This document shows, in pieces, positions 1 to 64,000 of a stretch of DNA of 64,000 bases. The translations under genes were made by a program, and so were the position numbers. The stretch's first letter is position 1; each line of letters opens with the position of its first letter. The notes under the pieces were generated by a model. It ran no database searches and was not told where the DNA came from. It saw only the letters and a program-made list of their open reading frames with translations. Origin of the DNA: Hyphomonas neptunium ATCC 15444 (GTDB lineage: Bacteria > Pseudomonadota > Alphaproteobacteria > Caulobacterales > Hyphomonadaceae); NCBI RefSeq assembly GCF_000013025.1, contig NC_008358.1:1426001-1490000 (forward strand), in the 5' to 3' direction.

Positions 1-397
1 CGGCATGGCGAATGCCCCGGAAGCGTCCCTTCGCGGCGGCTTCATGCGCGTCCAGAATGGCGTCCAGATCGTCCCGCCGCAGATCGGCATGGCCGATGAT
101 GGCCGCAATCTGCGCCTTCTCCGGCGCGGCGGCCGCGCGCTCCGCCGCAGCGGTCACAAACTCTGTCTCCCCCACGGGCCGCATCTGCTCCGGCCCCTCC
201 TTGCGATAGGCAGAGCCGCATTCCATGAACACCGTCTGGACCACGTTGTGCCCATCCTGTGTGTCCGACCACAGCTCCTCCAGATCATAGGAGAGATGCG
301 GGCGCGGCCAGAGGTGATGGTGGGGATCAACAATCTCGCGGCCCGGATCGACCACATCTTCGCGCACCTGGCTGAGCCATTCGGTATTGTTGAACAT
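1..397 (-). CDS. Amidohydrolase family protein, N-terminal part (runs off the left edge)
   Basis: On the complement an open frame starts at the ATG at 397..395 (MFNNTEWLSQ...) and continues without a stop to the window edge, about 132 codons. Residues 24-30 read VDPHHHLW, the metal-binding start of the amidohydrolase-2 (TIM-barrel metal hydrolase/decarboxylase) family, followed by the usual SYDLEEL and FMECGS stretches. A good ribosome site (GGGAGGAAG) lies 6-8 bases before the ATG. The family hydrolyses or decarboxylates small cyclic or aromatic substrates; the substrate cannot be told from this fragment. The C-terminal metal ligands lie outside the window. Confidence 0.82.
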   Translation of the reverse strand, partial: MFNNTEWLSQVREDVVDPGREIVDPHHHLWPRPHLSYDLEELWSDTQDGHNVVQTVFMECGSAYRKEGPEQMRPVGETEFVTAAAERAAAAPEKAQIAAIIGHADLRRDDLDAILDAHEAAAKGRFRGIRHA

Positions 398-596
398 CCC
401 GTCTTCCTCCCGCAACAGGCCGCTCTAGCGCGGCTTCTGCGGCCAACTTCACGCGGATTGCGCCATATTGGCAAGCAGGTTTGGCCTTTCCCCTAGGTCT
501 TTTGGCCAGACTCCACCTGTACGAACGCCCCGGACTGTCGCAGGTTGGCCCCAGCGGAATACCGCATCAGCCAAAACGGCCAGGGAGGAACGCAGC

Positions 597-875
597 ATGT
601 CAGAAACCCAGACAGATACCGCCGCCCCAATCGACGGAAAAGGCTATTGGAAAGAGGTGATCCGGCTGACGCTGGCGCTTCTCGCCATCTGGTTCCTCGC
701 CTCCTTTGGCGCGGGCATCCTGTTCCGCGAAGTGCTGGACAGCGTGAACATCGGCGGCGCCCCGCTCGGCTTCTGGTTTGCCCAGAATGGCGCGATCTAC
801 ATCTTCGTCGCGCTGATCTTCTACTACTGCTTCGCCATGAACCGCATCGAGCGGAAATACCGGATCGAAGGCTGA
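597..875 (+). CDS. DUF4212 small membrane subunit of sodium/solute symporter
   Basis: A 92-residue protein (MSETQTDTAA...) with two hydrophobic helices at about residues 22-45 and 60-80, typical of DUF4212 proteins. These are encoded directly before a large sodium:solute symporter of the VC_2705 subfamily and are thought to be its partner. The ATG at 597 is preceded by AGGGAGGAA. The symporter gene follows after 9 bases, so the two are almost surely one transcript. Given acs just downstream, acetate or another short monocarboxylate is the likely substrate; that is inference from context. Confidence 0.9.
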   Translation: MSETQTDTAAPIDGKGYWKEVIRLTLALLAIWFLASFGAGILFREVLDSVNIGGAPLGFWFAQNGAIYIFVALIFYYCFAMNRIERKYRIEG

Positions 876-884
876 GGACGCGCG

Positions 885-2666
885 ATGGACTGGACAATCT
901 TCTGGGTCGCCTCGACCTTCGCCGTCTACATCGGCATCGCCATCTGGGCGCGCGCGGGCTCCACCAACGACTTCTACGTCGCCGGCCACGGCGTCCATCC
1001 CGTCGTCAACGGCATGGCGACCGCCGCAGACTGGATGAGCGCCGCCTCCTTCCTGTCGATGGCTGGCCTGATTGCCGTGCTCGGCTATGGCGGCTCGGTT
1101 TATCTGATGGGCTGGACGGGCGGCTACGTTTTGCTCGCCCTGCTGCTGGCGCCCTTCCTGCGCGAGTTCGGCAAGTTCACGGTGCCGGACTTTGTCGGCG
1201 ACCGCTATTACAGCGACACCGCCCGCCTCGTCGCGGTCATCTGCGCCCTCTTCGTGTCCTTCACCTATATCGCCGGTCAGATGTCCGGCGTCGGCATTGC
1301 CTTCTCGCGCTTCCTCGGCGTGGATTTCAACACCGGCATTTTCATCGGTATGGGGATTGTTTTCATCTATGCCGTGCTCGGCGGCATGAAGGGTGTCACC
1401 TACACGCAGGTCGCCCAATATGTCGTGCTGATCTTCGCCTACACCGTCCCGGCGATCTTCATCTCCCTGATGCTGACCGGCAACCCCATTCCCCAGCTCG
1501 GCTTCCTCTCGAACATCAAGGGTGAAGACGTCTCGATGATCCAGAAGCTCAGCGACACGCTCACCAGCCTCGGCTTTGCCGAATACACCACCACCGACAA
1601 AACCACGTTCGACGTGTTCTGCATCACCGCGGCGCTGATGTTCGGCACCGCTGGCCTGCCACACGTCATCATCCGCTTCTTCACCGTCCCGCGCGCCCGC
1701 GATGCGCGCCTCTCGGCTGGCTGGGCGCTGGTTTTCATCGCGCTGCTCTACACCGTCGCGCCCGCCGTTGGCGCCTTCTCGCGCCTCAACGTCATCGAGA
1801 CCGTCAACGAAACCACCTATGTGGCCCCGGGCGAGGCCTATGAAGCCGAAGCCGCCGCGCTCGCCGCGGAGGGCATCACACCCTCCCCAGACTGGTTCGC
1901 CCGTTGGGAGGCCACAAACCTCGTCGGCTTCGAGGACAAGAATGGCGACGGCGCCATGCAGATCCGCGGGCCAAACGCCCCGGACGGCCTCGCCAATGAA
2001 GTCACCATCAACAACGACATCGCCGTCCTGGCCAGTCCAGAGATTGCCCAGCTTCCCGACTGGGTCGTCGGGCTCATGGTGGCCGGGGGCCTGGCCGCAG
2101 CGCTATCCACAGCGGCGGGCCTCCTGATGGTCATCTCGTCGGCGATCAGCCACGATCTTTGCCGGCGCACCTTCTTCAAGGGTATGTCTGACAAGAGCGA
2201 GCTGCGCGTTGCCCGGCTCGCCGCCGCAGGCGCTGTGGTCGCCGCTGGCTTCATGGGCATTTATTCCGCTCAGCTTGCTTTCGTGGCGCAGGTCGTGGCG
2301 TTCGCTTTCGGCCTTGCGGCTGCGTCTCTGTTCCCGGTGATCCTGCTCGGCATCTTCTGGAAACGGATGAACCGGGAAGGGGCCATCGCGTCGATGCTCA
2401 CCGGCCTCATCCCTACCTTCCTCTATATCTGGCACTTCAAGCTCGGCGCCGGAAAGGATGCCGGACCTGACGAATGGTTCCTGGGCGTCTCCCCGGAAGG
2501 CATCGGCTTTGTCGTCATGATCGCGTCGATCCTTGTCGGCGTTGGCGTGTCACTGGCCACGAGGGCGCCCCCGCAGGAGATTCAGGATCTTGTCGAGGAC
2601 ATCCGCGTTCCCGGCCGCCGCTCGCCCCATGGCGGTGGGGACGCCGATATGGCACCCGCCGAATAG
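885..2666 (+). CDS. Sodium:solute symporter (acetate permease-like, VC_2705 subfamily)
   Basis: A 593-residue polytopic inner-membrane protein of the SSS family. It starts [24 protein letters not shown] and keeps the family segments [21 protein letters not shown] near the N-terminus and [17 protein letters not shown] around residues 253-269. Unlike short ActP proteins it has a hydrophilic insertion of about 100 residues (roughly 300-395) between helices, as in the VC_2705 subfamily. A GAGGAC ribosome site precedes the ATG. It sits between the DUF4212 subunit and acs, so sodium-coupled uptake of acetate or a similar acid feeding Acs is the simplest reading. Confidence 0.9.
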
Positions 2667-2779
2667 GCGCGCCTGCCAGGTCCGCCGGGCAAGGGCGGTG
2701 CGATGGGGCGTTTCACCGTCTCGACAAAACATGCATTCTGGGGGAAAGCCCCGGAGAAATTACGAAGGGAATGCCGGTC

Positions 2780-4726
<1,947 letters not shown>

Positions 4727-4820
4727 TCAGGAACCGCTAAATCTTCGCGCGGCCATCAAGGCTTTATTATCCCTGTCATGGGCATAAGCTCTGCTTCTAT
4801 GCCTGCTGAGGGGAGCCTGC

Positions 4821-5798
4821 ATGGCCGCGCCAAAGGTTTCTGTTGTGATGCCCGCCTACAAGGCTGCCGGCTTCATCGCCTTGGCAATCGCCAGCGTGCG
4901 CGCGCAAACCCTGCCGGACTGGGAACTGATCATCGTGGACGATTGCTCGCCCGATGACACCGCCGCTGTGGCCATGGCGGCGGCTGGCGGTGATCCGCGC
5001 GTGAAACTCGTCCGGGCAGACCAGAATGGCGGCGTCGCCCGCGCCCGAAACCTCGGCAACAGCCATGCTAAGGGCGACTGGATTGCCGTGCTGGATTCCG
5101 ATGACGCGTTCGAGCCCGCTCGTCTGGAAACGCTTGTCGCGGCTGCCGAAGCTGCGGGGCTCGATCTGATCGCAGACGATCTGCGCCTCGTCCCGTTCGA
5201 AAATATCACGGCGGAAGGCACCCCCTTTCTGGGGCGTGCGGACGAAACGCTTCAGCCCATAAATCTCGCGCAATGGCTCGACGGCAACCGCGCGGAGTCC
5301 AGATCGCCCATCCTTGGCTATCTCAAACCTGTTATCCGGCGGGCATTTTTGCTCCGCCACAACATTGAATATCTGCCCGAGCTGAAAGTCGCCGAGGATT
5401 GCTGGTTTGTGGCAGACCTTCTGGCCAACGGCGCCCGCTTCGCGATCCATCCGCAGGCGCTTTACCGCTACGCCATTCGCCCGGCCTCGCTTTCCCGCAC
5501 CCGTGGCCAGAATGTGTTCACGATGCAGCGCCCGGTCTATGCGCCCTTCCTGGAGCGTCATGCCGCCCGCCTTTCCGAGGCAGACCGCCGCGCCGTTGCC
5601 CGCCATCAGGCTGCCCTGCGCGATGCAGAAGCGTTCGAGGGGTTCGTGATGGCTCTGCGCCAGCGCCAGCTTCCCGCGGCCTTCGGCTGGCTTGCCGGGC
5701 GCCCGCAGGCGCTGCGTTTCTTTGCAAAGCCCGTCGGTGTGCGGCTGGAGCGTGTGGCGAAACGTTTCGGGTATCGCCCGCGCGCGCGCGTCAGCTAG
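4821..5798 (+). CDS. Glycosyltransferase family 2 (ExoO-like)
   Basis: A 325-residue cytoplasmic GT-A glycosyltransferase. The N-terminus has KVSVVMPAYKAAGFIALAI, then LIIVDDCSPDDT and the DXD-type metal site VLDSDDAFEP around residues 91-100. The layout resembles ExoO-type enzymes that add sugars to exopolysaccharide or surface glycans. GAGGGGAG precedes the ATG. It stands alone on this strand and overlaps the end of chvG by three bases in convergent orientation. Because ChvG/ChvI control exopolysaccharide genes in rhizobia, the adjacency is suggestive, but no link is shown by the sequence. Acceptor and donor sugars are unknown. Confidence 0.88.
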   Translation: MAAPKVSVVMPAYKAAGFIALAIASVRAQTLPDWELIIVDDCSPDDTAAVAMAAAGGDPRVKLVRADQNGGVARARNLGNSHAKGDWIAVLDSDDAFEPARLETLVAAAEAAGLDLIADDLRLVPFENITAEGTPFLGRADETLQPINLAQWLDGNRAESRSPILGYLKPVIRRAFLLRHNIEYLPELKVAEDCWFVADLLANGARFAIHPQALYRYAIRPASLSRTRGQNVFTMQRPVYAPFLERHAARLSEADRRAVARHQAALRDAEAFEGFVMALRQRQLPAAFGWLAGRPQALRFFAKPVGVRLERVAKRFGYRPRARVS

Positions 5799-7429
5799 AT
5801 CGCAGGCAAGTCTACCGTAAACCGCGCGCCGCCCTCTGGCCGGTTCTCCGCCCAGACTTGCCCGCGATGGGTCGCCACAATCTGTTTCACGATAGAAAGG
5901 CCAAGCCCGGAATTGTTGCCGAATGCTGTGCCTTTTGGCCTGTCCGTATAAAAACGATTGAAAATCGTTTCCACCTTATCTGCCGGAATGCCGGGGCCGG
6001 CGTCTTCCACCAGAATGCGGGCAATCGTGCGCGGCCCGTCATTGGTCTGCTCCAGGCGCACCTCAACCTTTGATCCCGGCCGCGAGAAGGAGCGCGCATT
6101 ATCGACCAGATTGCGGAGCACCTGACCCAGCGGCCCTTCGCGGCCCCGCACCAACAGCCGCGCGCCCAGCGTCGCATCCGTAAACGCCACATGCACGGCC
6201 TGCGCGTTATCCGACAGCCCCTCATAGGTGTGAACCACATCGCGCACGAACCGGGCAATGTCGATGGTCTCGCTCGGCAGGCGCGTCATCTCGGCTTCCA
6301 GGCGCGAGGCGTTGGAAATATCCGTAATCAGACGGTCCAGCCGTTTTACATCCGACGCAATCACCGCCCGCAGGCGCGCCGCCGCGTCCGGGTCCTGCAC
6401 CCGCTCCAGCGTCTCCACAGCCGAGCGGATGGAGGTCAGCGGGTTCTTCAGCTCATGGGCCACATCAGCGGCAAACTGCTCGTTCGCCTCGATCCGCTCG
6501 ATCAGCGCTTCGGTCATGCCCTGAAGGGAGGTCGCCAGATCGCCGATCTCATCGGTCCGGCGCGTCAGCTGCGGGATATCCATTCGCGCCGATGAGCCTG
6601 CACGGATACGGTCTGCCGCAATCGCCAGCCGCCGCATGGGCCGCGCAATACCGATCGTCAGCAGGATTGACGTCACAAATGCCATCAGCACCGCCACGCC
6701 GACGAACGGCACCAACGCCACCCGTTCGGCCCGGATAATCTCGTCGATGTCGCTACCCTCAACGACCAGCACACCGACCACAGCGGACACCCGCTGAATC
6801 GGCATCGACACGGAAATCACCCGCAGGCCCCGGTCCGAAAAACGCTGGCTTGCCGCCTGCTCGCCCAGGGCGGCGACGCGGAACTCTTCCTCAAACGTCT
6901 GTGTCCGGAGCGCTTCGGAGCTGCGCCTTGGCGAGAAAACGCCAAACACTTCGCCCGCCCATTCGGAAAGGTCGCGCCCCGTGCGTGCAATCCAGCCCGG
7001 CTCCCTCAGAGGGGGCAGCGCGGCCACATCCACCATGTCGGACAGGAAATAGCTGTCAGCCACCATTTCGCCGGTTGGCGTATAGATGCGCGCGCGCACC
7101 CGTTCAGGCAGGTTCAGCCGGGCAATCGCCAGACGCGCCGCTTCGGGGTTGAGCGCGGGCTCGGGCGTGGTCGCATCATCGGAAAGCAGGCCGGAGAATA
7201 CCTGCGCCTGCGCAATCAGATCCTGCTTCTTCGAAACCACGAAGCCCGCCCGCATCTCGTTCAGCACCATGGCGCCGACGATCAGAATGGCGAGCCCCGC
7301 AAGGTTCGAAGCAAAGATCAGCCGCGCAATGCGCGAGCCGAGGAGGGAGGGGCCACGCCTCTGGTTCTTCCGGCGAGGAGGGGTCGTCTCCGCCATCGCT
7401 TTCCTGCCTTGGCGCCCCCCGTCCGCCAT
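5795..7429 (-). CDS. chvG: ChvG-type sensor histidine kinase
   Basis: A 544-residue inner-membrane kinase. A first helix (about 36-57), a periplasmic stimulus-sensing region (about 58-237) and a second helix (238-260) are followed by HAMP, the H-box FAADVAHELKNPLTS with the phospho-accepting His near 325, the N-box LRNLVDNARSF, and the G-boxes DAGPGIP and GLGLSIV. This is the ChvG/ExoS pattern, an acid/envelope-stress sensor paired with ChvI. Start choice is open between 7429 and the Met at 7396. The 7429 ATG overlaps the upstream cyclophilin stop (TGATG), suggesting coupling. The cognate regulator lies 1.6 kb away rather than adjacent. Confidence 0.9.
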   Translation of the reverse strand: MADGGRQGRKAMAETTPPRRKNQRRGPSLLGSRIARLIFASNLAGLAILIVGAMVLNEMRAGFVVSKKQDLIAQAQVFSGLLSDDATTPEPALNPEAARLAIARLNLPERVRARIYTPTGEMVADSYFLSDMVDVAALPPLREPGWIARTGRDLSEWAGEVFGVFSPRRSSEALRTQTFEEEFRVAALGEQAASQRFSDRGLRVISVSMPIQRVSAVVGVLVVEGSDIDEIIRAERVALVPFVGVAVLMAFVTSILLTIGIARPMRRLAIAADRIRAGSSARMDIPQLTRRTDEIGDLATSLQGMTEALIERIEANEQFAADVAHELKNPLTSIRSAVETLERVQDPDAAARLRAVIASDVKRLDRLITDISNASRLEAEMTRLPSETIDIARFVRDVVHTYEGLSDNAQAVHVAFTDATLGARLLVRGREGPLGQVLRNLVDNARSFSRPGSKVEVRLEQTNDGPRTIARILVEDAGPGIPADKVETIFNRFYTDRPKGTAFGNNSGLGLSIVKQIVATHRGQVWAENRPEGGARFTVDLPAI

Positions 7430-7893
7430 CAGGTGTCGGCGGCGACCCGCATCGTCACGATACGGTCCGGATTGCGTGGCGGCTCGCCTTTGGCCAGCTG
7501 GTCAATGATGTCCATCCCTTCGCTCACCTTGCCCCACACGGTATATTGCCGGTCAAGGAAGCGGGCTTCGTCGAAGCAGATGAAGAACTGGCTGTTGGCC
7601 GAATGCGGCGCAGAGGTGCGCGCCATCGAGCAGGTGCCGCGCACGTGCGGCTCGGCATTGAACTCGGCTTTCAGGTCCGGCTTTTTTGACCCGCCGGTAC
7701 CATTGCCTTTCGGGCAACCGGCCTGCGCCATGAAGCCGGCAATCACGCGGTGAAAGACGATGCCATCATAAAACCCTTCACGGGCGAGTTCCTTGATGCG
7801 CGCAACGTGACCTGGCGCAAGATCGGGGCGCAATTCGATGGTGATGCTGCCCTTGGAGGTTTCAACGAGAAGCGTGTTTTCTGGGTCGGACAT
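7429..7893 (-). CDS. Cyclophilin-type peptidyl-prolyl cis-trans isomerase
   Basis: A 154-residue single-domain cyclophilin (MSDPENTLLVETSKGSITIEL...), with the family core FHRVIAGFMAQAGCPKGNGTGG, the active-site stretch NSQFFICF and the WGKVSEGMDIID tail. No signal peptide is seen, so it is cytoplasmic, where it would speed proline isomerisation during folding. The start at 7893 is chosen because AGGAAAG lies just upstream and the next in-frame Met is farther from a ribosome site. Its stop overlaps the chvG start by one base, so the two are probably co-translated. A link to ChvG signalling is not known. Confidence 0.92.
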   Translation of the reverse strand: MSDPENTLLVETSKGSITIELRPDLAPGHVARIKELAREGFYDGIVFHRVIAGFMAQAGCPKGNGTGGSKKPDLKAEFNAEPHVRGTCSMARTSAPHSANSQFFICFDEARFLDRQYTVWGKVSEGMDIIDQLAKGEPPRNPDRIVTMRVAADT

Positions 7894-8010
7894 AATTTTC
7901 TTTCCTGGCTGGGCCGTCGCTGGCACTGTGGCTATTCAATCGCGGCACTGGCGGCAAGCGCTACCTGCATGTATTATTAAGTCATTCTGGTTCGGCTGAC
8001 GAGGACAACC

Positions 8011-8484
8011 GTGGCTCCGCTGCTAGGCACCCTTCTGGCGATTGTCCTGGGCTGCCTTGGCTTGCTCCATTTGATATGGGCGGCCGGGATCGCATTTCCA
8101 TTCCCGAATGAGCAGTCTCTGGCCCGCTCCATCGTCGGCCGGCGCGGCATCACCCGGCTGCCCTCGCGCGCCTCGGTTGCGCTTCTGGGGGCGTTGCTCA
8201 TCTGTGGGGCGTGTGCCGCCGTCATCATGGGGCATTACGCAGCCGCATTTCCGGCGCTGAAGCTCCTCCTCGTGCCCGTTGGCCTGTTCCTGTCGGCCAT
8301 CTTCCTGCTGCGCGGCCTGGTCGGCATCCTGCCGGCCTTCGAGCGTGCCGCCCCCGAGCAGCCCTATCTTTCGCTCAACCGCCGCCTCTATTCTCCGCTT
8401 TGCGCCCTGATCGGGGTGGGCTTCCTCGCGCTCACCTTCTCGCTGCCCAACTGGGCGTGGCACTTCTCGCGCATCTTCGGCTAG
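8011..8484 (+). CDS. DUF3995 small integral membrane protein
   Basis: A 157-residue protein with four hydrophobic segments (about 5-25, 50-70, 75-97, 125-145) and the GLLHLIWA motif near the N-terminus and the AxPxLKLLLVPVGL centre that mark DUF3995. It begins at a GTG (8011) preceded by GAGGACAACC. It lies on the plus strand, inserted among minus-strand genes between the cyclophilin and the hydrolase, and its 3' end overlaps the hydrolase's 3' end by four bases. No function is known for the family. Confidence 0.82.
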   Translation: MAPLLGTLLAIVLGCLGLLHLIWAAGIAFPFPNEQSLARSIVGRRGITRLPSRASVALLGALLICGACAAVIMGHYAAAFPALKLLLVPVGLFLSAIFLLRGLVGILPAFERAAPEQPYLSLNRRLYSPLCALIGVGFLALTFSLPNWAWHFSRIFG

Positions 8485-9062
8485 GCTGGCGCCAGGGCTG
8501 CAAGCCAGTCCTCAGCTGATTTTCCGTCCGCCCCCTTCGCGGCCATCATCCCGGCGAAGTTCCAATGGTTCAGCCCCGTGGGGATGGTCACATCCGCCTC
8601 CCGCCAGGCGCGGTGAACCCCGCCGCCCGCCAGATAGCCGAACGATTTGACCCGGTCAGACCGGTCGGGCGCTTCGGCCACCGCATCCACATGCACCACA
8701 AACTGCGCCGAAGCGGGCCGCCCCTGCCAATAGGAGAGCGGCAGGGAAGGTTTGGCCACCGGGTCCGCCCCGATCAGAACCACATCGCCGTCAATCCGCC
8801 GGGCCACGCGCAACGCTGCGTCCGCGCCCCAGCTATGGCCGATCAGGGCCAACGGTTTCCCATCGGCCAGCAAGCTGCGCGCCAGCTCCAACGCCGCCAC
8901 CGCCTTGTAATGAGGGAAATACCGAACCACACGGCCTGTGGGCTCCATCAACCGGCGGCGCGCCTCCGCATAGCTCAGCACAAGGCGTGAGCTTTCGTCT
9001 GCCGCGCCGCCGAGATAAAGCTCCGCAGGCGGTCTATTCGGTATAGCGGTAGCCGACACCAT
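8481..9062 (-). CDS. Alpha/beta-hydrolase-like protein
   Basis: A 193-residue protein ([19 protein letters not shown]...) with the nucleophile elbow GHSWGA near residues 78-83, a following [10 protein letters not shown] strand and a late histidine in GLNHWNF, consistent with a small alpha/beta hydrolase of unknown substrate. The start at 9062 lies 29 bases inside the 3' end of chvI, so the gene is likely translated as part of a chvI transcript. No signal peptide is evident. It may be a lipase/thioesterase-like enzyme; that is only a fold-level guess. Confidence 0.75.
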
Positions 9063-9726
9063 ACAGCGTTTCGATCGCATCGAACTCGTCGGTCACTTCG
9101 CGGAACTTCTTGCGAAGGCGCTTGATGTGGCTGTCGATGGTGCGGTCGTCCACATAGATCTGGTCATCATAGGCAGCGTCCATCAGCTGGTCGCGGCTTT
9201 TGACGTATCCCGGCCGCGTGGCCAGCGCCTGAAGGATCAGGAACTCGGTTACCGTCAGGCGAACCTGCTTGCCGTCCCAGGTGCAGGCATGGCGGTTGGG
9301 GTCGAGCACCAGCTTGCCGCGCACGATGGCTTTCACGTCGCCTTCTTCGGGCACTGCCGACGCCCCGCGCGAGCGGCGCAGAACGGCTTTCACGCGCTCG
9401 GCCAGCAGGCGGTTGGAGCAGGGTTTGCGCACGAAATCATCGGCGCCGATATTGAAACCGATCACCTCGTCGATTTCTTCATCCTTGGAGGTGAGGAAGA
9501 TCACCGGCAGCTCGGATGTCTGGCGCAGGCGGCGCAGCAATTCCATGCCGTCCATCTTCGGCATCTTGATGTCGAGGATGGCGATGTCAGGTGGGGAGTC
9601 GGTCAGCGCGGGCAGGGCAGATTCGCCATCATGATAGGCGCGCACCTGATACCCTTCGGCTTCAAAGAACATCTTCAGCGAGGCTACGATGTTTTCGTCG
9701 TCGTCCACGAGTGCCAGTGTGGTCAT
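9034..9726 (-). CDS. chvI: ChvI-type OmpR-family response regulator
   Basis: A 230-residue two-domain regulator. The receiver domain starts [26 protein letters not shown], the phospho-acceptor Asp is in [13 protein letters not shown] near residue 52, and [10 protein letters not shown] follows. The winged-helix DNA-binding domain ends [18 protein letters not shown] and YGVGYRY. The N-terminus is strikingly ChvI-like. The Met at 9726 is used because it matches ChvI starts and has AAGGA upstream; an open frame extends back to 9840. It would be phosphorylated by the ChvG at 5795-7429 and control envelope, acid and polysaccharide genes. Confidence 0.92.
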
Positions 9727-9951
9727 GTCCCGGTCCTTGTCTGCCAGCTTATGCTCAGCCCCTGCTGCGGGGCGGCCGCCATTGGTATGTTCAAACATTG
9801 TTCGCGTCATCGAGATAGCCCTCCTTCCTTGCTGTTGCAATGTAAGGCGGAGACTTCGGCGAGCGCTTGCTCACATTACGGTCTTTTAAGGGAGAATTGG
9901 GGCAACGCGGTGTTCGCCGGCCCGGCCGGGCTTGGCCGGCGCCGCAAAGGC
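9727..9951. promoter_or_regulatory. Intergenic region upstream of chvI
   Basis: 225 bases between the PLP enzyme and chvI, both on the minus strand. A short inverted repeat GAGC-AAGC-GCTC lies near 9860-9871. Any chvI promoter must be here or further upstream; no clear -35/-10 pair can be named by eye. Confidence 0.35.
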
Positions 9952-10968
9952 TCAGGCCGCAACCTCAGGCGCCATAGACGCGATCACCGGCTCCAGCCGC
10001 GCGCGCGCCGCATCAAACGCGTCCGCGCCAACCGACGGGATATACCGGCTGTCGATCTCGTCCAGATACCGTTCGTCCCCATCGGCGCAGACGCACACCA
10101 CCCGCCTGCGCTCACTCTGCCGCGACAGCCATTCCAGCGCGCCGACCACCACGCCCACGCTGGACAGCCCGATATGCGTCAGCCCGCGCGCTTCCAACAG
10201 GGTGAAGGCCGCCAGAACCGACGCCTCATCCACCCGCAGCATGCCGGGGTCTGGTCGCATCCCGGCAAAGCTGGATCGCCGCTGGCTGCCATAGCCCGGC
10301 ACTTTCAGCTTGCCGCTCTCGCAAGCGGGCGCAAGGAAGGCGGAGGATGCTTCCGGCTCCACCAGAACCAGCTGCGTGCCGTTCCGCTCGGCCTTCAGAT
10401 AGTCCGAAAAGCCCCGCGCCGTGCCGCCGGAGGAAGATGTGACGAAGCAGGCATCAAACGGCCCGTCTGCAAACACTTCCGGCGCCGTCCAGTGCTCGTG
10501 GGAGGCCGGGTTCATGAAATTGGCGTACTGGTTGAGGAAGGTCTGTCCCTCGGCGGCGCTGATCTCGCCCGCCACCCGCATCCGCGCCGCGTTGGAGCAT
10601 TCTCCCGGCGCCGGCTCGGCGATCACCAGCCGCGCGCCCGCCCGCTTGATGCCCTCGGCATTGAACGCGCTGATCGAGGATGACGACACAATCGTCGCCG
10701 CGATGCCCATCTCCTGGCAGATGCTGGCCAGCGCGTAGCCGTAATTGCCCGAGGACGCATCCACGACAGCCTCGACAGGGCCCTTTTCAGCAATGGTCTG
10801 CGAGAGGATGTACCACGCCACCCGGTCCTTGACCGAGCCGAACGCGTTGCACCGTTCTTCCTTCAGCAACAATTCATGGCGAATGCCGTTCAGGGTGATG
10901 GAGAAGGGGGTCAGCGGGGTATTGCCGATTCCAAAAGGGCAATCCGTCATGTCTGTTCTGGCTGTCAT
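9952..10968 (-). CDS. PLP-dependent beta-replacement enzyme (cysteine synthase/SbnA-like)
   Basis: A 338-residue fold-type II PLP enzyme. The Schiff-base lysine lies in FGSVKDRVAWY (compare GGSVKDR of cysteine synthases), the substrate loop is DASSGNYGYAL, and the phosphate-binding loop is SSSGGTARG. These differ from canonical CysK (SGNTG, GTGGT), so the substrate may not be O-acetylserine; SbnA-like diaminopropionate synthesis is one possibility. The 10968 ATG has GAGGCAGG upstream. It is monocistronic on the minus strand, 225 bases upstream of chvI. The real CysK of this window is at 23124-24131. Confidence 0.8.
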   Translation of the reverse strand: MTARTDMTDCPFGIGNTPLTPFSITLNGIRHELLLKEERCNAFGSVKDRVAWYILSQTIAEKGPVEAVVDASSGNYGYALASICQEMGIAATIVSSSSISAFNAEGIKRAGARLVIAEPAPGECSNAARMRVAGEISAAEGQTFLNQYANFMNPASHEHWTAPEVFADGPFDACFVTSSSGGTARGFSDYLKAERNGTQLVLVEPEASSAFLAPACESGKLKVPGYGSQRRSSFAGMRPDPGMLRVDEASVLAAFTLLEARGLTHIGLSSVGVVVGALEWLSRQSERRRVVCVCADGDERYLDEIDSRYIPSVGADAFDAARARLEPVIASMAPEVAA

Positions 10969-11281
10969 CAGCCTGCCTCGATCTTGGTCTGTTGCGGCGC
11001 AGCACATGGCTAGCAGTCTCCGGCGCGTTCGGGAATGCGGCATCTGCTTTGTATGAATACGTAATGCGGAAAGGATTCGGGCGAAATTGCGGGGACAGGC
11101 AGAGGTCTTATCCTCGCCCGCGCGAATGCCCGAACCTCGAATTTTCAGCACATTGAGCGAGAATTTCCGGCGCGTTATCCGCCGGGGGGCGTCTGCCTTT
11201 ATCTTCGGTATCAGGCTGGAAGTTCGCCCTTTCAGCCTCGGGTCCGGCGGTCTTCAAAGGAGGCTTGCCACGGCCGCCACT

Positions 11282-11428
11282 CTGCGGATGGGAACGCCAC
11301 GGGACGCCGGGGACAAACCTTCCACCACCATTAAACCACTCCGTCCCCGGACCAACAGGGCCAAGCCCATCCGCAGGACCTGCCAGAAACGCAAAACCGG
11401 AAGGGGAGCCCCTGTCCGGGTTTTGGTG
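11282..11428 (+). ncRNA. Strongly structured intergenic stretch, candidate small RNA or leader
   Basis: Within the 532-base gap 10969-11500 there are nested complementary segments. An 11-bp perfect outer helix is CTGCGGATGGG at 11282-11292 pairing with 11366-11376. Inside it is an 8-bp helix, CCGGGGAC at 11307-11314 pairing with 11343-11350. A separate long hairpin at 11392-11425 (CAAAACC ... GGTTTTG, with a GGGG-AG-CCCC tip) follows. Such nesting is unlikely by chance. No match to tmRNA, SRP RNA or RNase P RNA core motifs was recognised. Strand is not certain because helices read the same from both strands; plus is chosen because the terminal hairpin would end the transcript. Confidence 0.4.
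11392..11425 (+). terminator. Terminator-like hairpin
   Basis: Arms CAAAACC/GGTTTTG continue through GGA/TCC and AGGGG/CCCCT with one-base bulges around a two-base loop, giving about 15 pairs. The run of T in the 3' arm is part of the stem, so it could end transcription from either strand. It sits 75 bases before the start codon of the TonB-domain gene and could instead attenuate that gene. Confidence 0.4.
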
Positions 11429-11500
11429 TGGGCGCCCTGAGGTTGAACTATGGGAGTACACACGTTAGACGTTTTCAGCATTTTACTGGGGGATGCTCTG

Positions 11501-12778
11501 ATGAGCGTGAAAAAACTGCTTGCAATATCACTATTGGCTACGTCGTTTGCTCTTCCTGGATTTTCCGAAGAGCAAATTTGCGACCAGCCTACGCTAACTA
11601 CACGCGAGTATTATGCGTTGCTCAATGCTGCGAGCTTAGATGAGAAGGATTTTCAGGACAGGCTCTCATTCTCTCTTCAGGTTCTCGAAGATGGTGGTTC
11701 GGAATGCGCGCTTCGTCAATTAGCTTTAATAGATCAAGCGATAAGCTTGTTTGCGCTTGAGCGTTTTTCGGAGATGGTTGATTTGCTAGGGCCAATATTT
11801 GAGGGAGATCTCATTAAGCGCCCTGAGATGAAATCTGCTCTTAAGTATCTTGCGGAAGCGGGGGCAGTGTCAGGTTACTGGAGCGGCAAGGCTGACGAAG
11901 TGGAGTCTGCCCTTCAGGGCCATATCAATGTGTTGTTGTCTCCAGCTCCTCAAGATGCCCACTGGATTGCCGAGTTCTTGTCAGTAACTAAAGGGTACAA
12001 GCTTGAAGCAGTTTCGATGGCATCGTTGATACTGGATGAACATCTAAGGCGGGCTTCACAAGCTGAGCGCAACAACTCACGCCCTTCATCTTCAGATCCT
12101 CAGTCGAAACGTCGCCTGAATGCGGCGCTGATGTCGTTATATAATGCTGGGGAAGCAGACAGATTTATCGATTATGTTTCAAGGATAAATTCCGCAGACG
12201 GAATTACTAATCTCGACCTTCTTGCATTGTCGGCTGTTCCTCAAACCTCTGATCCGGCATCCGCCTTGCAGAAGTTGCAAGTCAAAATTGACTATGTGAA
12301 GCTGCGTGACGAGAATGGATATGTATCTCCAGAATTTGGCGCGGCGTTAGCAGGGGCATCAGTGCTTGGTTATCGGGCTGCCGGTCGAATTGAGGATTCC
12401 GAGCGTGAACTTCGGAGTGCGAAAATGCGGTTTGGGGCCGAGTTTGATCCTGAAAAAGCCCTATCGACCGAATTGGTGTGGATGTCTCGCCCAGGAATGT
12501 CCCCACGTATAACAGCGTTTGAGGAAGCAACCCTTCTGGACCCAATTGCTCCGAACTGGCCGTGGGAAGTTAATGATCGAGCTGAAGCGAGCTGTGTGGC
12601 CCAGTTCAATATTGATGAGCAGGGAAAGCCTATCCGGATAAAAGTAGAATGTAGTGACGAGCGATTCGAAAAGTCCGCAACCAACGCGATCAAGCGCGCG
12701 CGATTTGCCCCGCTTATGATAGATGGCAAACCGAAAGTTAGGTATGGAGTAGTCCAGCCCTTGGACTATAAATTGTAA
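11501..12778 (+). CDS. Secreted protein with C-terminal TonB-like domain
   Basis: A 425-residue protein with a signal peptide (MSVKKLLAISLLATSFALPGFS) and an all-helical middle of repeat-like character (TPR-like by eye, about 40-320). The C-terminal TonB-type domain runs about 350-425, with CVAQFNIDEQGKPIRIKV and FEKSATNAIKRARFAPLMIDGKP. Such TonB-C domains occur in periplasmic proteins that span to outer-membrane receptors, though no transmembrane anchor other than the signal is seen. The ATG at 11501 has CTGGGGGA upstream. Base composition is clearly more AT-rich, with codons such as TTA and ATA that neighbours avoid, suggesting transfer. Confidence 0.75.
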   Translation: MSVKKLLAISLLATSFALPGFSEEQICDQPTLTTREYYALLNAASLDEKDFQDRLSFSLQVLEDGGSECALRQLALIDQAISLFALERFSEMVDLLGPIFEGDLIKRPEMKSALKYLAEAGAVSGYWSGKADEVESALQGHINVLLSPAPQDAHWIAEFLSVTKGYKLEAVSMASLILDEHLRRASQAERNNSRPSSSDPQSKRRLNAALMSLYNAGEADRFIDYVSRINSADGITNLDLLALSAVPQTSDPASALQKLQVKIDYVKLRDENGYVSPEFGAALAGASVLGYRAAGRIEDSERELRSAKMRFGAEFDPEKALSTELVWMSRPGMSPRITAFEEATLLDPIAPNWPWEVNDRAEASCVAQFNIDEQGKPIRIKVECSDERFEKSATNAIKRARFAPLMIDGKPKVRYGVVQPLDYKL

Positions 12779-12808
12779 TAATCTCTGTAGAGGGACTTTC
12801 CTGGAAAA

Positions 12809-14650
12809 CTAAGGATCGAGCCGCACTGCGCCCAGAGAAGCATTCCCCACATGCGCCGCATAAACCTTCAGCGCACGGCTCACCTTGCGCGGGCGCTCTT
12901 CCACCGGCTTCCAGGCGGCCGCCCCCTTGGCGTCCATCTCGGCGCGGCGTTTGGCGAACTCTTCGGCTGAAACCTTCGCATTGATCGTCCGGTTCGGGAT
13001 GTCGATCTCGATGATATCCCCTTCGTGCAGAAGCCCGATCGCCCCGCCTTCAGCCGCTTCCGGGCTGACATGCCCGATCGAGAGGCCAGACGTTCCGCCC
13101 GAGAAGCGTCCGTCCGTGATCAGAGCACATTCCTTGCCCAGCTGCATCGCCTTGAGATACGATGTCGGATAGAGCATCTCCTGCATGCCGGGGCCACCGC
13201 GCGGGCCTTCATAGCGGATGATGACGACATCGCCCGCCTTCACGCGCTTCTTCAGGATGCGCTCGCACGCCTCTTCCTGGCTCTCGCAGATCACCGCCGG
13301 GCCGGAAAACTTCAGAATGCTGTCATCCACGCCGGCCGTCTTCACCACGCAGCCCATCTCAGCAATGTTGCCAAACAGCACTGCGAGCCCGCCATCCTTC
13401 GAGAAGGCATGCTTGGCCGAGCGGATGACGCCCTTTTCCCGGTCCGTATCCAGATCTTTATACCGGCGCGCCTGGCTGAACGCCTGCGTCGTGCGAACCC
13501 CGCCCGGCGCCGCCAGGAACAGCTCCTGCACCTCGGGATTGTTCGTTACCGCAATATCCCATTTGCTCAGCGCCTCGGCCATCGTGTCTTCATGGATCGT
13601 GCGCACGGAGGTATCGAGTTTCCCCGCCCGGCCCAGTTCTCCGAGGATGCCGAAAATCCCGCCCGCGCGGTGAACATCTTCCATGTGCACATTCTGCACC
13701 GCGGGCGCCACCTTGCAGAGGCACGGCGTCACCCGGCTCAGCCGGTCAATATCGGCGAGCGTAAAGTCCACCTCGCCCTCACGTGCCATCGCCAGCAGGT
13801 GGAGGATCGTATTGGTCGATCCGCCCATCGCGATGTCCAGCGTGATGGCATTCTCGAACGCCGCCTTGGTGGCAATCCCGCGCGCCGAAACGCCGGTGTC
13901 GCCGCCTTCATAATAGGCTTTGGTCAGCTCCACGATCCGCCGTCCCGCGCGCCGGAACAGCGCCTCGCGGTCAGCATGCGTCGCCAGTGTCGAGCCATTG
14001 CCCGGCAGCGCGAGGCCGAGCGCTTCGGCGAGGCAATTCATCGAGTTGGCCGTAAACATGCCCGAGCACGACCCGCAGGTTGGGCAGGCATTCTTCTCAA
14101 ACTCGTCGACTTCCGCGTCCGTGCGGTCAGGGTTTGCCGCTTCGATCATCGCGTCGATCAGGTCCACCGCGCGCAGCTCGCCATCGATGTTCACCTTGCC
14201 CGCTTCCATCGGCCCGCCGGAAACGAACACGACCGGAATGTCGAGGCGCATCGCGGCCATCATCATGCCGGGCGTGATCTTGTCGCAATTGGAGATGCAC
14301 ACCATCGCGTCCGCGCAGTGGGCGTTGACCATATATTCCACGCTGTCGGCAATGATCTCGCGCGAAGGCAGAGAGTAGAGCATCCCGTCATGGCCCATGG
14401 CGATGCCGTCATCGACCGCAATCGTGTTGAATTCCTTGGCCACGCCGCCGGCCGCCTCGATTTCCCGGGCTACAAGCTGGCCGAGATCCTTCAGGTGCAC
14501 ATGCCCCGGCACGAACTGGGTGAACGAGTTCACCACCGCGATGATCGGCTTGCCGAAATCGCTGTCCGTCATGCCCGTCGCGCGCCAGAGGCCGCGGGCA
14601 CCGGCCATGTTGCGGCCGTGGGTGGAGGTGCGTGAACGGTAGGGGATCAT
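12809..14650 (-). CDS. ilvD: Dihydroxy-acid dehydratase
   Basis: A 613-residue enzyme that dehydrates 2,3-dihydroxy-3-methyl(butan/pentan)oates in valine and isoleucine synthesis. The start [21 protein letters not shown] is canonical. The cluster-binding and active-site segments [25 protein letters not shown] and [18 protein letters not shown] are all present, as is the C-terminal GRFSGGTSG loop. Length matches E. coli IlvD (616). It lies downstream of polA on the same strand with 125 bases between, so it may have its own promoter. Cytoplasmic. Confidence 0.97.
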
Positions 14651-14710
14651 GGGCTCAGGTCTCGCAGTTTCCGCAAAATTTTGCCTTCCGGAGCGGAAAT
14701 GGGGCCGGAA

Positions 14711-14728
14711 AGCGGTGAATTCACCCGC
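14711..14728. repeat. Inverted repeat between polA and ilvD
   Basis: A hairpin AGC-GGTGAATTCACC-CGCT whose core is a perfect 12-base palindrome. On the minus strand it follows polA and precedes ilvD, with only a few T after it. It could be a weak polA terminator or an operator for ilvD. Confidence 0.35.
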
Positions 14729-14775
14729 TCTTTAACATCTGCGGGAAAGATTGGAATGGGGGGATGTAAGCGGTC

Positions 14776-17565
14776 CTAGTGCGCCGCCGCCCAAGTATCC
14801 GCCGCCTTGGCCTCCACCACCAGCGGCACGGAGAGCCTCAGCGACGGCCCATCGGCCGCCGCCATCGTCTTCTGCACCAGCTTGATCAGCTTCTCGGCCT
14901 CTTTCTCCGGGCATTCGAAGACAAGTTCATCATGCACCTGCAGCAGCATCTGAGCCTTCAGTCCCGCCTCTGCCAACGCCTCCGGCATCCGGATCATCGC
15001 GCGCTTGATGATGTCCGCCGCTGAGCCCTGGATCGGCGCGTTGATCGCCTGGCGCTCGGCAAAGGAGCGCGCCGGGCCCTTGCTCTTGATGTCGGGCAAA
15101 TGGATCTTCCGCCCGAAAGCCGTCTTCACAAAGCCCGTCGCGCGCGCAAACTCCTTAGTTTCGTCCATATACTGACGAATGCCGGGGAAGCGCTCGAAAT
15201 AGGTCTTGATATACTGGTTCGCCTCGCCCGAAGGAATGCCCAGCTGGCGGCCAAGCCCAAAGCCGGAGATGCCATAGATGATGCCGAAATTGATCGCCTT
15301 GGCCTGCCGGCGCACCATCGGGTCCATGCCTTCAATGGGCACGCCGAACATCTCGCTCGCCGTCATCGCGTGAATGTCGAGCCCGTCCTTGAACGCCTGT
15401 TTCAGCGCCGGAATATCTGCCATATGCGCCAGAATGCGCAGCTCGATCTGGGAATAGTCGGCCGAGACCAGCACATTGCCTTCCTCGGCGATGAACGCCT
15501 GGCGTATCTTGCGGCCTTCTTCGGTCCGTACCGGGATGTTCTGGAGGTTGGGATCGGTCGAGGACAGTCGCCCCGTCTGCGCGCCCGCCATCATATAGCT
15601 GGTGTGAACGCGGCCCGTCTTCTTGTTGATCGCCGCCTGCAACGCCTCGGTATAGGTTGAGCGCAGCTTCGACAGCATCCGCCAGTCGACAATCGTGCGG
15701 GGCAGGGCGTGACCGTCTGCGGCAAGGCCCTCCAGCACATCGCCATCGGTTACCCAGGCGCCGGTCTTGGTCTTCTTCCCGCCCGGCAAATTCATCTCGT
15801 CAAAGAGGATTTCGCCAAGCTGCTTCGGAGAGCCGATATTGAAGCTGCGCCCGGCCTGCTCATGTGCCTCGGCCTCCAGCGCGGCCATGCGCTGGTTGAA
15901 GTCTGCCGAGAGGCGCGAGAGCATGTCCCGGTCCACCTTGACCCCCGCCTGTTCCATCTCTGCCAGCACGGGGCCCAGCGGGCGGTCCAGCGTTTCGTAA
16001 ACCGCCGTCACCTGCTCGGTGCGCAGGCGAGGTTTGAGCGCCTGCCAGAGGCGCAGGGTCACATCCGCGTCTTCAGCCGCGTATTCCGTCGCCTTGTCCA
16101 GCGCCACCTGCGCAAAGCTTTTCTGCGCCTTCCCGGTCCCTGCCACATCCTTGAAGGTAATCGGCTTGTGGCCAAGATAGCGCTCGGACAGATCGTCCAT
16201 CCCATGGCCGTGAATGCCGGCGTTGAGCGCGAACGAGATCAGCATCGTGTCATCAATCGGATGCACATGGATCTTGTGCTGCGCAAACACGCTGAGATCA
16301 TATTTAATGTTCTGGCCAATCTTCAGAACGGCCGGATCTTCCAGCATTGGCTTCAGCACTTTCAGCGCTTCGGCCATCTTGATCTGGCGCGGCGGATCGG
16401 CGCCAAACATATCGCCATCGCCCTTGGCTTCCGGGTCCACATGCGCCAGCGGAATGTAGCACGCTTCGCCGGGGGCAAGCGCCAGTGACACGCCCACCAG
16501 CCCGCCGGATACCGAATCCAGACTGTCCGTCTCCGTATCAACCGCTACATGTCCCTGCGCCGTCGCGCGCGCCACCCAGTCTTCCAGCGTTTTCAGGTCG
16601 CGGATGCAGGCATAGGCCGAAACATCAAACGGCTGCGCCTCGGGGGCGGGGGCCTCGATGGCGCCTTCCAGCTCCATCTGCTCGCGCACGCGCCGGGTGA
16701 TGGTGCGGAATTCCATTTCCTCCAGAAAGCCGATCAGCACTTTGGGATCAGGATCCTGCACCGCCAGTTCCTCCACGGGAAGAACAACCGGAACATCCTC
16801 CTTGAGCTGAACAAGCTGTTTGGACACGCGCACCTGATCGGCAAAATTGATCAGCGTCTCGCGCCGCTTGGGCTGTTTGATTTCGCCCGCCCGCTCCAGC
16901 AGGGCCTCAACCGTGCCATATTCGCCAAGCAGCTGCGCCGCCGTCTTGATGCCGATGCCGGGCGCGCCGGGCACATTGTCCACGCTGTCGCCGGAGAGGG
17001 ATTGCACATCCACAACACCTTCCGGCCCCACGCCGAACTTCTCGATCACATCGTCCCGGCCCAGCAGCTTGTTCTTCATCGGGTCCAGCATCAGCACCTT
17101 GTCGGTGATCAGCTGCATCAGGTCCTTGTCTGAGGAAACGATGGTCACCCGCGCGCCCTTGGCTTCGGCGAGCCGCGCATAGGTCGCGATCAGGTCGTCT
17201 GCCTCAAAGCCCGTCTGCTCGATCGCATGGGCGGCAAACGCCACCGCTGCGCGGCGCACGAGCGGAAACTGCGGCACCAGCTCCTCGGGCGGGTCAGACC
17301 GGTTGGCCTTGTAGAGGGGATAAATCTCGTTCCGGAATGTGTCACCCGAAGCATCAAAGATGCAGGCAAAATGCGTCGGGCGTTCCTTGCCTTTCAGGTC
17401 TTCCAACAGCTTGAACAGCATGTTGCAGAACCCCGCCACCGCGCCCACGGGCAGGCCATCAGAGGCGCGCGTCAGCGGGGGCAGGGCATGGAAGGCGCGG
17501 AACACATAGGCGCTCGCATCTATAAGGTAGAGGTGGCTGTCCTGAGTGATGGGCGCCGTGGCCAT
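14776..17565 (-). CDS. polA: DNA polymerase I
   Basis: A 929-residue polymerase with three domains. The 5'-3' exonuclease (about 1-290) starts LYLIDASAYVFRAFHALPPL. The 3'-5' proofreading domain (about 310-510) keeps VDTETDS, the GQNIKYDL aspartate and YAAEDAD, so proofreading looks intact. The polymerase domain has DYSQIELRILAH, RRQAKAINFGIIYG and VHDELVFECP. It fills repair gaps and removes RNA primers. Monocistronic by appearance; cytoplasmic, nucleoid-associated. The length is normal for alphaproteobacterial PolA. Confidence 0.97.
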   Translation of the reverse strand: MATAPITQDSHLYLIDASAYVFRAFHALPPLTRASDGLPVGAVAGFCNMLFKLLEDLKGKERPTHFACIFDASGDTFRNEIYPLYKANRSDPPEELVPQFPLVRRAAVAFAAHAIEQTGFEADDLIATYARLAEAKGARVTIVSSDKDLMQLITDKVLMLDPMKNKLLGRDDVIEKFGVGPEGVVDVQSLSGDSVDNVPGAPGIGIKTAAQLLGEYGTVEALLERAGEIKQPKRRETLINFADQVRVSKQLVQLKEDVPVVLPVEELAVQDPDPKVLIGFLEEMEFRTITRRVREQMELEGAIEAPAPEAQPFDVSAYACIRDLKTLEDWVARATAQGHVAVDTETDSLDSVSGGLVGVSLALAPGEACYIPLAHVDPEAKGDGDMFGADPPRQIKMAEALKVLKPMLEDPAVLKIGQNIKYDLSVFAQHKIHVHPIDDTMLISFALNAGIHGHGMDDLSERYLGHKPITFKDVAGTGKAQKSFAQVALDKATEYAAEDADVTLRLWQALKPRLRTEQVTAVYETLDRPLGPVLAEMEQAGVKVDRDMLSRLSADFNQRMAALEAEAHEQAGRSFNIGSPKQLGEILFDEMNLPGGKKTKTGAWVTDGDVLEGLAADGHALPRTIVDWRMLSKLRSTYTEALQAAINKKTGRVHTSYMMAGAQTGRLSSTDPNLQNIPVRTEEGRKIRQAFIAEEGNVLVSADYSQIELRILAHMADIPALKQAFKDGLDIHAMTASEMFGVPIEGMDPMVRRQAKAINFGIIYGISGFGLGRQLGIPSGEANQYIKTYFERFPGIRQYMDETKEFARATGFVKTAFGRKIHLPDIKSKGPARSFAERQAINAPIQGSAADIIKRAMIRMPEALAEAGLKAQMLLQVHDELVFECPEKEAEKLIKLVQKTMAAADGPSLRLSVPLVVEAKAADTWAAAH

Positions 17566-17733
17566 GTGCGATTCCTTTGATTTGTTCCCGGTTTAGCCCG
17601 CAAGCGCGGCCACGTCACCCGCCGGGTCAGAAATCGCGCGGATCGCCCGCCGTTTCGGCACCTGTCTCTTTCGTAACGCGCCGGATCGAAATTAGGCTTT
17701 TCCGTGGCAACGGGGGTGTGCTACTTTTATCAC

Positions 17734-18207
17734 ATGGACCGTGATCTGGACTTCGAAGAAGTGACGGCCCTCATTCCGGCAGTGCAGAAGCACGTGCGGA
17801 AGGCGCCGTGGCACTTGGCCCTCATAGGGGGCATCGCCGTGTTGTGGAGCCTGCTGGGCGTCTTCGACCTGCTGGCGATGGTCACCCGTTTTGCCCCCTA
17901 TATGAACCAGATGCCGGAGCTGACGCGGGAGTTCATCTATGAGCTTCCCTTCTGGGTGCTCGGCCTGCGCGCGGTCGCCGTAGCTGCCTCGCTGATCGGC
18001 GCGGTGCTGCTGATGCGCAAGCGTCTCGCCGCCGTCCGCACGCTCGCGCTTGGCGCCACCGCCACCATTTTCGGCACCGGCTTCAGCTTCGCCGGCCATG
18101 TTCCCGATGACCCGACTATTCAGGCCGTATCGGTCTTCACCATCGTGGTGTCGGTACTCCTTCTCTACTACGCGCAGACCTGGGCCAAGCTCGGCGTTCT
18201 GAAATAG
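17734..18207 (+). CDS. Four-helix membrane protein (paralogue of the next gene)
   Basis: A 157-residue protein from the ATG at 17734 (MDRDLDFEEVTALIP...), with hydrophobic segments at about 35-55, 78-100, 112-130 and 133-150. Segments WSLLGVFDLLAMVTR and LLMRKRLAAVRTL align by eye with WNGFGCFDFTMTVTR and LLMKKRLAVLLF of the downstream gene, so the two are tandem paralogues. No function is known. An earlier start at 17704 is possible but adds a sequence unlike the paralogue. Confidence 0.7.
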   Translation: MDRDLDFEEVTALIPAVQKHVRKAPWHLALIGGIAVLWSLLGVFDLLAMVTRFAPYMNQMPELTREFIYELPFWVLGLRAVAVAASLIGAVLLMRKRLAAVRTLALGATATIFGTGFSFAGHVPDDPTIQAVSVFTIVVSVLLLYYAQTWAKLGVLK

Positions 18208-18291
18208 CGCCCCACCGCAAGCGATTGCCTCCCTCTGAATTCGGCGTACACTTACGCAGCGTCAATAGAGCTGTCTGGGGAGGCCGCGCAC

Positions 18292-18732
18292 ATGACCGAA
18301 GACACTTCCGTAATTTCACCGCGTGCCAGCTGGCACCTCTGGGCCGTCGGCATTCTCGGCGTCCTGTGGAACGGCTTTGGCTGTTTCGATTTCACCATGA
18401 CCGTCACCCGCAATGAGGGCTACCTCGCCGGCTATCCCGAAGAGATGCTGGCCTATTGGTTCGCCATGCCCTGGTGGATCTTCGCCCTCTGGGCCGTGGG
18501 CGTCTTCGGCGGCCTTCTGGGCAGCCTCGCCCTGCTGATGAAGAAGCGCCTGGCCGTGCTCCTCTTCGCGGCCTCACTGCTGGCCGCCATCATCAGCAAC
18601 ATCATAGGCATGACGGATACCGACGCGCCGAAAATGGAAGGCACGGAGATTATCCCCGTCATAATCATCGCCCTTGCCGCAGCGTTCCTGGCCTATGCCT
18701 ACTGGCAATCCCGCCGCGGCGTCTTGCGCTGA
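18292..18732 (+). CDS. Four-helix membrane protein (paralogue of the previous gene)
   Basis: A 146-residue integral membrane protein (MTEDTSVISPRASWHLW...), with segments at about 15-35, 55-78, 85-103 and 118-135, and a conserved FDFTMTVTRNEGYLAGYP loop between helices 1 and 2. It follows its paralogue by 84 bases with GGGGAGG before the ATG. Proteins of this size and topology are widespread and uncharacterised in Hyphomonadaceae and sphingomonads. A membrane-localised role is all that can be inferred. Confidence 0.78.
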   Translation: MTEDTSVISPRASWHLWAVGILGVLWNGFGCFDFTMTVTRNEGYLAGYPEEMLAYWFAMPWWIFALWAVGVFGGLLGSLALLMKKRLAVLLFAASLLAAIISNIIGMTDTDAPKMEGTEIIPVIIIALAAAFLAYAYWQSRRGVLR

Positions 18733-18778
18733 GCCGGATTCCCACTAGCCTCCCGGCCGAAAGTCTAGGGAGGACAAC

Positions 18779-19804
18779 ATGGTCAACGAAAAGAACCTGA
18801 CATGGGTGCTGCGCAAGCGGCCCGTCGGCGATCTGCAACAGGGCGACCTGGAGCTGGTCGAAAGCGCGCTCACCCAGCTCGAAGACGGGCAGGTGCGCGC
18901 CAAGACCATCTACCTCTCGCTCGATCCCACCAACCGCATCTGGATGAGCGATGTGGACGCCTACCTGCCGCCCGTCGGCATCGGTGACGCCATGCGCGGC
19001 GGCGGCCTCAGCGTCATCACCGAGAGCCGCTTTGACGGCCTTGAGCCCGGCGACATCGTCAATACCGGCCTCGCCGGCTGGGCGATCTACAACACGCTGC
19101 CGGGCGCCTCGCTCGCCAAGCTGCCCAAGCTCCCCGGCGTCCCGCTCACAGCCTTCATGGGGCCCCTCGGCGCCACCGGCATGACCGCCTATTTCGGCCT
19201 GATGGACATCGCCAAGCCCAAAGCGGGCGAAACCGTTGTCGTCTCCGCCGCGGCCGGCGCCGTCGGCTCGATGGTCGGCCAGATCGCCAAGATCCAGGGC
19301 TGCCGCGTTGTCGGCATCGCAGGCGGCGCAGACAAATGCCGCTGGCTCACCGAAACGGCCGGCTTCGACGCCGCCATCGACTACAAGAACGAAGACGTCG
19401 GCAAGGCCCTCGACAAGCATTGTCCAAACGGCATCGACATCAACTTCGAGAATGTCGGCGGCAAGATCATGGACGAAGTCATCGCCCGCCTGAACGACTT
19501 CTCGCGCATGCCGCTCTGCGGCCTCATCTCCACCTACAACGCCACAGACCCCGTGCCCGGCCCCTACAACTTCTCAAACCTCCTGATGCGGCGCACGCTG
19601 GTGAAAGGCTTCATCGTCATCGACTATTTCCCCCGCTTCCCGGAGGGCATGCAGCAGATGGCGCAGTGGTTCATGGAGGGGAAACTCAAATACGAGACCG
19701 ACATCGTCGACGGTTTCGAGAAAGCCCCCGCCAGCCTCTCGCGCCTCTTCGAGGGCAAAAATCTCGGCAAACTCGTCGTCCAGGTCAGCCCCGAGCCGGT
19801 TTAA
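18779..19804 (+). CDS. NADP-dependent MDR-family oxidoreductase (CurA/PTGR-like)
   Basis: A 341-residue zinc-independent medium-chain reductase. The N-terminal part has LSLDPTNRIWM (leukotriene B4 dehydrogenase type) and the Rossmann stretch VVSAAAGAVGSMVGQIAKIQGCRVVGIAGG near residues 151-180. DINFENVGGKIMDEVI and FIVIDYFPRFPEGM follow, both marks of the CurA/PTGR group. No zinc ligands are seen. Such enzymes reduce the double bond of enones with NADPH, often as detoxification. GGGAGGACAAC precedes the ATG. Cytoplasmic; substrate unknown. Confidence 0.9.
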   Translation: MVNEKNLTWVLRKRPVGDLQQGDLELVESALTQLEDGQVRAKTIYLSLDPTNRIWMSDVDAYLPPVGIGDAMRGGGLSVITESRFDGLEPGDIVNTGLAGWAIYNTLPGASLAKLPKLPGVPLTAFMGPLGATGMTAYFGLMDIAKPKAGETVVVSAAAGAVGSMVGQIAKIQGCRVVGIAGGADKCRWLTETAGFDAAIDYKNEDVGKALDKHCPNGIDINFENVGGKIMDEVIARLNDFSRMPLCGLISTYNATDPVPGPYNFSNLLMRRTLVKGFIVIDYFPRFPEGMQQMAQWFMEGKLKYETDIVDGFEKAPASLSRLFEGKNLGKLVVQVSPEPV

Positions 19805-19875
19805 GCCTCCGGTTCAGCTTGCATTCATTTCCCGCATTACCAAACTGTCATCAGCAGGTTGGTGGGAGGTGACAC

Positions 19876-20244
19876 ATGCTGAGACGAGTGACGGGGACCG
19901 CGCGGATATGGATTGCAGGCGCAGCGCTGATGAGCGTTGGCGCCTGTTCCCACTCAGACTGGGAGGCGATTGCCACCGGGCTCGACATGGCGGCAGACGA
20001 CATGGCCGTCACGCTGACCCAGGTCGCCCCCTATGGCTGCGATTACAACGCGCAGGGCTATGCCGTCTGCGACGACACCGGCGACGGCTTTGCAGACCGC
20101 TACGCCGAAGATGGCTGGGACTATGTGCCCGTTTATTCATCAGGCCCGCTCATCCGCGTGAATGATTACGGCGAAGCCTATCAGTATGATGGTGGCTGCG
20201 ACTGCTGGTATCGCGAGCCATCGCTGGACACCTACCCGGACTAG
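19876..20244 (+). CDS. Small predicted lipoprotein
   Basis: A 122-residue protein with a signal of the lipoprotein type (hydrophobic run, then SVGAC at about residues 20-24). A short acidic domain rich in Asp, Gly, Tyr and Cys follows, including DYNAQGYAVCDDTGDGFADRYAEDGWDYVPVY; the DDTGDGFADR part resembles a calcium-binding loop. Not recognised. GGTGGGAGGTGACAC precedes the start. It likely sits on the periplasmic face of a membrane. Confidence 0.65.
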   Translation: MLRRVTGTARIWIAGAALMSVGACSHSDWEAIATGLDMAADDMAVTLTQVAPYGCDYNAQGYAVCDDTGDGFADRYAEDGWDYVPVYSSGPLIRVNDYGEAYQYDGGCDCWYREPSLDTYPD

Positions 20245-20331
20245 CAGCCGGCACCCGGCAACTCGCCGCTTGCGCCGGCGCGGCGCCGCTGTTCATATGA
20301 ATGCGGGAAACGACGGCTTAGGAGAACACGG

Positions 20332-21105
20332 ATGCGGTTGCGGCATCTGTTTGCAGGGACGCTCCTCTGGGCCGCCTGCGCGGCTTGGCCGGCGCAGGCG
20401 GAGCCTGTCGCCGAAGACGTTCCGCTGAAAGACTGGGCCGTCGGCATCCTCGCGGCAGACTGGCGCGACAGCGAAGGCGCCCCCATTGAGGCCTTCGAGA
20501 ACGCCCGGCGGGATCTCGCTCGCGCCTTTGCCGATGTCGGCTTTGATGCGGACAACATCACCCAGCTGTCGCTGCGGCCGGAACAGCCCGGCGGCGCCGC
20601 CCTGCGCTCGGACGAGGTCTTCACCGCTTTCGAGCAGCAGGCACAGTCGGCGCAGGCCGGATGCCTCCTTTACTTCACCTCGCACGGCGTACCCGAAGGC
20701 ATGGTGCTGGGCGGCGAAGGCCTGCTCAGCCCGGCGCAGCTCAACGGTCTCGTTGGCCAATGGTGTGGCGAGCGGCCAACGGTCGTGGTCGTCTCGGCGT
20801 GCTATTCGGGCGTCTTCGTGCCTGTGCTTGCTGCGCCAAACCGTCTCGTGATGACCGCCGCGCGGTCAGACCGCTCCTCCTTCGGCTGCGGCGCGGGCGC
20901 GATCTATCCGGTCTTTGACAATTGCGTGCTCGACTCGCTCACCAGCGCCGATGACTTCGTGCATCTCGCCCGGCTCACGCGCCAGTGCGTTACCCTGCGC
21001 GAGCGGGAACAACGCCTCTGGCCGCCCTCAGAGCCCCAGGCGCAGATCGGCACGGATGTCGACGATCTGTTCGTTTTCCTGAACTTTGAGCGCCCGGCGC
21101 CCTGA
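20332..21105 (+). CDS. Periplasmic C13-family (caspase-fold) peptidase
   Basis: A 257-residue protein with a signal peptide cleaved near AWPAQA/EP. The catalytic dyad is visible: His in FTSHGVPEGMVLGG (about 117) and Cys in VVVSACYSGVFVP (about 157), the arrangement of clan CD peptidases such as legumain-like C13. Bacterial members are uncharacterised periplasmic or membrane proteins. It follows the small lipoprotein gene by 87 bases on the same strand. Its substrate is unknown; the family prefers cleavage after a specific P1 residue such as Asn in eukaryotes. Confidence 0.85.
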   Translation: MRLRHLFAGTLLWAACAAWPAQAEPVAEDVPLKDWAVGILAADWRDSEGAPIEAFENARRDLARAFADVGFDADNITQLSLRPEQPGGAALRSDEVFTAFEQQAQSAQAGCLLYFTSHGVPEGMVLGGEGLLSPAQLNGLVGQWCGERPTVVVVSACYSGVFVPVLAAPNRLVMTAARSDRSSFGCGAGAIYPVFDNCVLDSLTSADDFVHLARLTRQCVTLREREQRLWPPSEPQAQIGTDVDDLFVFLNFERPAP

Positions 21106-21107
21106 AC

Positions 21108-22277
21108 TCAGCCTGCGGACAATGCCGCAAAGCCTGCCTCAAGGTCGGCTTTCAGATCGCTCACCGCTTCCAGCCCTACATGCACGCGCATCAGCTGGCC
21201 GGGCTTGTCTTTCGTCCAGCAGGTTTCGCTGCGGGTCAGCTGGTCATCGCACGGAATGATCAGGCTCTCGAAGCCGCCCCAGGAGAAGCCCATGCCGAAC
21301 AAGCTCAGCGCCTCGAAGAACCGCTCCAGTGCGCCTGCCGGATAATCCTTCAGCACAAAGGAAAACAGCCCGCAGGCGCCAGTAAAATCCCGCTTCCAAA
21401 GCGCATGATCGGGGTGGGAGGGCAGGGCAGGATGGATCACGCTTGCCACTTCGGGCCGCCCTTCCAGCCACTGCGCCAGCTCCAGCCCCGCCGCCTCATG
21501 CGCCTTCAGGCGCGTGGTCAGGCTGCGAATGCCGCGCACGGCGAGATAGGCGTCATCCGGCGCGAGGCCAATGCCCCAATCCTCCGAACAGTTGGCCACC
21601 TTGTTGGCAAGGCTCAGCTCATTGGTCATTACTGCGCCGCCAAAGGCGTCGGAATGGCCCACCACATATTTCGTCAGCGCCTGCACGGAAAGGTCCGCCC
21701 CCAGCGCCAGCGGCTTGTAATGCAATCCCGCGCCCCAGGTGTTGTCACACACAATGCGTATGCCGCGCGCCTTTGCCACTTGCGCCATGGCAGGCAGGTC
21801 TGAAATCTCAAACGTCAGAGAGCCGGGCGATTCCACAAGGATCGCCTGCGTATTGTCGCGGAACAGCCGCTCAATGCCCGCGCCCATGCGCGGATCGAAC
21901 CGCTCGGCCTCCACGCCCATCGCCTTCAGCCGCTTCTCGCAGAAGCGCGCGGTGGGGCCATAGGCACTGTCCGTGAACAGAAAATGTCCGCCTGCCTCCA
22001 CCACGCTCGCAATCGCCAGCGCGCAGGCTTGCAGGCCATTGGAGGCAAGGCGCGTATGCTTTGCCCCCTCCAGAATGCACATCGCTGCTTCCAGTTCGCG
22101 GTGAACCGTCAGCCCCATCCGGCCATAGGTGGGCTTGGGCCCGTAAAGCTGCGCCTCGGTGCGGAATAGCACGGTCGAGGCACGCTCCACCGGCGGGTTC
22201 ACGGTCACCCGGCCAAGGCGTTCGGCGCGGGTGTGGATCAGGCGGGTCTGGGGCTCGGCGTCATCCCGTGCGCTCAT
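21108..22277 (-). CDS. metC: Cystathionine beta-lyase
   Basis: A 389-residue Cys/Met-metabolism PLP enzyme. It has the substrate region YGRMGLTVHRELEAAM, the cofactor strand VCDNTWGAG, and the Schiff-base lysine in QALTKYVVGHSDAFGG. The WGGFESLI C-terminal motif is typical of MetC. It cleaves cystathionine to homocysteine, pyruvate and ammonia. The start at 22277 (MSARDDAEPQTRLIH) is used, as it follows the sseA stop by four bases. Last gene of a cysK-sseA-metC run. Confidence 0.92.
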   Translation of the reverse strand: MSARDDAEPQTRLIHTRAERLGRVTVNPPVERASTVLFRTEAQLYGPKPTYGRMGLTVHRELEAAMCILEGAKHTRLASNGLQACALAIASVVEAGGHFLFTDSAYGPTARFCEKRLKAMGVEAERFDPRMGAGIERLFRDNTQAILVESPGSLTFEISDLPAMAQVAKARGIRIVCDNTWGAGLHYKPLALGADLSVQALTKYVVGHSDAFGGAVMTNELSLANKVANCSEDWGIGLAPDDAYLAVRGIRSLTTRLKAHEAAGLELAQWLEGRPEVASVIHPALPSHPDHALWKRDFTGACGLFSFVLKDYPAGALERFFEALSLFGMGFSWGGFESLIIPCDDQLTRSETCWTKDKPGQLMRVHVGLEAVSDLKADLEAGFAALSAG

Positions 22278-22281
22278 CGCT

Positions 22282-23124
22282 TCAGCCTTTCGCGATTGGC
22301 CGGGCGGGGTCAGACACCCATTCGGTCCACGAGCCGTCATAAACGGCGACGTCCCAGTTTCCGAGGCGCGCCAGCGCCAGCGCCGTGATGGCCGCGGTTA
22401 CACCAGAGCCGCAGGTGGCAACGGTGGGTTTTGCGGGCTCGGGGATCAGCCGGGCCAGTTCGCTGGCAGATTTCATCCGCCCGTCCTCGGTCACCAGCAG
22501 GTTACCCGGCACATTGATGCTTCCGGGAATGTGTCCGGAAGGCATGCCGGGGCGTGGCTCGGGATCGCGGCCAAAGAAGCGTCCATCGGGCCGGGCATCT
22601 ATGATCCGTACACGCGCAGAGCCCACCAGCTGTTCCATGCCGCGCGCGTCCATGATCAGGTCGCTGCGCACGCGCGGGGTGAAGTGGCGCTCGCCGGGCG
22701 GTGTCGGCAGATCGTCCAGCGCGCCGCCTTCGGTCACCCAGGCATGCAGTCCGCCATCGAGCACATGCACATCCTTGTGCCCCATCACGCGCAGCATCCA
22801 CCAGGCGCGCGCCGAGGCGAAAAACCGGTTCTGGTCATACACAACAATCCGGCTTCCATCGCCCAGGCCCAGCTTGCGCACGCGTGAGGAAAACTTCACG
22901 GCATCCGGTAGCATGTGCGGGTAGGGGGAATTGAGATCGGCAATATCGTCGATGTCGAAATAGACCGCCTTCGGAATATGCCCGCGTTTCCACAGGTCAT
23001 GTGCCGTTTCGGGCGGGTCGGTCCAGGGCGCAAACCAGGTCGCGTCCACAATGCGCACATCCGGCGCGCTGATATTCGCCATCAGCCAGTCTGCACTGAC
23101 CAGCGGGTCGCCGCTCTCGCTCAT
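22282..23124 (-). CDS. sseA: 3-mercaptopyruvate sulfurtransferase
   Basis: A 280-residue protein with two rhodanese domains. The first has VDATWFAPWTDPP and ends in a non-catalytic loop. The second has IDARPDGRFFG and the active-site loop CGSGVTAAI near residue 240, the CG[S/T]GVT signature of mercaptopyruvate rather than thiosulfate sulfurtransferases. It moves sulfur from 3-mercaptopyruvate to acceptors. The start overlaps the upstream cysK stop (TAATG), a strong sign of coupling. Confidence 0.93.
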   Translation of the reverse strand: MSESGDPLVSADWLMANISAPDVRIVDATWFAPWTDPPETAHDLWKRGHIPKAVYFDIDDIADLNSPYPHMLPDAVKFSSRVRKLGLGDGSRIVVYDQNRFFASARAWWMLRVMGHKDVHVLDGGLHAWVTEGGALDDLPTPPGERHFTPRVRSDLIMDARGMEQLVGSARVRIIDARPDGRFFGRDPEPRPGMPSGHIPGSINVPGNLLVTEDGRMKSASELARLIPEPAKPTVATCGSGVTAAITALALARLGNWDVAVYDGSWTEWVSDPARPIAKG

Positions 23125-24131
23125 TATTTCGCCTCCATCCAGGACGGAACCGGCAGGCCTTTGGAGCGCAGGAATTCCGGGTTGAACAATTTCGTCTGAT
23201 ACCGGTTGCCGTAGTCACAGAGGATCGTGACGATCGTGTGCCCCGGCCCCAGCTCACGGGCGAGATGCACAGCCCCCGCCACATTCACGCCCGATGATCC
23301 GCCAAGGCACAGCCCCTCATCCTCGACCAGGCCGAAGATATAGCCCAGCGCCTCATCATCATTGATGCGCCACGCCTTGTCGACCGGAATGCCTTCCAGG
23401 TTTGCCGTAATGCGCCCCTGGCCAATGCCCTCGGTGATCGAAGTGCCTTCGGCTTTCAGCTCACCGGTCGTGTAATAGGAATAGAGCGCCGCGCCGCCGG
23501 GGTCGGCCAGGCCGATGGTGATCTTCGGGTTGCGCTCCTTCAGGCCCAGCGCCACCCCGCCCAGCGTGCCGCCGGAGCCCACCGCGCAGATGAACCCGTC
23601 CACCTTGCCGCTCGTCTGCTCCCAGATTTCCTTCGCGGTGGTGTTGTAGTGCGCGCGGCGGTTGGCCTGGTTGTCGAACTGGTTTGCCCAGATCGCGCCA
23701 TTGGGCTCGCTCGCGGCCAGCTCCTCGGCCAGGCGCCCGGAATAGCGCACATAGTTGTTGGGGTTGGCGTAGGGCACCGCGTCCACCTCGATCAGCTCAG
23801 CGCCCAGAAGGCGGATCGCGTCCTTCTTCTCCTGGCTCTGTGTGCGCGGCATGACGATCACCACCCGGTAACCCAGCGCCTTGCCGACCAGCGCCAGGCC
23901 AATGCCGGTATTGCCGGCGGTGCCTTCCACGATGGTGCCGCCGGGCTTCAGCGCGCCGGACTCTTCGGCCTCACGGATGATGCCCAGCGCCGGGCGATCC
24001 TTCACCGACTGGCCGGGATTGAGAAACTCGCACTTGCCCAGGATCTCGCATCCGGTCTCATCTGACACACGATTGAGCCGGAGCAGCGGCGTATTGCCGA
24101 TGAGGTCGATAACGGACCTGTGAATGGTCAT
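23124..24131 (-). CDS. cysK: Cysteine synthase A
   Basis: A 335-residue fold-type II PLP enzyme that makes cysteine from O-acetylserine and sulfide. The lysine motif is NPGQSVKDRPAL, the substrate loop EGTAGNTGIGLAL, and the phosphate loop GSGGTLGG. The EGTAGNTG form is typical of the longer alphaproteobacterial CysK subgroup. It is first in a three-gene sulfur amino acid run and overlaps sseA by one base. No riboswitch was recognised in the 142-base upstream gap shared with the divergent DUF6134-type gene. Confidence 0.93.
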   Translation of the reverse strand: MTIHRSVIDLIGNTPLLRLNRVSDETGCEILGKCEFLNPGQSVKDRPALGIIREAEESGALKPGGTIVEGTAGNTGIGLALVGKALGYRVVIVMPRTQSQEKKDAIRLLGAELIEVDAVPYANPNNYVRYSGRLAEELAASEPNGAIWANQFDNQANRRAHYNTTAKEIWEQTSGKVDGFICAVGSGGTLGGVALGLKERNPKITIGLADPGGAALYSYYTTGELKAEGTSITEGIGQGRITANLEGIPVDKAWRINDDEALGYIFGLVEDEGLCLGGSSGVNVAGAVHLARELGPGHTIVTILCDYGNRYQTKLFNPEFLRSKGLPVPSWMEAK

Positions 24132-24273
24132 AAGGGAACTCGATTCTGGTGTTGTGCGTTTGTCTCAGGCTACGCGCCCGCGCGGGCAGGTTCAATCGGT
24201 CAGCACCTCCAAACTGATCCACCGGGCCGGCCGCGCCGTACAAATGGTTCATATACCGGAAGGATCAACTGAC

Positions 24274-24972
24274 ATGACCTTTAAGCGTCTCATAGTGTCC
24301 CAGATTGTCCTGCTTATGTCGCTGGGTGGCACTGCCCTGGCCGACGATGCAGCTGTTCCGACCGCTTCTGGCCTCGAAAACGCGTGGAAACCCAAAGCCG
24401 GCGACGAGATCCGTTTCAATGTTCTGCGCAAGGGCAACGAATTCGGCTCCCACACCGTTGTGTTTGAAGCCGGCCCCGATAACGCCCTGATCGCAAAGAC
24501 AAAAGTTGGGCTGAAAGCGGGCCTCGGCCCGATCACCGTCTTCCGGTACGACCTTTCCGCCAGCGAAACCTGGCGCGCCGGCGAACTCGTCGCGGTTGCC
24601 GGCCAGGTCAATGATGATGGCAAGAAGCACTCGATGAAAGCCACCCTCGATGGCGCCGCGCTTGACGTCCAAGGCACTGTTTTTACAGGGGAAGCTCCCG
24701 CTGAAATCATCCCCGCCAGCCATTGGAATTACGCCCAGACAAAGGTCTCCGAGCTTCTCTCCACCGAAGACGGCGAAATCCTCAAAGTCACCGTCAAACC
24801 CCAGGGCCGCGAAACCATCCAGGCCGGCGGCCAATCCATCGAAGCCAATCGCTATCTCATGGATTCCGACATCGACGTGGACGTCTGGTATGATGACCAG
24901 GGCCGTTGGGTAAAACTCGCCTTTGAGGCCCGCGGCCAGGAAATCGAATACGTCCTCGACCAGATGTATTGA
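24274..24972 (+). CDS. Exported DUF6134-type protein
   Basis: A 232-residue protein with a clear signal peptide (MTFKRLIVSQIVLLMSLGGTALA). A beta-rich domain follows, with FNVLRKGNEFGSHTV near the start and DVWYDDQGRWVKLAFEARGQEIEYVL at the end, the hallmark of DUF6134 (related to DUF3108). The ATG at 24274 is preceded by GGAAGGATC. Divergent from cysK and 18 bases before the photolyase gene, with which it may be transcribed. No function is known for the family. Confidence 0.82.
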   Translation: MTFKRLIVSQIVLLMSLGGTALADDAAVPTASGLENAWKPKAGDEIRFNVLRKGNEFGSHTVVFEAGPDNALIAKTKVGLKAGLGPITVFRYDLSASETWRAGELVAVAGQVNDDGKKHSMKATLDGAALDVQGTVFTGEAPAEIIPASHWNYAQTKVSELLSTEDGEILKVTVKPQGRETIQAGGQSIEANRYLMDSDIDVDVWYDDQGRWVKLAFEARGQEIEYVLDQMY

Positions 24973-24990
24973 TAAAACAGGGCGTTGGCG

Positions 24991-26529
<1,539 letters not shown>

Positions 26530-26664
26530 CAATCGCATTTCCACAGGCAGGTCGATGAAATTGCACCGATCTTGGTCGCATGTGCCTAACCCGCTCATGA
26601 TAACTATTCTCAGTAGAAACGCGGGGCGCTGTAAGCGTGTAAAAGCGTGCAGGAGATGGGTGGC

Positions 26665-29043
26665 ATGCCGTATCGTCAGGATGGCTCGGCGACGCTTTGG
26701 TCGTTGAGGATGCTCATGCAGGGCGTGGAGGTGCCGGAAAAGCACATCCCTGGCCTGCGCGCTCAGCAGATGAATTCGATGAGCCGGATCACGAACGTGA
26801 TCATCCTCTCGAACGTGCTCAACATCATCGCGATTCTCGCCATCTTCCTGAATTACGGCCAGACGCATTTTCTTTATGCGTGGTCCGTCTGTGGTCTGAT
26901 CATCAATATCGGCGCCTGGTTCAAATACCGCAGCTTTCTGCGCATAAACCCTCAGCGCCGCAGCAACCGCCGCGCCATCGCAGACTTCACCCGCGTCGCC
27001 ATCTGCAATGGACTGCTCTGGGGGCTCGCGCCGATCGTTGTGCTGGGCACCGCCGATGTGCAGGGCCACATGGTCATGGGTATCATCTCGGCGGGCATGA
27101 TGTTCGCCGGCGGTTTCCTGCTCTCGCGTATCCCGATTGCGGCCATCTATTACATCGTTCCGTCGGGCCTGGGGCTCGCGACAGCCCTGATGCTCCAGAC
27201 CGGCCCGAAATATTCGATCCTCTCCATCCTGATGGTCTATTATCTCATGGTGCTGCTGGTCGCCGTGGCCTGGACCCACCGCCAGTTCGTCGAACAATAT
27301 CTTGGCCGCGCCGCCATTCAGGAACAATCCGAGCTGATCGGTCTCCTGCTGCGCGACTTTGAAGAGAGCACATCGGATTCGCTCTGGCAGACGGATGAAG
27401 CGGGCGTATTGCAGGAACTCCCGATTGTGGCCGAAGCCACCGACTCGCTCTGGAGCGCGAATGAAGTGCTGCGCCGCGGCGCGCCATTGACCAGCATCTT
27501 CCATCCCGGCGAAGCGCGCGACGCGCTGCAGGCTGCGCTGGAGGGACAGGTTCCCTTCCGCGATCAGGTCGTGCCGATCAAGGACGGAAATGGAGAGATG
27601 CACTGGTGGTCGGTCACCGGCAAACCAGTGATTGAGCGCGGACAGTTCTTCGGCTTTCGCGGGGTCGCCTCGGATGTGACCCAGTCCAAGAAGATCGAAG
27701 ACCGCATCGCGCATATGGCCCATTATGACGGCCTCACCGGCCTGCCCAACCGCATCACGATGCAGGAGCGCCTGGAGAGTCTGCTACGCCGTCAGCCGCC
27801 GCCGCCGGCCTGCCGCGCCTTGCTGATGATGGACCTCGACAGCTTTAAATGGGTCAATGATACGCTCGGTCACCCTGCCGGCGATGAGCTCCTCCGCCAG
27901 GTGGCGGCGCGCATCCGGGCCCTGTCGGAACCCGGTGATTTTGTCGCCCGGCTTGGCGGCGATGAATTTGCCATGGTGGTGGAGCGGCGCAATGTGCATG
28001 ACCTGCATGGCTTCCTGGACCAGTTCGCCTCCGAGATGAGCGAGCTTTACGATGTGTGGGGATCAACCGCGAACTCTTCAGCGTCCATCGGCGTGCGTCT
28101 GTTCGATCCTGCGATCCATGACAGCCGCACAATGTTCCGTCAGGCAGACCTCGCGCTCTATCAGGCCAAGCATCTGGGCAAAGCCAAATGGTGCATGTTT
28201 GACGATGAGCTGGAGCAACGCGCCCAGGCCCGCCTCGACATTCAGGAGGAGCTTCAGCGCGCCATTGACCGCAATGAACTGCGCATACATTTCCAGCCAA
28301 TCGTCGATGCCACGACCCACAAGACCGTCGCTTGCGAAACACTCCTGCGCTGGCAGCATCCCGAACGCGGCCTCGTCTATCCCGGCGAGTTCATCGAGCA
28401 CGCGGAAGAAAACGGCCTCATCACGCGCATGGGAGAATGGGTCATCCGCGCGGCCCTCGCCGAGGCGACCCGTCTGCCCGAGCATGTGCGTATCTGCGTG
28501 AACATATCGCCATTGCAGGTCCATTCCGCTTCGCTGGCCTCAACCATCGTCAATGCCATCGCCGCAAGCAATATGGACCCCAGCCGCCTGGAGCTGGAAA
28601 TCACCGAAACAGCGTTGATGAGCAATACCGAATTCACGCTCCGCCGCCTGCATCAGCTGCGCTCGCTCGGCGTGCGGATTGCGCTGGATGATTTCGGAAC
28701 GGGCTTCTCCTCGCTCAACCATCTGCGCTCTTTCCCGTTCGACCGGATCAAGATCGACCGCACTTTTGTCAGCGACATCGAAACACGCGCCGACAGCCAG
28801 GCCATCACGAAATCCATGGTCAGCCTTGCCCGGTCGCTGGGAATGCAGTGTACGGCAGAAGGTGTGGAGACCAGCCTGCAAGCCGAATATCTCAGCAAGC
28901 TGGGATGCGAGGAGTTGCAGGGCTACTTCTTCAGCCATGCCCATCCGCTGGAACAGCTGGGCCACCTTGTTCAACTCCAGAAGGCGTCGGTTGCCCCGCC
29001 CCTTCAAATCCTCGAGGCCGGCGCGCAGAGCCGCGCCAGCTGA
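26665..29043 (+). CDS. Membrane-bound GGDEF/EAL cyclic-di-GMP protein
   Basis: A roughly 792-residue protein. An N-terminal membrane module of about five helices (residues 40-210) is followed by a PAS-like segment (about 250-345), a GGDEF domain with intact RLGGDEFAMV, and an EAL domain. The EAL motif reads ETL but keeps the metal and catalytic residues in NISPLQ, ELEITETAL, ALDDFGTGFSS, IKIDRTF and AEGVE. Both synthesis and breakdown of c-di-GMP are therefore possible. The ATG at 26665 has GGAG nine bases upstream; a GTG at 26647 is an alternative. Confidence 0.92.
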   Translation: MPYRQDGSATLWSLRMLMQGVEVPEKHIPGLRAQQMNSMSRITNVIILSNVLNIIAILAIFLNYGQTHFLYAWSVCGLIINIGAWFKYRSFLRINPQRRSNRRAIADFTRVAICNGLLWGLAPIVVLGTADVQGHMVMGIISAGMMFAGGFLLSRIPIAAIYYIVPSGLGLATALMLQTGPKYSILSILMVYYLMVLLVAVAWTHRQFVEQYLGRAAIQEQSELIGLLLRDFEESTSDSLWQTDEAGVLQELPIVAEATDSLWSANEVLRRGAPLTSIFHPGEARDALQAALEGQVPFRDQVVPIKDGNGEMHWWSVTGKPVIERGQFFGFRGVASDVTQSKKIEDRIAHMAHYDGLTGLPNRITMQERLESLLRRQPPPPACRALLMMDLDSFKWVNDTLGHPAGDELLRQVAARIRALSEPGDFVARLGGDEFAMVVERRNVHDLHGFLDQFASEMSELYDVWGSTANSSASIGVRLFDPAIHDSRTMFRQADLALYQAKHLGKAKWCMFDDELEQRAQARLDIQEELQRAIDRNELRIHFQPIVDATTHKTVACETLLRWQHPERGLVYPGEFIEHAEENGLITRMGEWVIRAALAEATRLPEHVRICVNISPLQVHSASLASTIVNAIAASNMDPSRLELEITETALMSNTEFTLRRLHQLRSLGVRIALDDFGTGFSSLNHLRSFPFDRIKIDRTFVSDIETRADSQAITKSMVSLARSLGMQCTAEGVETSLQAEYLSKLGCEELQGYFFSHAHPLEQLGHLVQLQKASVAPPLQILEAGAQSRAS

Positions 29044-29078
29044 TCCCTCAACATCCGAAATGAAAGACGGAAGGGCGC

Positions 29079-31922
29079 TTATTCTGCGCCGTCGTCTGGC
29101 GTTTCCTCGGCAGGCTTTGGCGCGCTGCGCCGGCCGAACAGATTGCCCAGCGCATCACGCGCCGCCTTCTCTGCGGCTTCTTCCAGCTGCTCCTCGGCGG
29201 AGGGGGCGGGGGTCTCCGGCTGGGCTGCTGGTGTACCCGTATCCGTGGGGGTGCCAGTGGGCGCCGCCGGAGTCGCAGGTGGGGTCGTCTGAGGTTTGCC
29301 GCCAATGATATTGCCAATGATCGCGCCCGCGGCGCCGCCCGCCCGATCATTCAGCTCCTGCTGAAGGCGCCCGGTCAGTTCTGCCTGCAACGCAGATTGT
29401 ACGCCGGAGAAATCGGGCGTTACCTTCAGGGCGTTCCAGCTGCCGGAAAGACGCACAGGCACCGGAATACCGTTGAGCTGAACCACCGACCCCTGGCCCT
29501 GACCACTCTTGTCGATGGCCGTTGCGAGGCGAATATCGAGGGACTGTCCGCCCAGATCGATCTTGCCGCTGCCATCAATGCCCAGCACCGGACTCAGCAG
29601 CTTCAGGATGTCGACGGTCGCAACACCGTTCTGCATACTGAGCACCGTGTTGAATGTGGTGAACTCGGTTTCAGCGGCCGGCGAAAGGACACTGCGGAAG
29701 TCCAGATTATTCAGGTTCCCGGTTGTGACCGCCTGTTGCAGCGACTGCGCGCTGCGCACCAGTTGGGTGACGTTGAGGCCCTTCAGGGCGCCCTCATTGA
29801 GATTGGTCGAGAGCTCGCCATCAAGGCCGCGCATGATCTCGTCAATCGACGTGCCGCGAGAAGACGCGTTCACCTGGAACGCGCCGGTGCCTGTGAGTTT
29901 GTCGAAGCCCGCCAACGTGCCCAGAAGGCTCGAAATGGCAACGCTGTTGCCCTCCATCGCGAGGTTCACGGCCGGCACCTGGCTGGCCGCGTCAACCACC
30001 ATCTGGCCTTTCCAGTTGCCGCCAAAGGCTTTGAACTGGGAAAGGTCCGTCGTCAGCTTGCCGGCATTCAGCTTGGTGGACATCGCCGCATCGGTCAGCT
30101 CCACGCTGCCCAGGGTCAGCTTGCTGGTCTTGATCGTAAGGTCGGCGTCAGCCGCCTGGAGGCCGGCAAGGTCGAGCTTGTCCTTGCTCCAGGCTTCCAG
30201 GGGCTGGGGCTCCTGCGGCTTCTGGTCGGCAGGGGCGAGGAACGGGGAAAGGTCCAGCGCGCCCATATCCAGATTGCCGGTCAGGCGCGGGCGCTCGCCT
30301 GTCAGGTCAATGCCCGCGGTGCCTTTGGCCGTGATGTTGTCGAGTTTCAGATCAAGCGCCGACAGCGAGATTTTCGTGAACGTCCCGCTGGCCTGGCCCT
30401 TGGCGCTGAAGCTCTGAAGCGTGCTGCCCGGCGCCATCTCCACCTCTGCCGCAGCAAGCAGATCGCGCAGGCGCGTGCTGGCGGCCGAGAGCTGGCCTTT
30501 GAGGCTGCCTTCGCCGCCAAGGCCGACGTCTCCGGTGTAGGAGGCTGTCAGCAGCTCGCTTTCCTGGTTGAACTCCAATCCCGAAAGAACAAGCGCATCA
30601 ACGGGGCCACTGATCGCCGAAGTGAGGTCCACCTTACCCAGCGCGCCTGAGGCGGGAAGGTCAAACTCCAGCTGCCGTGCCAGTTCCCCTGCATCGGGTG
30701 AGCGCAACTCAAGGGCGCCCTTCAGCGATGGCACTTCGCCAAGCTGGATCGTGCCGGCATAGTTGGCGTTGATCAGCTCGCCTTTGACGCCCAGCTTCTC
30801 GAAGGTGAGGTCGGGCTGCATCAGCGCGCCGCTGATGGTGCCCTTGATGTCAGCTCCGCCCAGCGGCGTGAGATTTACCGGCATCTCGATATCGGCAAAG
30901 CGGACGAGGTCCGCCAGGCTCGGCGCGTCCAGGCTCAGCTCGCCGGAGATCGTGGGGGTCTCGGAGAGGTTCAATTGTCCGGCAAAACTCGTTCTGGCGA
31001 GGTCGGAGGTCTGGGTCAGCTTTTCGATGTCGACCCGAAGCGCGTTCGCTGGTCCTTCGAGGCTGCCCTCAAGATTGATCTTGCCGAGCTTGGAAAGGTC
31101 GAAAGGAACATCTGCCCCGGTAAGGGCTGCCAATTGCGGCAGAGAGTCCGAAGATGCCCTGAACTGTCCGGAAATGACCGGAATTGTCCCGAGTTTGACC
31201 GAGCCTGCATAGTGAACTTTGCCAAATGTCGTATCCAGATCGGCCTTGATGTCGGCTGGCAGTTCCTTGGTCAGCGCGTCGATTGTATCGACCGTGGAAT
31301 TGATCTCGAAGGCATGCGCCTGGAAAAAACCCTTTGCCTTCAGGCGAAACGGTTCATCGGTCGAGGCCATCGACGCCAGCAGGTCGAGATCGCGCAGTTC
31401 GTAATACTCGCCCGTCTCGCCATCGCGGTATGTCAGCGACGCATTCTCCAGCCGGGCCTGCTCCACCCCACCATTGAACCCCTTCTGCTCGCCCGCCGGC
31501 CGGGTCGGCGCGGGCTGAGTAGGTTCTGCAGGGGTGAACACCCAGTTCGTTTGCCCATTGGCGAGTTTCTGAAGGGATACCCTCGCATCCACGAAGGCCA
31601 GTTCCTTCACCTCAACCCGCCGCGAGAGCAGGGGCATGAGCCGGACAGACCCGCGCAGTTCGCCCGCTTCCACCATGTACGGCCCGTCGAACCCTTCGGG
31701 ATTGGCCACGGTTACCCCGCCCACGCTGGCGGCAATGCTGGGGAATATCGAAATTTTGACATCGCCTGTCAGCGTGATCTGGCGCTGCAATGCCTGCGTC
31801 GCTGCACGTTCGATCTGGGCTCTGTAAACTTCCTTCGGAACGAGGAAGGGAACCGTCACCAGTCCTACGAGCAGAAGGGCAACAATACCGCCAGCGATCA
31901 GGCCTGCGCGTTTGATATTCAT
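29079..31922 (-). CDS. AsmA family protein
   Basis: A 947-residue envelope protein with an N-terminal membrane anchor (GLIAGGIVALLLVGLVTVPFLV). It continues with the AsmA start region (AQIERAATQALQRQITLTGDV) and then a very long beta-rich body with repeated DLGGQ/LEG-type strands. A tail of about 100 residues is rich in Pro, Thr and Ala (about 855-910). AsmA-like proteins are thought to bridge the periplasm and carry phospholipids to the outer membrane. It is convergent with the GGDEF/EAL gene. Confidence 0.92.
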   Translation of the reverse strand: MNIKRAGLIAGGIVALLLVGLVTVPFLVPKEVYRAQIERAATQALQRQITLTGDVKISIFPSIAASVGGVTVANPEGFDGPYMVEAGELRGSVRLMPLLSRRVEVKELAFVDARVSLQKLANGQTNWVFTPAEPTQPAPTRPAGEQKGFNGGVEQARLENASLTYRDGETGEYYELRDLDLLASMASTDEPFRLKAKGFFQAHAFEINSTVDTIDALTKELPADIKADLDTTFGKVHYAGSVKLGTIPVISGQFRASSDSLPQLAALTGADVPFDLSKLGKINLEGSLEGPANALRVDIEKLTQTSDLARTSFAGQLNLSETPTISGELSLDAPSLADLVRFADIEMPVNLTPLGGADIKGTISGALMQPDLTFEKLGVKGELINANYAGTIQLGEVPSLKGALELRSPDAGELARQLEFDLPASGALGKVDLTSAISGPVDALVLSGLEFNQESELLTASYTGDVGLGGEGSLKGQLSAASTRLRDLLAAAEVEMAPGSTLQSFSAKGQASGTFTKISLSALDLKLDNITAKGTAGIDLTGERPRLTGNLDMGALDLSPFLAPADQKPQEPQPLEAWSKDKLDLAGLQAADADLTIKTSKLTLGSVELTDAAMSTKLNAGKLTTDLSQFKAFGGNWKGQMVVDAASQVPAVNLAMEGNSVAISSLLGTLAGFDKLTGTGAFQVNASSRGTSIDEIMRGLDGELSTNLNEGALKGLNVTQLVRSAQSLQQAVTTGNLNNLDFRSVLSPAAETEFTTFNTVLSMQNGVATVDILKLLSPVLGIDGSGKIDLGGQSLDIRLATAIDKSGQGQGSVVQLNGIPVPVRLSGSWNALKVTPDFSGVQSALQAELTGRLQQELNDRAGGAAGAIIGNIIGGKPQTTPPATPAAPTGTPTDTGTPAAQPETPAPSAEEQLEEAAEKAARDALGNLFGRRSAPKPAEETPDDGAE

Positions 31923-32129
31923 GGGGTCGAATCCCGGCTTTTTCCAAGTTTATTACCAGATGGGTCCGGAATGTGTCGTGTGAATGGCAAAGGGGGCACA
32001 AAAGGGTGGAAACCGGTTCAGGGCGGGGCACAACACAGGCTTGTGAATTGCCTGAAGAAGTGTGCTTGACCCGCCCGCCGCGCTTGATTAGAGAGGCGCT
32101 TCGCTTCCGAAGGGGGCGGCAAAAAATGC

Positions 32130-32206
32130 GCGGGTGTAGCTCAGTCGGTTAGAGTGCCGGCCTGTCACGCCGGAGGTCGCGGGTTCGAGCCCCGTCACTC
32201 GCGCCA
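32130..32206 (+). tRNA. tRNA-Asp (GTC)
   Basis: A 77-base cloverleaf including encoded CCA. The acceptor arm GCGGGTG pairs with CACTCGC, the D-arm is TAGCTCAGTCGGTTAGAG, the anticodon loop is CTGTCAC with GTC, and the T-arm is GCGGG-TTCGAGC-CCCGT. It is the last core-type feature before a run of mobile and accessory genes, so its 3' end is the probable integration site of the neighbouring element. Confidence 0.98.
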
Positions 32207-32244
32207 TTTCTTACGAAATGAACTCCAATAAAATCAAGGTCTTA

Positions 32245-32279
32245 GGGCGATTTTCCGGGTTCGATTTCCCCTGTCGCCC
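32245..32279 (+). repeat. tRNA-3'-end-like hairpin
   Basis: GGGCGA at 32245-32250 pairs with TCGCCC at 32274-32279 and encloses CCGGGTTCGATTTCCCC, which resembles a T-arm with GGTTCGA. It lies 38 bases past tRNA-Asp. It may be a leftover of a tRNA end or an attachment-site structure. Confidence 0.4.
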
Positions 32280-32284
32280 AAAAC

Positions 32285-32319
32285 TGGGATACAAATTGGG
32301 TACAAAGTGGGATACAAAG
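32285..32319 (+). repeat. Three short direct repeats next to the presumed attachment site
   Basis: TGGGATACAAA, TGGGTACAAA and TGGGATACAAA stand in tandem at 32285, 32297 and 32308, separated by single bases, close to one helical turn apart. Repeats of this form next to a tRNA-borne attachment site are likely arm-type binding sites for the integrase. A diverged copy (TAGGATACGAAG) sits at 33937 just before the integrase gene. Confidence 0.5.
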
Positions 32320-32499
32320 AGGGCTGGCTGACGGCCCGTACGGAGGCATTTTTCCCGGCCCGACAACTTCCTGATCGGTCAGGATGCAATCGCCCGACAC
32401 GGAAAGCGATTCTGACTGACTTCGCGTGAAGCAGGGTAAACGTTGATACTATCGAGGATGTATTTCGAACCCGTTTTGCCCGCCTCCATCGTCGGCGCT

Positions 32500-32642
32500 C
32501 GTGACTGCTTTTCAAGCCACCGGATCGCCGGACGGATGAGCGTGATCCAATAGTCTTTTCGACAGGCGCAGGATCGATCCTTTCATTGCGTCATGCGACG
32601 GCGAGAATATCCGGAAAATCCCGAAGCGTGTGTGCAGCAGCC
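32500..32642 (-). pseudogene. Remnant of AbiEii/AbiGii-type nucleotidyltransferase toxin
   Basis: Directly after the stop of the AbiEi gene the minus strand encodes HTLRDFPDILAVA, then an in-frame TGA (32593-32591), then RNERIDPAPVEK. After a one-base frame change in an A run near 32556-32559 it reads KDYWITLIRPAIRWLEKQ. Together this is the N-terminal VEKDYWIT signature of AbiEii toxins, broken by one nonsense codon and one frameshift, with nothing of the catalytic GGT(S) domain left. The gene is dead. Confidence 0.7.
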
Positions 32643-33236
32643 TTACGCCGCCGCCGCAAGGGGCGCTTCCAGAACAGGCTCCAGCAGTCGCTGCGCCCGC
32701 GCAGAGCCAAACTCCCTGACCGCCTTTGCCAGCCGTTTTCGGTTCATCCCGCGCGCCCGCGTCAGCGCTTTGGGGAGAACAGACGATTGATCTTCCGGCA
32801 GACGATCGAGATTGTGAAGCAGATCGACCAGCAGGACTTCCGCGCTCAGCTTTGCGGGCACGCAGGCACGCATCCGGAAATCATACCAGCGCCCGTCCAG
32901 TTCGAACCGGCCATGCCGTTTGTGGTTGTAGACGACCGGCTCATTGCAGAGCTGCGTCGTGCCCAGTCCGAGACTGTTATAGGCGTTGGGTGACACGATC
33001 AGAAAACGGTCGTCTCCCAGAAAAGCTTCCACCAGCTTTTGCGGATCGGCTGGCGCCAGGCCAAAACGGGTTTTGCGCGGCGCCATGTAAAGCCCGGCCC
33101 CGACCTTCTCAAGCCGACCCTCCGCCAGAAGGCGCTGGAGGTGGCGGTCGACAGCCGTCGACCAGCGCGCAAGCTCCCGGCGCCGATATACCTCGCCTGG
33201 CCGCAGGTGTTTCGTCAGATCTGTCAGTGCCGTCAT
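32643..33236 (-). CDS. AbiEi/DUF6088-type antitoxin
   Basis: A 197-residue protein (MTALTDLTKHLRPGEVYRRRELARW...). An N-terminal winged helix-turn-helix (about 15-60, RRELARWSTAVDRHLQRLLAEGRLEKVGAGLYM) is followed by the AbiEi C-terminal domain with LIVSPNAYNSLGLGTTQL. In type IV toxin-antitoxin systems this protein represses its own operon and counters the AbiEii nucleotidyltransferase. Here the reading frame is intact while the toxin next to it is degraded. The ATG at 33236 has GGAG upstream. Confidence 0.82.
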   Translation of the reverse strand: MTALTDLTKHLRPGEVYRRRELARWSTAVDRHLQRLLAEGRLEKVGAGLYMAPRKTRFGLAPADPQKLVEAFLGDDRFLIVSPNAYNSLGLGTTQLCNEPVVYNHKRHGRFELDGRWYDFRMRACVPAKLSAEVLLVDLLHNLDRLPEDQSSVLPKALTRARGMNRKRLAKAVREFGSARAQRLLEPVLEAPLAAAA

Positions 33237-33495
33237 CACTCCGCGCCTTCACCTCTTATATTCGGTCCAGGAAGGTAATAATGTAAGTTTTCTTATTAAA
33301 AATACATGCACTTCGGAGGGCGTTACGGCCACTGCGCGCCCCGCTTGTCACGTGCCAGCTGTCAACAGCACAGGACCGCCCTGAGGGTGGGAGCATCAAG
33401 CGGGGAGAGAAACGGATATGTGCGCCTGGGCATTCTGACTGGTGTCTCCTGTGCTGTCCCGAACTCGTTTGCCGACCTTGATGTCCGGGTCTTTG

Positions 33496-33515
33496 ATCTT
33501 CCCGGTCGGGAAGAT
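33496..33515. promoter_or_regulatory. Operator-like palindrome 1 of the HipB-like gene
   Basis: ATCTTCCCGGTCGGGAAGAT, a 20-base palindrome with a single central mismatch. Its centre is exactly 50 bases from the centre of the second copy, so a dimeric helix-turn-helix protein could bind both on nearly the same helix face. Confidence 0.7.
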
Positions 33516-33545
33516 TTAGGAGTGTTTCAACCCTTCTGGTCTGCT

Positions 33546-33565
33546 ATCTTCCCGATCGGGAAGAT
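33546..33565. promoter_or_regulatory. Operator-like palindrome 2, overlapping the ribosome site
   Basis: ATCTTCCCGATCGGGAAGAT, a perfect 20-base palindrome ending six bases before the ATG of the HipB-like gene and containing its GGGAAG ribosome site. Position and pairing with palindrome 1 argue for autorepression. Confidence 0.75.
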
Positions 33566-33570
33566 TTCAT

Positions 33571-33801
33571 ATGATCAACAACGCCTCAGAATTCGGCCAG
33601 ATGGTTGCCCGCGCCCGCAAGGCACTGGGAATTACCCAGCGCGAGCTCGCCCTGGCGATCAATGCCGGAGAGCGCTTCATCGTGGACCTGGAAGCTGGCA
33701 AGCCAACCGCCCAGCTGGGAAAGGCGCTCGCCGCCGCGAGGGCCGCCGGCGTCCGCCTGGAAGACGTTTCCGGCAACCGCTTTGACACGGCACGCAGATG
33801 A
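33571..33801 (+). CDS. HipB-like XRE-family regulator, without HipA
   Basis: A 76-residue helix-turn-helix protein (MINNASEFGQMVARARKALGITQRELALAINAGERFIVDLEAGKPTA...), the y4mF/HipB form. HipB normally partners a HipA kinase toxin encoded just downstream. Here the next gene is an integrase and the 152 bases between hold no HipA sequence. Twin palindromes upstream suggest it still controls itself. It could also act on other promoters of the element, such as the integrase gene. Confidence 0.85.
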   Translation: MINNASEFGQMVARARKALGITQRELALAINAGERFIVDLEAGKPTAQLGKALAAARAAGVRLEDVSGNRFDTARR

Positions 33802-33953
33802 GGCTGCCGGTCTGTGCCAATGGAATGAGCGTTAGCGCGTTCCTGCCCGGCGAGGCAGAGATTACTTTCCGGCGTGCCGGCCGAGGGCACCGATAAGGTG
33901 CCGGTCAGCAATTAGGGGTAGAAATAAGGAGTGCAGTAGGATACGAAGGGTGG

Positions 33954-35351
33954 ATGGCTGAACGTCGCGACCCGGATCGGTTCCTCCTGAGGCGCGGTCG
34001 CCGCTGGTACTATCAGCGGCGCGTTCCGAACGCGTTTTCCCATTTCGATAACCGGGCCTTCGTGAAGGTCTCTCTGAAGACCGGATCGCATGAAGTCGCG
34101 CGCCTGCGCCGGGACCATCTGGCCGAAGCCGATGACCAGTACTGGAGGGCACTCGCCGCTGAGGCGGGCAGCTCCGCCGGCAGAGGGCCGGCCCTTCGAG
34201 CCGCCCTCGAGCACCGCTACAAGGCGGCCGTCGCCCGCGCCATGGCTTATGGGTTTTGCTATAGCCCGGCCGAACCGCTCGCGGAGAGCCGGGCCATCGC
34301 TGAACTCATGGAGCGTATCGCTCTGCTTGAGGCGCAGGCGGGCAGGGGCGGGCACCCGAGCCGGGCGGACGCCGAGGCGCTCCTTGGCGGCTCGCCGGAT
34401 CCGTCTTCCCGCATCATTGTGTCAGAAGCGCTCGAGCTCTACGTCAAACGCATTGCGTTTGATGACCAGTACAACAAGTCGCCGGCCCAGCGCCGGTCCT
34501 GGGAAAAGACCAAGCGAACGTCGATCACCTACTTCATTCAGCAGATGGGCGACGTGCCTTTCAGCGACATCACCCGGGAAATAGCGCTGGAATACCGGGA
34601 CTGGTGGATGGAGAAGATGCAGCCGCAGTCAGACGGCTCGGCGCCGGTCGCCCCCAACACAGCCAACCGGCATATCGGTAACATCCGCTCGCTCTATGAG
34701 CGCTACTTCAGGCATATCGGCGTGAGCGATGTGGAAAATCCGTTCCGGGACATTTACTTCAGCGGCAAGACAGAGATGAAGCGCGCCTCGTTCAGCAATG
34801 ACTGGGTGAGACACCGCATTCTCGTACCGGGCCTGTTCGAGGGTCTGCGGCTGGAGCTTCGGGTCATCATCTACCTCCTCATCGAAACCGGCGCGCGCCT
34901 CAGCGAGCTTGTGAACCTGCGTCCGGAAGATATCCGGCTGAGTGCCAGGGTCCCACACATCGCGATCCGGCCCGAGAAGAACCGGGAGCTCAAGACAGAC
35001 GATTCCCGGCGCGATATTCCGCTGGTCGGCGTCGCGGGGATCGCGATGCGTGCCTGCCCGGAGGGGTTTCCATATTACTATGACCGCAGCACGCTGGTGT
35101 CGGCCAATCTTATAAAGGCGTTCCGGCAGAGGAAGCTCCTGCCAACATCGGACCACGTCATATATTCCTTCCGGCATTCCTTCGAAGACAGGATGCTCGA
35201 GGGCGGGCTCGACTATGGCCTGCGCTGCGCACTGATGGGGCACAAGAATAACCGGCCGGAATACGGGATGGGCGGGTCGCTGGAATATCGGCAGGCGGAG
35301 CTTTTGAAGATCGCGCATCCGTTTGAGGCGGGGGTGTTTGGCGGCGGCTAG
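33954..35351 (+). CDS. Tyrosine recombinase (integrase)
   Basis: A 465-residue phage/island integrase. The N-terminal part (RRGRRWYYQRRVPNAF) is the DUF6538-type arm-binding start, followed by a SAM-like core-binding region (about 155-260). The catalytic domain has Arg in IETGARLSELV, YSFRHSFEDR in place of the usual HxLR box (Tyr for His), MGHKN for the second His and Tyr in PEYG. It reads away from tRNA-Asp and probably integrated the element there. Convergent with the lipoprotein gene 141 bases on. Confidence 0.92.
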   Translation: MAERRDPDRFLLRRGRRWYYQRRVPNAFSHFDNRAFVKVSLKTGSHEVARLRRDHLAEADDQYWRALAAEAGSSAGRGPALRAALEHRYKAAVARAMAYGFCYSPAEPLAESRAIAELMERIALLEAQAGRGGHPSRADAEALLGGSPDPSSRIIVSEALELYVKRIAFDDQYNKSPAQRRSWEKTKRTSITYFIQQMGDVPFSDITREIALEYRDWWMEKMQPQSDGSAPVAPNTANRHIGNIRSLYERYFRHIGVSDVENPFRDIYFSGKTEMKRASFSNDWVRHRILVPGLFEGLRLELRVIIYLLIETGARLSELVNLRPEDIRLSARVPHIAIRPEKNRELKTDDSRRDIPLVGVAGIAMRACPEGFPYYYDRSTLVSANLIKAFRQRKLLPTSDHVIYSFRHSFEDRMLEGGLDYGLRCALMGHKNNRPEYGMGGSLEYRQAELLKIAHPFEAGVFGGG

Positions 35352-35492
35352 GGGGGCCGAGCCGTGGTCTGAAGGGCGATGGCCGATTGCCTGCAGATCC
35401 AGGGGTGATGTCTCCAAAATCCCGGAAGGAGACGTTCTCTTAAGCCGATACTTTCTTCGTCAGGTTTGCCCGCTCGCGGCGCGGAAACATGA

Positions 35493-36122
35493 TCAAAGCC
35501 CGTAGCTGCTGATGAGTTTGCCGGCAAAGGCGCTGGCGCGTTCATCCTTGACGGTTTTGGCGACCTCATCGTCGCGCATCGTCTTCTGCGCGCTGAGGAC
35601 AATCGCCGCGGTTTCATCGTCTGAGTTCGGAAAGATGACGAGGTTTCCACGGCTGGACCGGTAAATGGCGGTCACCGTGCCTGCGCCCTCGCCGACACGG
35701 TTGAAGCCGTCCATGTCAGCGGCCAGTCGGGTCTGGGACTGGCGCTCCGCGGCGAGGTTGGCCGCGCTGTCCCAGGTCTGGATGCCGGCGCTGAAAAGCT
35801 GCCCGCCATCGCTGTCTTTCCAGAGGCACCGGGTTTGCGTGGGTGTTGTTTCCAGCACGCCCGTACCGGTAATGCCCAGGTCGGCAAGGTCTTCCGCGGG
35901 CAGCCAGTTGCAGGGGTTTTCATTCACAATCGCAGCCCATTTGTTCCAGTCGAAGCCTGTCGTTGCCGCCGTCACCGGCGCGGCGGGCTCCCCGGGTTCG
36001 GCGGCAGCGGGGGCGGCCTCCGGCGTGAGGGGCGCCTCCACGGGCGCGGCCGGTTCACTGCCGCCGCAGGCTGTGGCGGCCGCCAGAAGGGCGAGGAGGG
36101 GAAGGATTTTCAGCGCTTTCAT
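35493..36122 (-). CDS. Small lipoprotein of a three-gene envelope cassette
   Basis: A 209-residue protein with a lipoprotein signal (LLALLAAATAC, Cys near residue 19), a Pro/Ala-rich linker (about 22-55) and a globular domain starting FDWNKWAAIVNENPCNWLPAEDLADLGI. The CNWLP...C pairing (NPCNWL and TRCLW) suggests one disulfide. It resembles DUF3558-type lipoproteins loosely; no firm family is claimed. It starts four bases after the stop of the OmpA-domain lipoprotein gene, so the two are one operon. Confidence 0.75.
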   Translation of the reverse strand: MKALKILPLLALLAAATACGGSEPAAPVEAPLTPEAAPAAAEPGEPAAPVTAATTGFDWNKWAAIVNENPCNWLPAEDLADLGITGTGVLETTPTQTRCLWKDSDGGQLFSAGIQTWDSAANLAAERQSQTRLAADMDGFNRVGEGAGTVTAIYRSSRGNLVIFPNSDDETAAIVLSAQKTMRDDEVAKTVKDERASAFAGKLISSYGL

Positions 36123-36126
36123 GGGA

Positions 36127-37761
36127 TCACTCCGTCAGATAACCCTTCTTGCCGGGCAGGATGAGAATATCGACGCGGCGGTTTTCCGCGCGGCCTTCTT
36201 CGGTCGCATTGTCCGCCACCGGACGGCTTGCGCCATAGCCCCTGATCGTCACGTCCTCCGGCACAGGCGAAATCTTGCCCGAGAGATTGTCCCAGACGGA
36301 GCGTGCGCGGTTTTCAGACAGTGTCTGGTTGGACGCCGCCGAGCCGGTGGAGTCCGTATGACCCTCGACCGTTACGCGGATGTCAGCGCCATAAGTCTGC
36401 AGCTGCGCGGCAAGCTCTGCCAGGGCGCTTTCCGCCTCAGGCTTGATCTCATACTTGCCGACATCGAACAGCAGGGCGCTGTCGAGCGACAGGCGGATTT
36501 CTGCGCCCACGGCCGCGATGGCATCAATATCGGCGCCTGAATGATTGCCCCCGCAGGCAACGCTGGCATTGGTCAGCCGGACAAAGGGAAACTTGTCGCC
36601 CTTGCTCACGAAGGGCCCGATATCGACCTCCGACCGGGCGCCTTCGATCTCGCCCACCTCAATCCAGCTTTCCCCGTCAGAGGAAATGGCGAGCAGGGTT
36701 TTCTCCACCACGGGCCCGATCTCGAAAATGTAGAGATCCACCCCGTCGACATCGACCAGGATATTGTCCGTGAACTGCGTAATCAGTTCGCCATTGCAGC
36801 CGAGCGAGATGAAGTCGGCGCTGTAGGTGTTGCGATAGTTCGGCTCGCCAAGGGCGTTCTCCGGAAAGTCGAAGGGTGGCTTGGAGGGCTTCTCGCCGGG
36901 CGTGAAGCTCACCACCCTGTCGGCAAAGGAAAGCGCGCCGAGCGGCAGGCAGATCTCGCGCTTGCCACTGCCATAGATGAGGCCCGGGCAGTCGTCGCCC
37001 GCGCGGCCCTTGCCGGGCGCGTCGCGGTCGATCTTCGGCGGCGGCGCGTCCCGGGTCTTGGGCAGGAGCAGGCCTATGTCCTCGGCCGTGATGCCGTCCT
37101 CGCCGCTTCCCCTGATCAACGCTTTGAGCTCGGCATTGGTCGCTGTGAAGCGGCCGTCCGTCTGTTCCTGCAGCAGGGCGGTCAGCTCTTCCTTCGTCAT
37201 TGTGAACGAGCCACCCATGCTTTCGACAAGATGGTGCAGGGTCGGGCCGGTCAGCTCCAGGACCGGGCCATTGCGCGCAAGGTCGAGGGCCTTCTGGGCG
37301 CCGGGCGTGGCCGCCACCAGCCCGTCCTGCGCTGCGCGCAGGGTGTCCACTCCAGAGCCTGTTTCTTGGTCCGCAGCGGCTTCCCCGGCGAGGTCCAACC
37401 GGTCGGCCAGCGGGCTGAGATCGAGGGTGGGATAAGCTTCCTGCAGCTGGGCGAAGGTGCCCGCAGCGGCGCCCACCTGTCCATCATCGGTGAAGGAGTA
37501 GAGCGCCACGCGCCCGTCGCCGCGCGGCTCGACCCAATAGACCGAGCCATCCAGATCGGTCACCGGGATTGCCGTTTCCGGCAGGCCTTCGGGGCGGACG
37601 AAACCCGGATCGGCGGCAGGCGTCACTTGCGCCTCGTTTTCCGCATCGGCAGCCGGCGCCGCCTCAGGCGCTTCGGGAGTGGCGGGCGCCGTTTCGCTGC
37701 CGCCACAGGCAGCCAGCAGGATAAGGCTGGCGGCGGCCAGCAGCGTCTGCACATGAGACAT
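36127..37761 (-). CDS. OmpA-domain lipoprotein with a discoidin-like module
   Basis: A 544-residue protein. The lipobox is LLAACGG (Cys near 19), then an Ala/Pro/Glu-rich linker and a long unknown region (about 50-255). A beta module at about 275-430 has PENALGEPN, FISLGCNGELITQF, DVDGVDLYIFEIGP and SSDGESW, the pattern of cell-surface ALGxPN domains. The C-terminal OmpA peptidoglycan-binding domain (about 440-535) has VEGHTDSTGSAASNQTLSENRA. The start at 37761 overlaps the stop of the upstream gene. It likely ties an outer-membrane complex to the cell wall. Confidence 0.85.
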   Translation of the reverse strand: MSHVQTLLAAASLILLAACGGSETAPATPEAPEAAPAADAENEAQVTPAADPGFVRPEGLPETAIPVTDLDGSVYWVEPRGDGRVALYSFTDDGQVGAAAGTFAQLQEAYPTLDLSPLADRLDLAGEAAADQETGSGVDTLRAAQDGLVAATPGAQKALDLARNGPVLELTGPTLHHLVESMGGSFTMTKEELTALLQEQTDGRFTATNAELKALIRGSGEDGITAEDIGLLLPKTRDAPPPKIDRDAPGKGRAGDDCPGLIYGSGKREICLPLGALSFADRVVSFTPGEKPSKPPFDFPENALGEPNYRNTYSADFISLGCNGELITQFTDNILVDVDGVDLYIFEIGPVVEKTLLAISSDGESWIEVGEIEGARSEVDIGPFVSKGDKFPFVRLTNASVACGGNHSGADIDAIAAVGAEIRLSLDSALLFDVGKYEIKPEAESALAELAAQLQTYGADIRVTVEGHTDSTGSAASNQTLSENRARSVWDNLSGKISPVPEDVTIRGYGASRPVADNATEEGRAENRRVDILILPGKKGYLTE

Positions 37762-39449
37762 CAGTTCGTCCTCTGATAACTGGCCCTGATCGTCCTGTAG
37801 AACATCTCGCCCTCGGTGGAGCGCCACATGGGATTGTTGTTGTGTTCGGCCTCGCAGCGGCCGAGTTCGTCGAGAACTTCGGTCATCTGCGCATTGAACT
37901 CTGACCGTTTGGCATCGTAGGCGTCCTTGGTGCCCTGGAAGCTTTTCTGGATGTCGGCCTTCTGCTGCGCCCACGACATTTCAACGAACTGATGGGGCTT
38001 TGGCACGGTGTCGCCCATGGTGATGGCGGTGCTGACGAAATCGGCCGTGCTCATATAGATGATCCGCAGGCGCTCATAATTCAGCAGGAGATCATCAAGC
38101 TCCCGGAAGGGTTCCCGGTAACAGGCCTCGCAGGCGTCGTAATCGTCCCAGGCCGAGCTCATCTCCTCGTCATCCTCCCCGTCCACGGCGGGCGGCCGGC
38201 AGGTGAGCGGCATCGGGGGCAGGTTGGATGGGTCCGGCTCCATCTCGCGGTCGGACTCCAGCAGCATGCGCAGGCGTTCGATCTCCGCGCGGTTGGCAGA
38301 GGCCTGGCGGTTCAGGTCCTCAATGCGCCGGTCCGCTTCGGCGAGGCGATCACCATAGTCTTCATCCACCGGCGCCGGGCCAGCGTCTTCAGAGCCCATA
38401 TCCTCAGAACCTGCGTCTTCGGACGACGCATCGTCCTTCGGCGCGTTGCTCGGGTCGAAATCCTCCGGCTTGAGGTCAATCGGCCGCCCCGAGCTGCTCG
38501 TCGGCTCGCCCGCAAAGGGGTTGGGCGGGGAGTCCTCCGGCTTGTCCTCAGGTTTGCCAGCGCTGGCATCCTTGTCCTTATCGCGTGGCACGTCGGGGAG
38601 GGGCTTGTCGACGTCAAACGGGTTGGGCGCCTGGTCAGGCTTTCCGGCGCTGGCGTCTTTGTCCTTGTCGCGGGGCACCTCGGGCAGGGGCTTGTCGACA
38701 GCAAACGGATTGGGGGCGTCGCCGCCTGGCGGGGCCTCCTCGCCCTGCGCATAGGCGGGGGCCGGATCATGGATCGACGCCATCATCAGGCCGCCGATCA
38801 GCACTGCGGCGACCGCCCCACCCTTGCCCCGGCGCAGCATCATCACGCCCAGGAACACCACGATCACCGCCAGTAAGCCCGCGATGACGTAGAGGACGGG
38901 AGATGCGCCTCGGCCCTGACCGCCTGCCTTATCGCGCGCCTGGCTTGTGGCACTGATGCCAGCGTCTGCCATCTCAGGCGTAATGTAGACGCGTGCCATG
39001 CTTGGCGCAGCGGGCGCGCCCTGCCAGAACACCAGGGTGGCGCGGGCTGGCGCGCCGCCCGGTGAGGTGAGCTGAACCCCCACATCCCCATGCGCGCGGC
39101 CCTCGAACACGAAGCTGCCCGCTCGGCCGGTCGATCCGGAGTGGACAACCTTGCCCCAGTTCTGGCGGTGCAGCGTCACTTCCAGCGGGCGCTCCAGGCT
39201 GGCGGCAATCACCTGCACCGAGAAAGGCGCCGACACATTGGTACCGCGCGCATAGTATCGGACGGGTGTATCGCCTACCGTCGCCTCCACTGACGCAAAC
39301 TGCCCGTCTTTGTCCGGGCGATTGCCGTAATCGAGCTTGACAGCTTCCACTTCGTCACCTGGCGGCGTGGCCGGCTCTGCGAACGCTGCAACAGCCACAA
39401 AGATGCCAGCCATGAGGCCCGTCAACAAACGCTTATGTGGCATCAGCAA
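37761..39449 (-). CDS. Membrane-anchored repeat/coiled-coil protein, first gene of the envelope cassette
   Basis: A 562-residue protein of unknown family. It has a signal peptide (1-24), a beta-rich periplasmic domain (about 30-165) with DTPVRYYARGTNVSAPFSV, a transmembrane helix (183-205) and a second hydrophobic stretch (211-226). Next come Pro/Asp/Lys-rich repeats with three PNPF units (246, 275, 309), an acidic Ser/Glu/Asp stretch, a coiled coil (365-400) and a helical Cys-containing C-terminus (415-562). The end of the gene overlaps the OmpA-lipoprotein start by one base. The start may be Met1 or Met3. Confidence 0.75.
   Translation of the reverse strand: MLMPHKRLLTGLMAGIFVAVAAFAEPATPPGDEVEAVKLDYGNRPDKDGQFASVEATVGDTPVRYYARGTNVSAPFSVQVIAASLERPLEVTLHRQNWGKVVHSGSTGRAGSFVFEGRAHGDVGVQLTSPGGAPARATLVFWQGAPAAPSMARVYITPEMADAGISATSQARDKAGGQGRGASPVLYVIAGLLAVIVVFLGVMMLRRGKGGAVAAVLIGGLMMASIHDPAPAYAQGEEAPPGGDAPNPFAVDKPLPEVPRDKDKDASAGKPDQAPNPFDVDKPLPDVPRDKDKDASAGKPEDKPEDSPPNPFAGEPTSSSGRPIDLKPEDFDPSNAPKDDASSEDAGSEDMGSEDAGPAPVDEDYGDRLAEADRRIEDLNRQASANRAEIERLRMLLESDREMEPDPSNLPPMPLTCRPPAVDGEDDEEMSSAWDDYDACEACYREPFRELDDLLLNYERLRIIYMSTADFVSTAITMGDTVPKPHQFVEMSWAQQKADIQKSFQGTKDAYDAKRSEFNAQMTEVLDELGRCEAEHNNNPMWRSTEGEMFYRTIRASYQRTN
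38550..38717 (-). repeat. Coding tandem repeat, 87-bp period
   Basis: Residues 245-300 of the membrane-anchored protein are two near-identical 29-residue units (PNPFxVDKPLPxVPRDKDKD followed by ASAGKP). A third partial PNPF unit follows 34 residues later. The DNA copies are very similar, so the count may vary between strains. Confidence 0.8.
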
Positions 39450-40029
39450 TCCCCTGGATGTCTGCCGTTAAGCCAAGTTTGCCCGACAAAGTGTCGCAGG
39501 CCAGCTTCGGGATCAACTAAAAATCGCTACCTGCGTATCTGGTCTGTAAATTTTCCGGTCAGCGTCCCGCTGCCTTCCGGCTGGCGGTTGAGGGCCGGTC
39601 CCGTCGATCCGCCCCAGGTTTTCTGATGTCTCCGGCTGCGCCCATCCGAGCCGGTCAGGTCGAAGTTTCCCGGCGGCGGAAACTCGCCAAAAGGCGACGC
39701 TCAGCATCGGGGATAAGCCAGCAACTCAGGGCTGATTTTAGCCCACCTGAGAACCGCAGATCTGGGTGGACGTCTCCGCTCACTTCGTGGCTTGAAGCCC
39801 TATGCCTTGAGTTTTCTCACGAAGAATCTGGCCAGCGCTTGCCACCCCTGTTCCGCAGCGGCCAGGAGGAGGGTGCGCAACATGAGCTTAGTCCTGGCAG
39901 GCGCGGGGGATTCGCAAACAGCGGGGATGCCGCTTTGTGTGGAATCTGTCCTGCAGAGCTTGAAACAGGCGTTTGCCTTTCGGCGCCGCAAGCGTGTTAA
40001 TGGGAGGGCGCAGCAAGGACACTCCGCCT
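39450..40029. other. 580-base gap after the envelope cassette
   Basis: No convincing gene. On the minus strand about 39535-39690 gives an open stretch reading NFDLTGSDGRSRR...KTWGGSTGPALNRQ without a start codon, possibly a gene remnant. The promoter of the three-gene cassette should lie near 39450-39550. Confidence 0.4.
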
Positions 40030-40209
40030 ATGACCGAGAAGTTTGAACGCCACCGTCAGGCCTGGACGACCGATGAGATCCAGAAGCTGCACCTGCTGGC
40101 AACCAAGGGCATGAGCCTGAAAGCCATCAGCAAGGCGATGACCCGCAGCGAGGAATCTGTGCAGGCGCGCGCGAAGGTGGACAAGCTGAAGATTTCGAAG
40201 ATGCGGTGA
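40030..40209 (+). CDS. Small Myb/SANT-like helix-turn-helix protein
   Basis: A 59-residue basic protein (MTEKFERHRQAWTTDEIQKLHLLATKGMSLKAISKAMTRSEESVQARAKVDKLK...). The AWTTDEIQKLHLLATKGMSLKAISKAM core is a Myb/SANT-like three-helix pattern found in many short alphaproteobacterial proteins. Likely DNA-binding; target unknown. The ATG at 40030 (MTEK) is preferred over an upstream start at 39973 because it gives just the domain. Confidence 0.7.
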   Translation: MTEKFERHRQAWTTDEIQKLHLLATKGMSLKAISKAMTRSEESVQARAKVDKLKISKMR

Positions 40210-40352
40210 GAGGGCGGCGGGCGTCGCCGAATGCAGGTCTCCTTCTGCGCCCATTGCTGCTGATCGATCTTGAGAGCGGGACCGGCCGGTCATCGCCGGA
40301 ATCAGCCAATCGAGGGCTCTGCGGCGAAAGGCCCGTTCGTGCTCCATTTTGA

Positions 40353-40373
40353 TTTTTGCTGCAGCAGCAAAAA
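40353..40373. repeat. Perfect inverted repeat upstream of the SDR gene
   Basis: TTTTTGCTG and CAGCAAAAA as 9-base arms around CAG. It lies 110 bases before the SDR start and may be an operator or a terminator for the small HTH gene. The T run is inside the stem, so termination is not assured. Confidence 0.45.
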
Positions 40374-40482
40374 AGCGACTGACTTCCTCCGCCAACAGAA
40401 CAACAAACTGCGCAAGAAACGGGTGGGTTGAGCACCTCGATATCGTCAGACACCTCCTGATCCTCAATCAATGGAGATGGGA

Positions 40483-41235
40483 ATGCTTCTCAACGGAAAG
40501 ACAATCATCATAACCGGCGCAAGCAGCGGTATCGGAGCCGCAGCCGCTAGGATTTTTGCGGCCGAAGGCGCGAACGTGGTTCTTGGAGCCCGCCGCGCCG
40601 AACTACTTGAGCAAATCACAAAGGATATTTCTGCCCACAGGGGCGAGGCGGTTTTCCTGGCAGGGGACGTCGAAGACAGCGCCTATGCCGCAGACCTGGT
40701 GAAGCTTGCAGAGTCGCGCTTCGGGGGGCTCGACGGCGCTTTCAACAATGCAGGTGTGACGGGTGATATGGGACCAATCCCCGACATGGCAGAAAGCAAC
40801 TGGCACAAAGTGATAGCGGTAAATCTCAACAGCGGCTTCTACGCGGCAAAGCATCAAATTCCGGCTATGCGCAAACGTGGTGGCGGTTCCATCGTCTTCA
40901 CCTCCTCATTCGTCGGACACACGATTGGTTTGCCCGGCATGGGGGCCTACGCCGCTGCAAAGGCTGGTCTCATCGGCATTACCCAGGTGCTTGCGGCGGA
41001 GCATGGTCCTGAAAACATTCGCGTCAATGCACTCCTGCCAGGAGGCACGATGACGCCAATGGCCGGGGATGATGCCGATTTTCATGAGGTCGTGCGCGGG
41101 TTTCACGCGCTGAAGCGCATGGCGGAGCCGTCTGAAATCGCTAACGCCGCGCTCTTCTTGCTTTCTGATCACGCATCCTTCGTAACCGGAAGCGCCATGA
41201 TCGCGGATGGCGGAAACTCGATAAGCAAACTGTAA
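40483..41235 (+). CDS. Short-chain dehydrogenase/reductase
   Basis: A 250-residue classical SDR. The cofactor loop TGASSGIG is at about residues 10-17, NNAGVTG about 86, the catalytic Ser is in IVFTSSFVG and Tyr/Lys in YAAAK, with a C-terminal LLSDHASFVTGSAMIADGG. It would oxidise or reduce an alcohol/ketone with NAD(P). The ATG at 40483 is chosen because GGAG is six bases upstream; 40471 is another option. The neighbouring monooxygenase suggests a ketone/alcohol pair in one pathway; this is inference. Confidence 0.92.
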   Translation: MLLNGKTIIITGASSGIGAAAARIFAAEGANVVLGARRAELLEQITKDISAHRGEAVFLAGDVEDSAYAADLVKLAESRFGGLDGAFNNAGVTGDMGPIPDMAESNWHKVIAVNLNSGFYAAKHQIPAMRKRGGGSIVFTSSFVGHTIGLPGMGAYAAAKAGLIGITQVLAAEHGPENIRVNALLPGGTMTPMAGDDADFHEVVRGFHALKRMAEPSEIANAALFLLSDHASFVTGSAMIADGGNSISKL

Positions 41236-41366
41236 GAAATTGCCGGTCTCCGTCATTCCCCATTGCGACCGGTCGCCTGGCTTTTACCGACCGGCGGAAA
41301 CGGGCTAATCTCTGACGTTGCGGGCTGGCCTCCTGGCGACCCGCCCGGGTCCCTGCGCGCCCGCCG

Positions 41367-43118
41367 CTAGGTCGCGTCCGGCATCAGGCCCGCTGCCATC
41401 AGGCGCTCGACGATGATGGGTAACAGGTTTTCCGGAATCTCCCCGGGCGCCGGCTGGCTCGTAAAGTCCCGCGACTCTGAAAGCACGCGGTCGCCCTGGC
41501 GGATGATGAAACCCTCATAGCCCTTTGCCGCCACCTGGTTGCAGATCTCGGTGTAGGTGTTCAGCCCGCCCGCATACGGCATGAACATGCGCGGCTTGCC
41601 CGGCACGTTGGCGCCCATGTACCAGCTGTTGGCCTGGGGCAGCATGGTCGGCGTCACCGCTTCGGTCGAATGCCGGCACCACGCCGCCTCGGCTTCCGGC
41701 GAGGCCTCGATGCTGGTCTGCTGGCGCTGTTTCAGCGCCACGAGGCAATCGGCGATCCAGTCGACATGCTGCTCGATGGAATTGATCATGTTGGTCAGCA
41801 CGGACGGGCTGCCCGGCCCGGTGATGGTGAACATGTTGGGGAAGCCCGCAACCATCAGCCCCAGATAGGTGCGCGGTCCTTCCGCCCAGTGATCCTTGAT
41901 GCGCCGGCCGCCCACCCCCCGCAGGTCGATACGGTCGATAGCGCCCGTCATCGCGTCGAAGCCGGTCGCCAGCACAACCGCGTCGAACGCATATGCCTTC
42001 TTCGAGGTTTCAATGCCTTGCGCATTGAAGCCCACCAATGGCTCGGCGCGCAGGTTCACCAGCTCGACATTTGGCCGGTTGAACGTCGCGTAATAGCCGG
42101 TGTCGACGCAGGGCCGCTTGGTGCCGAACGGGTGATCCTTCGGTGTCAGCAGGTCGGCCACCGCCGGGTCAGCGACTTGCCCGCGGATCTTCTCGGCAAT
42201 GAAGTCCTGCACGATGCGGTTGGCGTCGGGATCGACCGCCGTGTCAGCGAAGGCGCCCAGGATACGAAACCCGCCCCAGGCCCAGCGCCGCTCCAGCTCG
42301 GCGCGGACCTCCTCTGGCGCGGTAAGGGTGGCCATCGCTTCTGAGGCCTCGTTCTGGAAGCCGCCGACCGTATCTCTTGAGGCCGCGCGGTAGGCGCGCG
42401 GGTCTTTCGCCCAGGCCTCCAACTCGGCTTCCGGTATCGGGCCGTTGTGCGCCGGCATCGAATAGTTCGGCGTGCGCTGGAACACGGTCAGATGTTCGGC
42501 CTGCTCCGCAATAATCGGGATGGACTGGATCGCGGATGATCCCGTGCCGATGATCCCCACGCGCCTGCCCGAAAAATCCACGCCCTCGTGCGGCCAGCGA
42601 GAGGTACGGTAGATATCGCCCTGGAATGTGTCGAGGCCGGGGAAGGTCACGTCCGTCGGGACCGAAAGGCACCCGGTCGCGAGGATGAGGTGGCGGCAGC
42701 GCAGCGCCTCGCCCGGATCCGTCGCGACCTTCCAGACTTGCGCGGCCTCGTCCCAATGGGCCGCGGTCACCCGGGTATTGAAGCGGATGTCGCGCTTCAG
42801 GTCGAAGCGGTCGGCGACATGTTCAGCATAGTTCAGCAATTCGGGCTGGGGCGCATACCGCTCCGACCAGCGCCATTCTTTCTCGAGGTCCTCGTCAAAC
42901 CCGAAACTGTATTCCAGGCTCTGGATGTCGACGCGCGCGCCGGGATAGCGGTTCCAGTACCAGGTTCCGCCGACGCCGCTGCCGGCCTCCACCCCTTTCG
43001 CGTTGAAGCCGAGCCCCCGCAGCTTGTGCAGCATATACATGCCCGCAAAGCCGGCCCCGACGATCAGGGCATCGATCAGTTGCCCGTCCCCGGACGGGCG
43101 TTCAGACGAAACAGCCAT
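41367..43118 (-). CDS. Baeyer-Villiger-type flavin monooxygenase
   Basis: A 583-residue FAD/NADPH monooxygenase. The FAD site VGAGFAGMYMLHKL is at about residues 15-29, followed by the GTWYWNRYPGARVDIQSLEYSF motif. The Baeyer-Villiger fingerprint region reads FQGDIYRTSRWP (about 165-176) and the NADPH site VGIIGTGSSAIQ about 187-198. The usual fingerprint is FxGxxxHxxxW(P/D); here Arg replaces His. PFGTKRPCVDTGYYATFNR holds the expected active-site Arg. It would insert oxygen next to a carbonyl, giving an ester or lactone. Confidence 0.92.
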   Translation of the reverse strand: MAVSSERPSGDGQLIDALIVGAGFAGMYMLHKLRGLGFNAKGVEAGSGVGGTWYWNRYPGARVDIQSLEYSFGFDEDLEKEWRWSERYAPQPELLNYAEHVADRFDLKRDIRFNTRVTAAHWDEAAQVWKVATDPGEALRCRHLILATGCLSVPTDVTFPGLDTFQGDIYRTSRWPHEGVDFSGRRVGIIGTGSSAIQSIPIIAEQAEHLTVFQRTPNYSMPAHNGPIPEAELEAWAKDPRAYRAASRDTVGGFQNEASEAMATLTAPEEVRAELERRWAWGGFRILGAFADTAVDPDANRIVQDFIAEKIRGQVADPAVADLLTPKDHPFGTKRPCVDTGYYATFNRPNVELVNLRAEPLVGFNAQGIETSKKAYAFDAVVLATGFDAMTGAIDRIDLRGVGGRRIKDHWAEGPRTYLGLMVAGFPNMFTITGPGSPSVLTNMINSIEQHVDWIADCLVALKQRQQTSIEASPEAEAAWCRHSTEAVTPTMLPQANSWYMGANVPGKPRMFMPYAGGLNTYTEICNQVAAKGYEGFIIRQGDRVLSESRDFTSQPAPGEIPENLLPIIVERLMAAGLMPDAT

Positions 43119-43284
43119 AGCGGTGTCCTTGTTGCTGATTGGACGTCAATTCAATACAGCGCAAATCCGCGCCCCGATAAAGCCTGCCGCGAGGGCCGCC
43201 GGCCTGGAATGATCCATTCCTCCAACCCGTGCCTTCACCGTTTGCCAGACAGCTTGACGGGACGTGCTCGATAAAAACGCCTCT

Positions 43285-44403
43285 TTACTTTGGTGGGACG
43301 CCTTTCCCGAAAACGTTTATGGCGCGGTTGAACGGGGCCTGCCGGTTAGTGTCATAACCAGAAGGCACAATCTCGGACCCGTCCCGGAGCACCTGGGCTT
43401 CCGGTGAATGCAGGGCGTCGCGCAACCGGCCTTGAGCCGGCGCACCCAGGGCGCTCCAGTGCCGTCGCAACGCTTCAAGGCACCAGACGCGGTAGCGTGA
43501 CACGGGGACGTTCTCATAGGTGCAGTCCTGAATGGTCTGATCGTACCGCCTGCGGCCCTCGCCAAACGCACGAGCATTCTCGCGAAGCTGGACAAGATGA
43601 GTTTCGCAGATTTCGTTGAGGAAGGCTTCAAGCGGCGCATCGATGCGATCGATGAGCTGCGGATCATCCTGTCCCGGCTTGGCGTTCCACATGCGTGCTA
43701 CCCATTCATACACGGCCGGCGCGCGTTCGCGCATGATCTCCGCCGGCGTCGGGTCCTGGCCAAAATGGCGGAACATGGGGGCCATCATTCCGAAATCTGC
43801 AATCGTCGGGGAGTTGCCGAGCAGGAAGGGACGTCGGACAAGGATCTCCTGCATAAGGTCCAGCGCCGTCAGATAGGTCCGGTCCGCGTGATCGCGGGTC
43901 TTCTCATTTACACCATCACCGCGTACGAAACCGCCCCGCTGGCGGCGCTTGAGACTGTTCAGAGCGAGAAAGCGCGGAAAGGGCAGCACGCCGCGGATCA
44001 GCTCCTCATAGAGAAATTCCGCCGCATGCTGACGGTCGCGGCGATAGGACCAGCGATAGTGCATCGCCGTCCGCCAGAGCCATTCATCGCCATAGTCCTC
44101 GATGAGAAGCGCGATGAAATTAAGGGCCGGATCGGCGGGATAGATGGTCGGCTCGTCCTGCTGGCTCTCCAGCCAGGCGATCATCGGTGTGGTGTCGGTC
44201 ATCCAGCGCCCGTCAGCGACCCGGACCACGGGCATCTGAACGATCCCCACGCCCTCAATCAACTTCCTGCTGTGGGCGACCGTCGGCAAGGATGCGTACG
44301 GGATCGAGCGGTAGCGCAGATAGGTCTCGAACTTGCCGGTATAGTAGGAGATCTTGCTCCCATAGACCTGCATGATACCGGGCGCGTCATCTGCCTGGCC
44401 CAT
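43285..44403 (-). CDS. Glutathione S-transferase-like protein with C-terminal extension
   Basis: A 372-residue protein. A thioredoxin-like GST N-domain (IMQVYGSKISYYTGKFETYLRYRSIPY, ending PVVRVADGRWMTDTTPMIAWLE) is followed by an all-helical GST C-domain with LLGNSPTIADFGMMAPMF. An extra ~110 residues follow, found in large GST-like proteins of alphaproteobacteria. The start at 44403 (MGQADDAPG) has GAGGGG seven bases upstream. It lies 166 bases upstream of the monooxygenase gene on the same strand. Substrate unknown. Confidence 0.85.
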   Translation of the reverse strand: MGQADDAPGIMQVYGSKISYYTGKFETYLRYRSIPYASLPTVAHSRKLIEGVGIVQMPVVRVADGRWMTDTTPMIAWLESQQDEPTIYPADPALNFIALLIEDYGDEWLWRTAMHYRWSYRRDRQHAAEFLYEELIRGVLPFPRFLALNSLKRRQRGGFVRGDGVNEKTRDHADRTYLTALDLMQEILVRRPFLLGNSPTIADFGMMAPMFRHFGQDPTPAEIMRERAPAVYEWVARMWNAKPGQDDPQLIDRIDAPLEAFLNEICETHLVQLRENARAFGEGRRRYDQTIQDCTYENVPVSRYRVWCLEALRRHWSALGAPAQGRLRDALHSPEAQVLRDGSEIVPSGYDTNRQAPFNRAINVFGKGVPPK

Positions 44404-44647
44404 ACCAACGCCCCTCTGCAAAGCTGCCGAACCCGACGTTCAGCCTCATCAACGAGATCAGCTGAACAAAGGCGAGGGATCAAGCGGAGACTGATGGCTG
44501 CCCGCGCTTTTGAAGTTTCATTGCCTGGTTTGAGCCGTTTCAAGCCCCTCTGGCAGTTTGATGTAACTGGCAGAAACGGGCCAGTCCCGGTCGACGAGAC
44601 CCTTCGTTCCCTATGCCTGCTTTTGCACACCTGACAGACGACACGTA
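44404..44647. other. Gap marking the left edge of the conjugative-element remnant
   Basis: No gene is recognised. Right of it, all genes to 51,700 are of conjugative-element type. Confidence 0.4.
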
Positions 44648-44902
44648 TCAAGCTTGTGTTCCTATCGCTCTGACGGGTCTGCCACTGACACCGATTGAGG
44701 GTTGTTGATTTGAGCGACTTCGAAACCGGCGCAGATGCGCGTTCAGGCGGGCAGCCTTGAGGCGGCGTTCCGTCAGCTCGCGTTCGAGGCGTTCCAGGAT
44801 GGGCCAGTAGGCATCGCCATAGAGTTCGATGACGCGGGCGACGGTCGCCATGGCGTTTTCTATGTCTGCGTCTGTGTAGACTTTTGAAGGGTCGATACGC
44901 AT
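44648..44902 (-). CDS. Small helical protein of conjugative-element type
   Basis: An 84-residue basic protein (MRIDPSKVYTDADIENAMATVARVIELYGDAYWPILERLERELTERR...), predicted helical throughout with a charged C-terminus. It lies 21 bases downstream of a DUF736 gene on the same strand, the usual kind of neighbourhood in integrative conjugative elements. No function recognised. Confidence 0.65.
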   Translation of the reverse strand: MRIDPSKVYTDADIENAMATVARVIELYGDAYWPILERLERELTERRLKAARLNAHLRRFRSRSNQQPSIGVSGRPVRAIGTQA

Positions 44903-44923
44903 GGCGACGTCTCAGCGGCGCTC

Positions 44924-45232
44924 TCAGTTTGCTTTCGGGCGGTTCCAGACGAGGACGCCGGTGCCCTCCTTTTCATTGCCAAAGAAGGCGGCCCGAAGGG
45001 GCCGGGCGAAGACCGGATCATCCAGGTGAACGGAAATCCAGGGCGCCCTGTCAGCAGGTGTCTGGTTCCAGGCTGCGCCGATTTCCCGGGTCCCGGCATA
45101 AAGGCGGTAGTCCGGGGCCCCGTCGCCCTTCTCCCGGATCGGGACGAGCTTCGCCCTTGTGTTGACGGTCAGAGTGCGGATGGTGCCGGACCAGACATCG
45201 TCTTTCAGGGTGAAGGTTCCGATCTGTGCCAT
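44924..45232 (-). CDS. DUF736 family protein
   Basis: A 102-residue protein beginning MAQIGTFTLKDDVWSGTIRTLTVNTRAKLVPI and ending WISVHLDDPVFARPLRAAFFGNE...VLVWNRPK, full-length and typical of DUF736. These small beta-rich proteins are markers of alphaproteobacterial conjugative elements and plasmids; their task is unknown. The start is four bases after the stop of an upstream gene fragment and has AAAGGAG nearby. Confidence 0.9.
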   Translation of the reverse strand: MAQIGTFTLKDDVWSGTIRTLTVNTRAKLVPIREKGDGAPDYRLYAGTREIGAAWNQTPADRAPWISVHLDDPVFARPLRAAFFGNEKEGTGVLVWNRPKAN

Positions 45233-45236
45233 GGGT

Positions 45237-45402
45237 CAGTCTCCTTTGCTGGCAGGGGTGTGAAGGGCCCGCCGGGCCCGCCTGAACCCGGCGTCAGACG
45301 CCAGGAAGCTTTCGATCATGGCGGCGGCGAGGGTCTCGGCGCGTTCCTCCTGGCCATAGGCCTGATGGTAGATCGCCGCATAATCAGTGAGCGCGGCGTG
45401 GG
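45237..45402 (-). pseudogene. 3' fragment of an unrecognised conjugative-element gene
   Basis: The minus strand encodes LTDYAAIYHQAYGQEERAET followed by LAAAMIESFLASDAGFRRAR and a stop just before the DUF736 gene. The frame is closed upstream by TAA and has no start codon near the fragment's beginning, so the 5' end has been lost at about 45,400. Confidence 0.6.
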
Positions 45403-45813
45403 TTTACCGTCTCGGCCCGGATCATACCTGACGACTGCCCGGACGCCCCCGACCAGAGACAGGATGGGTTCTGGCCGTCCCTCTACAAGGATGCGCCGGG
45501 GTTTATAGGTCCCGGTAACAATTTCCGGGAGCGCTTCGCCAGAGCGCAGGCCGACGCCGAAGCCCTCATGGCAGGCTGGCGCAAGGATGAATGGTTCTAT
45601 TGCGGGGTCGTCCTGTCCGTCTCTATCGACGGCGTCGAGCTTGCGCCCCATGCCGCCAGCCTCTGGGGCCTTGAAGCCAATTATCCGGGCTCGGAGAATG
45701 AGGCCCTGACGCAGTCTGCAAACGATTTGCTGCCTGAAGCCCTCGCCGAGGCAGGCCTTGTGCTGACCCGCCTCGCCGCGCTGGCGCCGGGCGGGGAAGG
45801 CGGGCGGACATGA
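45400..45813 (+). pseudogene. Conserved conjugative-element protein lacking its start codon
   Basis: An open frame reads FTVSARIIPDDCPDAPDQRQ, then FWPSLYKDAPGFIGPG and later EWFYCGVVLSVSIDGVELAP with HAASLWGLEANYPG. The body looks complete, but no ATG, GTG or TTG is in frame before residue 55, and a stop lies just upstream. Only the first few codons appear lost at the junction near 45,400. The downstream gene overlaps its stop (ATGA). Confidence 0.65.
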
Positions 45814-46061
45814 GCGATGGATTTGAACGCCTTCTGGGCCCGAGGCCCGCCCTGACCCTCGATATCGAGGCCGGGTTCGTCACCGCGATGTGGATCGGGG
45901 GCCGGTGCCCGGACCTGATCATCCGCGACTACGATCTTGGCCGGACCGACCGGAACGCGCCGCGCGATTTTTTCGGCGCGCCCTTTGTTGAGGTGCGTTG
46001 GCGCCTGCCGCCCTGGCAGCTCGGCCTCGCCCTTGCCCCCCAATCCCTGTTCCCCTTCTGA
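45810..46061 (+). CDS. Small hypothetical conjugative-element protein
   Basis: An 83-residue protein (MSDGFERLLGPRPALTLDIEAGFVTAMWIGGRCPDLIIRDYDLGRTD...) whose ATG overlaps the stop of the previous frame (ATGA), so it was translationally coupled to it. No signal or membrane segment. Not recognised. If the upstream gene is no longer translated, this one probably is not either. Confidence 0.55.
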   Translation: MSDGFERLLGPRPALTLDIEAGFVTAMWIGGRCPDLIIRDYDLGRTDRNAPRDFFGAPFVEVRWRLPPWQLGLALAPQSLFPF

Positions 46062-46206
46062 GGAGGTATCCCGATGGTGCAGTCGGACCATACCCGGCGC
46101 GGTTATACCCGGTTTTTCATCCCGGATATAACGAGGGGCACTGACAGTCATTGTGCCACTTTTACTTTGATTTTTTCAAACGGGTGCGGATACCCGATTT
46201 CTCATA

Positions 46207-46234
46207 TATACCACAAAGAATAGTTTGTGGTATA
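46207..46234. promoter_or_regulatory. 28-bp operator-like palindrome
   Basis: TATACCACAAA and TTTGTGGTATA form perfect 11-base arms around six bases (GAATAG). It ends eight bases before the ATG of the nucleotidyltransferase-fold gene, exactly where a repressor would block it. It lies in a locally AT-rich stretch (46150-46245) suited to a promoter. Confidence 0.7.
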
Positions 46235-46242
46235 AGACGCTT

Positions 46243-47259
46243 ATGAAACCAATATCTCTCACGCTGCAGACGCTCTATCAGGATCTGGTTCAGGCCCATC
46301 TCGATCGGCCGCTTACGGGTTTAACAGGCGCGCCGCACCTTCGCAAATCCGGTGGAAAATCCTGGTGGTATGCCACGATCCGGCAGCCGGGCGGCGCTCA
46401 CCAGCAAAGATTTATCGGACCTGACACGAAGGAAACAAGGACGCGTATCGCACGCTGGAAAGCCAGCGCCAAAGATGATCGCGCGTTCCGGGAGAACGCC
46501 GCCGCAAAAGCGCGGGCACTCAGAGCTGCCCGCTTGCCCGCTCTGGACATGCAGAATGGCAAAACCTTGCGGGCGCTGGCCCAGGCAGGCACATTCCGGC
46601 TGGGGGGCGTACTCGTGGGAACACATGCTTTCCGGCTCTATGATCTTGAACTGGGCGCTTATCTTTCAAAGGATGCGGTCGCCATTACGTCTGATCTCGA
46701 TATCGCATCGTTTCAAAAACTTTCGCTCGCAGTCGGGGATCATACTGAACCCGAACTTCCCGAAGTTATGCACGCGCTGGGTCTTGCCCCGGTCGAAAAC
46801 CTGCATCGCGGGCGGCCTGTCCGATGGCGATTGCCGGGAAGCGATTTCGTCGTCGATTTTCTTTCGCCGTCCTTTGAGCAGAATGAAGGACCGCAAAAAC
46901 TTGAAGCCTTAGGTGTCTGGGCTCAGGGTCTGCACTTCCTGAATTATCTGATCCGGGACCCAATTCCCGCCGTCGCTCTTTATCGGGAGGGCGTCCTTGT
47001 TCAGATTCCCGCCCCGGAACGGTTTGCCATCCACAAACTGATTGTATCGACCCGCCGAAAAGGACCGGGCCGGGCTAAGGCCGCCAAAGATCTTGCTCAG
47101 GCGCGCCTACTTATCGAAGCGCTCAGTGAAGGCCGCCCCCATGATCTGGCACTGGCTTACCGCGAGGCCGTCAGGGAAGGTCCCGCATGGAAAGCTGCGC
47201 TTGATACCGCCCTGTATGGCCATGCGGATCTTGTACGCCACCTGACACGGCGAGGCTGA
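46243..47259 (+). CDS. Nucleotidyltransferase-fold protein (GSU2403/NTP_transf_8 type)
   Basis: A 338-residue protein (MKPISLTLQTLYQDLVQAHLD...). An N-terminal region with KSGGKSWWYATIRQPGGAHQQRFIGPDT is followed by the nucleotidyltransferase-like core with LGGVLVGTHAFRLYDLELGAYL and TSDLDIASF, then DFLSPSFEQ and a C-terminal helical part. This is the NTP_transf_8 pattern, a distant relative of AbiEii-like toxins whose activity is unknown. The ATG at 46243 is used; GTG at 46225 would lie inside the palindrome. It appears intact amid broken genes. Confidence 0.85.
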   Translation: MKPISLTLQTLYQDLVQAHLDRPLTGLTGAPHLRKSGGKSWWYATIRQPGGAHQQRFIGPDTKETRTRIARWKASAKDDRAFRENAAAKARALRAARLPALDMQNGKTLRALAQAGTFRLGGVLVGTHAFRLYDLELGAYLSKDAVAITSDLDIASFQKLSLAVGDHTEPELPEVMHALGLAPVENLHRGRPVRWRLPGSDFVVDFLSPSFEQNEGPQKLEALGVWAQGLHFLNYLIRDPIPAVALYREGVLVQIPAPERFAIHKLIVSTRRKGPGRAKAAKDLAQARLLIEALSEGRPHDLALAYREAVREGPAWKAALDTALYGHADLVRHLTRRG

Positions 47260-47685
47260 CCGAACTGGCGCGAAGACGCATACAGGCAGCAACGCAATCA
47301 GGTGCGGCTTCAACCCGTCCCGCAATCTGGAAGGCGTTTCGGCATAGTCACACGTCGCCCCTTGCCTTGTCCTCTTCTCTGATGGCGCCCCGAGTGGATG
47401 TGCAGGCTCCGGACATTCGTGCCCGGGCAGTTCGCAGAAACGCCTTGTTTCCGTCTCTTGCCGCAGGACCTGGACGCCCTCCACCGGCCCCGAAACCGCG
47501 CGGGCCGGTAAATTTCCCCGGCGCGGGCGCGCCTTCCTCGCGAGACAAATTTCCCGGCCCGCGCGGTGCTCCGCTCTGCTGCGCCCCTGACGGGTTCAGG
47601 CCCGGCGAAGGGCGTCCTTCCGGTCCGGCGTCGACGGGAACAAGGGGTTCCCGGACGGCACCAGGGAAACGAAAAGGAGACCCCC
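47260..47685. other. 426-base gap upstream of the DUF736/relaxase remnant
   Basis: No gene. It holds the long inverted repeat at 47496-47566 and a smaller one, GGGAAC/GTTCCC, near 47638-47654. It is very GC-rich and looks like a control or transfer-origin region of the former element. Confidence 0.5.
47496..47566. repeat. 71-bp inverted repeat, candidate transfer origin or control site
   Basis: A 13-base arm CCGCGCGGGCCGG at 47496 and its exact complement at 47554 are extended inward by AAATTT on both sides (47510-47515 and 47547-47552), with one mismatched position between. The 20-base arms enclose 31 bases. It sits ahead of the DUF736 start and the relaxase tail. Confidence 0.6.
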
Positions 47686-47788
47686 ATGGCAAACGCACTC
47701 GGATACGTCACGGAAACCAAAGGCGGCTTTGAAGGCACGCTGGCAATGATGAACCTCTCAGCGCCCATCCGCATCGAGAAGAATGCGG
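47686..47788 (+). pseudogene. 5' fragment of a DUF736 gene
   Basis: After a good ribosome site (AAAGGAGACC) the frame starts MANALGYVTETKGGFEGTLA and continues MMNLSAPIRIEKN, the clear N-terminus of the longer DUF736 subtype. It then runs out of family sequence at about 47,786 and into relaxase DNA in another frame. About 70% of the gene is missing. Confidence 0.75.
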
Positions 47789-48667
47789 AGACCCGAGGAC
47801 GAATTGCGGGACAAACGGTTCCTGCTGGTGCGCGACTTTTCTGGCGCGGTCTGGCACGTGCCCGCGCTCGGGCTTGAGCCAGGTGAACTGCCCCCGACCG
47901 GCGCCGTGGTGGACGTGTCGGCCAGGGCCGCGGCACCCAGACAGGCAGACAGGACAATCGCGGAGATCGCCGGGCGAAGCGGGGGCGTCTACTCAGATGA
48001 TCTCCACGCAGCCCGGGATCCCGGTGCCTCGGCCGCTTTCCGGCTGGCTCATAAGCGGCGCCTCGAAGCCCTCCGGATGAGAGGCGTTGTGACGCGCCGC
48101 CCCGATGGCACCTGGGATGTCCCGGCCGACTATCTGGAGCGGGCCGCTACCCTGGAGGCCGTGCGGGGCGGGGGTGTCAGTATCAAAGTGCGCAGCTGGA
48201 TGGCGCTTGAGGCGCAGGTTATGGCGCGCGCCGAGACCTGGCTGGACGGACCAGATGCGGCAGGCGTCAGCAACGCTGCGGCCGAGCTTATGGAGCTCCG
48301 CGCTGCGCGGACCGCTTTCCTCCGGGAGAAGGGTTTTCTTCAGCCGGGGCAGACGCGGCTTTCGGAGGCGGACCGCCAGCGTCTGCGCGCCGGCGAGCTT
48401 GCCCGGGTGGCCGCCATCGAGGCGGCCGGCTCGGATCGCCAGAGCGTGAGCGCGGCGACCGGGGCGTCTTTTGAGGGCCGCTTCGAGCGCGTTGTGGACC
48501 TCGCCCAGGGCCGCATGGCGCTGATCGGTACAGAGAAGATGTTCGCGCTGGTGCCCTGGCGCCGGGAGATGGAGCGCTATCGCGGAGAGGCCCTCGTCAT
48601 TGAGGCGAAGGGGTCGGGCATTGGATGGACACTCAGCGCCGGGCGCACCCGGGATTTGGGCCGTTAG
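47789..48667 (+). pseudogene. 3' part of a DUF3363 relaxase (VirD2-like)
   Basis: The frame reads PEDELRDKRFLLVRDFSGAV, then AHKRRLEALRMRGVVTRR and ends EAKGSGIGWTLSAGRTRDLG. This is the C-terminal DUF3363 part of the relaxases encoded beside VirD4/TraG in these elements. The N-terminal nicking domain with its Tyr and His residues is gone. An ATG at 47783 gives a formal 294-codon frame but no nicking activity would be expected. Confidence 0.78.
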
Positions 48668-48680
48668 CGGGCATTCCCGG

Positions 48681-48720
48681 TTATGCCGCGATATGCCGCC
48701 ATTTGCCGCCATTTGCCGCC
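48681..48720 (+). repeat. Four 10-bp direct repeats before the coupling-protein gene
   Basis: TTATGCCGCG, ATATGCCGCC, ATTTGCCGCC and ATTTGCCGCC are consecutive, with a further partial ATTCACG. The 10-base period puts every copy on the same helix face, as in iteron-type protein sites. Confidence 0.6.
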
Positions 48721-48787
48721 ATTCACGATGGCCAGCCGGGCATCCTGAGGGGAAACTGGCCTGAAGCAGAAACCGGAATCTTGTCCC

Positions 48788-50180
48788 ATGTCTCCTTCAA
48801 AAATTCTGATTGGCCAGTTCTTCATTGTCCTGACGATCATCCTTGCCGCAACCTGGTCTGCGACCCAGTGGGCTGCCCATTCGCTCGGCTATCAGTCCGC
48901 GCTCGGCCCGCCCTGGTTCGTCGTCAATGACATACCGGTCTATATTCCCTGGCGGCTTTATCAGTGGTGGTACGCCTACGAGGCTTATGCGCCCGGCGTG
49001 TTCGCCCGGGCCGGCGCGATCGCGGCCAGTGGCGGGCTCCTGGGTATCCTGGCTGCGGTCATCGGGTCACTCTGGCGCGCGCGCTGGGAGCGGCATGTGA
49101 CGACCTACGGCTCAGCACGCTGGGCGAACCGGCGGGACATCAGGAAGGCAGGGCTCCTTCGCAATGACGGCGTCCTCCTCGGGCTATGGCAGGGGCGCTA
49201 CCTGCGCCATGGCGGCCCGGAACATGTGCTCGCCGTTGCGCCCACCCGGTCGGGCAAGGGGGTCGGCCTTGTCATCCCGACGCTTCTGTCCTGGACCGGG
49301 AGCTGCGTGGTTCATGATATCAAGGGTGAGAACTGGCAGCTGACATCTGGCTGGCGGTCAACGCTCGGTCCTTGCATCCGCTTTGATCCGACCGACCGGG
49401 AGAGCCTGCGCTACAATCCGCTTCTCGAAATCCGCAAAGGGGAGTTTGAGGTTCGCGACGTCCAGAACATTGCCGACATCCTCGTGGATCCTGAAGGCAG
49501 CGCCGAGCGGCGCGATCACTGGGACAAGACAGGCTACGCCCTCCTCGTCGCGGTCATCCTGCATGTGCTCTATGCCGAGGAGGACAAGTCCCTGGCCGGC
49601 TGCGCCCGCTTCCTCGCCCATCCCGAGCGCACCCTGTTCCAGACTCTCGACCGGATGCGCACGGCCCATCATCTTGTCGGACCAGACGGGCGGGGCCGGG
49701 TCCACCCCAAGGTCGCCGAAGGCGCCCGCGCGATGCTCAACAAGTCTGAGAACGAACGCTCCGGCGTCCTCTCGACAACACTGACCTTGCTGGAAGTCTA
49801 TACCGATCCGGTGATCGCCCGGCTGACGTCTGCCAGCGACTGGGGCGTGATGGATCTGGTGGCGGCTGCTCGGCCCGTTTCACTCTATCTGGTTGTTCCG
49901 CCCTCGGACATCTCCCGGACGCGGCCTCTGATGCGTCTGATACTCAACCAGATCGGGCGCCGGCTGACCGAAGAACTGCCCGGCTCCTCCCGGAGAGAGC
50001 TGCTCCTGATGCTGGATGAGTTTCCGGCGCTCGGTCGGCTTGATTTTTTTGAGACGGCGCTCGCCTTCCTGGCCGGCTACCGTATCCGGGCATTCCTGAT
50101 CACTCAGTCCCTGAACCAGATCGAGAAAGCTTACGGGCCGAACAATTCAATCCTCGACAATTGTCATGTCCGGGTTCGGG
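48788..50180 (+). pseudogene. traG: VirD4/TraG conjugative coupling protein, C-terminally truncated
   Basis: About 460 residues of a normally ~650-residue coupling ATPase. Two N-terminal helices (about 8-30 and 70-95) are followed by Walker A APTRSGKGVG (about 153), VVHDIKGENW, and Walker B LLMLDEFPALG (about 412). The C-terminal motif begins LITQSLNQIEKAYG...ILDNCHVRV and then stops being TraG; the frame ends seven codons later at 50200. The end of the motor domain is missing, so it should not pump DNA. Confidence 0.88.
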
Positions 50181-50490
50181 CGGCGAGCGCCAGAGGGTAG
50201 CGATCGCGCGGGCCCTGATGCGGCGCCCGCGGCTGGTGCTGGCTGATGAACCCACGTCGGCCCTCGATCCGGAGACCGAATCCCGCATTCTTGGGGAATT
50301 GAAGATCGCCTTCGGGGAGGCCACGCTGATCCTTGCGTCACACAGGCTGAGGAGTGTCCGGCACATGGATATGATCGTCGTGATGTCGAAGGGGCGCGTG
50401 GTCGAGACCGGAACCCATGACGCGCTGATGGCGGCCGGCAGCGCTTATGCGCAGATGTGGCAGATACAGGAAGGCGGTCAGGAAGCATGA
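50170..50490 (+). pseudogene. 3' fragment of an ABC transporter ATPase
   Basis: The frame begins in mid-domain at the signature SGGERQRVAIARALMRRP, followed by Walker B LVLADEPTSALDPE, the switch His in ILASHRLRSV, and an ordinary C-terminus. Walker A and any membrane part are absent. It is fused to the broken TraG at about 50,172. The last codons overlap the thermonuclease start (ATGA). Confidence 0.82.
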
Positions 50491-50990
50491 GGACCCGAAA
50501 CATGAGACAGACCATCAGAGGCGCCCTTCTGGCGGGCCTGATCGGCCTGGCGGCGTGCAGCCCCGCGATGGCCTATAACGCGGCTGAAGACCGGCTGGAG
50601 GGCACGGCGTCGGTCATTGATGGCGACACAATCGAAATCCATGGAGAGCGTATCCGGCTGAGCGGGATCGATACGCCCGAACGGGGCAAACGCTGCGGGA
50701 CGGTCAATGTCTATCAGAAAGCCGCTCTGGCGTTGTCGGACATGATTGGTACCCGGACGGTCAGTTGCACGATCCTCGATATCGACCGCTATGACCGCAA
50801 AGTCGGCCGCTGCGCGGCGGGCGGCAAGAGCCTGGAAAGCCAGCTTGTCCGCGCCGGCTGGGGCCGCGACTGGCCGCGCTACAGCAACGGAGATTTTGCG
50901 GAAGATGAGCGCTTTGCCCGATCAGCGAAGGCCGGGATCTGGGGGCTCAGCTGTCCGGACGATCTCTGGGGGACACGCAATTATGACTGA
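50487..50990 (+). CDS. Exported thermonuclease (SNase family)
   Basis: A 167-residue protein with a signal or lipoprotein leader (LLAGLIGLAACSPAMA) and a staphylococcal-nuclease fold. Catalytic features are visible: DGDTI (metal Asp), RLSGIDTPERG (Arg and Glu/Asp pair) and DRYDRKVGRC (second Arg). Such nucleases are common passengers of conjugative elements. The start overlaps the ABC fragment's stop, so it was once the last gene of that operon. It looks complete. Confidence 0.88.
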   Translation: MRTRNMRQTIRGALLAGLIGLAACSPAMAYNAAEDRLEGTASVIDGDTIEIHGERIRLSGIDTPERGKRCGTVNVYQKAALALSDMIGTRTVSCTILDIDRYDRKVGRCAAGGKSLESQLVRAGWGRDWPRYSNGDFAEDERFARSAKAGIWGLSCPDDLWGTRNYD

Positions 50991-50996
50991 CCCGGA

Positions 50997-51329
50997 TTAG
51001 CCGAAGAGATCGGACTGAAGCGGCGCCGGCCGCGTCTTTGCGGATGTGCGCGCCTGCGGGGCGATTTCCCAGCGGCCTTCCGCCTCGTACGTCGTCAGGG
51101 TGGCTTTGATCTCAGCCGGCGTGGCCTCTGTCTCGCCAAGCCACAGGGGCCAGGCCTCCCGGGGCAGGATCGCGGGCATGCGGTCGGTCAAGGGCGCAAT
51201 CAGCTGGTTGGCGGGCGTGGTGACCTGGACGAAGGTCCAGAGCTCTGCGTCGCCCCGGCCCACAGCGGCGCAGATCACCGCGATCGCAATCGGCTCGCCA
51301 TCCTTCGGCGTGATGACCCATGGCAACAT
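50997..51329 (-). pseudogene. 3' part of an SRAP (HMCES/YedK-type) peptidase gene
   Basis: The minus strand gives LPWVITPKDGEPIAIAVICAAV, then TFVQVTTPANQLIAPLTDRMPAILPREAWPLWLGE, the C-terminal half of SOS-associated SRAP proteins. They cross-link to abasic sites through a Cys at position 2. The N-terminal half including that Cys is missing; the ATG at 51329 is incidental. Truncated at about 51,330, where a LuxR fragment begins on the other strand. Confidence 0.82.
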
Positions 51330-51334
51330 CTGTC

Positions 51335-51733
51335 GCGTTCATGATGGAGCACGGGATTGCAGCAGGAATATCCGTAATGGTCCCGCGACTGAACGGGGAT
51401 TACGGCTCGCTGATCTGTATATATGACCGGGACAATGCGCATCTCGCCAGTGAGGTGGCCGCGCGGCGGGCCCCGGATCTGCTATTTCTGGCCAGCAGCG
51501 TTGTTTGCGCCCTCGAGCATCTGGCAGAGGGCGCGCGTCCCGCGGAACTTTCACCCCAGCAGGTAACGTGTCTGCGCTGGGTTAAAGCGGGTAAAACAGA
51601 TCAGGAGATTGCGGAAATCATTCTCTGTTCCGTCAATACGGTTCGGTATCATATCAAGACGGCCCTGAAAGATCTCGGCGCTTCCAACCGGACGCACGCG
51701 GTGGTTTTGGCGATCGAGCATCGCCTGATCTGA
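51335..51733 (+). pseudogene. LuxR-family regulator lacking its N-terminus
   Basis: About 130 residues. The second half of an autoinducer-binding domain (MMEHGIAAGISVMVPRLNGDYGSLICIY) is followed by a complete LuxR helix-turn-helix (ELSPQQVTCLRWVKAGKTDQEIAEIILCSVNTVRYHIKTALKDLG). A full protein would have about 100 more residues at the front. A formal ATG at 51320 lies in DNA that belongs to the SRAP gene on the other strand. No luxI-type synthase is nearby. The DNA-binding part alone might still be active. Confidence 0.78.
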
Positions 51734-52107
51734 TGTCTCGGGAATCGTAAACGGGCGCGAAGGTGTACGATCCGTAAAATCCGACCGCGTGGCAGAATGG
51801 CGGGAAGATCATTATACAGACCTTATATGTCCCTACCGGATTGTGTTATTTTAGGTGAGAAGAGATTGCTCATGAAGTGTGCGACGATTTTATCGGCTCT
51901 CATGTGTTAAGAAATACGATTTCAGGGCCGACGGGATGCTCTCGAGTGAGAGACATTCCATGCGCGGTGGACCTGAGATTTTCTAACCTTGGGCGCGTCG
52001 GATCAGTCAGGTTGCAGTGGCGGTCTATTATGACCCGGAGCGCAGAGCCAAGGTCGGGAGGCTGAGGCTGTCAGGTTCCGGACCTGGCACATAGAAAGGG
52101 TATCGGG
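51734..52107. other. 374-base gap, right edge of the conjugative remnant
   Basis: No gene is recognised. The stretch 51790-51930 is more AT-rich than its surroundings. Confidence 0.4.
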
Positions 52108-52332
52108 TTATCTCTGGCGATCTTTTACATTGGCGCCCAACAAAGACTTCAGAAATAGCCAGATTATGGCCGGGCGCAGGAAGCGCCCGAAGAGGCGGAC
52201 CATTTCAGGACCGCCGATTTCGACTGTGCAGGGCATCGCGTTGGCGACCCCTTTGAGAATGAGGCGGTCATTCTCCACAAACGTTTCTCTCACTTCAACG
52301 CCCAGCTTGAGGGCGGGAGTCTTGACCAGCAT
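52108..52332 (-). CDS. Small hypothetical protein coupled to the FAD dehydrogenase
   Basis: A 74-residue protein (MLVKTPALKLGVEVRETFVENDRLILKGVANAMPCTVEI...) with a moderately hydrophobic stretch near residues 46-66 (RLFGRFLRPAIIWLFLKSLLG). It starts five bases after the stop of the FAD-dependent dehydrogenase gene, so it is probably translated with it. Not recognised. It might be a small membrane-associated partner of the enzyme. Confidence 0.6.
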   Translation of the reverse strand: MLVKTPALKLGVEVRETFVENDRLILKGVANAMPCTVEIGGPEMVRLFGRFLRPAIIWLFLKSLLGANVKDRQR

Positions 52333-52337
52333 GAGGA

Positions 52338-53855
52338 CTATTCCGCCGCAGTTTTGACGGGCACCGTGGCAAGCGCAGCGCGTGCCGCGCCCCGGCCCGT
52401 AATCATGGCTTCGGTCAGATAGGAGCCGTTCTGGTAGAGATCAGAGAAGATGGAACCCAGCTCGCCCGCCTCGAACAGGCGCGGAATGGCCGAGCCCTTG
52501 TGATCGTAAACCCGGCCATCCATATCGCGCCGTGCGCCGCCCCCGGTACAGACAATGGCCGGGGTGAGCTGAACGGCATAAAAGGGACCTTGGGCGATGG
52601 GCATGAGCGTTTCAGGGTTGCGCCCTTGTTCAGCATCCTCGCCCGCCTCGCAGGCAGCGTTATAGGCAGAAACCTCCGCCGAGAGTATTTCCGGGCTCAG
52701 ACCAATTAGCCCGGCAAGCGCTTCGATGCTGTCCGCTTTCCTGATAAGCCCCGAAGCAACCTCGTCGCTGTTATCCTCACTCCACGGATATTTTTTGACC
52801 ACGGCGCTCCAGGTCATCACGTCCAGCACGAGCTTTCCCGCCCGCCGTGTCGTTTCGTCGAAGATCATGTGTACGGGGTGAGCGGTGTGCAGCGGCACAT
52901 CGACCCAGCGGCCATGCTTCCTGTGCTTGTAGTGGGTAAGCTGAAGTTCATTGGTTTCGCCATAAAAGCGCCGCCCCGTCCTGTCCACATCGATCCAGGA
53001 GAAGGCGGGCAGAAGGAAGTTGCGCAGGAACGACGTTTCATCATCTGGCCGCTTGATGCCCGGCCAGATACCGCCCGACTGGCCCTGATTGCGCAGGTGC
53101 CACATCTCGGCGCCCGCTTTCTGCAGAATGCGCACGCCGTCGCCTGTGTTGTAGGGTGTGCCCAGGGGGCAGACATCGGACAGGCCATAATAGTTTTTCT
53201 GCATCTCAGGGTCCGCTTCATATCCGCCTACGGAGAGGATCACCGCCTTGCGCGCGCGGATCGCCTGGCGGACGCCGTCCTTCTCCACCCAGACACCAAA
53301 CACTTCCAGCGTGTCAGGGTCCTGTATGAGATCAACCAGCGGCGCGTCAAACCAGACGGGCACCCCGCGCTTTTCAACATTGGCTTGCAGGGCCAGCCAG
53401 ACACCAGAGGGAATGGGAAGAATGGTTGAGGTGTAGGCGACGGCCTCGCGCGCGCCCATTTCCGGAAACTCCAGAACGGCGTCACGTTCTGTAAATCCGG
53501 TCCCCCGCAGAAATTCAGCATCAGCGTCTCTGGCAATCTTCTGAATCCAGGGTTCAAGATTGACCATACGGTCTGCCCAGTCCTCCAGAATATCCTCAGG
53601 GATCGGATTGGCTGTGCTCATGGCCCGCTGATAGTCTTTCAGGGCAGTTTTATTCTTCGAGATAAGGAGCGACTGGCCGGAGACGCGGCAATTGCCCCCT
53701 GCGTATTCCTGCGGCGCCTTTTCAATTATCAGGAGGCGTGCAGAAGGGTCCGTGTCGTAGGCTTCAATCGCCGCAGAAGCGCCGGCACATCCGTATCCAC
53801 AGATGACAACATCTACTTCTTCGCTCCAGGAGCTGACACTTTTAAGGCTGGCCAT
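52338..53855 (-). CDS. FAD-dependent dehydrogenase of the fumarate reductase/KstD type
   Basis: A 505-residue flavoprotein. The dinucleotide-binding start DVVICGYGCAGASAAIEA (about 15-32) is followed by GGNCRVSGQSLL and a substrate-capping middle with FLLPAFSWIDVDRTGRRF. The C-terminal FAD-contact segments AIVCTGGGARRDMDGRV and FEAGELGSIFSDLYQNGSYLTEAM close it. No signal peptide. Members include 3-ketosteroid dehydrogenases, tricarballylate dehydrogenase and fumarate reductases; the substrate here is unknown. It is divergent from a LysR gene 94 bases away. Confidence 0.9.
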   Translation of the reverse strand: MASLKSVSSWSEEVDVVICGYGCAGASAAIEAYDTDPSARLLIIEKAPQEYAGGNCRVSGQSLLISKNKTALKDYQRAMSTANPIPEDILEDWADRMVNLEPWIQKIARDADAEFLRGTGFTERDAVLEFPEMGAREAVAYTSTILPIPSGVWLALQANVEKRGVPVWFDAPLVDLIQDPDTLEVFGVWVEKDGVRQAIRARKAVILSVGGYEADPEMQKNYYGLSDVCPLGTPYNTGDGVRILQKAGAEMWHLRNQGQSGGIWPGIKRPDDETSFLRNFLLPAFSWIDVDRTGRRFYGETNELQLTHYKHRKHGRWVDVPLHTAHPVHMIFDETTRRAGKLVLDVMTWSAVVKKYPWSEDNSDEVASGLIRKADSIEALAGLIGLSPEILSAEVSAYNAACEAGEDAEQGRNPETLMPIAQGPFYAVQLTPAIVCTGGGARRDMDGRVYDHKGSAIPRLFEAGELGSIFSDLYQNGSYLTEAMITGRGAARAALATVPVKTAAE

Positions 53856-53949
53856 GATCCGTCTCCTCTGACGAGATCATTCGGCCATGGATTACTCACA
53901 CGATCTAACAATCAGTTGTCCATATGCACAATCTGTGTTTGTTAATGTC

Positions 53950-54837
53950 ATGGAGCTCAGGCAACTCGAACATGTTCTTGCGGTTGTCGAGACCGGCAGT
54001 CTGACCAGCGCGGCAGCGCGAGTGGGGCTGACGCAGCAGGCCTTGTCGAAATCCCTGTCCCGACTGGAATCCGATATTGGCGGAAAACTCTTCGAGCGTG
54101 AAACGCGGGGTATGGCCCTCACCCGCCTCGGCGAAACCGTCGTCGAGCACGCGCGCGATGTGGTGGCCAGTGCGGGCCGCCTGAAATCTGCAGCCGCTGC
54201 AGAGCTGGGTCTCGAGCGCGGAAAGCTGGTGGTCGGACTGAGCCCGATCGCGGCGACGACCTTCATAGGTCAGAGCGTCGCGCGCTTTGCGGAGGCCCAC
54301 CCCAATCTCAGGATCGATGTCGAAGCCGGCCTCGACACAGACTTCGTCGCCGCGCTGCATCGCGGTCAGATTGATCTGGCGCTCTCGACCCGGACTATCG
54401 GCCAGGAAGACAGTGTGCTGGTGGAGCAGTTCACAAACGAACCCTGGGGTATCGCAGGCCGCATCGACCATCCCTGGCTTGGCGGCGCCAGATCTCTGGC
54501 CGATCTTAAGGGCGCCGCCTGGGTGATTGGCCGCAACACGGATCTTCTTGATGAAGCCATCGAAGAGGCTTTTGCCGCCTGCGGCCTTGCCCGCCCTCAA
54601 CCCGGCATCGTGACAACGTCCGTCCTGTTCACACTGACAGCCCTGATGACCACCGACCGGCTGGCAATCCTGCCCCGTTCGCTGTGCCAACACCATACAT
54701 CGCTGATGTGGCTGGATCTGAGCAACGGCGCATGGTCAACGCCGCTTTTCCTTATGCGCCGCAAACGGGCCCATATCGGTCTGGCTGCGCGCAAATTGCT
54801 GGATATGCTGAGGACAGAGGCGGGCGAGGCAGGATAG
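53950..54837 (+). CDS. LysR-type transcriptional regulator
   Basis: A 295-residue protein. The helix-turn-helix is MELRQLEHVLAVVETGSLTSAAARVGLTQQALSKSLSRLESDIGG, and the effector-binding domain runs about 90-290. The start at 53950 (MELRQLEH) is the standard LysR opening; an in-frame ATG at 53887 is upstream. Divergent from the FAD-dehydrogenase gene with a 94-base shared gap, the classic layout of a LysR protein controlling its neighbour. The effector is unknown. Confidence 0.93.
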   Translation: MELRQLEHVLAVVETGSLTSAAARVGLTQQALSKSLSRLESDIGGKLFERETRGMALTRLGETVVEHARDVVASAGRLKSAAAAELGLERGKLVVGLSPIAATTFIGQSVARFAEAHPNLRIDVEAGLDTDFVAALHRGQIDLALSTRTIGQEDSVLVEQFTNEPWGIAGRIDHPWLGGARSLADLKGAAWVIGRNTDLLDEAIEEAFAACGLARPQPGIVTTSVLFTLTALMTTDRLAILPRSLCQHHTSLMWLDLSNGAWSTPLFLMRRKRAHIGLAARKLLDMLRTEAGEAG

Positions 54838-54850
54838 TGCCTAAGTCTTC

Positions 54851-55159
54851 CTACCAGGATTTGCCGCCAACCCATTCGCCTGCGGACATGCCGAGCCTGT
54901 CTATCTCAACAGTGTCCCAGATGCCCGCCTGATAATAGGGATCGGCTTCGATAAAGGCGCGGGCATCGGCAATACTGCTTGCGGTGATGACCAGCAGGGC
55001 GCCGGTGAAAGCTTCGCCGGCATCGTCGCGCAGTGGCGCGGCGAGCTTGATGCGGTCCATCACAGTTTCAATATGGGAGAGGTGACGGCTCAGTTGCGCC
55101 ATGCGTACAGGCCTGGAGCCGGGCCTGTCCCGGCAGAAGATCGTGTAGAGATCGGTCAT
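54851..55159 (-). CDS. YciI-like protein
   Basis: A 102-residue protein (MTDLYTIFCRDRPGSRPVRMAQLSRHLSHIETVMDRI...). It has the YciI/DUF1330-like ferredoxin fold pattern, ending ADARAFIEADPYYQAGIWDTVEIDRL; the FIEADPYYQAG motif is diagnostic. Members act as dehalogenase- or muconolactone isomerase-like small enzymes. It lies 35 bases after the membrane protein gene on the same strand. Cytoplasmic. Confidence 0.88.
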   Translation of the reverse strand: MTDLYTIFCRDRPGSRPVRMAQLSRHLSHIETVMDRIKLAAPLRDDAGEAFTGALLVITASSIADARAFIEADPYYQAGIWDTVEIDRLGMSAGEWVGGKSW

Positions 55160-55194
55160 GGGGTTTTCGTCCTTATTTGAGGCTGCAGACGGGC

Positions 55195-55854
55195 TCATAC
55201 GGGTTTTGCAATGCTGAGCCACACGATGACGCCGATAAACACCCAGAGCAGAACGAGCACGGCTGTTGCCTGAACATACGTCGCGCGGATAAGGGCGTTG
55301 CGTTCCGGCGTGACGCCGGAAGCAGCCATCTGGGCCCAGGTTCTGAAATGCGCGATCAGGGCGAACCGGATACCGACGCCGCAAGCCATCACCCCGGTAA
55401 ACGCCGCCAGTTTCCAGCGCAGCCAGCCGGGCATCGGCCACGCGCCGCCGATCAGGCTCAGAGAGGTGGCGAGCAAAACGGCCATGAGAATATAGCGGGA
55501 GACCCGGTCGATTTTCCCGAGCAGCGGCCCGGCCTCATGTTTGCGAAGCCGGTGAACGGCTTCGACAAAGCCGAGCCAGAGTATGCCAAACGCGGCAGCG
55601 GCAAACGCCACCGGCGCGCCGCCGGGAATAAACCCATAGTTCGCGGCCAGCACGATCCCGAGTGACGTCTGCAGCACAAGCGCATACCGCACATGCTGGT
55701 CCACATGCATGACGTGATCCATCAGTCGCGTACGTTCCGTGAACGGCATATTATCGGCGAAGCAGACATATCGGTAGGTCGAATTGATCACGAGCTCGGA
55801 GCCGAGCCAGTATCCGAGGACTGCGATATGGGCGACGAGAATCCAGAGAGTCAT
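55195..55854 (-). CDS. Five- to six-helix membrane protein (DUF2269/CopD-like)
   Basis: A 219-residue integral membrane protein (MTLWILVAHIAVLGYWLGSELVINSTYRYVC...). Conserved His residues in VAHIAVL and VDQHVRY, and helices at about 2-22, 55-75, 80-98, 125-145, 150-170 and 193-213, resemble DUF2269 and CopD-like membrane proteins, some of which bind heme or metal. The start overlaps the upstream stop (ATGA). Confidence 0.75.
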   Translation of the reverse strand: MTLWILVAHIAVLGYWLGSELVINSTYRYVCFADNMPFTERTRLMDHVMHVDQHVRYALVLQTSLGIVLAANYGFIPGGAPVAFAAAAFGILWLGFVEAVHRLRKHEAGPLLGKIDRVSRYILMAVLLATSLSLIGGAWPMPGWLRWKLAAFTGVMACGVGIRFALIAHFRTWAQMAASGVTPERNALIRATYVQATAVLVLLWVFIGVIVWLSIAKPV

Positions 55855-56585
55855 GCGGCGGCGTGCTTCAGATGGCACAGTTGGACAAGTTCATAGCGGG
55901 TCTGCATGTACCCGCCCACCTCCGCTTTGAGCAGGATATAATGTCCGTCGGCTGTGCACCACAGATCGTAAGGGGGATGGGCCTGCAGCAGGCCGGGCAC
56001 ATCGGTGTAGGAGAATTTATGGGCGTCGAAACGCCCCGCCGCAGTCTCGATGGTTTCGGGTCCGTGATACTGAATCGCAAGATCCACAGCGAAGAGGAGC
56101 GGGCCGGTCGCGCCACGATGGTCGGGTGAGGAGAGCAGAAGCTTTTCCACGATCTGTGTGCCGGGGCCCTGGGTCAGATCATATTGTGACAGGAGCATCC
56201 CGTCATTGATGATGGCGTGATTGCCAAAACCGGGAAGGGGGCGCTGCAGGGGCATCTTCTGGGACACCCGGCCTTCCATAAGGGTCTGCGCCTCACATTC
56301 TGCCTGCGCGCTGTCAAATGTGAACCAGGCTGAGCCTCGGAAAGCGCCGCCGACCGCGATGCGGACGAAACAGTCTGCGGGCCGGCCCTGCGGATCTATC
56401 CGCAGCGATACATCCCGCACAACCGGCGGGGGATCATCAATTTCGCAATGGGCGGAGACGACTTTGCAGCCGTCACGGTGCACATCAATGCGAAAACTCT
56501 CCCGGCCGCGCTCCGCGCCGAAACGGTCCGGGGCGCCACTGGTGTAGGCCAGCTTGCCTGTGAAACTCTCGATGATACCGGTCAT
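55851..56585 (-). CDS. Hypothetical beta-rich protein (DUF6134/DUF3108-like)
   Basis: A 244-residue protein from the ATG at 56585 (MTGIIESFTGKLAYTSGAPDRFGAERG...). It lacks a signal peptide. Repeated strands and segments such as RFDAHKFSYTDV and LWCTADGHYILLKAEVGGYMQTRYEL recall the end of DUF6134 proteins like the one at 24274-24972. Often found beside aromatic or steroid catabolism genes; role unknown. First of a minus-strand run with the membrane protein and YciI-like gene. Confidence 0.7.
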   Translation of the reverse strand: MTGIIESFTGKLAYTSGAPDRFGAERGRESFRIDVHRDGCKVVSAHCEIDDPPPVVRDVSLRIDPQGRPADCFVRIAVGGAFRGSAWFTFDSAQAECEAQTLMEGRVSQKMPLQRPLPGFGNHAIINDGMLLSQYDLTQGPGTQIVEKLLLSSPDHRGATGPLLFAVDLAIQYHGPETIETAAGRFDAHKFSYTDVPGLLQAHPPYDLWCTADGHYILLKAEVGGYMQTRYELVQLCHLKHAAA

Positions 56586-56987
56586 GAGAAGAGGGTAAGC
56601 GGCCGGGTGATGCGGGAACCAACAAATAGCTGTCATGAGCCACAAACTTTGGAAATATCCCGCAATGCCATAGACAGCGGGGGTCTCCTCTCTGACCATA
56701 TATTGAAGAGTTTGACCGGTTGCGGGCCTTTACCGGAAACGGTTATCCATATTGGAAGCATGCAGGTTTTCTACGCACGTGCTGCCCGTTTCCCGGCCGG
56801 TGTCACCGAAGCCCGGGGCCGACGAAATACTCCGGCGCTTCGAAGTCATAAGTATCTCCCTCGGGTCGCCCGGAAATGAGCCGGGACAGGGGCATCCCGG
56901 TCAATGGGATCGGGGAAGCCCTATGGGATACTGGTATGAAGGGCGGTCCTTTGGCTGAACCGGGCCAGCGCAGACCCGCGAGGGCCG
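56586..56987. other. 402-base gap
   Basis: No gene is supported. Open frames here lack ribosome sites and family features. A run from 56752 ending in GYWYEGRSFG could be a remnant, but nothing matches. Confidence 0.35.
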
Positions 56988-57878
56988 TCAGCGCGCTATA
57001 CTGAGCGAGATCGGGCAGTGATCGGAGGGCCGGGCGGGGGTGTCATAGGTCGTTTCCCGGAAGCTGCCCGCGACCATTCGGGTGAGGGCGGTGTCGCTCA
57101 GCAGGAGGAAATCGATAAATTCCCTGTAACGCGGGTCGCAGGACGGGCCGGTTCCGGCGCCGGCGATATGGAGCCCTGCCGGCGTGCCATCATTGAGGCC
57201 GGTCCAGACCGGATCATCTTCCGCTTCCAGGCGGCGGTTGAAATCGCCGCCGACGATGACCGCGCGCCCGGCAGCGCTGCGCTGATCGATCCACGCCTCC
57301 AGGACGTCTGCCTGATCAAACAGCGCGGGGCAGCGCACCGACGTGTCCCCGGAAAAACAGCCGGATGTGAGATGCACGCTCATAATGTCGGTCGGGACCG
57401 GGCCGGGCAGCGTGATCGCCACGCCATAGCGGGTGCGGCCCTCACCGGTCAGATCGAGCGCGGCGAGGTCGGGGAGCCGGTCATGGGTGATGCCGTCGCG
57501 CACGGCGATGGCGGTATTCTGGGCACGCAGGCGGGTACCGTCATCGCGGCCGCGGCAGAGCGGATACGTTTCGCCGCCGGCCCTTTGTTCGACATGAAAG
57601 GTCCATCCGTCGCCGAAGACGCGCGCCAGGGCGCCATCCCCATCGACTTCCTGGAGCAGCCAGATGTCCGCGTCCACGCGGGTGATATAGTCGGCAATAA
57701 GATCCAGCGCCGCCTCGTCCCGGGGGAAGCAGCCCGCGCCGGAAACCGCCGTGAGGTGTTCGGTGTTCCAGGCGGCGATCCGCAAGGGACCCGCCTCCTG
57801 ATCCGCAGGCGGAGGAGCCGGTGTCTGGCAGGCCGAGACCAGCAAGGCGGTGGCAAGGACCAGGATGCGGTAAAACAT
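56988..57878 (-). CDS. Endonuclease/exonuclease/phosphatase-family lipoprotein
   Basis: A 296-residue protein with a lipobox (LLVSACQTPAPPP, Cys near 17) and an EEP fold. IAAWNTEHL, DIWLLQEVD (metal Glu), MSVHLTSGCF, IVGGDFNR and the closing SDHCPISLSI carry the family's catalytic Asp, Asn, Glu and His. It may be a nuclease or phosphodiesterase at the outer membrane or periplasmic face. Single gene. Confidence 0.88.
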   Translation of the reverse strand: MFYRILVLATALLVSACQTPAPPPADQEAGPLRIAAWNTEHLTAVSGAGCFPRDEAALDLIADYITRVDADIWLLQEVDGDGALARVFGDGWTFHVEQRAGGETYPLCRGRDDGTRLRAQNTAIAVRDGITHDRLPDLAALDLTGEGRTRYGVAITLPGPVPTDIMSVHLTSGCFSGDTSVRCPALFDQADVLEAWIDQRSAAGRAVIVGGDFNRRLEAEDDPVWTGLNDGTPAGLHIAGAGTGPSCDPRYREFIDFLLLSDTALTRMVAGSFRETTYDTPARPSDHCPISLSIAR

Positions 57879-58031
57879 GACGAGGCTCCGGACAGACGGG
57901 GAAGGGATACCGGATCTCTTTACCCGGCGCCGGTCGGCGCGGCGACAGAATTTCGGTAAGGAATTGTTGACTCTTTTTTCAAAAGAACATACACGGAACG
58001 CAGAGCAGGGCGAACAGCGAAGGTGGTCATC

Positions 58032-58298
58032 ATGAGTGGGTTTTCTGATATTTCCGATGAGTTCCGCAGCTGGGTGCGTTCGGGAATTGATCGCCGCGCG
58101 AAATGGCTTCTCGTATTCTCCGACACGGTCGATTTTGTCCATTTCTGCGACTTCTGCGAAGATGATGTGGCGCTCGACCTGGAGGTCGCCGCCGACGAAG
58201 CCCATGGCGACGAGGTGCGGCTGGTCGGCGTGTATGACCTGCGCGGGACCGAGGAAGAGATCCTGGACCGCGTGCGCCGGAAACGCGCTGCCGCCTGA
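58032..58298 (+). CDS. Small acidic hypothetical protein
   Basis: An 88-residue protein (MSGFSDISDEFRSWVRSGIDRRAKWLLVFSDTVDFVHFCDFCEDDVALDLEV...), strongly acidic, with a CDFC motif that could bind metal. AAGGTGG precedes the ATG at 58032. Divergent from the lipoprotein nuclease. Not recognised. Confidence 0.6.
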   Translation: MSGFSDISDEFRSWVRSGIDRRAKWLLVFSDTVDFVHFCDFCEDDVALDLEVAADEAHGDEVRLVGVYDLRGTEEEILDRVRRKRAAA

Positions 58299-58476
58299 AC
58301 AGGCGCTCCGGGGCATGGGCGAACCGCCTCACACAATCCGTAGCCGGAGCGGTCTCCTGTGATGCCGCCTCTGGTGCAGGCGCTGGCGCGCGCTCCTTTG
58401 GGGGGAACTCAGAACAATCGATGCGTGTCAGATAGGCTTCCGGGACGGACCCGGAAACTTATAAGGAGACCAATCG

Positions 58477-58713
58477 ATGCGAGCTCAACTGTGGGACTAT
58501 AATTTCACCAAAATCGACCTGGAGGATCTCGATGTCACCGTACAACTCGCCCATCCCAGATCCCTGGCGACCGTAACGCTTGAGTTCCGGGTGGATCAGA
58601 CGGCAATGGCGGCCAGTGCCGGAGACCTGAAAGGGCGCGTCGAGCAGATTGCGCGGGAGATCCTGCTCAATCTTGCAACGTCGCTGGAACCAGCCGGCGC
58701 GCTTACCCCCTGA
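58477..58713 (+). CDS. Small hypothetical protein
   Basis: A 78-residue protein (MRAQLWDYNFTKIDLEDLDVTVQLAHPRSLATVTLEFRVDQTA...). The pattern is two or three beta strands and a C-terminal helix. A clear AAGGAGACC ribosome site lies before the ATG. No family recognised. Confidence 0.65.
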   Translation: MRAQLWDYNFTKIDLEDLDVTVQLAHPRSLATVTLEFRVDQTAMAASAGDLKGRVEQIAREILLNLATSLEPAGALTP

Positions 58714-58822
58714 GGCTGAACCAGATCAGACACAGGATCGCTGCGCCCGCTGCCAGCCAGAACCAGAGCGGCGGCGGGCGCGGCGTATAGTCTCCGGATT
58801 TATCTCTGTCCCAGCCGCTCAT
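58703..58822 (-). CDS. Very small membrane protein
   Basis: A 39-residue frame (MSGWDRDKSGDYTPRPPPLWFWLAAGAAILCLIWFSLRG) with one C-terminal transmembrane helix and GGGGGCC before the ATG. Length and layout fit a real single-pass small protein, but the call rests on hydrophobicity alone. Confidence 0.45.
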   Translation of the reverse strand: MSGWDRDKSGDYTPRPPPLWFWLAAGAAILCLIWFSLRG

Positions 58823-59030
58823 AGAGGCCCCCACATAAACTTTGCTGGAAGAAAGCTGCCGGGAGATGGCGCTCCTGGCAAGGTGACGTGCCGTTCTTTT
58901 CACCCGCCCGTTCGGGTATCACGGGCAGTATTCTTTTGGGCCAGAGTGGCTATGGCGCGTCGGGCCAGAAGCGCTTATCGTGGACAGGACCCGGTCGCCC
59001 CTGTCCGGGGCCGTTGCCTGATAAAGACCG

Positions 59031-59963
59031 ATGCTGCCGTCTGATGAACCTGATTCCCGCCCCGGACGCCCCCTGCCGCTGAACGCCCTGCGGGCCTTCG
59101 AAGCGGCCGCGCGGCACCTGTCGATCAAGGCGGCCGCGGGCGAGCTGGGCGTGACCCCATCCGCCGTGTCCCACCAGCTCAGAGGGCTTGAAGAGGCGCT
59201 CGGCGTTGACCTGATGCGACGGTCCGGGCCCGCCCTTGTCCTGACGCCCGCCGGCGCTGCGCTTGCGCCGTCCCTGACCGAGGGATTTGATAAAATCAGC
59301 GACGCGGTGGCTCAGCTGGATCAGACCCGCCGGACCGGTCCTCTGCGCCTCTCTTTGCTGCCGACTTTCGCCGCCCACTGGCTCTCTCCGAGGCTGGCGG
59401 CCTGGCCCTTCGGGCGGGAGGGGTTTGACCTGCTCATATCGGGGAGCCAGGCCCTGGCAGATCTGACCGCCGGGGAAGCGGATGTGGCTGTGCGCCACGG
59501 CGCAGGGCGATGGCGCGGCCTGGTGTCAGACCTCCTCTTCCGGGAAACCCTGACCCTTGTCGGGACGCCGGGCCCGGAAGGCGAGATGGCGCGGGACCGT
59601 GTTGCGCGCTCGAATCTATTTCTGTCCGCACACAGACACGATGAGTTTGCGCGGTGGAATGCCACGCTGCCAGGTGGGCCCGTAGCGCCCCGAACGGTCA
59701 CGCGTGTGGATTCAACCGGACTGGCGCTGCAGGCAGCCGCTGGCGACGCCGGGCTCGCGCTGGCAGGCTTGGAAATGGCCGACGTCGATCTTGCGGCTGG
59801 CCGGCTGGTGACGCTCTTTGATCATTGTGCCGACGCGGGCAAAGCCTACTGGCTTGTCTACCCGGACGCGCTGGCGCGGGACCGGCGGGTCCGCAACCTG
59901 CGACGCTGGCTGTTCGAAAATCTCTCTCCGAGGGGACCGGCGCCGGTGTCGCCGGCGTCCTGA
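59031..59963 (+). CDS. LysR-type regulator (GcvA-like)
   Basis: A 310-residue regulator. The helix-turn-helix LNALRAFEAAARHLSIKAAAGELGVTPSAVSHQLRGLEEALG is of the GcvA/AmpR form, followed by an effector domain with LRLSLLPTFAAHWLSPRL. Convergent with the DUF1330 gene, with an eight-base gap. Target likely among the small catabolic genes nearby. Confidence 0.92.
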   Translation: MLPSDEPDSRPGRPLPLNALRAFEAAARHLSIKAAAGELGVTPSAVSHQLRGLEEALGVDLMRRSGPALVLTPAGAALAPSLTEGFDKISDAVAQLDQTRRTGPLRLSLLPTFAAHWLSPRLAAWPFGREGFDLLISGSQALADLTAGEADVAVRHGAGRWRGLVSDLLFRETLTLVGTPGPEGEMARDRVARSNLFLSAHRHDEFARWNATLPGGPVAPRTVTRVDSTGLALQAAAGDAGLALAGLEMADVDLAAGRLVTLFDHCADAGKAYWLVYPDALARDRRVRNLRRWLFENLSPRGPAPVSPAS

Positions 59964-59971
59964 GGCGGGCG

Positions 59972-60259
59972 TCAGAGCCCCTGAACCAGAAGGACGGGGC
60001 CGGACGCCGAGGTCAGACGGTCCTGGGCGATCGCTTTATAATCTTCCGAGTTCGCCCAGCGCCGGAAGCTGTCCCTGTCCGGGAAGGCGATCAGGATGAC
60101 CTTGTCAAACGGCCAGACGCCTTCGATCTGTTCGGGTGTTTCATCGGCCGCGAGCAGGCACCCGCCATATGCGGCCAGGACCGGGAGGAACCGGTCGACA
60201 TAGCGCTGGTAGACGGCGCGGTCCTCAATCTTCAGCTGGGCGAGCGCGTAGACGGTCAT
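59972..60259 (-). CDS. DUF1330 family protein
   Basis: A 95-residue protein (MTVYALAQLKIEDRAVYQRYVDRFLPVLAAYGGCLLAADE...). It ends FPDRDSFRRWANSEDYKAIAQDRLTSASG, the standard DUF1330 ferredoxin-like fold. Its start overlaps the stop of the SnoaL-like gene (ATGA), so the two are coupled. Function unknown; frequent in degradation clusters. Confidence 0.92.
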   Translation of the reverse strand: MTVYALAQLKIEDRAVYQRYVDRFLPVLAAYGGCLLAADETPEQIEGVWPFDKVILIAFPDRDSFRRWANSEDYKAIAQDRLTSASGPVLLVQGL

Positions 60260-60660
60260 GCGGGCAATTCCGGAGCCGGGGTTACTTCGGCGCCATAGAA
60301 GGCTTCCCCGCCAATCTGCCGGCCATCAGAAAACACCATCAGTTCAGCCGCCCGGACGCGCCGGCCGCTGGTCGCGGACACATAGTGCACCAGGAGGCTC
60401 TGCGTGCCGGCATCAGCATGCGCCGACAGGAGCGTGAAATGCAGCCCGGCGGCGCGGGCGAGCGCCGCGCGCCAATAGGCGCGAAGGCGGGACTTGCCGC
60501 GGATTTCACCCGCGCCCGTGATCAGCGCGGCCACCGGGCTCACAAAAATGCCGTCCTCATGCCAGGGCGCCAGGACAGATTCCAGATCGCCGGTATTCCA
60601 GGCGGTGATCCAGTCGGTCGCATGCGCGATCAGGGCTTCGCGGGTCAGGGAATTCGTCAT
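60256..60660 (-). CDS. SnoaL/NTF2-like protein
   Basis: A 134-residue cone-fold protein (MTNSLTREALIAHATDWITAWNTGDLESVLAPWHEDGIFVSP...) with the WNTGDLESVL and EDGIF marks of nuclear-scaffold SnoaL-like domains and KSRLRAYWRAAL. Such proteins are small isomerases, hydrolases or hydratases. First gene of a two-gene unit with DUF1330. Confidence 0.88.
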   Translation of the reverse strand: MTNSLTREALIAHATDWITAWNTGDLESVLAPWHEDGIFVSPVAALITGAGEIRGKSRLRAYWRAALARAAGLHFTLLSAHADAGTQSLLVHYVSATSGRRVRAAELMVFSDGRQIGGEAFYGAEVTPAPELPA

Positions 60661-60864
60661 TGCAAGGGCGGGCCTTTCGTCGGTGACTCAGCGGTGCTCT
60701 TTCTTCCGGGGGAGGCCGCGCCCGCCAAGTGAAGAATTCTCAGGTCCGGCTGAGCCCTGTAAGCGGAGCAAAGCTCAGGCGCGGGAGACATTTTCTCAAT
60801 TCCCTTTGGCGCCCGCCAGGCGCTATCAGACGCCTCTCTCTCAGCGTTCCGGAGACCGGCCCTT

Positions 60865-61320
60865 ATGCATCCTCAGCCAGACCCTCTGCCCACTGATATT
60901 GAGGCCCGAGTGCGCGAGAGCTTTGCGCGCCAGGGGCTGATGGCCCATCTCGGCGCCGTCATGACAGAGCTCGACCCTGGCCGGGCCGTGATCCGGCTGC
61001 CGTTTCGCGATGCGCTGACCCAGCAGCATGGATATTTTCATGCGGGCGGGACCTCTGCGATTGCGGACTCGGCAGGGGGCTATGCCGCCTTCACCCGCTT
61101 TCCCGAAGGCAGTTCTGTCCTGACCGTGGAATACAAGATCAACCTTCTGGCGCCGGCCGAAGGCGCCGCGCTGGAAGCGGTCGGCCAGGTGATCCGGCAC
61201 GGACGTACCCTGACGATTTGCGGGCTGGAGGTGTTTGCCTGCACCGAAGATGCCCGCAAGCTCATCGCTGTGGGACAGCAGACCCTGATCTGCCTGCACG
61301 GAAAGCCCGATACGGGCTGA
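60865..61320 (+). CDS. PaaI-type hotdog thioesterase
   Basis: A 151-residue hotdog-fold protein. The catalytic region QQHGYFHAGGTSAIADSAGGYAAFT (about 52-76) has the HxGG/H-A pattern of PaaI thioesterases, and YKINLLAPAEG and RHGRTLTI follow. It would hydrolyse acyl-CoA thioesters, often aromatic ones. The ATG at 60865 has GGAG upstream. Divergent from the SnoaL-like gene. Confidence 0.9.
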   Translation: MHPQPDPLPTDIEARVRESFARQGLMAHLGAVMTELDPGRAVIRLPFRDALTQQHGYFHAGGTSAIADSAGGYAAFTRFPEGSSVLTVEYKINLLAPAEGAALEAVGQVIRHGRTLTICGLEVFACTEDARKLIAVGQQTLICLHGKPDTG

Positions 61321-61377
61321 CGGATCCCACAAACCGGCTGCCTGCCAGAAACAGTTCATGAGAAGGTGAGGGCACCG

Positions 61378-61842
61378 ATGCGGCCTGTGATTCAACGACA
61401 GGATATTGATCTGATCCCGCAGCGGCATGGCGCGCGCTATCAGGCCCGGATCGCGGCCATCGCGGCGCCCCTGGGCGCGACCCATCTGGGCGCGCGATGG
61501 GTCGAGCTTGCGCCCGGCAAGGCGGCCTGGCCCTGCCATGCCCACTACGCCAATGACGAGATTTTTGTAATCCTTGGCGGGCGCGGCGTCCTGAGATTTG
61601 GCGGGGCAGACTACGCCGTGGAACAGGGGGATGTGGCGGTCTGCCCGGCGGGCGGCGCGGAGACCGCCCACCAGCTTGTCGCGGGCGATGCCGGGCTTGT
61701 CTACATCGCTATCAGCTCCATGCGCGAGCCCGATGTCCTGACCTACCCGGATAGCGGAAAGATCGGCGTCTTTGCCGCGCGGCGCCGGGCGGGGATAAAA
61801 CCCTGCGCCGGGTTGAAGCTGTCTGGCGCGCCGCCGATGTGA
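61378..61842 (+). CDS. Cupin domain protein
   Basis: A 154-residue single cupin (MRPVIQRQDIDLIPQRHGARYQ...). Cupin motif 1 is in AWPCHAHYANDEIFVILGGRG (two His and a Glu) and motif 2 in GDVAVCPAGGAETAHQLV, so a metal site is likely. GGTGAGGG precedes the ATG at 61378. Could be a small dioxygenase or isomerase or a binding protein. Confidence 0.88.
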   Translation: MRPVIQRQDIDLIPQRHGARYQARIAAIAAPLGATHLGARWVELAPGKAAWPCHAHYANDEIFVILGGRGVLRFGGADYAVEQGDVAVCPAGGAETAHQLVAGDAGLVYIAISSMREPDVLTYPDSGKIGVFAARRRAGIKPCAGLKLSGAPPM

Positions 61843-61861
61843 GAAACTACTGGGAGGGAGA

Positions 61862-61915
61862 ATGAGCCACGAGGACACGACCCCAAACCCCGCGCCGGAA
61901 CGGGAGGCCACATGA
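61862..61915 (+). CDS. 17-codon leader frame before the isomerase remnant
   Basis: MSHEDTTPNPAPEREAT with a strong GGGAGGGAG ribosome site. Its stop overlaps the start of the next gene (ATGA). It is either a coupling leader or the 5' end of a deleted gene. Confidence 0.4.
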   Translation: MSHEDTTPNPAPEREAT

Positions 61916-62509
61916 CCGTCCGGGCACCGATCGAATTCTGGTTCGATTTCTCGTCGGGCTATGCCTATCTGGCCGCCTGCGAGATCGACGCCCTGAGCGC
62001 GCGCGTTGGCCGGGATGTGCTCTGGCGCCCCTCCATGCTGGGCGCTGCGTTCAAGGTCACCGGAATGCGCGGGCTCTCCGCCATTCCGATGAAAGCGGAG
62101 TATGCGCGCCATGACTGGTCCAGGGCGGCCCGCCGGATTGGGGTCGATATGATCCTGCCGGACGGTCGCGCTGGCCGCGACGCGGGCGTTTTACTGGGTG
62201 GAGCGCTGTTACCTCGCCCGTTCGGCCGACTTTGCCCGGTCTGTGTTCAGCACTTACTATTCCGGCCGTCTCGATACCAGTGATCTTGACCAGGTGGTCC
62301 GGCTCGGCGCGCGGATCGGACTGGATCCGGCCGGCCTGCTTGCCGGAGCCCGGTCTGAGGAGATCCGTCAGGCCGCCATTGCCGCCTCTGAAACCGCGCT
62401 GGCCTGCGGCGTGTTCGGATCGCCGTTTTTCCGCGTGGATGGGGAAGGGTTCTGGGGCTGGGACCGGATGGCGATGATGGAGGAGTGGATACAGACAGGC
62501 GGCTGGTGA
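61912..62509 (+). pseudogene. 2-Hydroxychromene-2-carboxylate isomerase-like (DsbA family), frameshifted
   Basis: The first frame has IEFWFDFSSGYAYLAACEIDAL and IGVDMILPD. After a frame change near 62,163 the other frame continues TVALAATRAFYWVERCYLARSADFA and runs to a normal end at 62509 with ACGVFGSPFFRVDGEGFWGWDRM. Joined, it is a standard ~200-residue glutathione-dependent isomerase of naphthalene-type degradation, missing a few residues at the break. Either a pseudogene or a sequencing error. Confidence 0.8.
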
Positions 62510-62590
62510 GGTCGGGTACCGGGCCAAACCGGCTCGAAGATGGCGAGCGCCTGCCGCCATCCGTCTATCCGGTGGTCGGGCCGGAACGGT

Positions 62591-63853
62591 TCAGCGGCGC
62601 GTCGTGACCGCTAGCCCCAGATTGAACAGGGTCACAATTTCATCCGCGATTTTCTGCGGCGAGGGCTGATCAATGTCTTCGATCCACTTCGGGATCCAGA
62701 GATAGGCGCCGGCGCGCGCCAGCGTCACCGCCTTGTAGTCATGCTGACGGCGGCTGCCGTCCCGGATACCTTCTTCGGCGAGCCCCTGGGTCCTGGCAAA
62801 GACTTCCCGCATACGTTTTGCCGCCCGCTTCTGCGAAACTTGCGAAAGGGTCTCCAGCCCCATCCAGCCGGCGACCGGTTGTAAGGAGCCGACCATCGCC
62901 TGGGCGTTGAGGTGGGACACGATGCCGGCTTTCTCCAGGCCCGTGCGGCCGTGGGCGAGCGCATAATCAACAAAGGCATCATAGATTTCATAGCTGCGCT
63001 CCAGGCAGCTGCGCACGAGATCGTCCCGGTCACTGAAATAATGATAAACGGTCCCGCGGGTCGCGCCGAGCGCGCTCGCCACATCTTCCAGGGATACGTT
63101 GGCGACCCCGTGCCGGTTGATGAGTTGGGACCCCTTCATCAGGATCTGTTCCATCTTCAGGTCAGCGATCTTCTGATCCCCGAACCCCGCAAGGGTCACG
63201 CGCGAGAAATCATCGGCACTTTTTGTCAGGCTGAAATCCTGGGTCCGGCTGGCAGCCGATCCGAACTCTATGAAATCGGCGATGGCATCCGGGTTGCGTG
63301 CCGCCTGCCGGACCGGCAGCCAGCGATGCGACAGGCGCGAGAAGGCCAGGATGGACGGCACTATACGCGCGATCAGCTGCTCATCGCACGGACGGATATT
63401 GCCGGCCGTGATGCCTGCGCCGATCATGGCGGCGAGCCGGTCATAATTGCGGCGTCGCGCCCGTTCGATTATGGTCCGCGGGCCGTCGCTCAGGACGCCC
63501 GTATCCGTAATGAGGGCGGTCTGGTCGGCCTCCGGGGAGAGGCTGAGGCGGATGAAGTCGAGGACCTGGGGCAGGCCGGCATCTGCCTCACAGGCAAGGT
63601 CGAGGCGTTCGGTCTCTGCTTCACAGCTGCGCTGATAACACCGGAAGATCAGGTCCTCGCGATCGGCGACATAGTGATAGAATGTGGCGCGCCCGACACC
63701 CATGCGGCGGGCAAGATCGCCGAACCCCACAGACCCGACGCCCTGTTCATTGAACATCGAGGCGGCCTCCCGGAGGATGGCCTCCTGCTTGGACGCTTTC
63801 CTCGAGGCGGGGGTCGCTTCGCGGTCGGGGACGGCTCGCAGTCTCGCCTTCAT
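62591..63853 (-). CDS. Double TetR-family regulator (two tandem TetR domains)
   Basis: A 420-residue protein. TetR unit 1 has its helix-turn-helix at VGFGDLARRMGVGRATFYHYVADREDLIFRC (about 39-69) and a ligand domain to about 215. Unit 2 has VSLEDVASALGATRGTVYHYFSDRDDLVRSC (about 252-282) and a second ligand domain. Normal TetR proteins are ~200 residues and dimerise; this chain could fold as a dimer in one piece. It is convergent with the isomerase remnant. Confidence 0.9.
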   Translation of the reverse strand: MKARLRAVPDREATPASRKASKQEAILREAASMFNEQGVGSVGFGDLARRMGVGRATFYHYVADREDLIFRCYQRSCEAETERLDLACEADAGLPQVLDFIRLSLSPEADQTALITDTGVLSDGPRTIIERARRRNYDRLAAMIGAGITAGNIRPCDEQLIARIVPSILAFSRLSHRWLPVRQAARNPDAIADFIEFGSAASRTQDFSLTKSADDFSRVTLAGFGDQKIADLKMEQILMKGSQLINRHGVANVSLEDVASALGATRGTVYHYFSDRDDLVRSCLERSYEIYDAFVDYALAHGRTGLEKAGIVSHLNAQAMVGSLQPVAGWMGLETLSQVSQKRAAKRMREVFARTQGLAEEGIRDGSRRQHDYKAVTLARAGAYLWIPKWIEDIDQPSPQKIADEIVTLFNLGLAVTTRR

Positions 63854-63983
63854 GAGGAATTCCGATCGGGACGGGTGGGGGCAGGGCAGCTTTCAGGCCG
63901 GCCCAGTCTTTCACTCCCGCCCGCGTCAATCAAGACGCGGGCGGTCGCGGGTCCGGGCATCAGAAAATAAAAACCTACAAAGA

Positions 63984-64000
63984 TGTCGAAAATGTTGACA
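63984..64000. promoter_or_regulatory. Imperfect palindrome and -35-like box at the right edge
   Basis: TGTCGAAAATGTTGACA has six matched pairs of eight around a central A and ends in TTGACA, a consensus -35 box for a plus-strand promoter beyond the window. It sits 131 bases upstream of the double-TetR start and may be its operator. Confidence 0.35.

Follow-up and report, generated by a model that had tools for sequence, protein, structure and literature searches.

A conserved three-gene envelope operon of Hyphomonas neptunium whose first gene is a predicted fusion of two exported proteins

Several described systems resemble parts of a three-gene envelope locus that we analyzed in Hyphomonas neptunium. 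Pal of the Tol-Pal system, YfiB of YfiBNR and other OmpA lipoproteins have a C-terminal OmpA domain and are encoded beside an inner-membrane partner, and in OmpA-type domains (e.g. 3td5) a conserved Asp and Arg bind diaminopimelate. The product of the second gene of our locus (B) has the same C-terminal domain and a neighboring inner-membrane partner; however, it contains extra conserved N-terminal and middle domains, and the products of the first and third genes (A and C) match no Tol, YfiN or YfiR family. The first half of A (A1) has a predicted beta-sandwich like those of PPC and collagen-binding domains and of the periplasmic lysozyme inhibitor PliG (Z ~11), but its sequence identity to them is 8-11%, it is predicted to be membrane-anchored by a following helix and it has no protease attached. 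C shares a lipobox and two conserved Cys residues with DUF3558 lipoproteins, in a different operon context. The cytochrome b-c1 precursor FbcH of Bradyrhizobium japonicum is a single product that is cut at an internal signal peptide, so that one gene supplies a membrane protein as well as another exported protein; the same single-gene processing is predicted for A, and the two sequences are unrelated. A literature search found no paper on the A-B-C cassette and met DUF3558 in a single paper on an unrelated subject.

The window, the whole stretch of 64,000 nucleotides that was analyzed, comprises bases 1426001-1490000 of the single 3,705,021-base chromosome. Genes A (37761-39443, 560 aa), B (36127-37761, 544 aa) and C (35493-36122, 209 aa) form a tight operon on the minus strand. 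The first base of the B start codon, 37761, is also the end of the A stop codon (a 1-base overlap, TGATG), and four bases separate the stop of B at 36127 from the start of C at 36122; the coordinates, strand and packing given in the original prediction were thus correct. For A, the ATG at 39443 is a likelier start than the TTG at 39449 chosen there, and lies two codons further in. Alignment with relatives identified a hexamer, TTGATC (39511-39516, minus strand), that opens the 5' region common to the relatives ~70 bases ahead of the A start codon and is probably the -35 box of a promoter belonging to the operon; a sigma-70 consensus scan of the region upstream of A detected no promoter. A pair resembling TTAR-N6/7-TTAGCC (CtrA-like, judged by eye) is found upstream in the relatives and is absent from the window copy. 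Whole-gene dN/dS between the window genome and its relatives was 0.11-0.21 for A, 0.12-0.13 for B and 0.18-0.25 for C, and these comparisons indicate conservation beyond chance, under purifying selection, for all three genes.

Gene A had no match in the family libraries (Pfam, NCBIfam), in PADLOC or among solved structures searched by sequence, in line with the proposal that this is an undescribed envelope operon. In an AlphaFold2 model of A (pLDDT 58 for the whole protein, low) a beta-sandwich (residues 30-143; pLDDT 67-87) precedes a membrane helix (182-204) and a further short hydrophobic helix. An extended disordered stretch and two long helical segments (361-400 and 426-534) come next, and most of the helical domain has a pLDDT of 78-93. 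All parts of A lie on the minus strand. A first signal peptide (residues 1-22, 39378-39443; AFA-EP, the hyphen marking the predicted cut here and in other signal peptides) was identified by a hydrophobic scan and alignment, and is followed by the periplasmic sandwich (39015-39356) and by the transmembrane anchor (38832-38900), which ends in RRGKGG. An internal signal peptide at residues 205-232 (38748-38831; predicted cut PAPAYA-QGEE), recognized from fused and split homologues, begins the second half, A2. Beyond it lie a disordered acidic linker with PNPF and DKP motifs (residues 233-360, 38364-38747), in which the PNPF repeats form two 87-nt tandem copies at 38548-38717, a coiled-coil-like helix (residues 361-400, 38244-38363) and a domain at residues 411-560 (37764-38213), with predicted helices at 426-479 and 485-534 and, in the alignments, a conserved CxxC and a third Cys (the Cys-helical domain). 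The earlier description of A as a membrane-anchored periplasmic protein with PNPF repeats and a coiled coil therefore stands for the repeats and helices; it treated A as a single protein and missed the internal signal peptide.

Gene B encodes a lipoprotein with a small N-terminal domain, a middle domain of unnamed type and an OmpA peptidoglycan-binding domain (36178-36471, minus strand; Pfam 9.1e-21, 74.5 bits against a cut-off of 27.2, positions 1-98 of 98). In the OmpA domain an Asp and an Arg, 15 residues apart, are invariant. The lipobox is LAAC-GGSE, without Asp at +2. The assignment of B as an OmpA-domain lipoprotein was confirmed, and the discoidin-like module also claimed for it found no support in Pfam, NCBIfam or the low-confidence model. 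Its middle region, a conserved domain, gave no Pfam match up to an E value of 1 and was modeled mostly at low confidence (pLDDT 20-60). Fold searches with the B model, including Foldseek, gave OmpA domains alone among the matches listed (3td5 among them), and searches of solved structures by sequence matched only the OmpA domain of B and returned chance-level matches for C. C is, as expected, a small lipoprotein with a lipobox; its two conserved Cys residues lie in NPCxWL and CxW motifs, and it is a borderline match to DUF3558, just under the Pfam gathering cut-off (4.3e-8, 33.7 bits against 34.1; 26.3 bits for the homologue in a Steroidobacteraceae genome).

Comparison of the A1 sandwich with solved structures by VIA-align gave Z scores of ~11 for PPC and ColG collagen-binding domains (5iku, 5sv5), for PliG (4dzg) and for GOLD domains; the match to the PPC domain 5sv5 had a Z of 11.0 over 98 residues with an rmsd of 2.3, and no sequence profile match to PPC was found in Pfam. 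The model thus places the sandwich in a common binding fold that by itself names no function. One reading of these data is a glycan- or hydrolase-handling module, in which A1 and the B middle domain would bind sugars or block wall hydrolases and so shield the wall from lysozymes or the enzymes of competitors. The Z of 11.1 to PliG over 99 residues, the scores of ~11 to collagen-binding domains and the peptidoglycan-binding domain of B are consistent with it. However, the identity of A1 to PliG is only 9%, and eukaryotic GOLD domains are among the many unrelated binding modules that have the same PPC/jelly-roll fold; we consider such a role unlikely.

A search through the family of the Steroidobacteraceae genome returned A-like matches in two pieces, and alignments indicate that two exported proteins are fused in gene A: A1, made up of a signal peptide, the PPC-like domain and the membrane anchor, and A2, made up of a second signal peptide ending in AxA-Q, the linker, the coiled coil and the Cys-helical domain. 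Four gammaproteobacterial genomes (G666, G662, G573 and G716, the last from a class-wide search) encode A1 and A2 separately. In 4/4 of these pairs the genes overlap by exactly four bases (RTGA), the A1 gene stops right after the membrane helix (RRKSS, RRKTS, KRRTS or RRKRA), and A2 has its start codon and own signal peptide at the corresponding point. AxA-Q was kept after the membrane helix in all seven fused homologues tested, with PAPAYA-QGEE in the window protein and PGPARA-QAPD in the gammaproteobacterial fused A. The simplest reading of the gene structures is that A arose through fusion of a four-base-overlapping gene pair. G737 carries an additional, diverged fused form outside this set of seven (L125, 4371-7394); the product of its divergent neighbor, named by eye, resembles von Willebrand A proteins and has repeated beta domains.

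Given the split A1 and A2 genes and the internal signal peptide of the fused form, signal peptidase I probably still cuts A. Alternatively, A could stay uncut and cross the membrane twice, with the internal hydrophobic segment as a second transmembrane helix. The two halves are joined in every Hyphomonas copy, and a fusion can hold two domains at a fixed ratio. Against this, AxA-Q is present in all fused forms tested, including the 39% identical gammaproteobacterial A, and the split forms begin their second protein at that point with a normal signal peptide, which makes an uncut A rather improbable. Gene A also offers a clear natural example of overlapping secretory genes that fused with the internal signal peptide kept, so that stoichiometry may be set by proteolysis.

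The 105 genomes of the family were scanned for the operon. A was found in 6/105, all of one genus (Hyphomonas), with B and C alongside in 6/6. In one of the six (G045) A and C are intact and B is cut to 104 aa (L029, 11254-11568), so that its OmpA part has been lost naturally. A set of 84,980 species genomes, scanned with short conserved peptides and so blind to distant forms, added just one relative of A, in a Steroidobacteraceae genome (a gammaproteobacterium, JALORN010000050.1), where the gene order is B-C-A and the identities are 39% (A), 57% (B) and 34% (C). All three genes are thus carried together in the six family genomes and in this one, and the possibility that their homologues never co-occur does not hold. 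The Steroidobacteraceae operon sits after gyrB and no integrase was seen nearby; the gene upstream encodes a 1385-aa GyrB with an apparent intein (L105, 407-4564). Lipoboxes are present in the Hyphomonas B and C proteins and in neither protein of the Steroidobacteraceae copy, so that outer-membrane lipidation is not essential. Elsewhere, OmpA-domain genes adjoin A1 or A2 in the orders OmpA-A1-A2 (G573, overlapping genes) and OmpA-A2 (G850), with N-terminal parts that differ from that of B. No OmpA gene was found within the several kb read on each side of the A1-A2 loci of G666, G716 and G737 (the G662 locus is interrupted by the end of its contig), and A1-A2 may therefore act without B. From these neighborhoods we conclude that A1-A2 is the core, the OmpA lipoprotein a frequent partner and C the least widespread component. 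B-like proteins without A were found in G087 and G098. Shorter proteins with the B middle and OmpA domains, with no A or C nearby, occur in two other genera of the family (L035, 5653-6636; L036, 456-1406).

We interpret A-B-C as a four-component envelope module, most likely a tether or scaffold across the inner membrane, wall and outer membrane, a reading to which we give slightly less than an even chance. Translation of gene A would give a single chain with two entries into the Sec pathway. From this chain signal peptidase I would remove the first signal peptide, and it would also cut at PAPAYA-QGEE, releasing A1 and A2 in equal amounts. The PPC-like domain of A1 would face the periplasm, held at the inner membrane by its C-terminal helix, and A2 would be soluble in the periplasm, combining an acidic Pro-rich linker with a coiled coil and a helical domain stabilized by disulfides. 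B would be an outer-membrane lipoprotein whose OmpA domain grips peptidoglycan, and C would be a second outer-membrane lipoprotein, so that the four proteins together could bridge the inner membrane, wall and outer membrane. The cut in A, the localization of the products, a physical complex and the tethering role are all things we infer; the operon, the joint occurrence of its genes, the fused and split genes, the domain content and the purifying selection are read from the sequences themselves. The span from inner to outer membrane in the original prediction agrees with this tether model, and universal outer-membrane anchoring does not, given the Steroidobacteraceae B and C proteins. A larger proposal, put forward with caution as possible, is an undescribed trans-envelope machine in which anchored PPC and periplasmic helical subunits would come 1:1 from one cut precursor; the fused gene would have originated in a four-base-overlapping pair and been carried, together with an OmpA lipoprotein, into both Alpha- and Gammaproteobacteria. 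In either form the module is defined and testable, Pfam, NCBIfam and PADLOC name no family for its component A, and H. neptunium is a budding bacterium for which published fluorescent fusions and deletions exist.

Analysis of the genomic setting revealed two locations. In five relatives (G056, G058, G063, G045 and G051) the operon occupies a conserved core locus with no integrase, flanked by a MATE transporter gene towards purF and, at its other end, by the side of the class II DAHP synthase (in G051 the locus extends over two contigs). In the window genome the same site, at 0.72 Mb, is empty, with ~70 bases in place of the 3.97-kb operon stretch of G056, and the site is likewise empty in G044. 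Here the operon is instead cargo beside a tyrosine integrase (33954-35351, plus strand, Pfam), a neighbor outside the operon, at a tRNA-Asp (GTC) gene that is an integration hot spot (32130-32206, plus strand). The homology between the core-locus and tRNA-Asp copies runs from the TTGATC box to the C stop codon, and these limits indicate that the operon and its own upstream region were moved or captured as cargo once. An integrase-borne mobile cassette was rejected: the integrase adjoins the genes in the window genome only, the other copies lying at the core locus or after gyrB, and the earlier claim that the genes travel beside an integrase fails as a general rule. No sign of A in other mobile elements was found either: A was not matched in phage collections, IMG/VR contigs or plasmid collections; in the plasmid collections C and split A2 were likewise unmatched and B matched only OmpA-type proteins at low identity.

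At tRNA-Asp, G058 has the same integrase with its AbiEi neighbor and G051 has the integrase, and A-B-C is absent there in both; the cargo position in G058 holds a mercury-resistance (mer) operon, with MerA/P/T/R named by eye. The tRNA-Asp gene of the genus thus appears as a site with one integrase and exchangeable cargo (window 32130-35351; L135, 2892-8909; L138, 3449-4850). In the window the element includes an AbiEi-like antitoxin gene (32643-33239, minus strand; PADLOC AbiEi, 4.4e-81) with no obvious adjoining AbiEii toxin, and a search of the window for a second attachment site found the 3' end of the tRNA only once.

Synonymous divergence from the relatives was 0.9-1.4 for A and 0.7-1.1 for C, compared with 0.3-0.8 for flanking core genes, and that between B and its G056 counterpart was 0.40, within the core range. 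The copy is therefore mosaic rather than recently duplicated. Two alleles of the A2 Cys-helical domain (37764-38213) were distinguished: that of the window is close to those of G063, G058 and G051 (dN 0.04-0.05) and far from that of G056 (0.32), and B of the window genome is closest to G056, contrary to this pattern. Two divergent alleles with neighboring parts patterned otherwise suggest recombination or partner matching.

These divergent alleles of the A C-terminal domain, the patchy presence in the genus and the lipoproteins with possible binding domains would also fit a surface adhesin or display system on a mobile element. However, A1 and A2 are predicted to be periplasmic, no surface-export signal was seen, and 5/6 loci are chromosomal without an integrase; we regard this explanation as improbable. 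A Zorya-style envelope phage defense module, to which the PADLOC ZorB matches to B (1e-15) and the AbiEi gene and integrase adjoining the operon in the window genome might point, is very improbable, as those matches are confined to the generic OmpA domain of B, the operon has no ZorA/MotA-like gene, A and C match nothing in PADLOC and the neighbors in the relatives are metabolic genes. Known defense systems in PADLOC were rejected on the same ground, with generic OmpA matches only and the ZorA/MotA-like partner lacking. Elsewhere in the window, genes for a DUF3363 protein and a TraG-type coupling protein (47783-50200) form a conjugative remnant that lies apart from the operon, as originally predicted.
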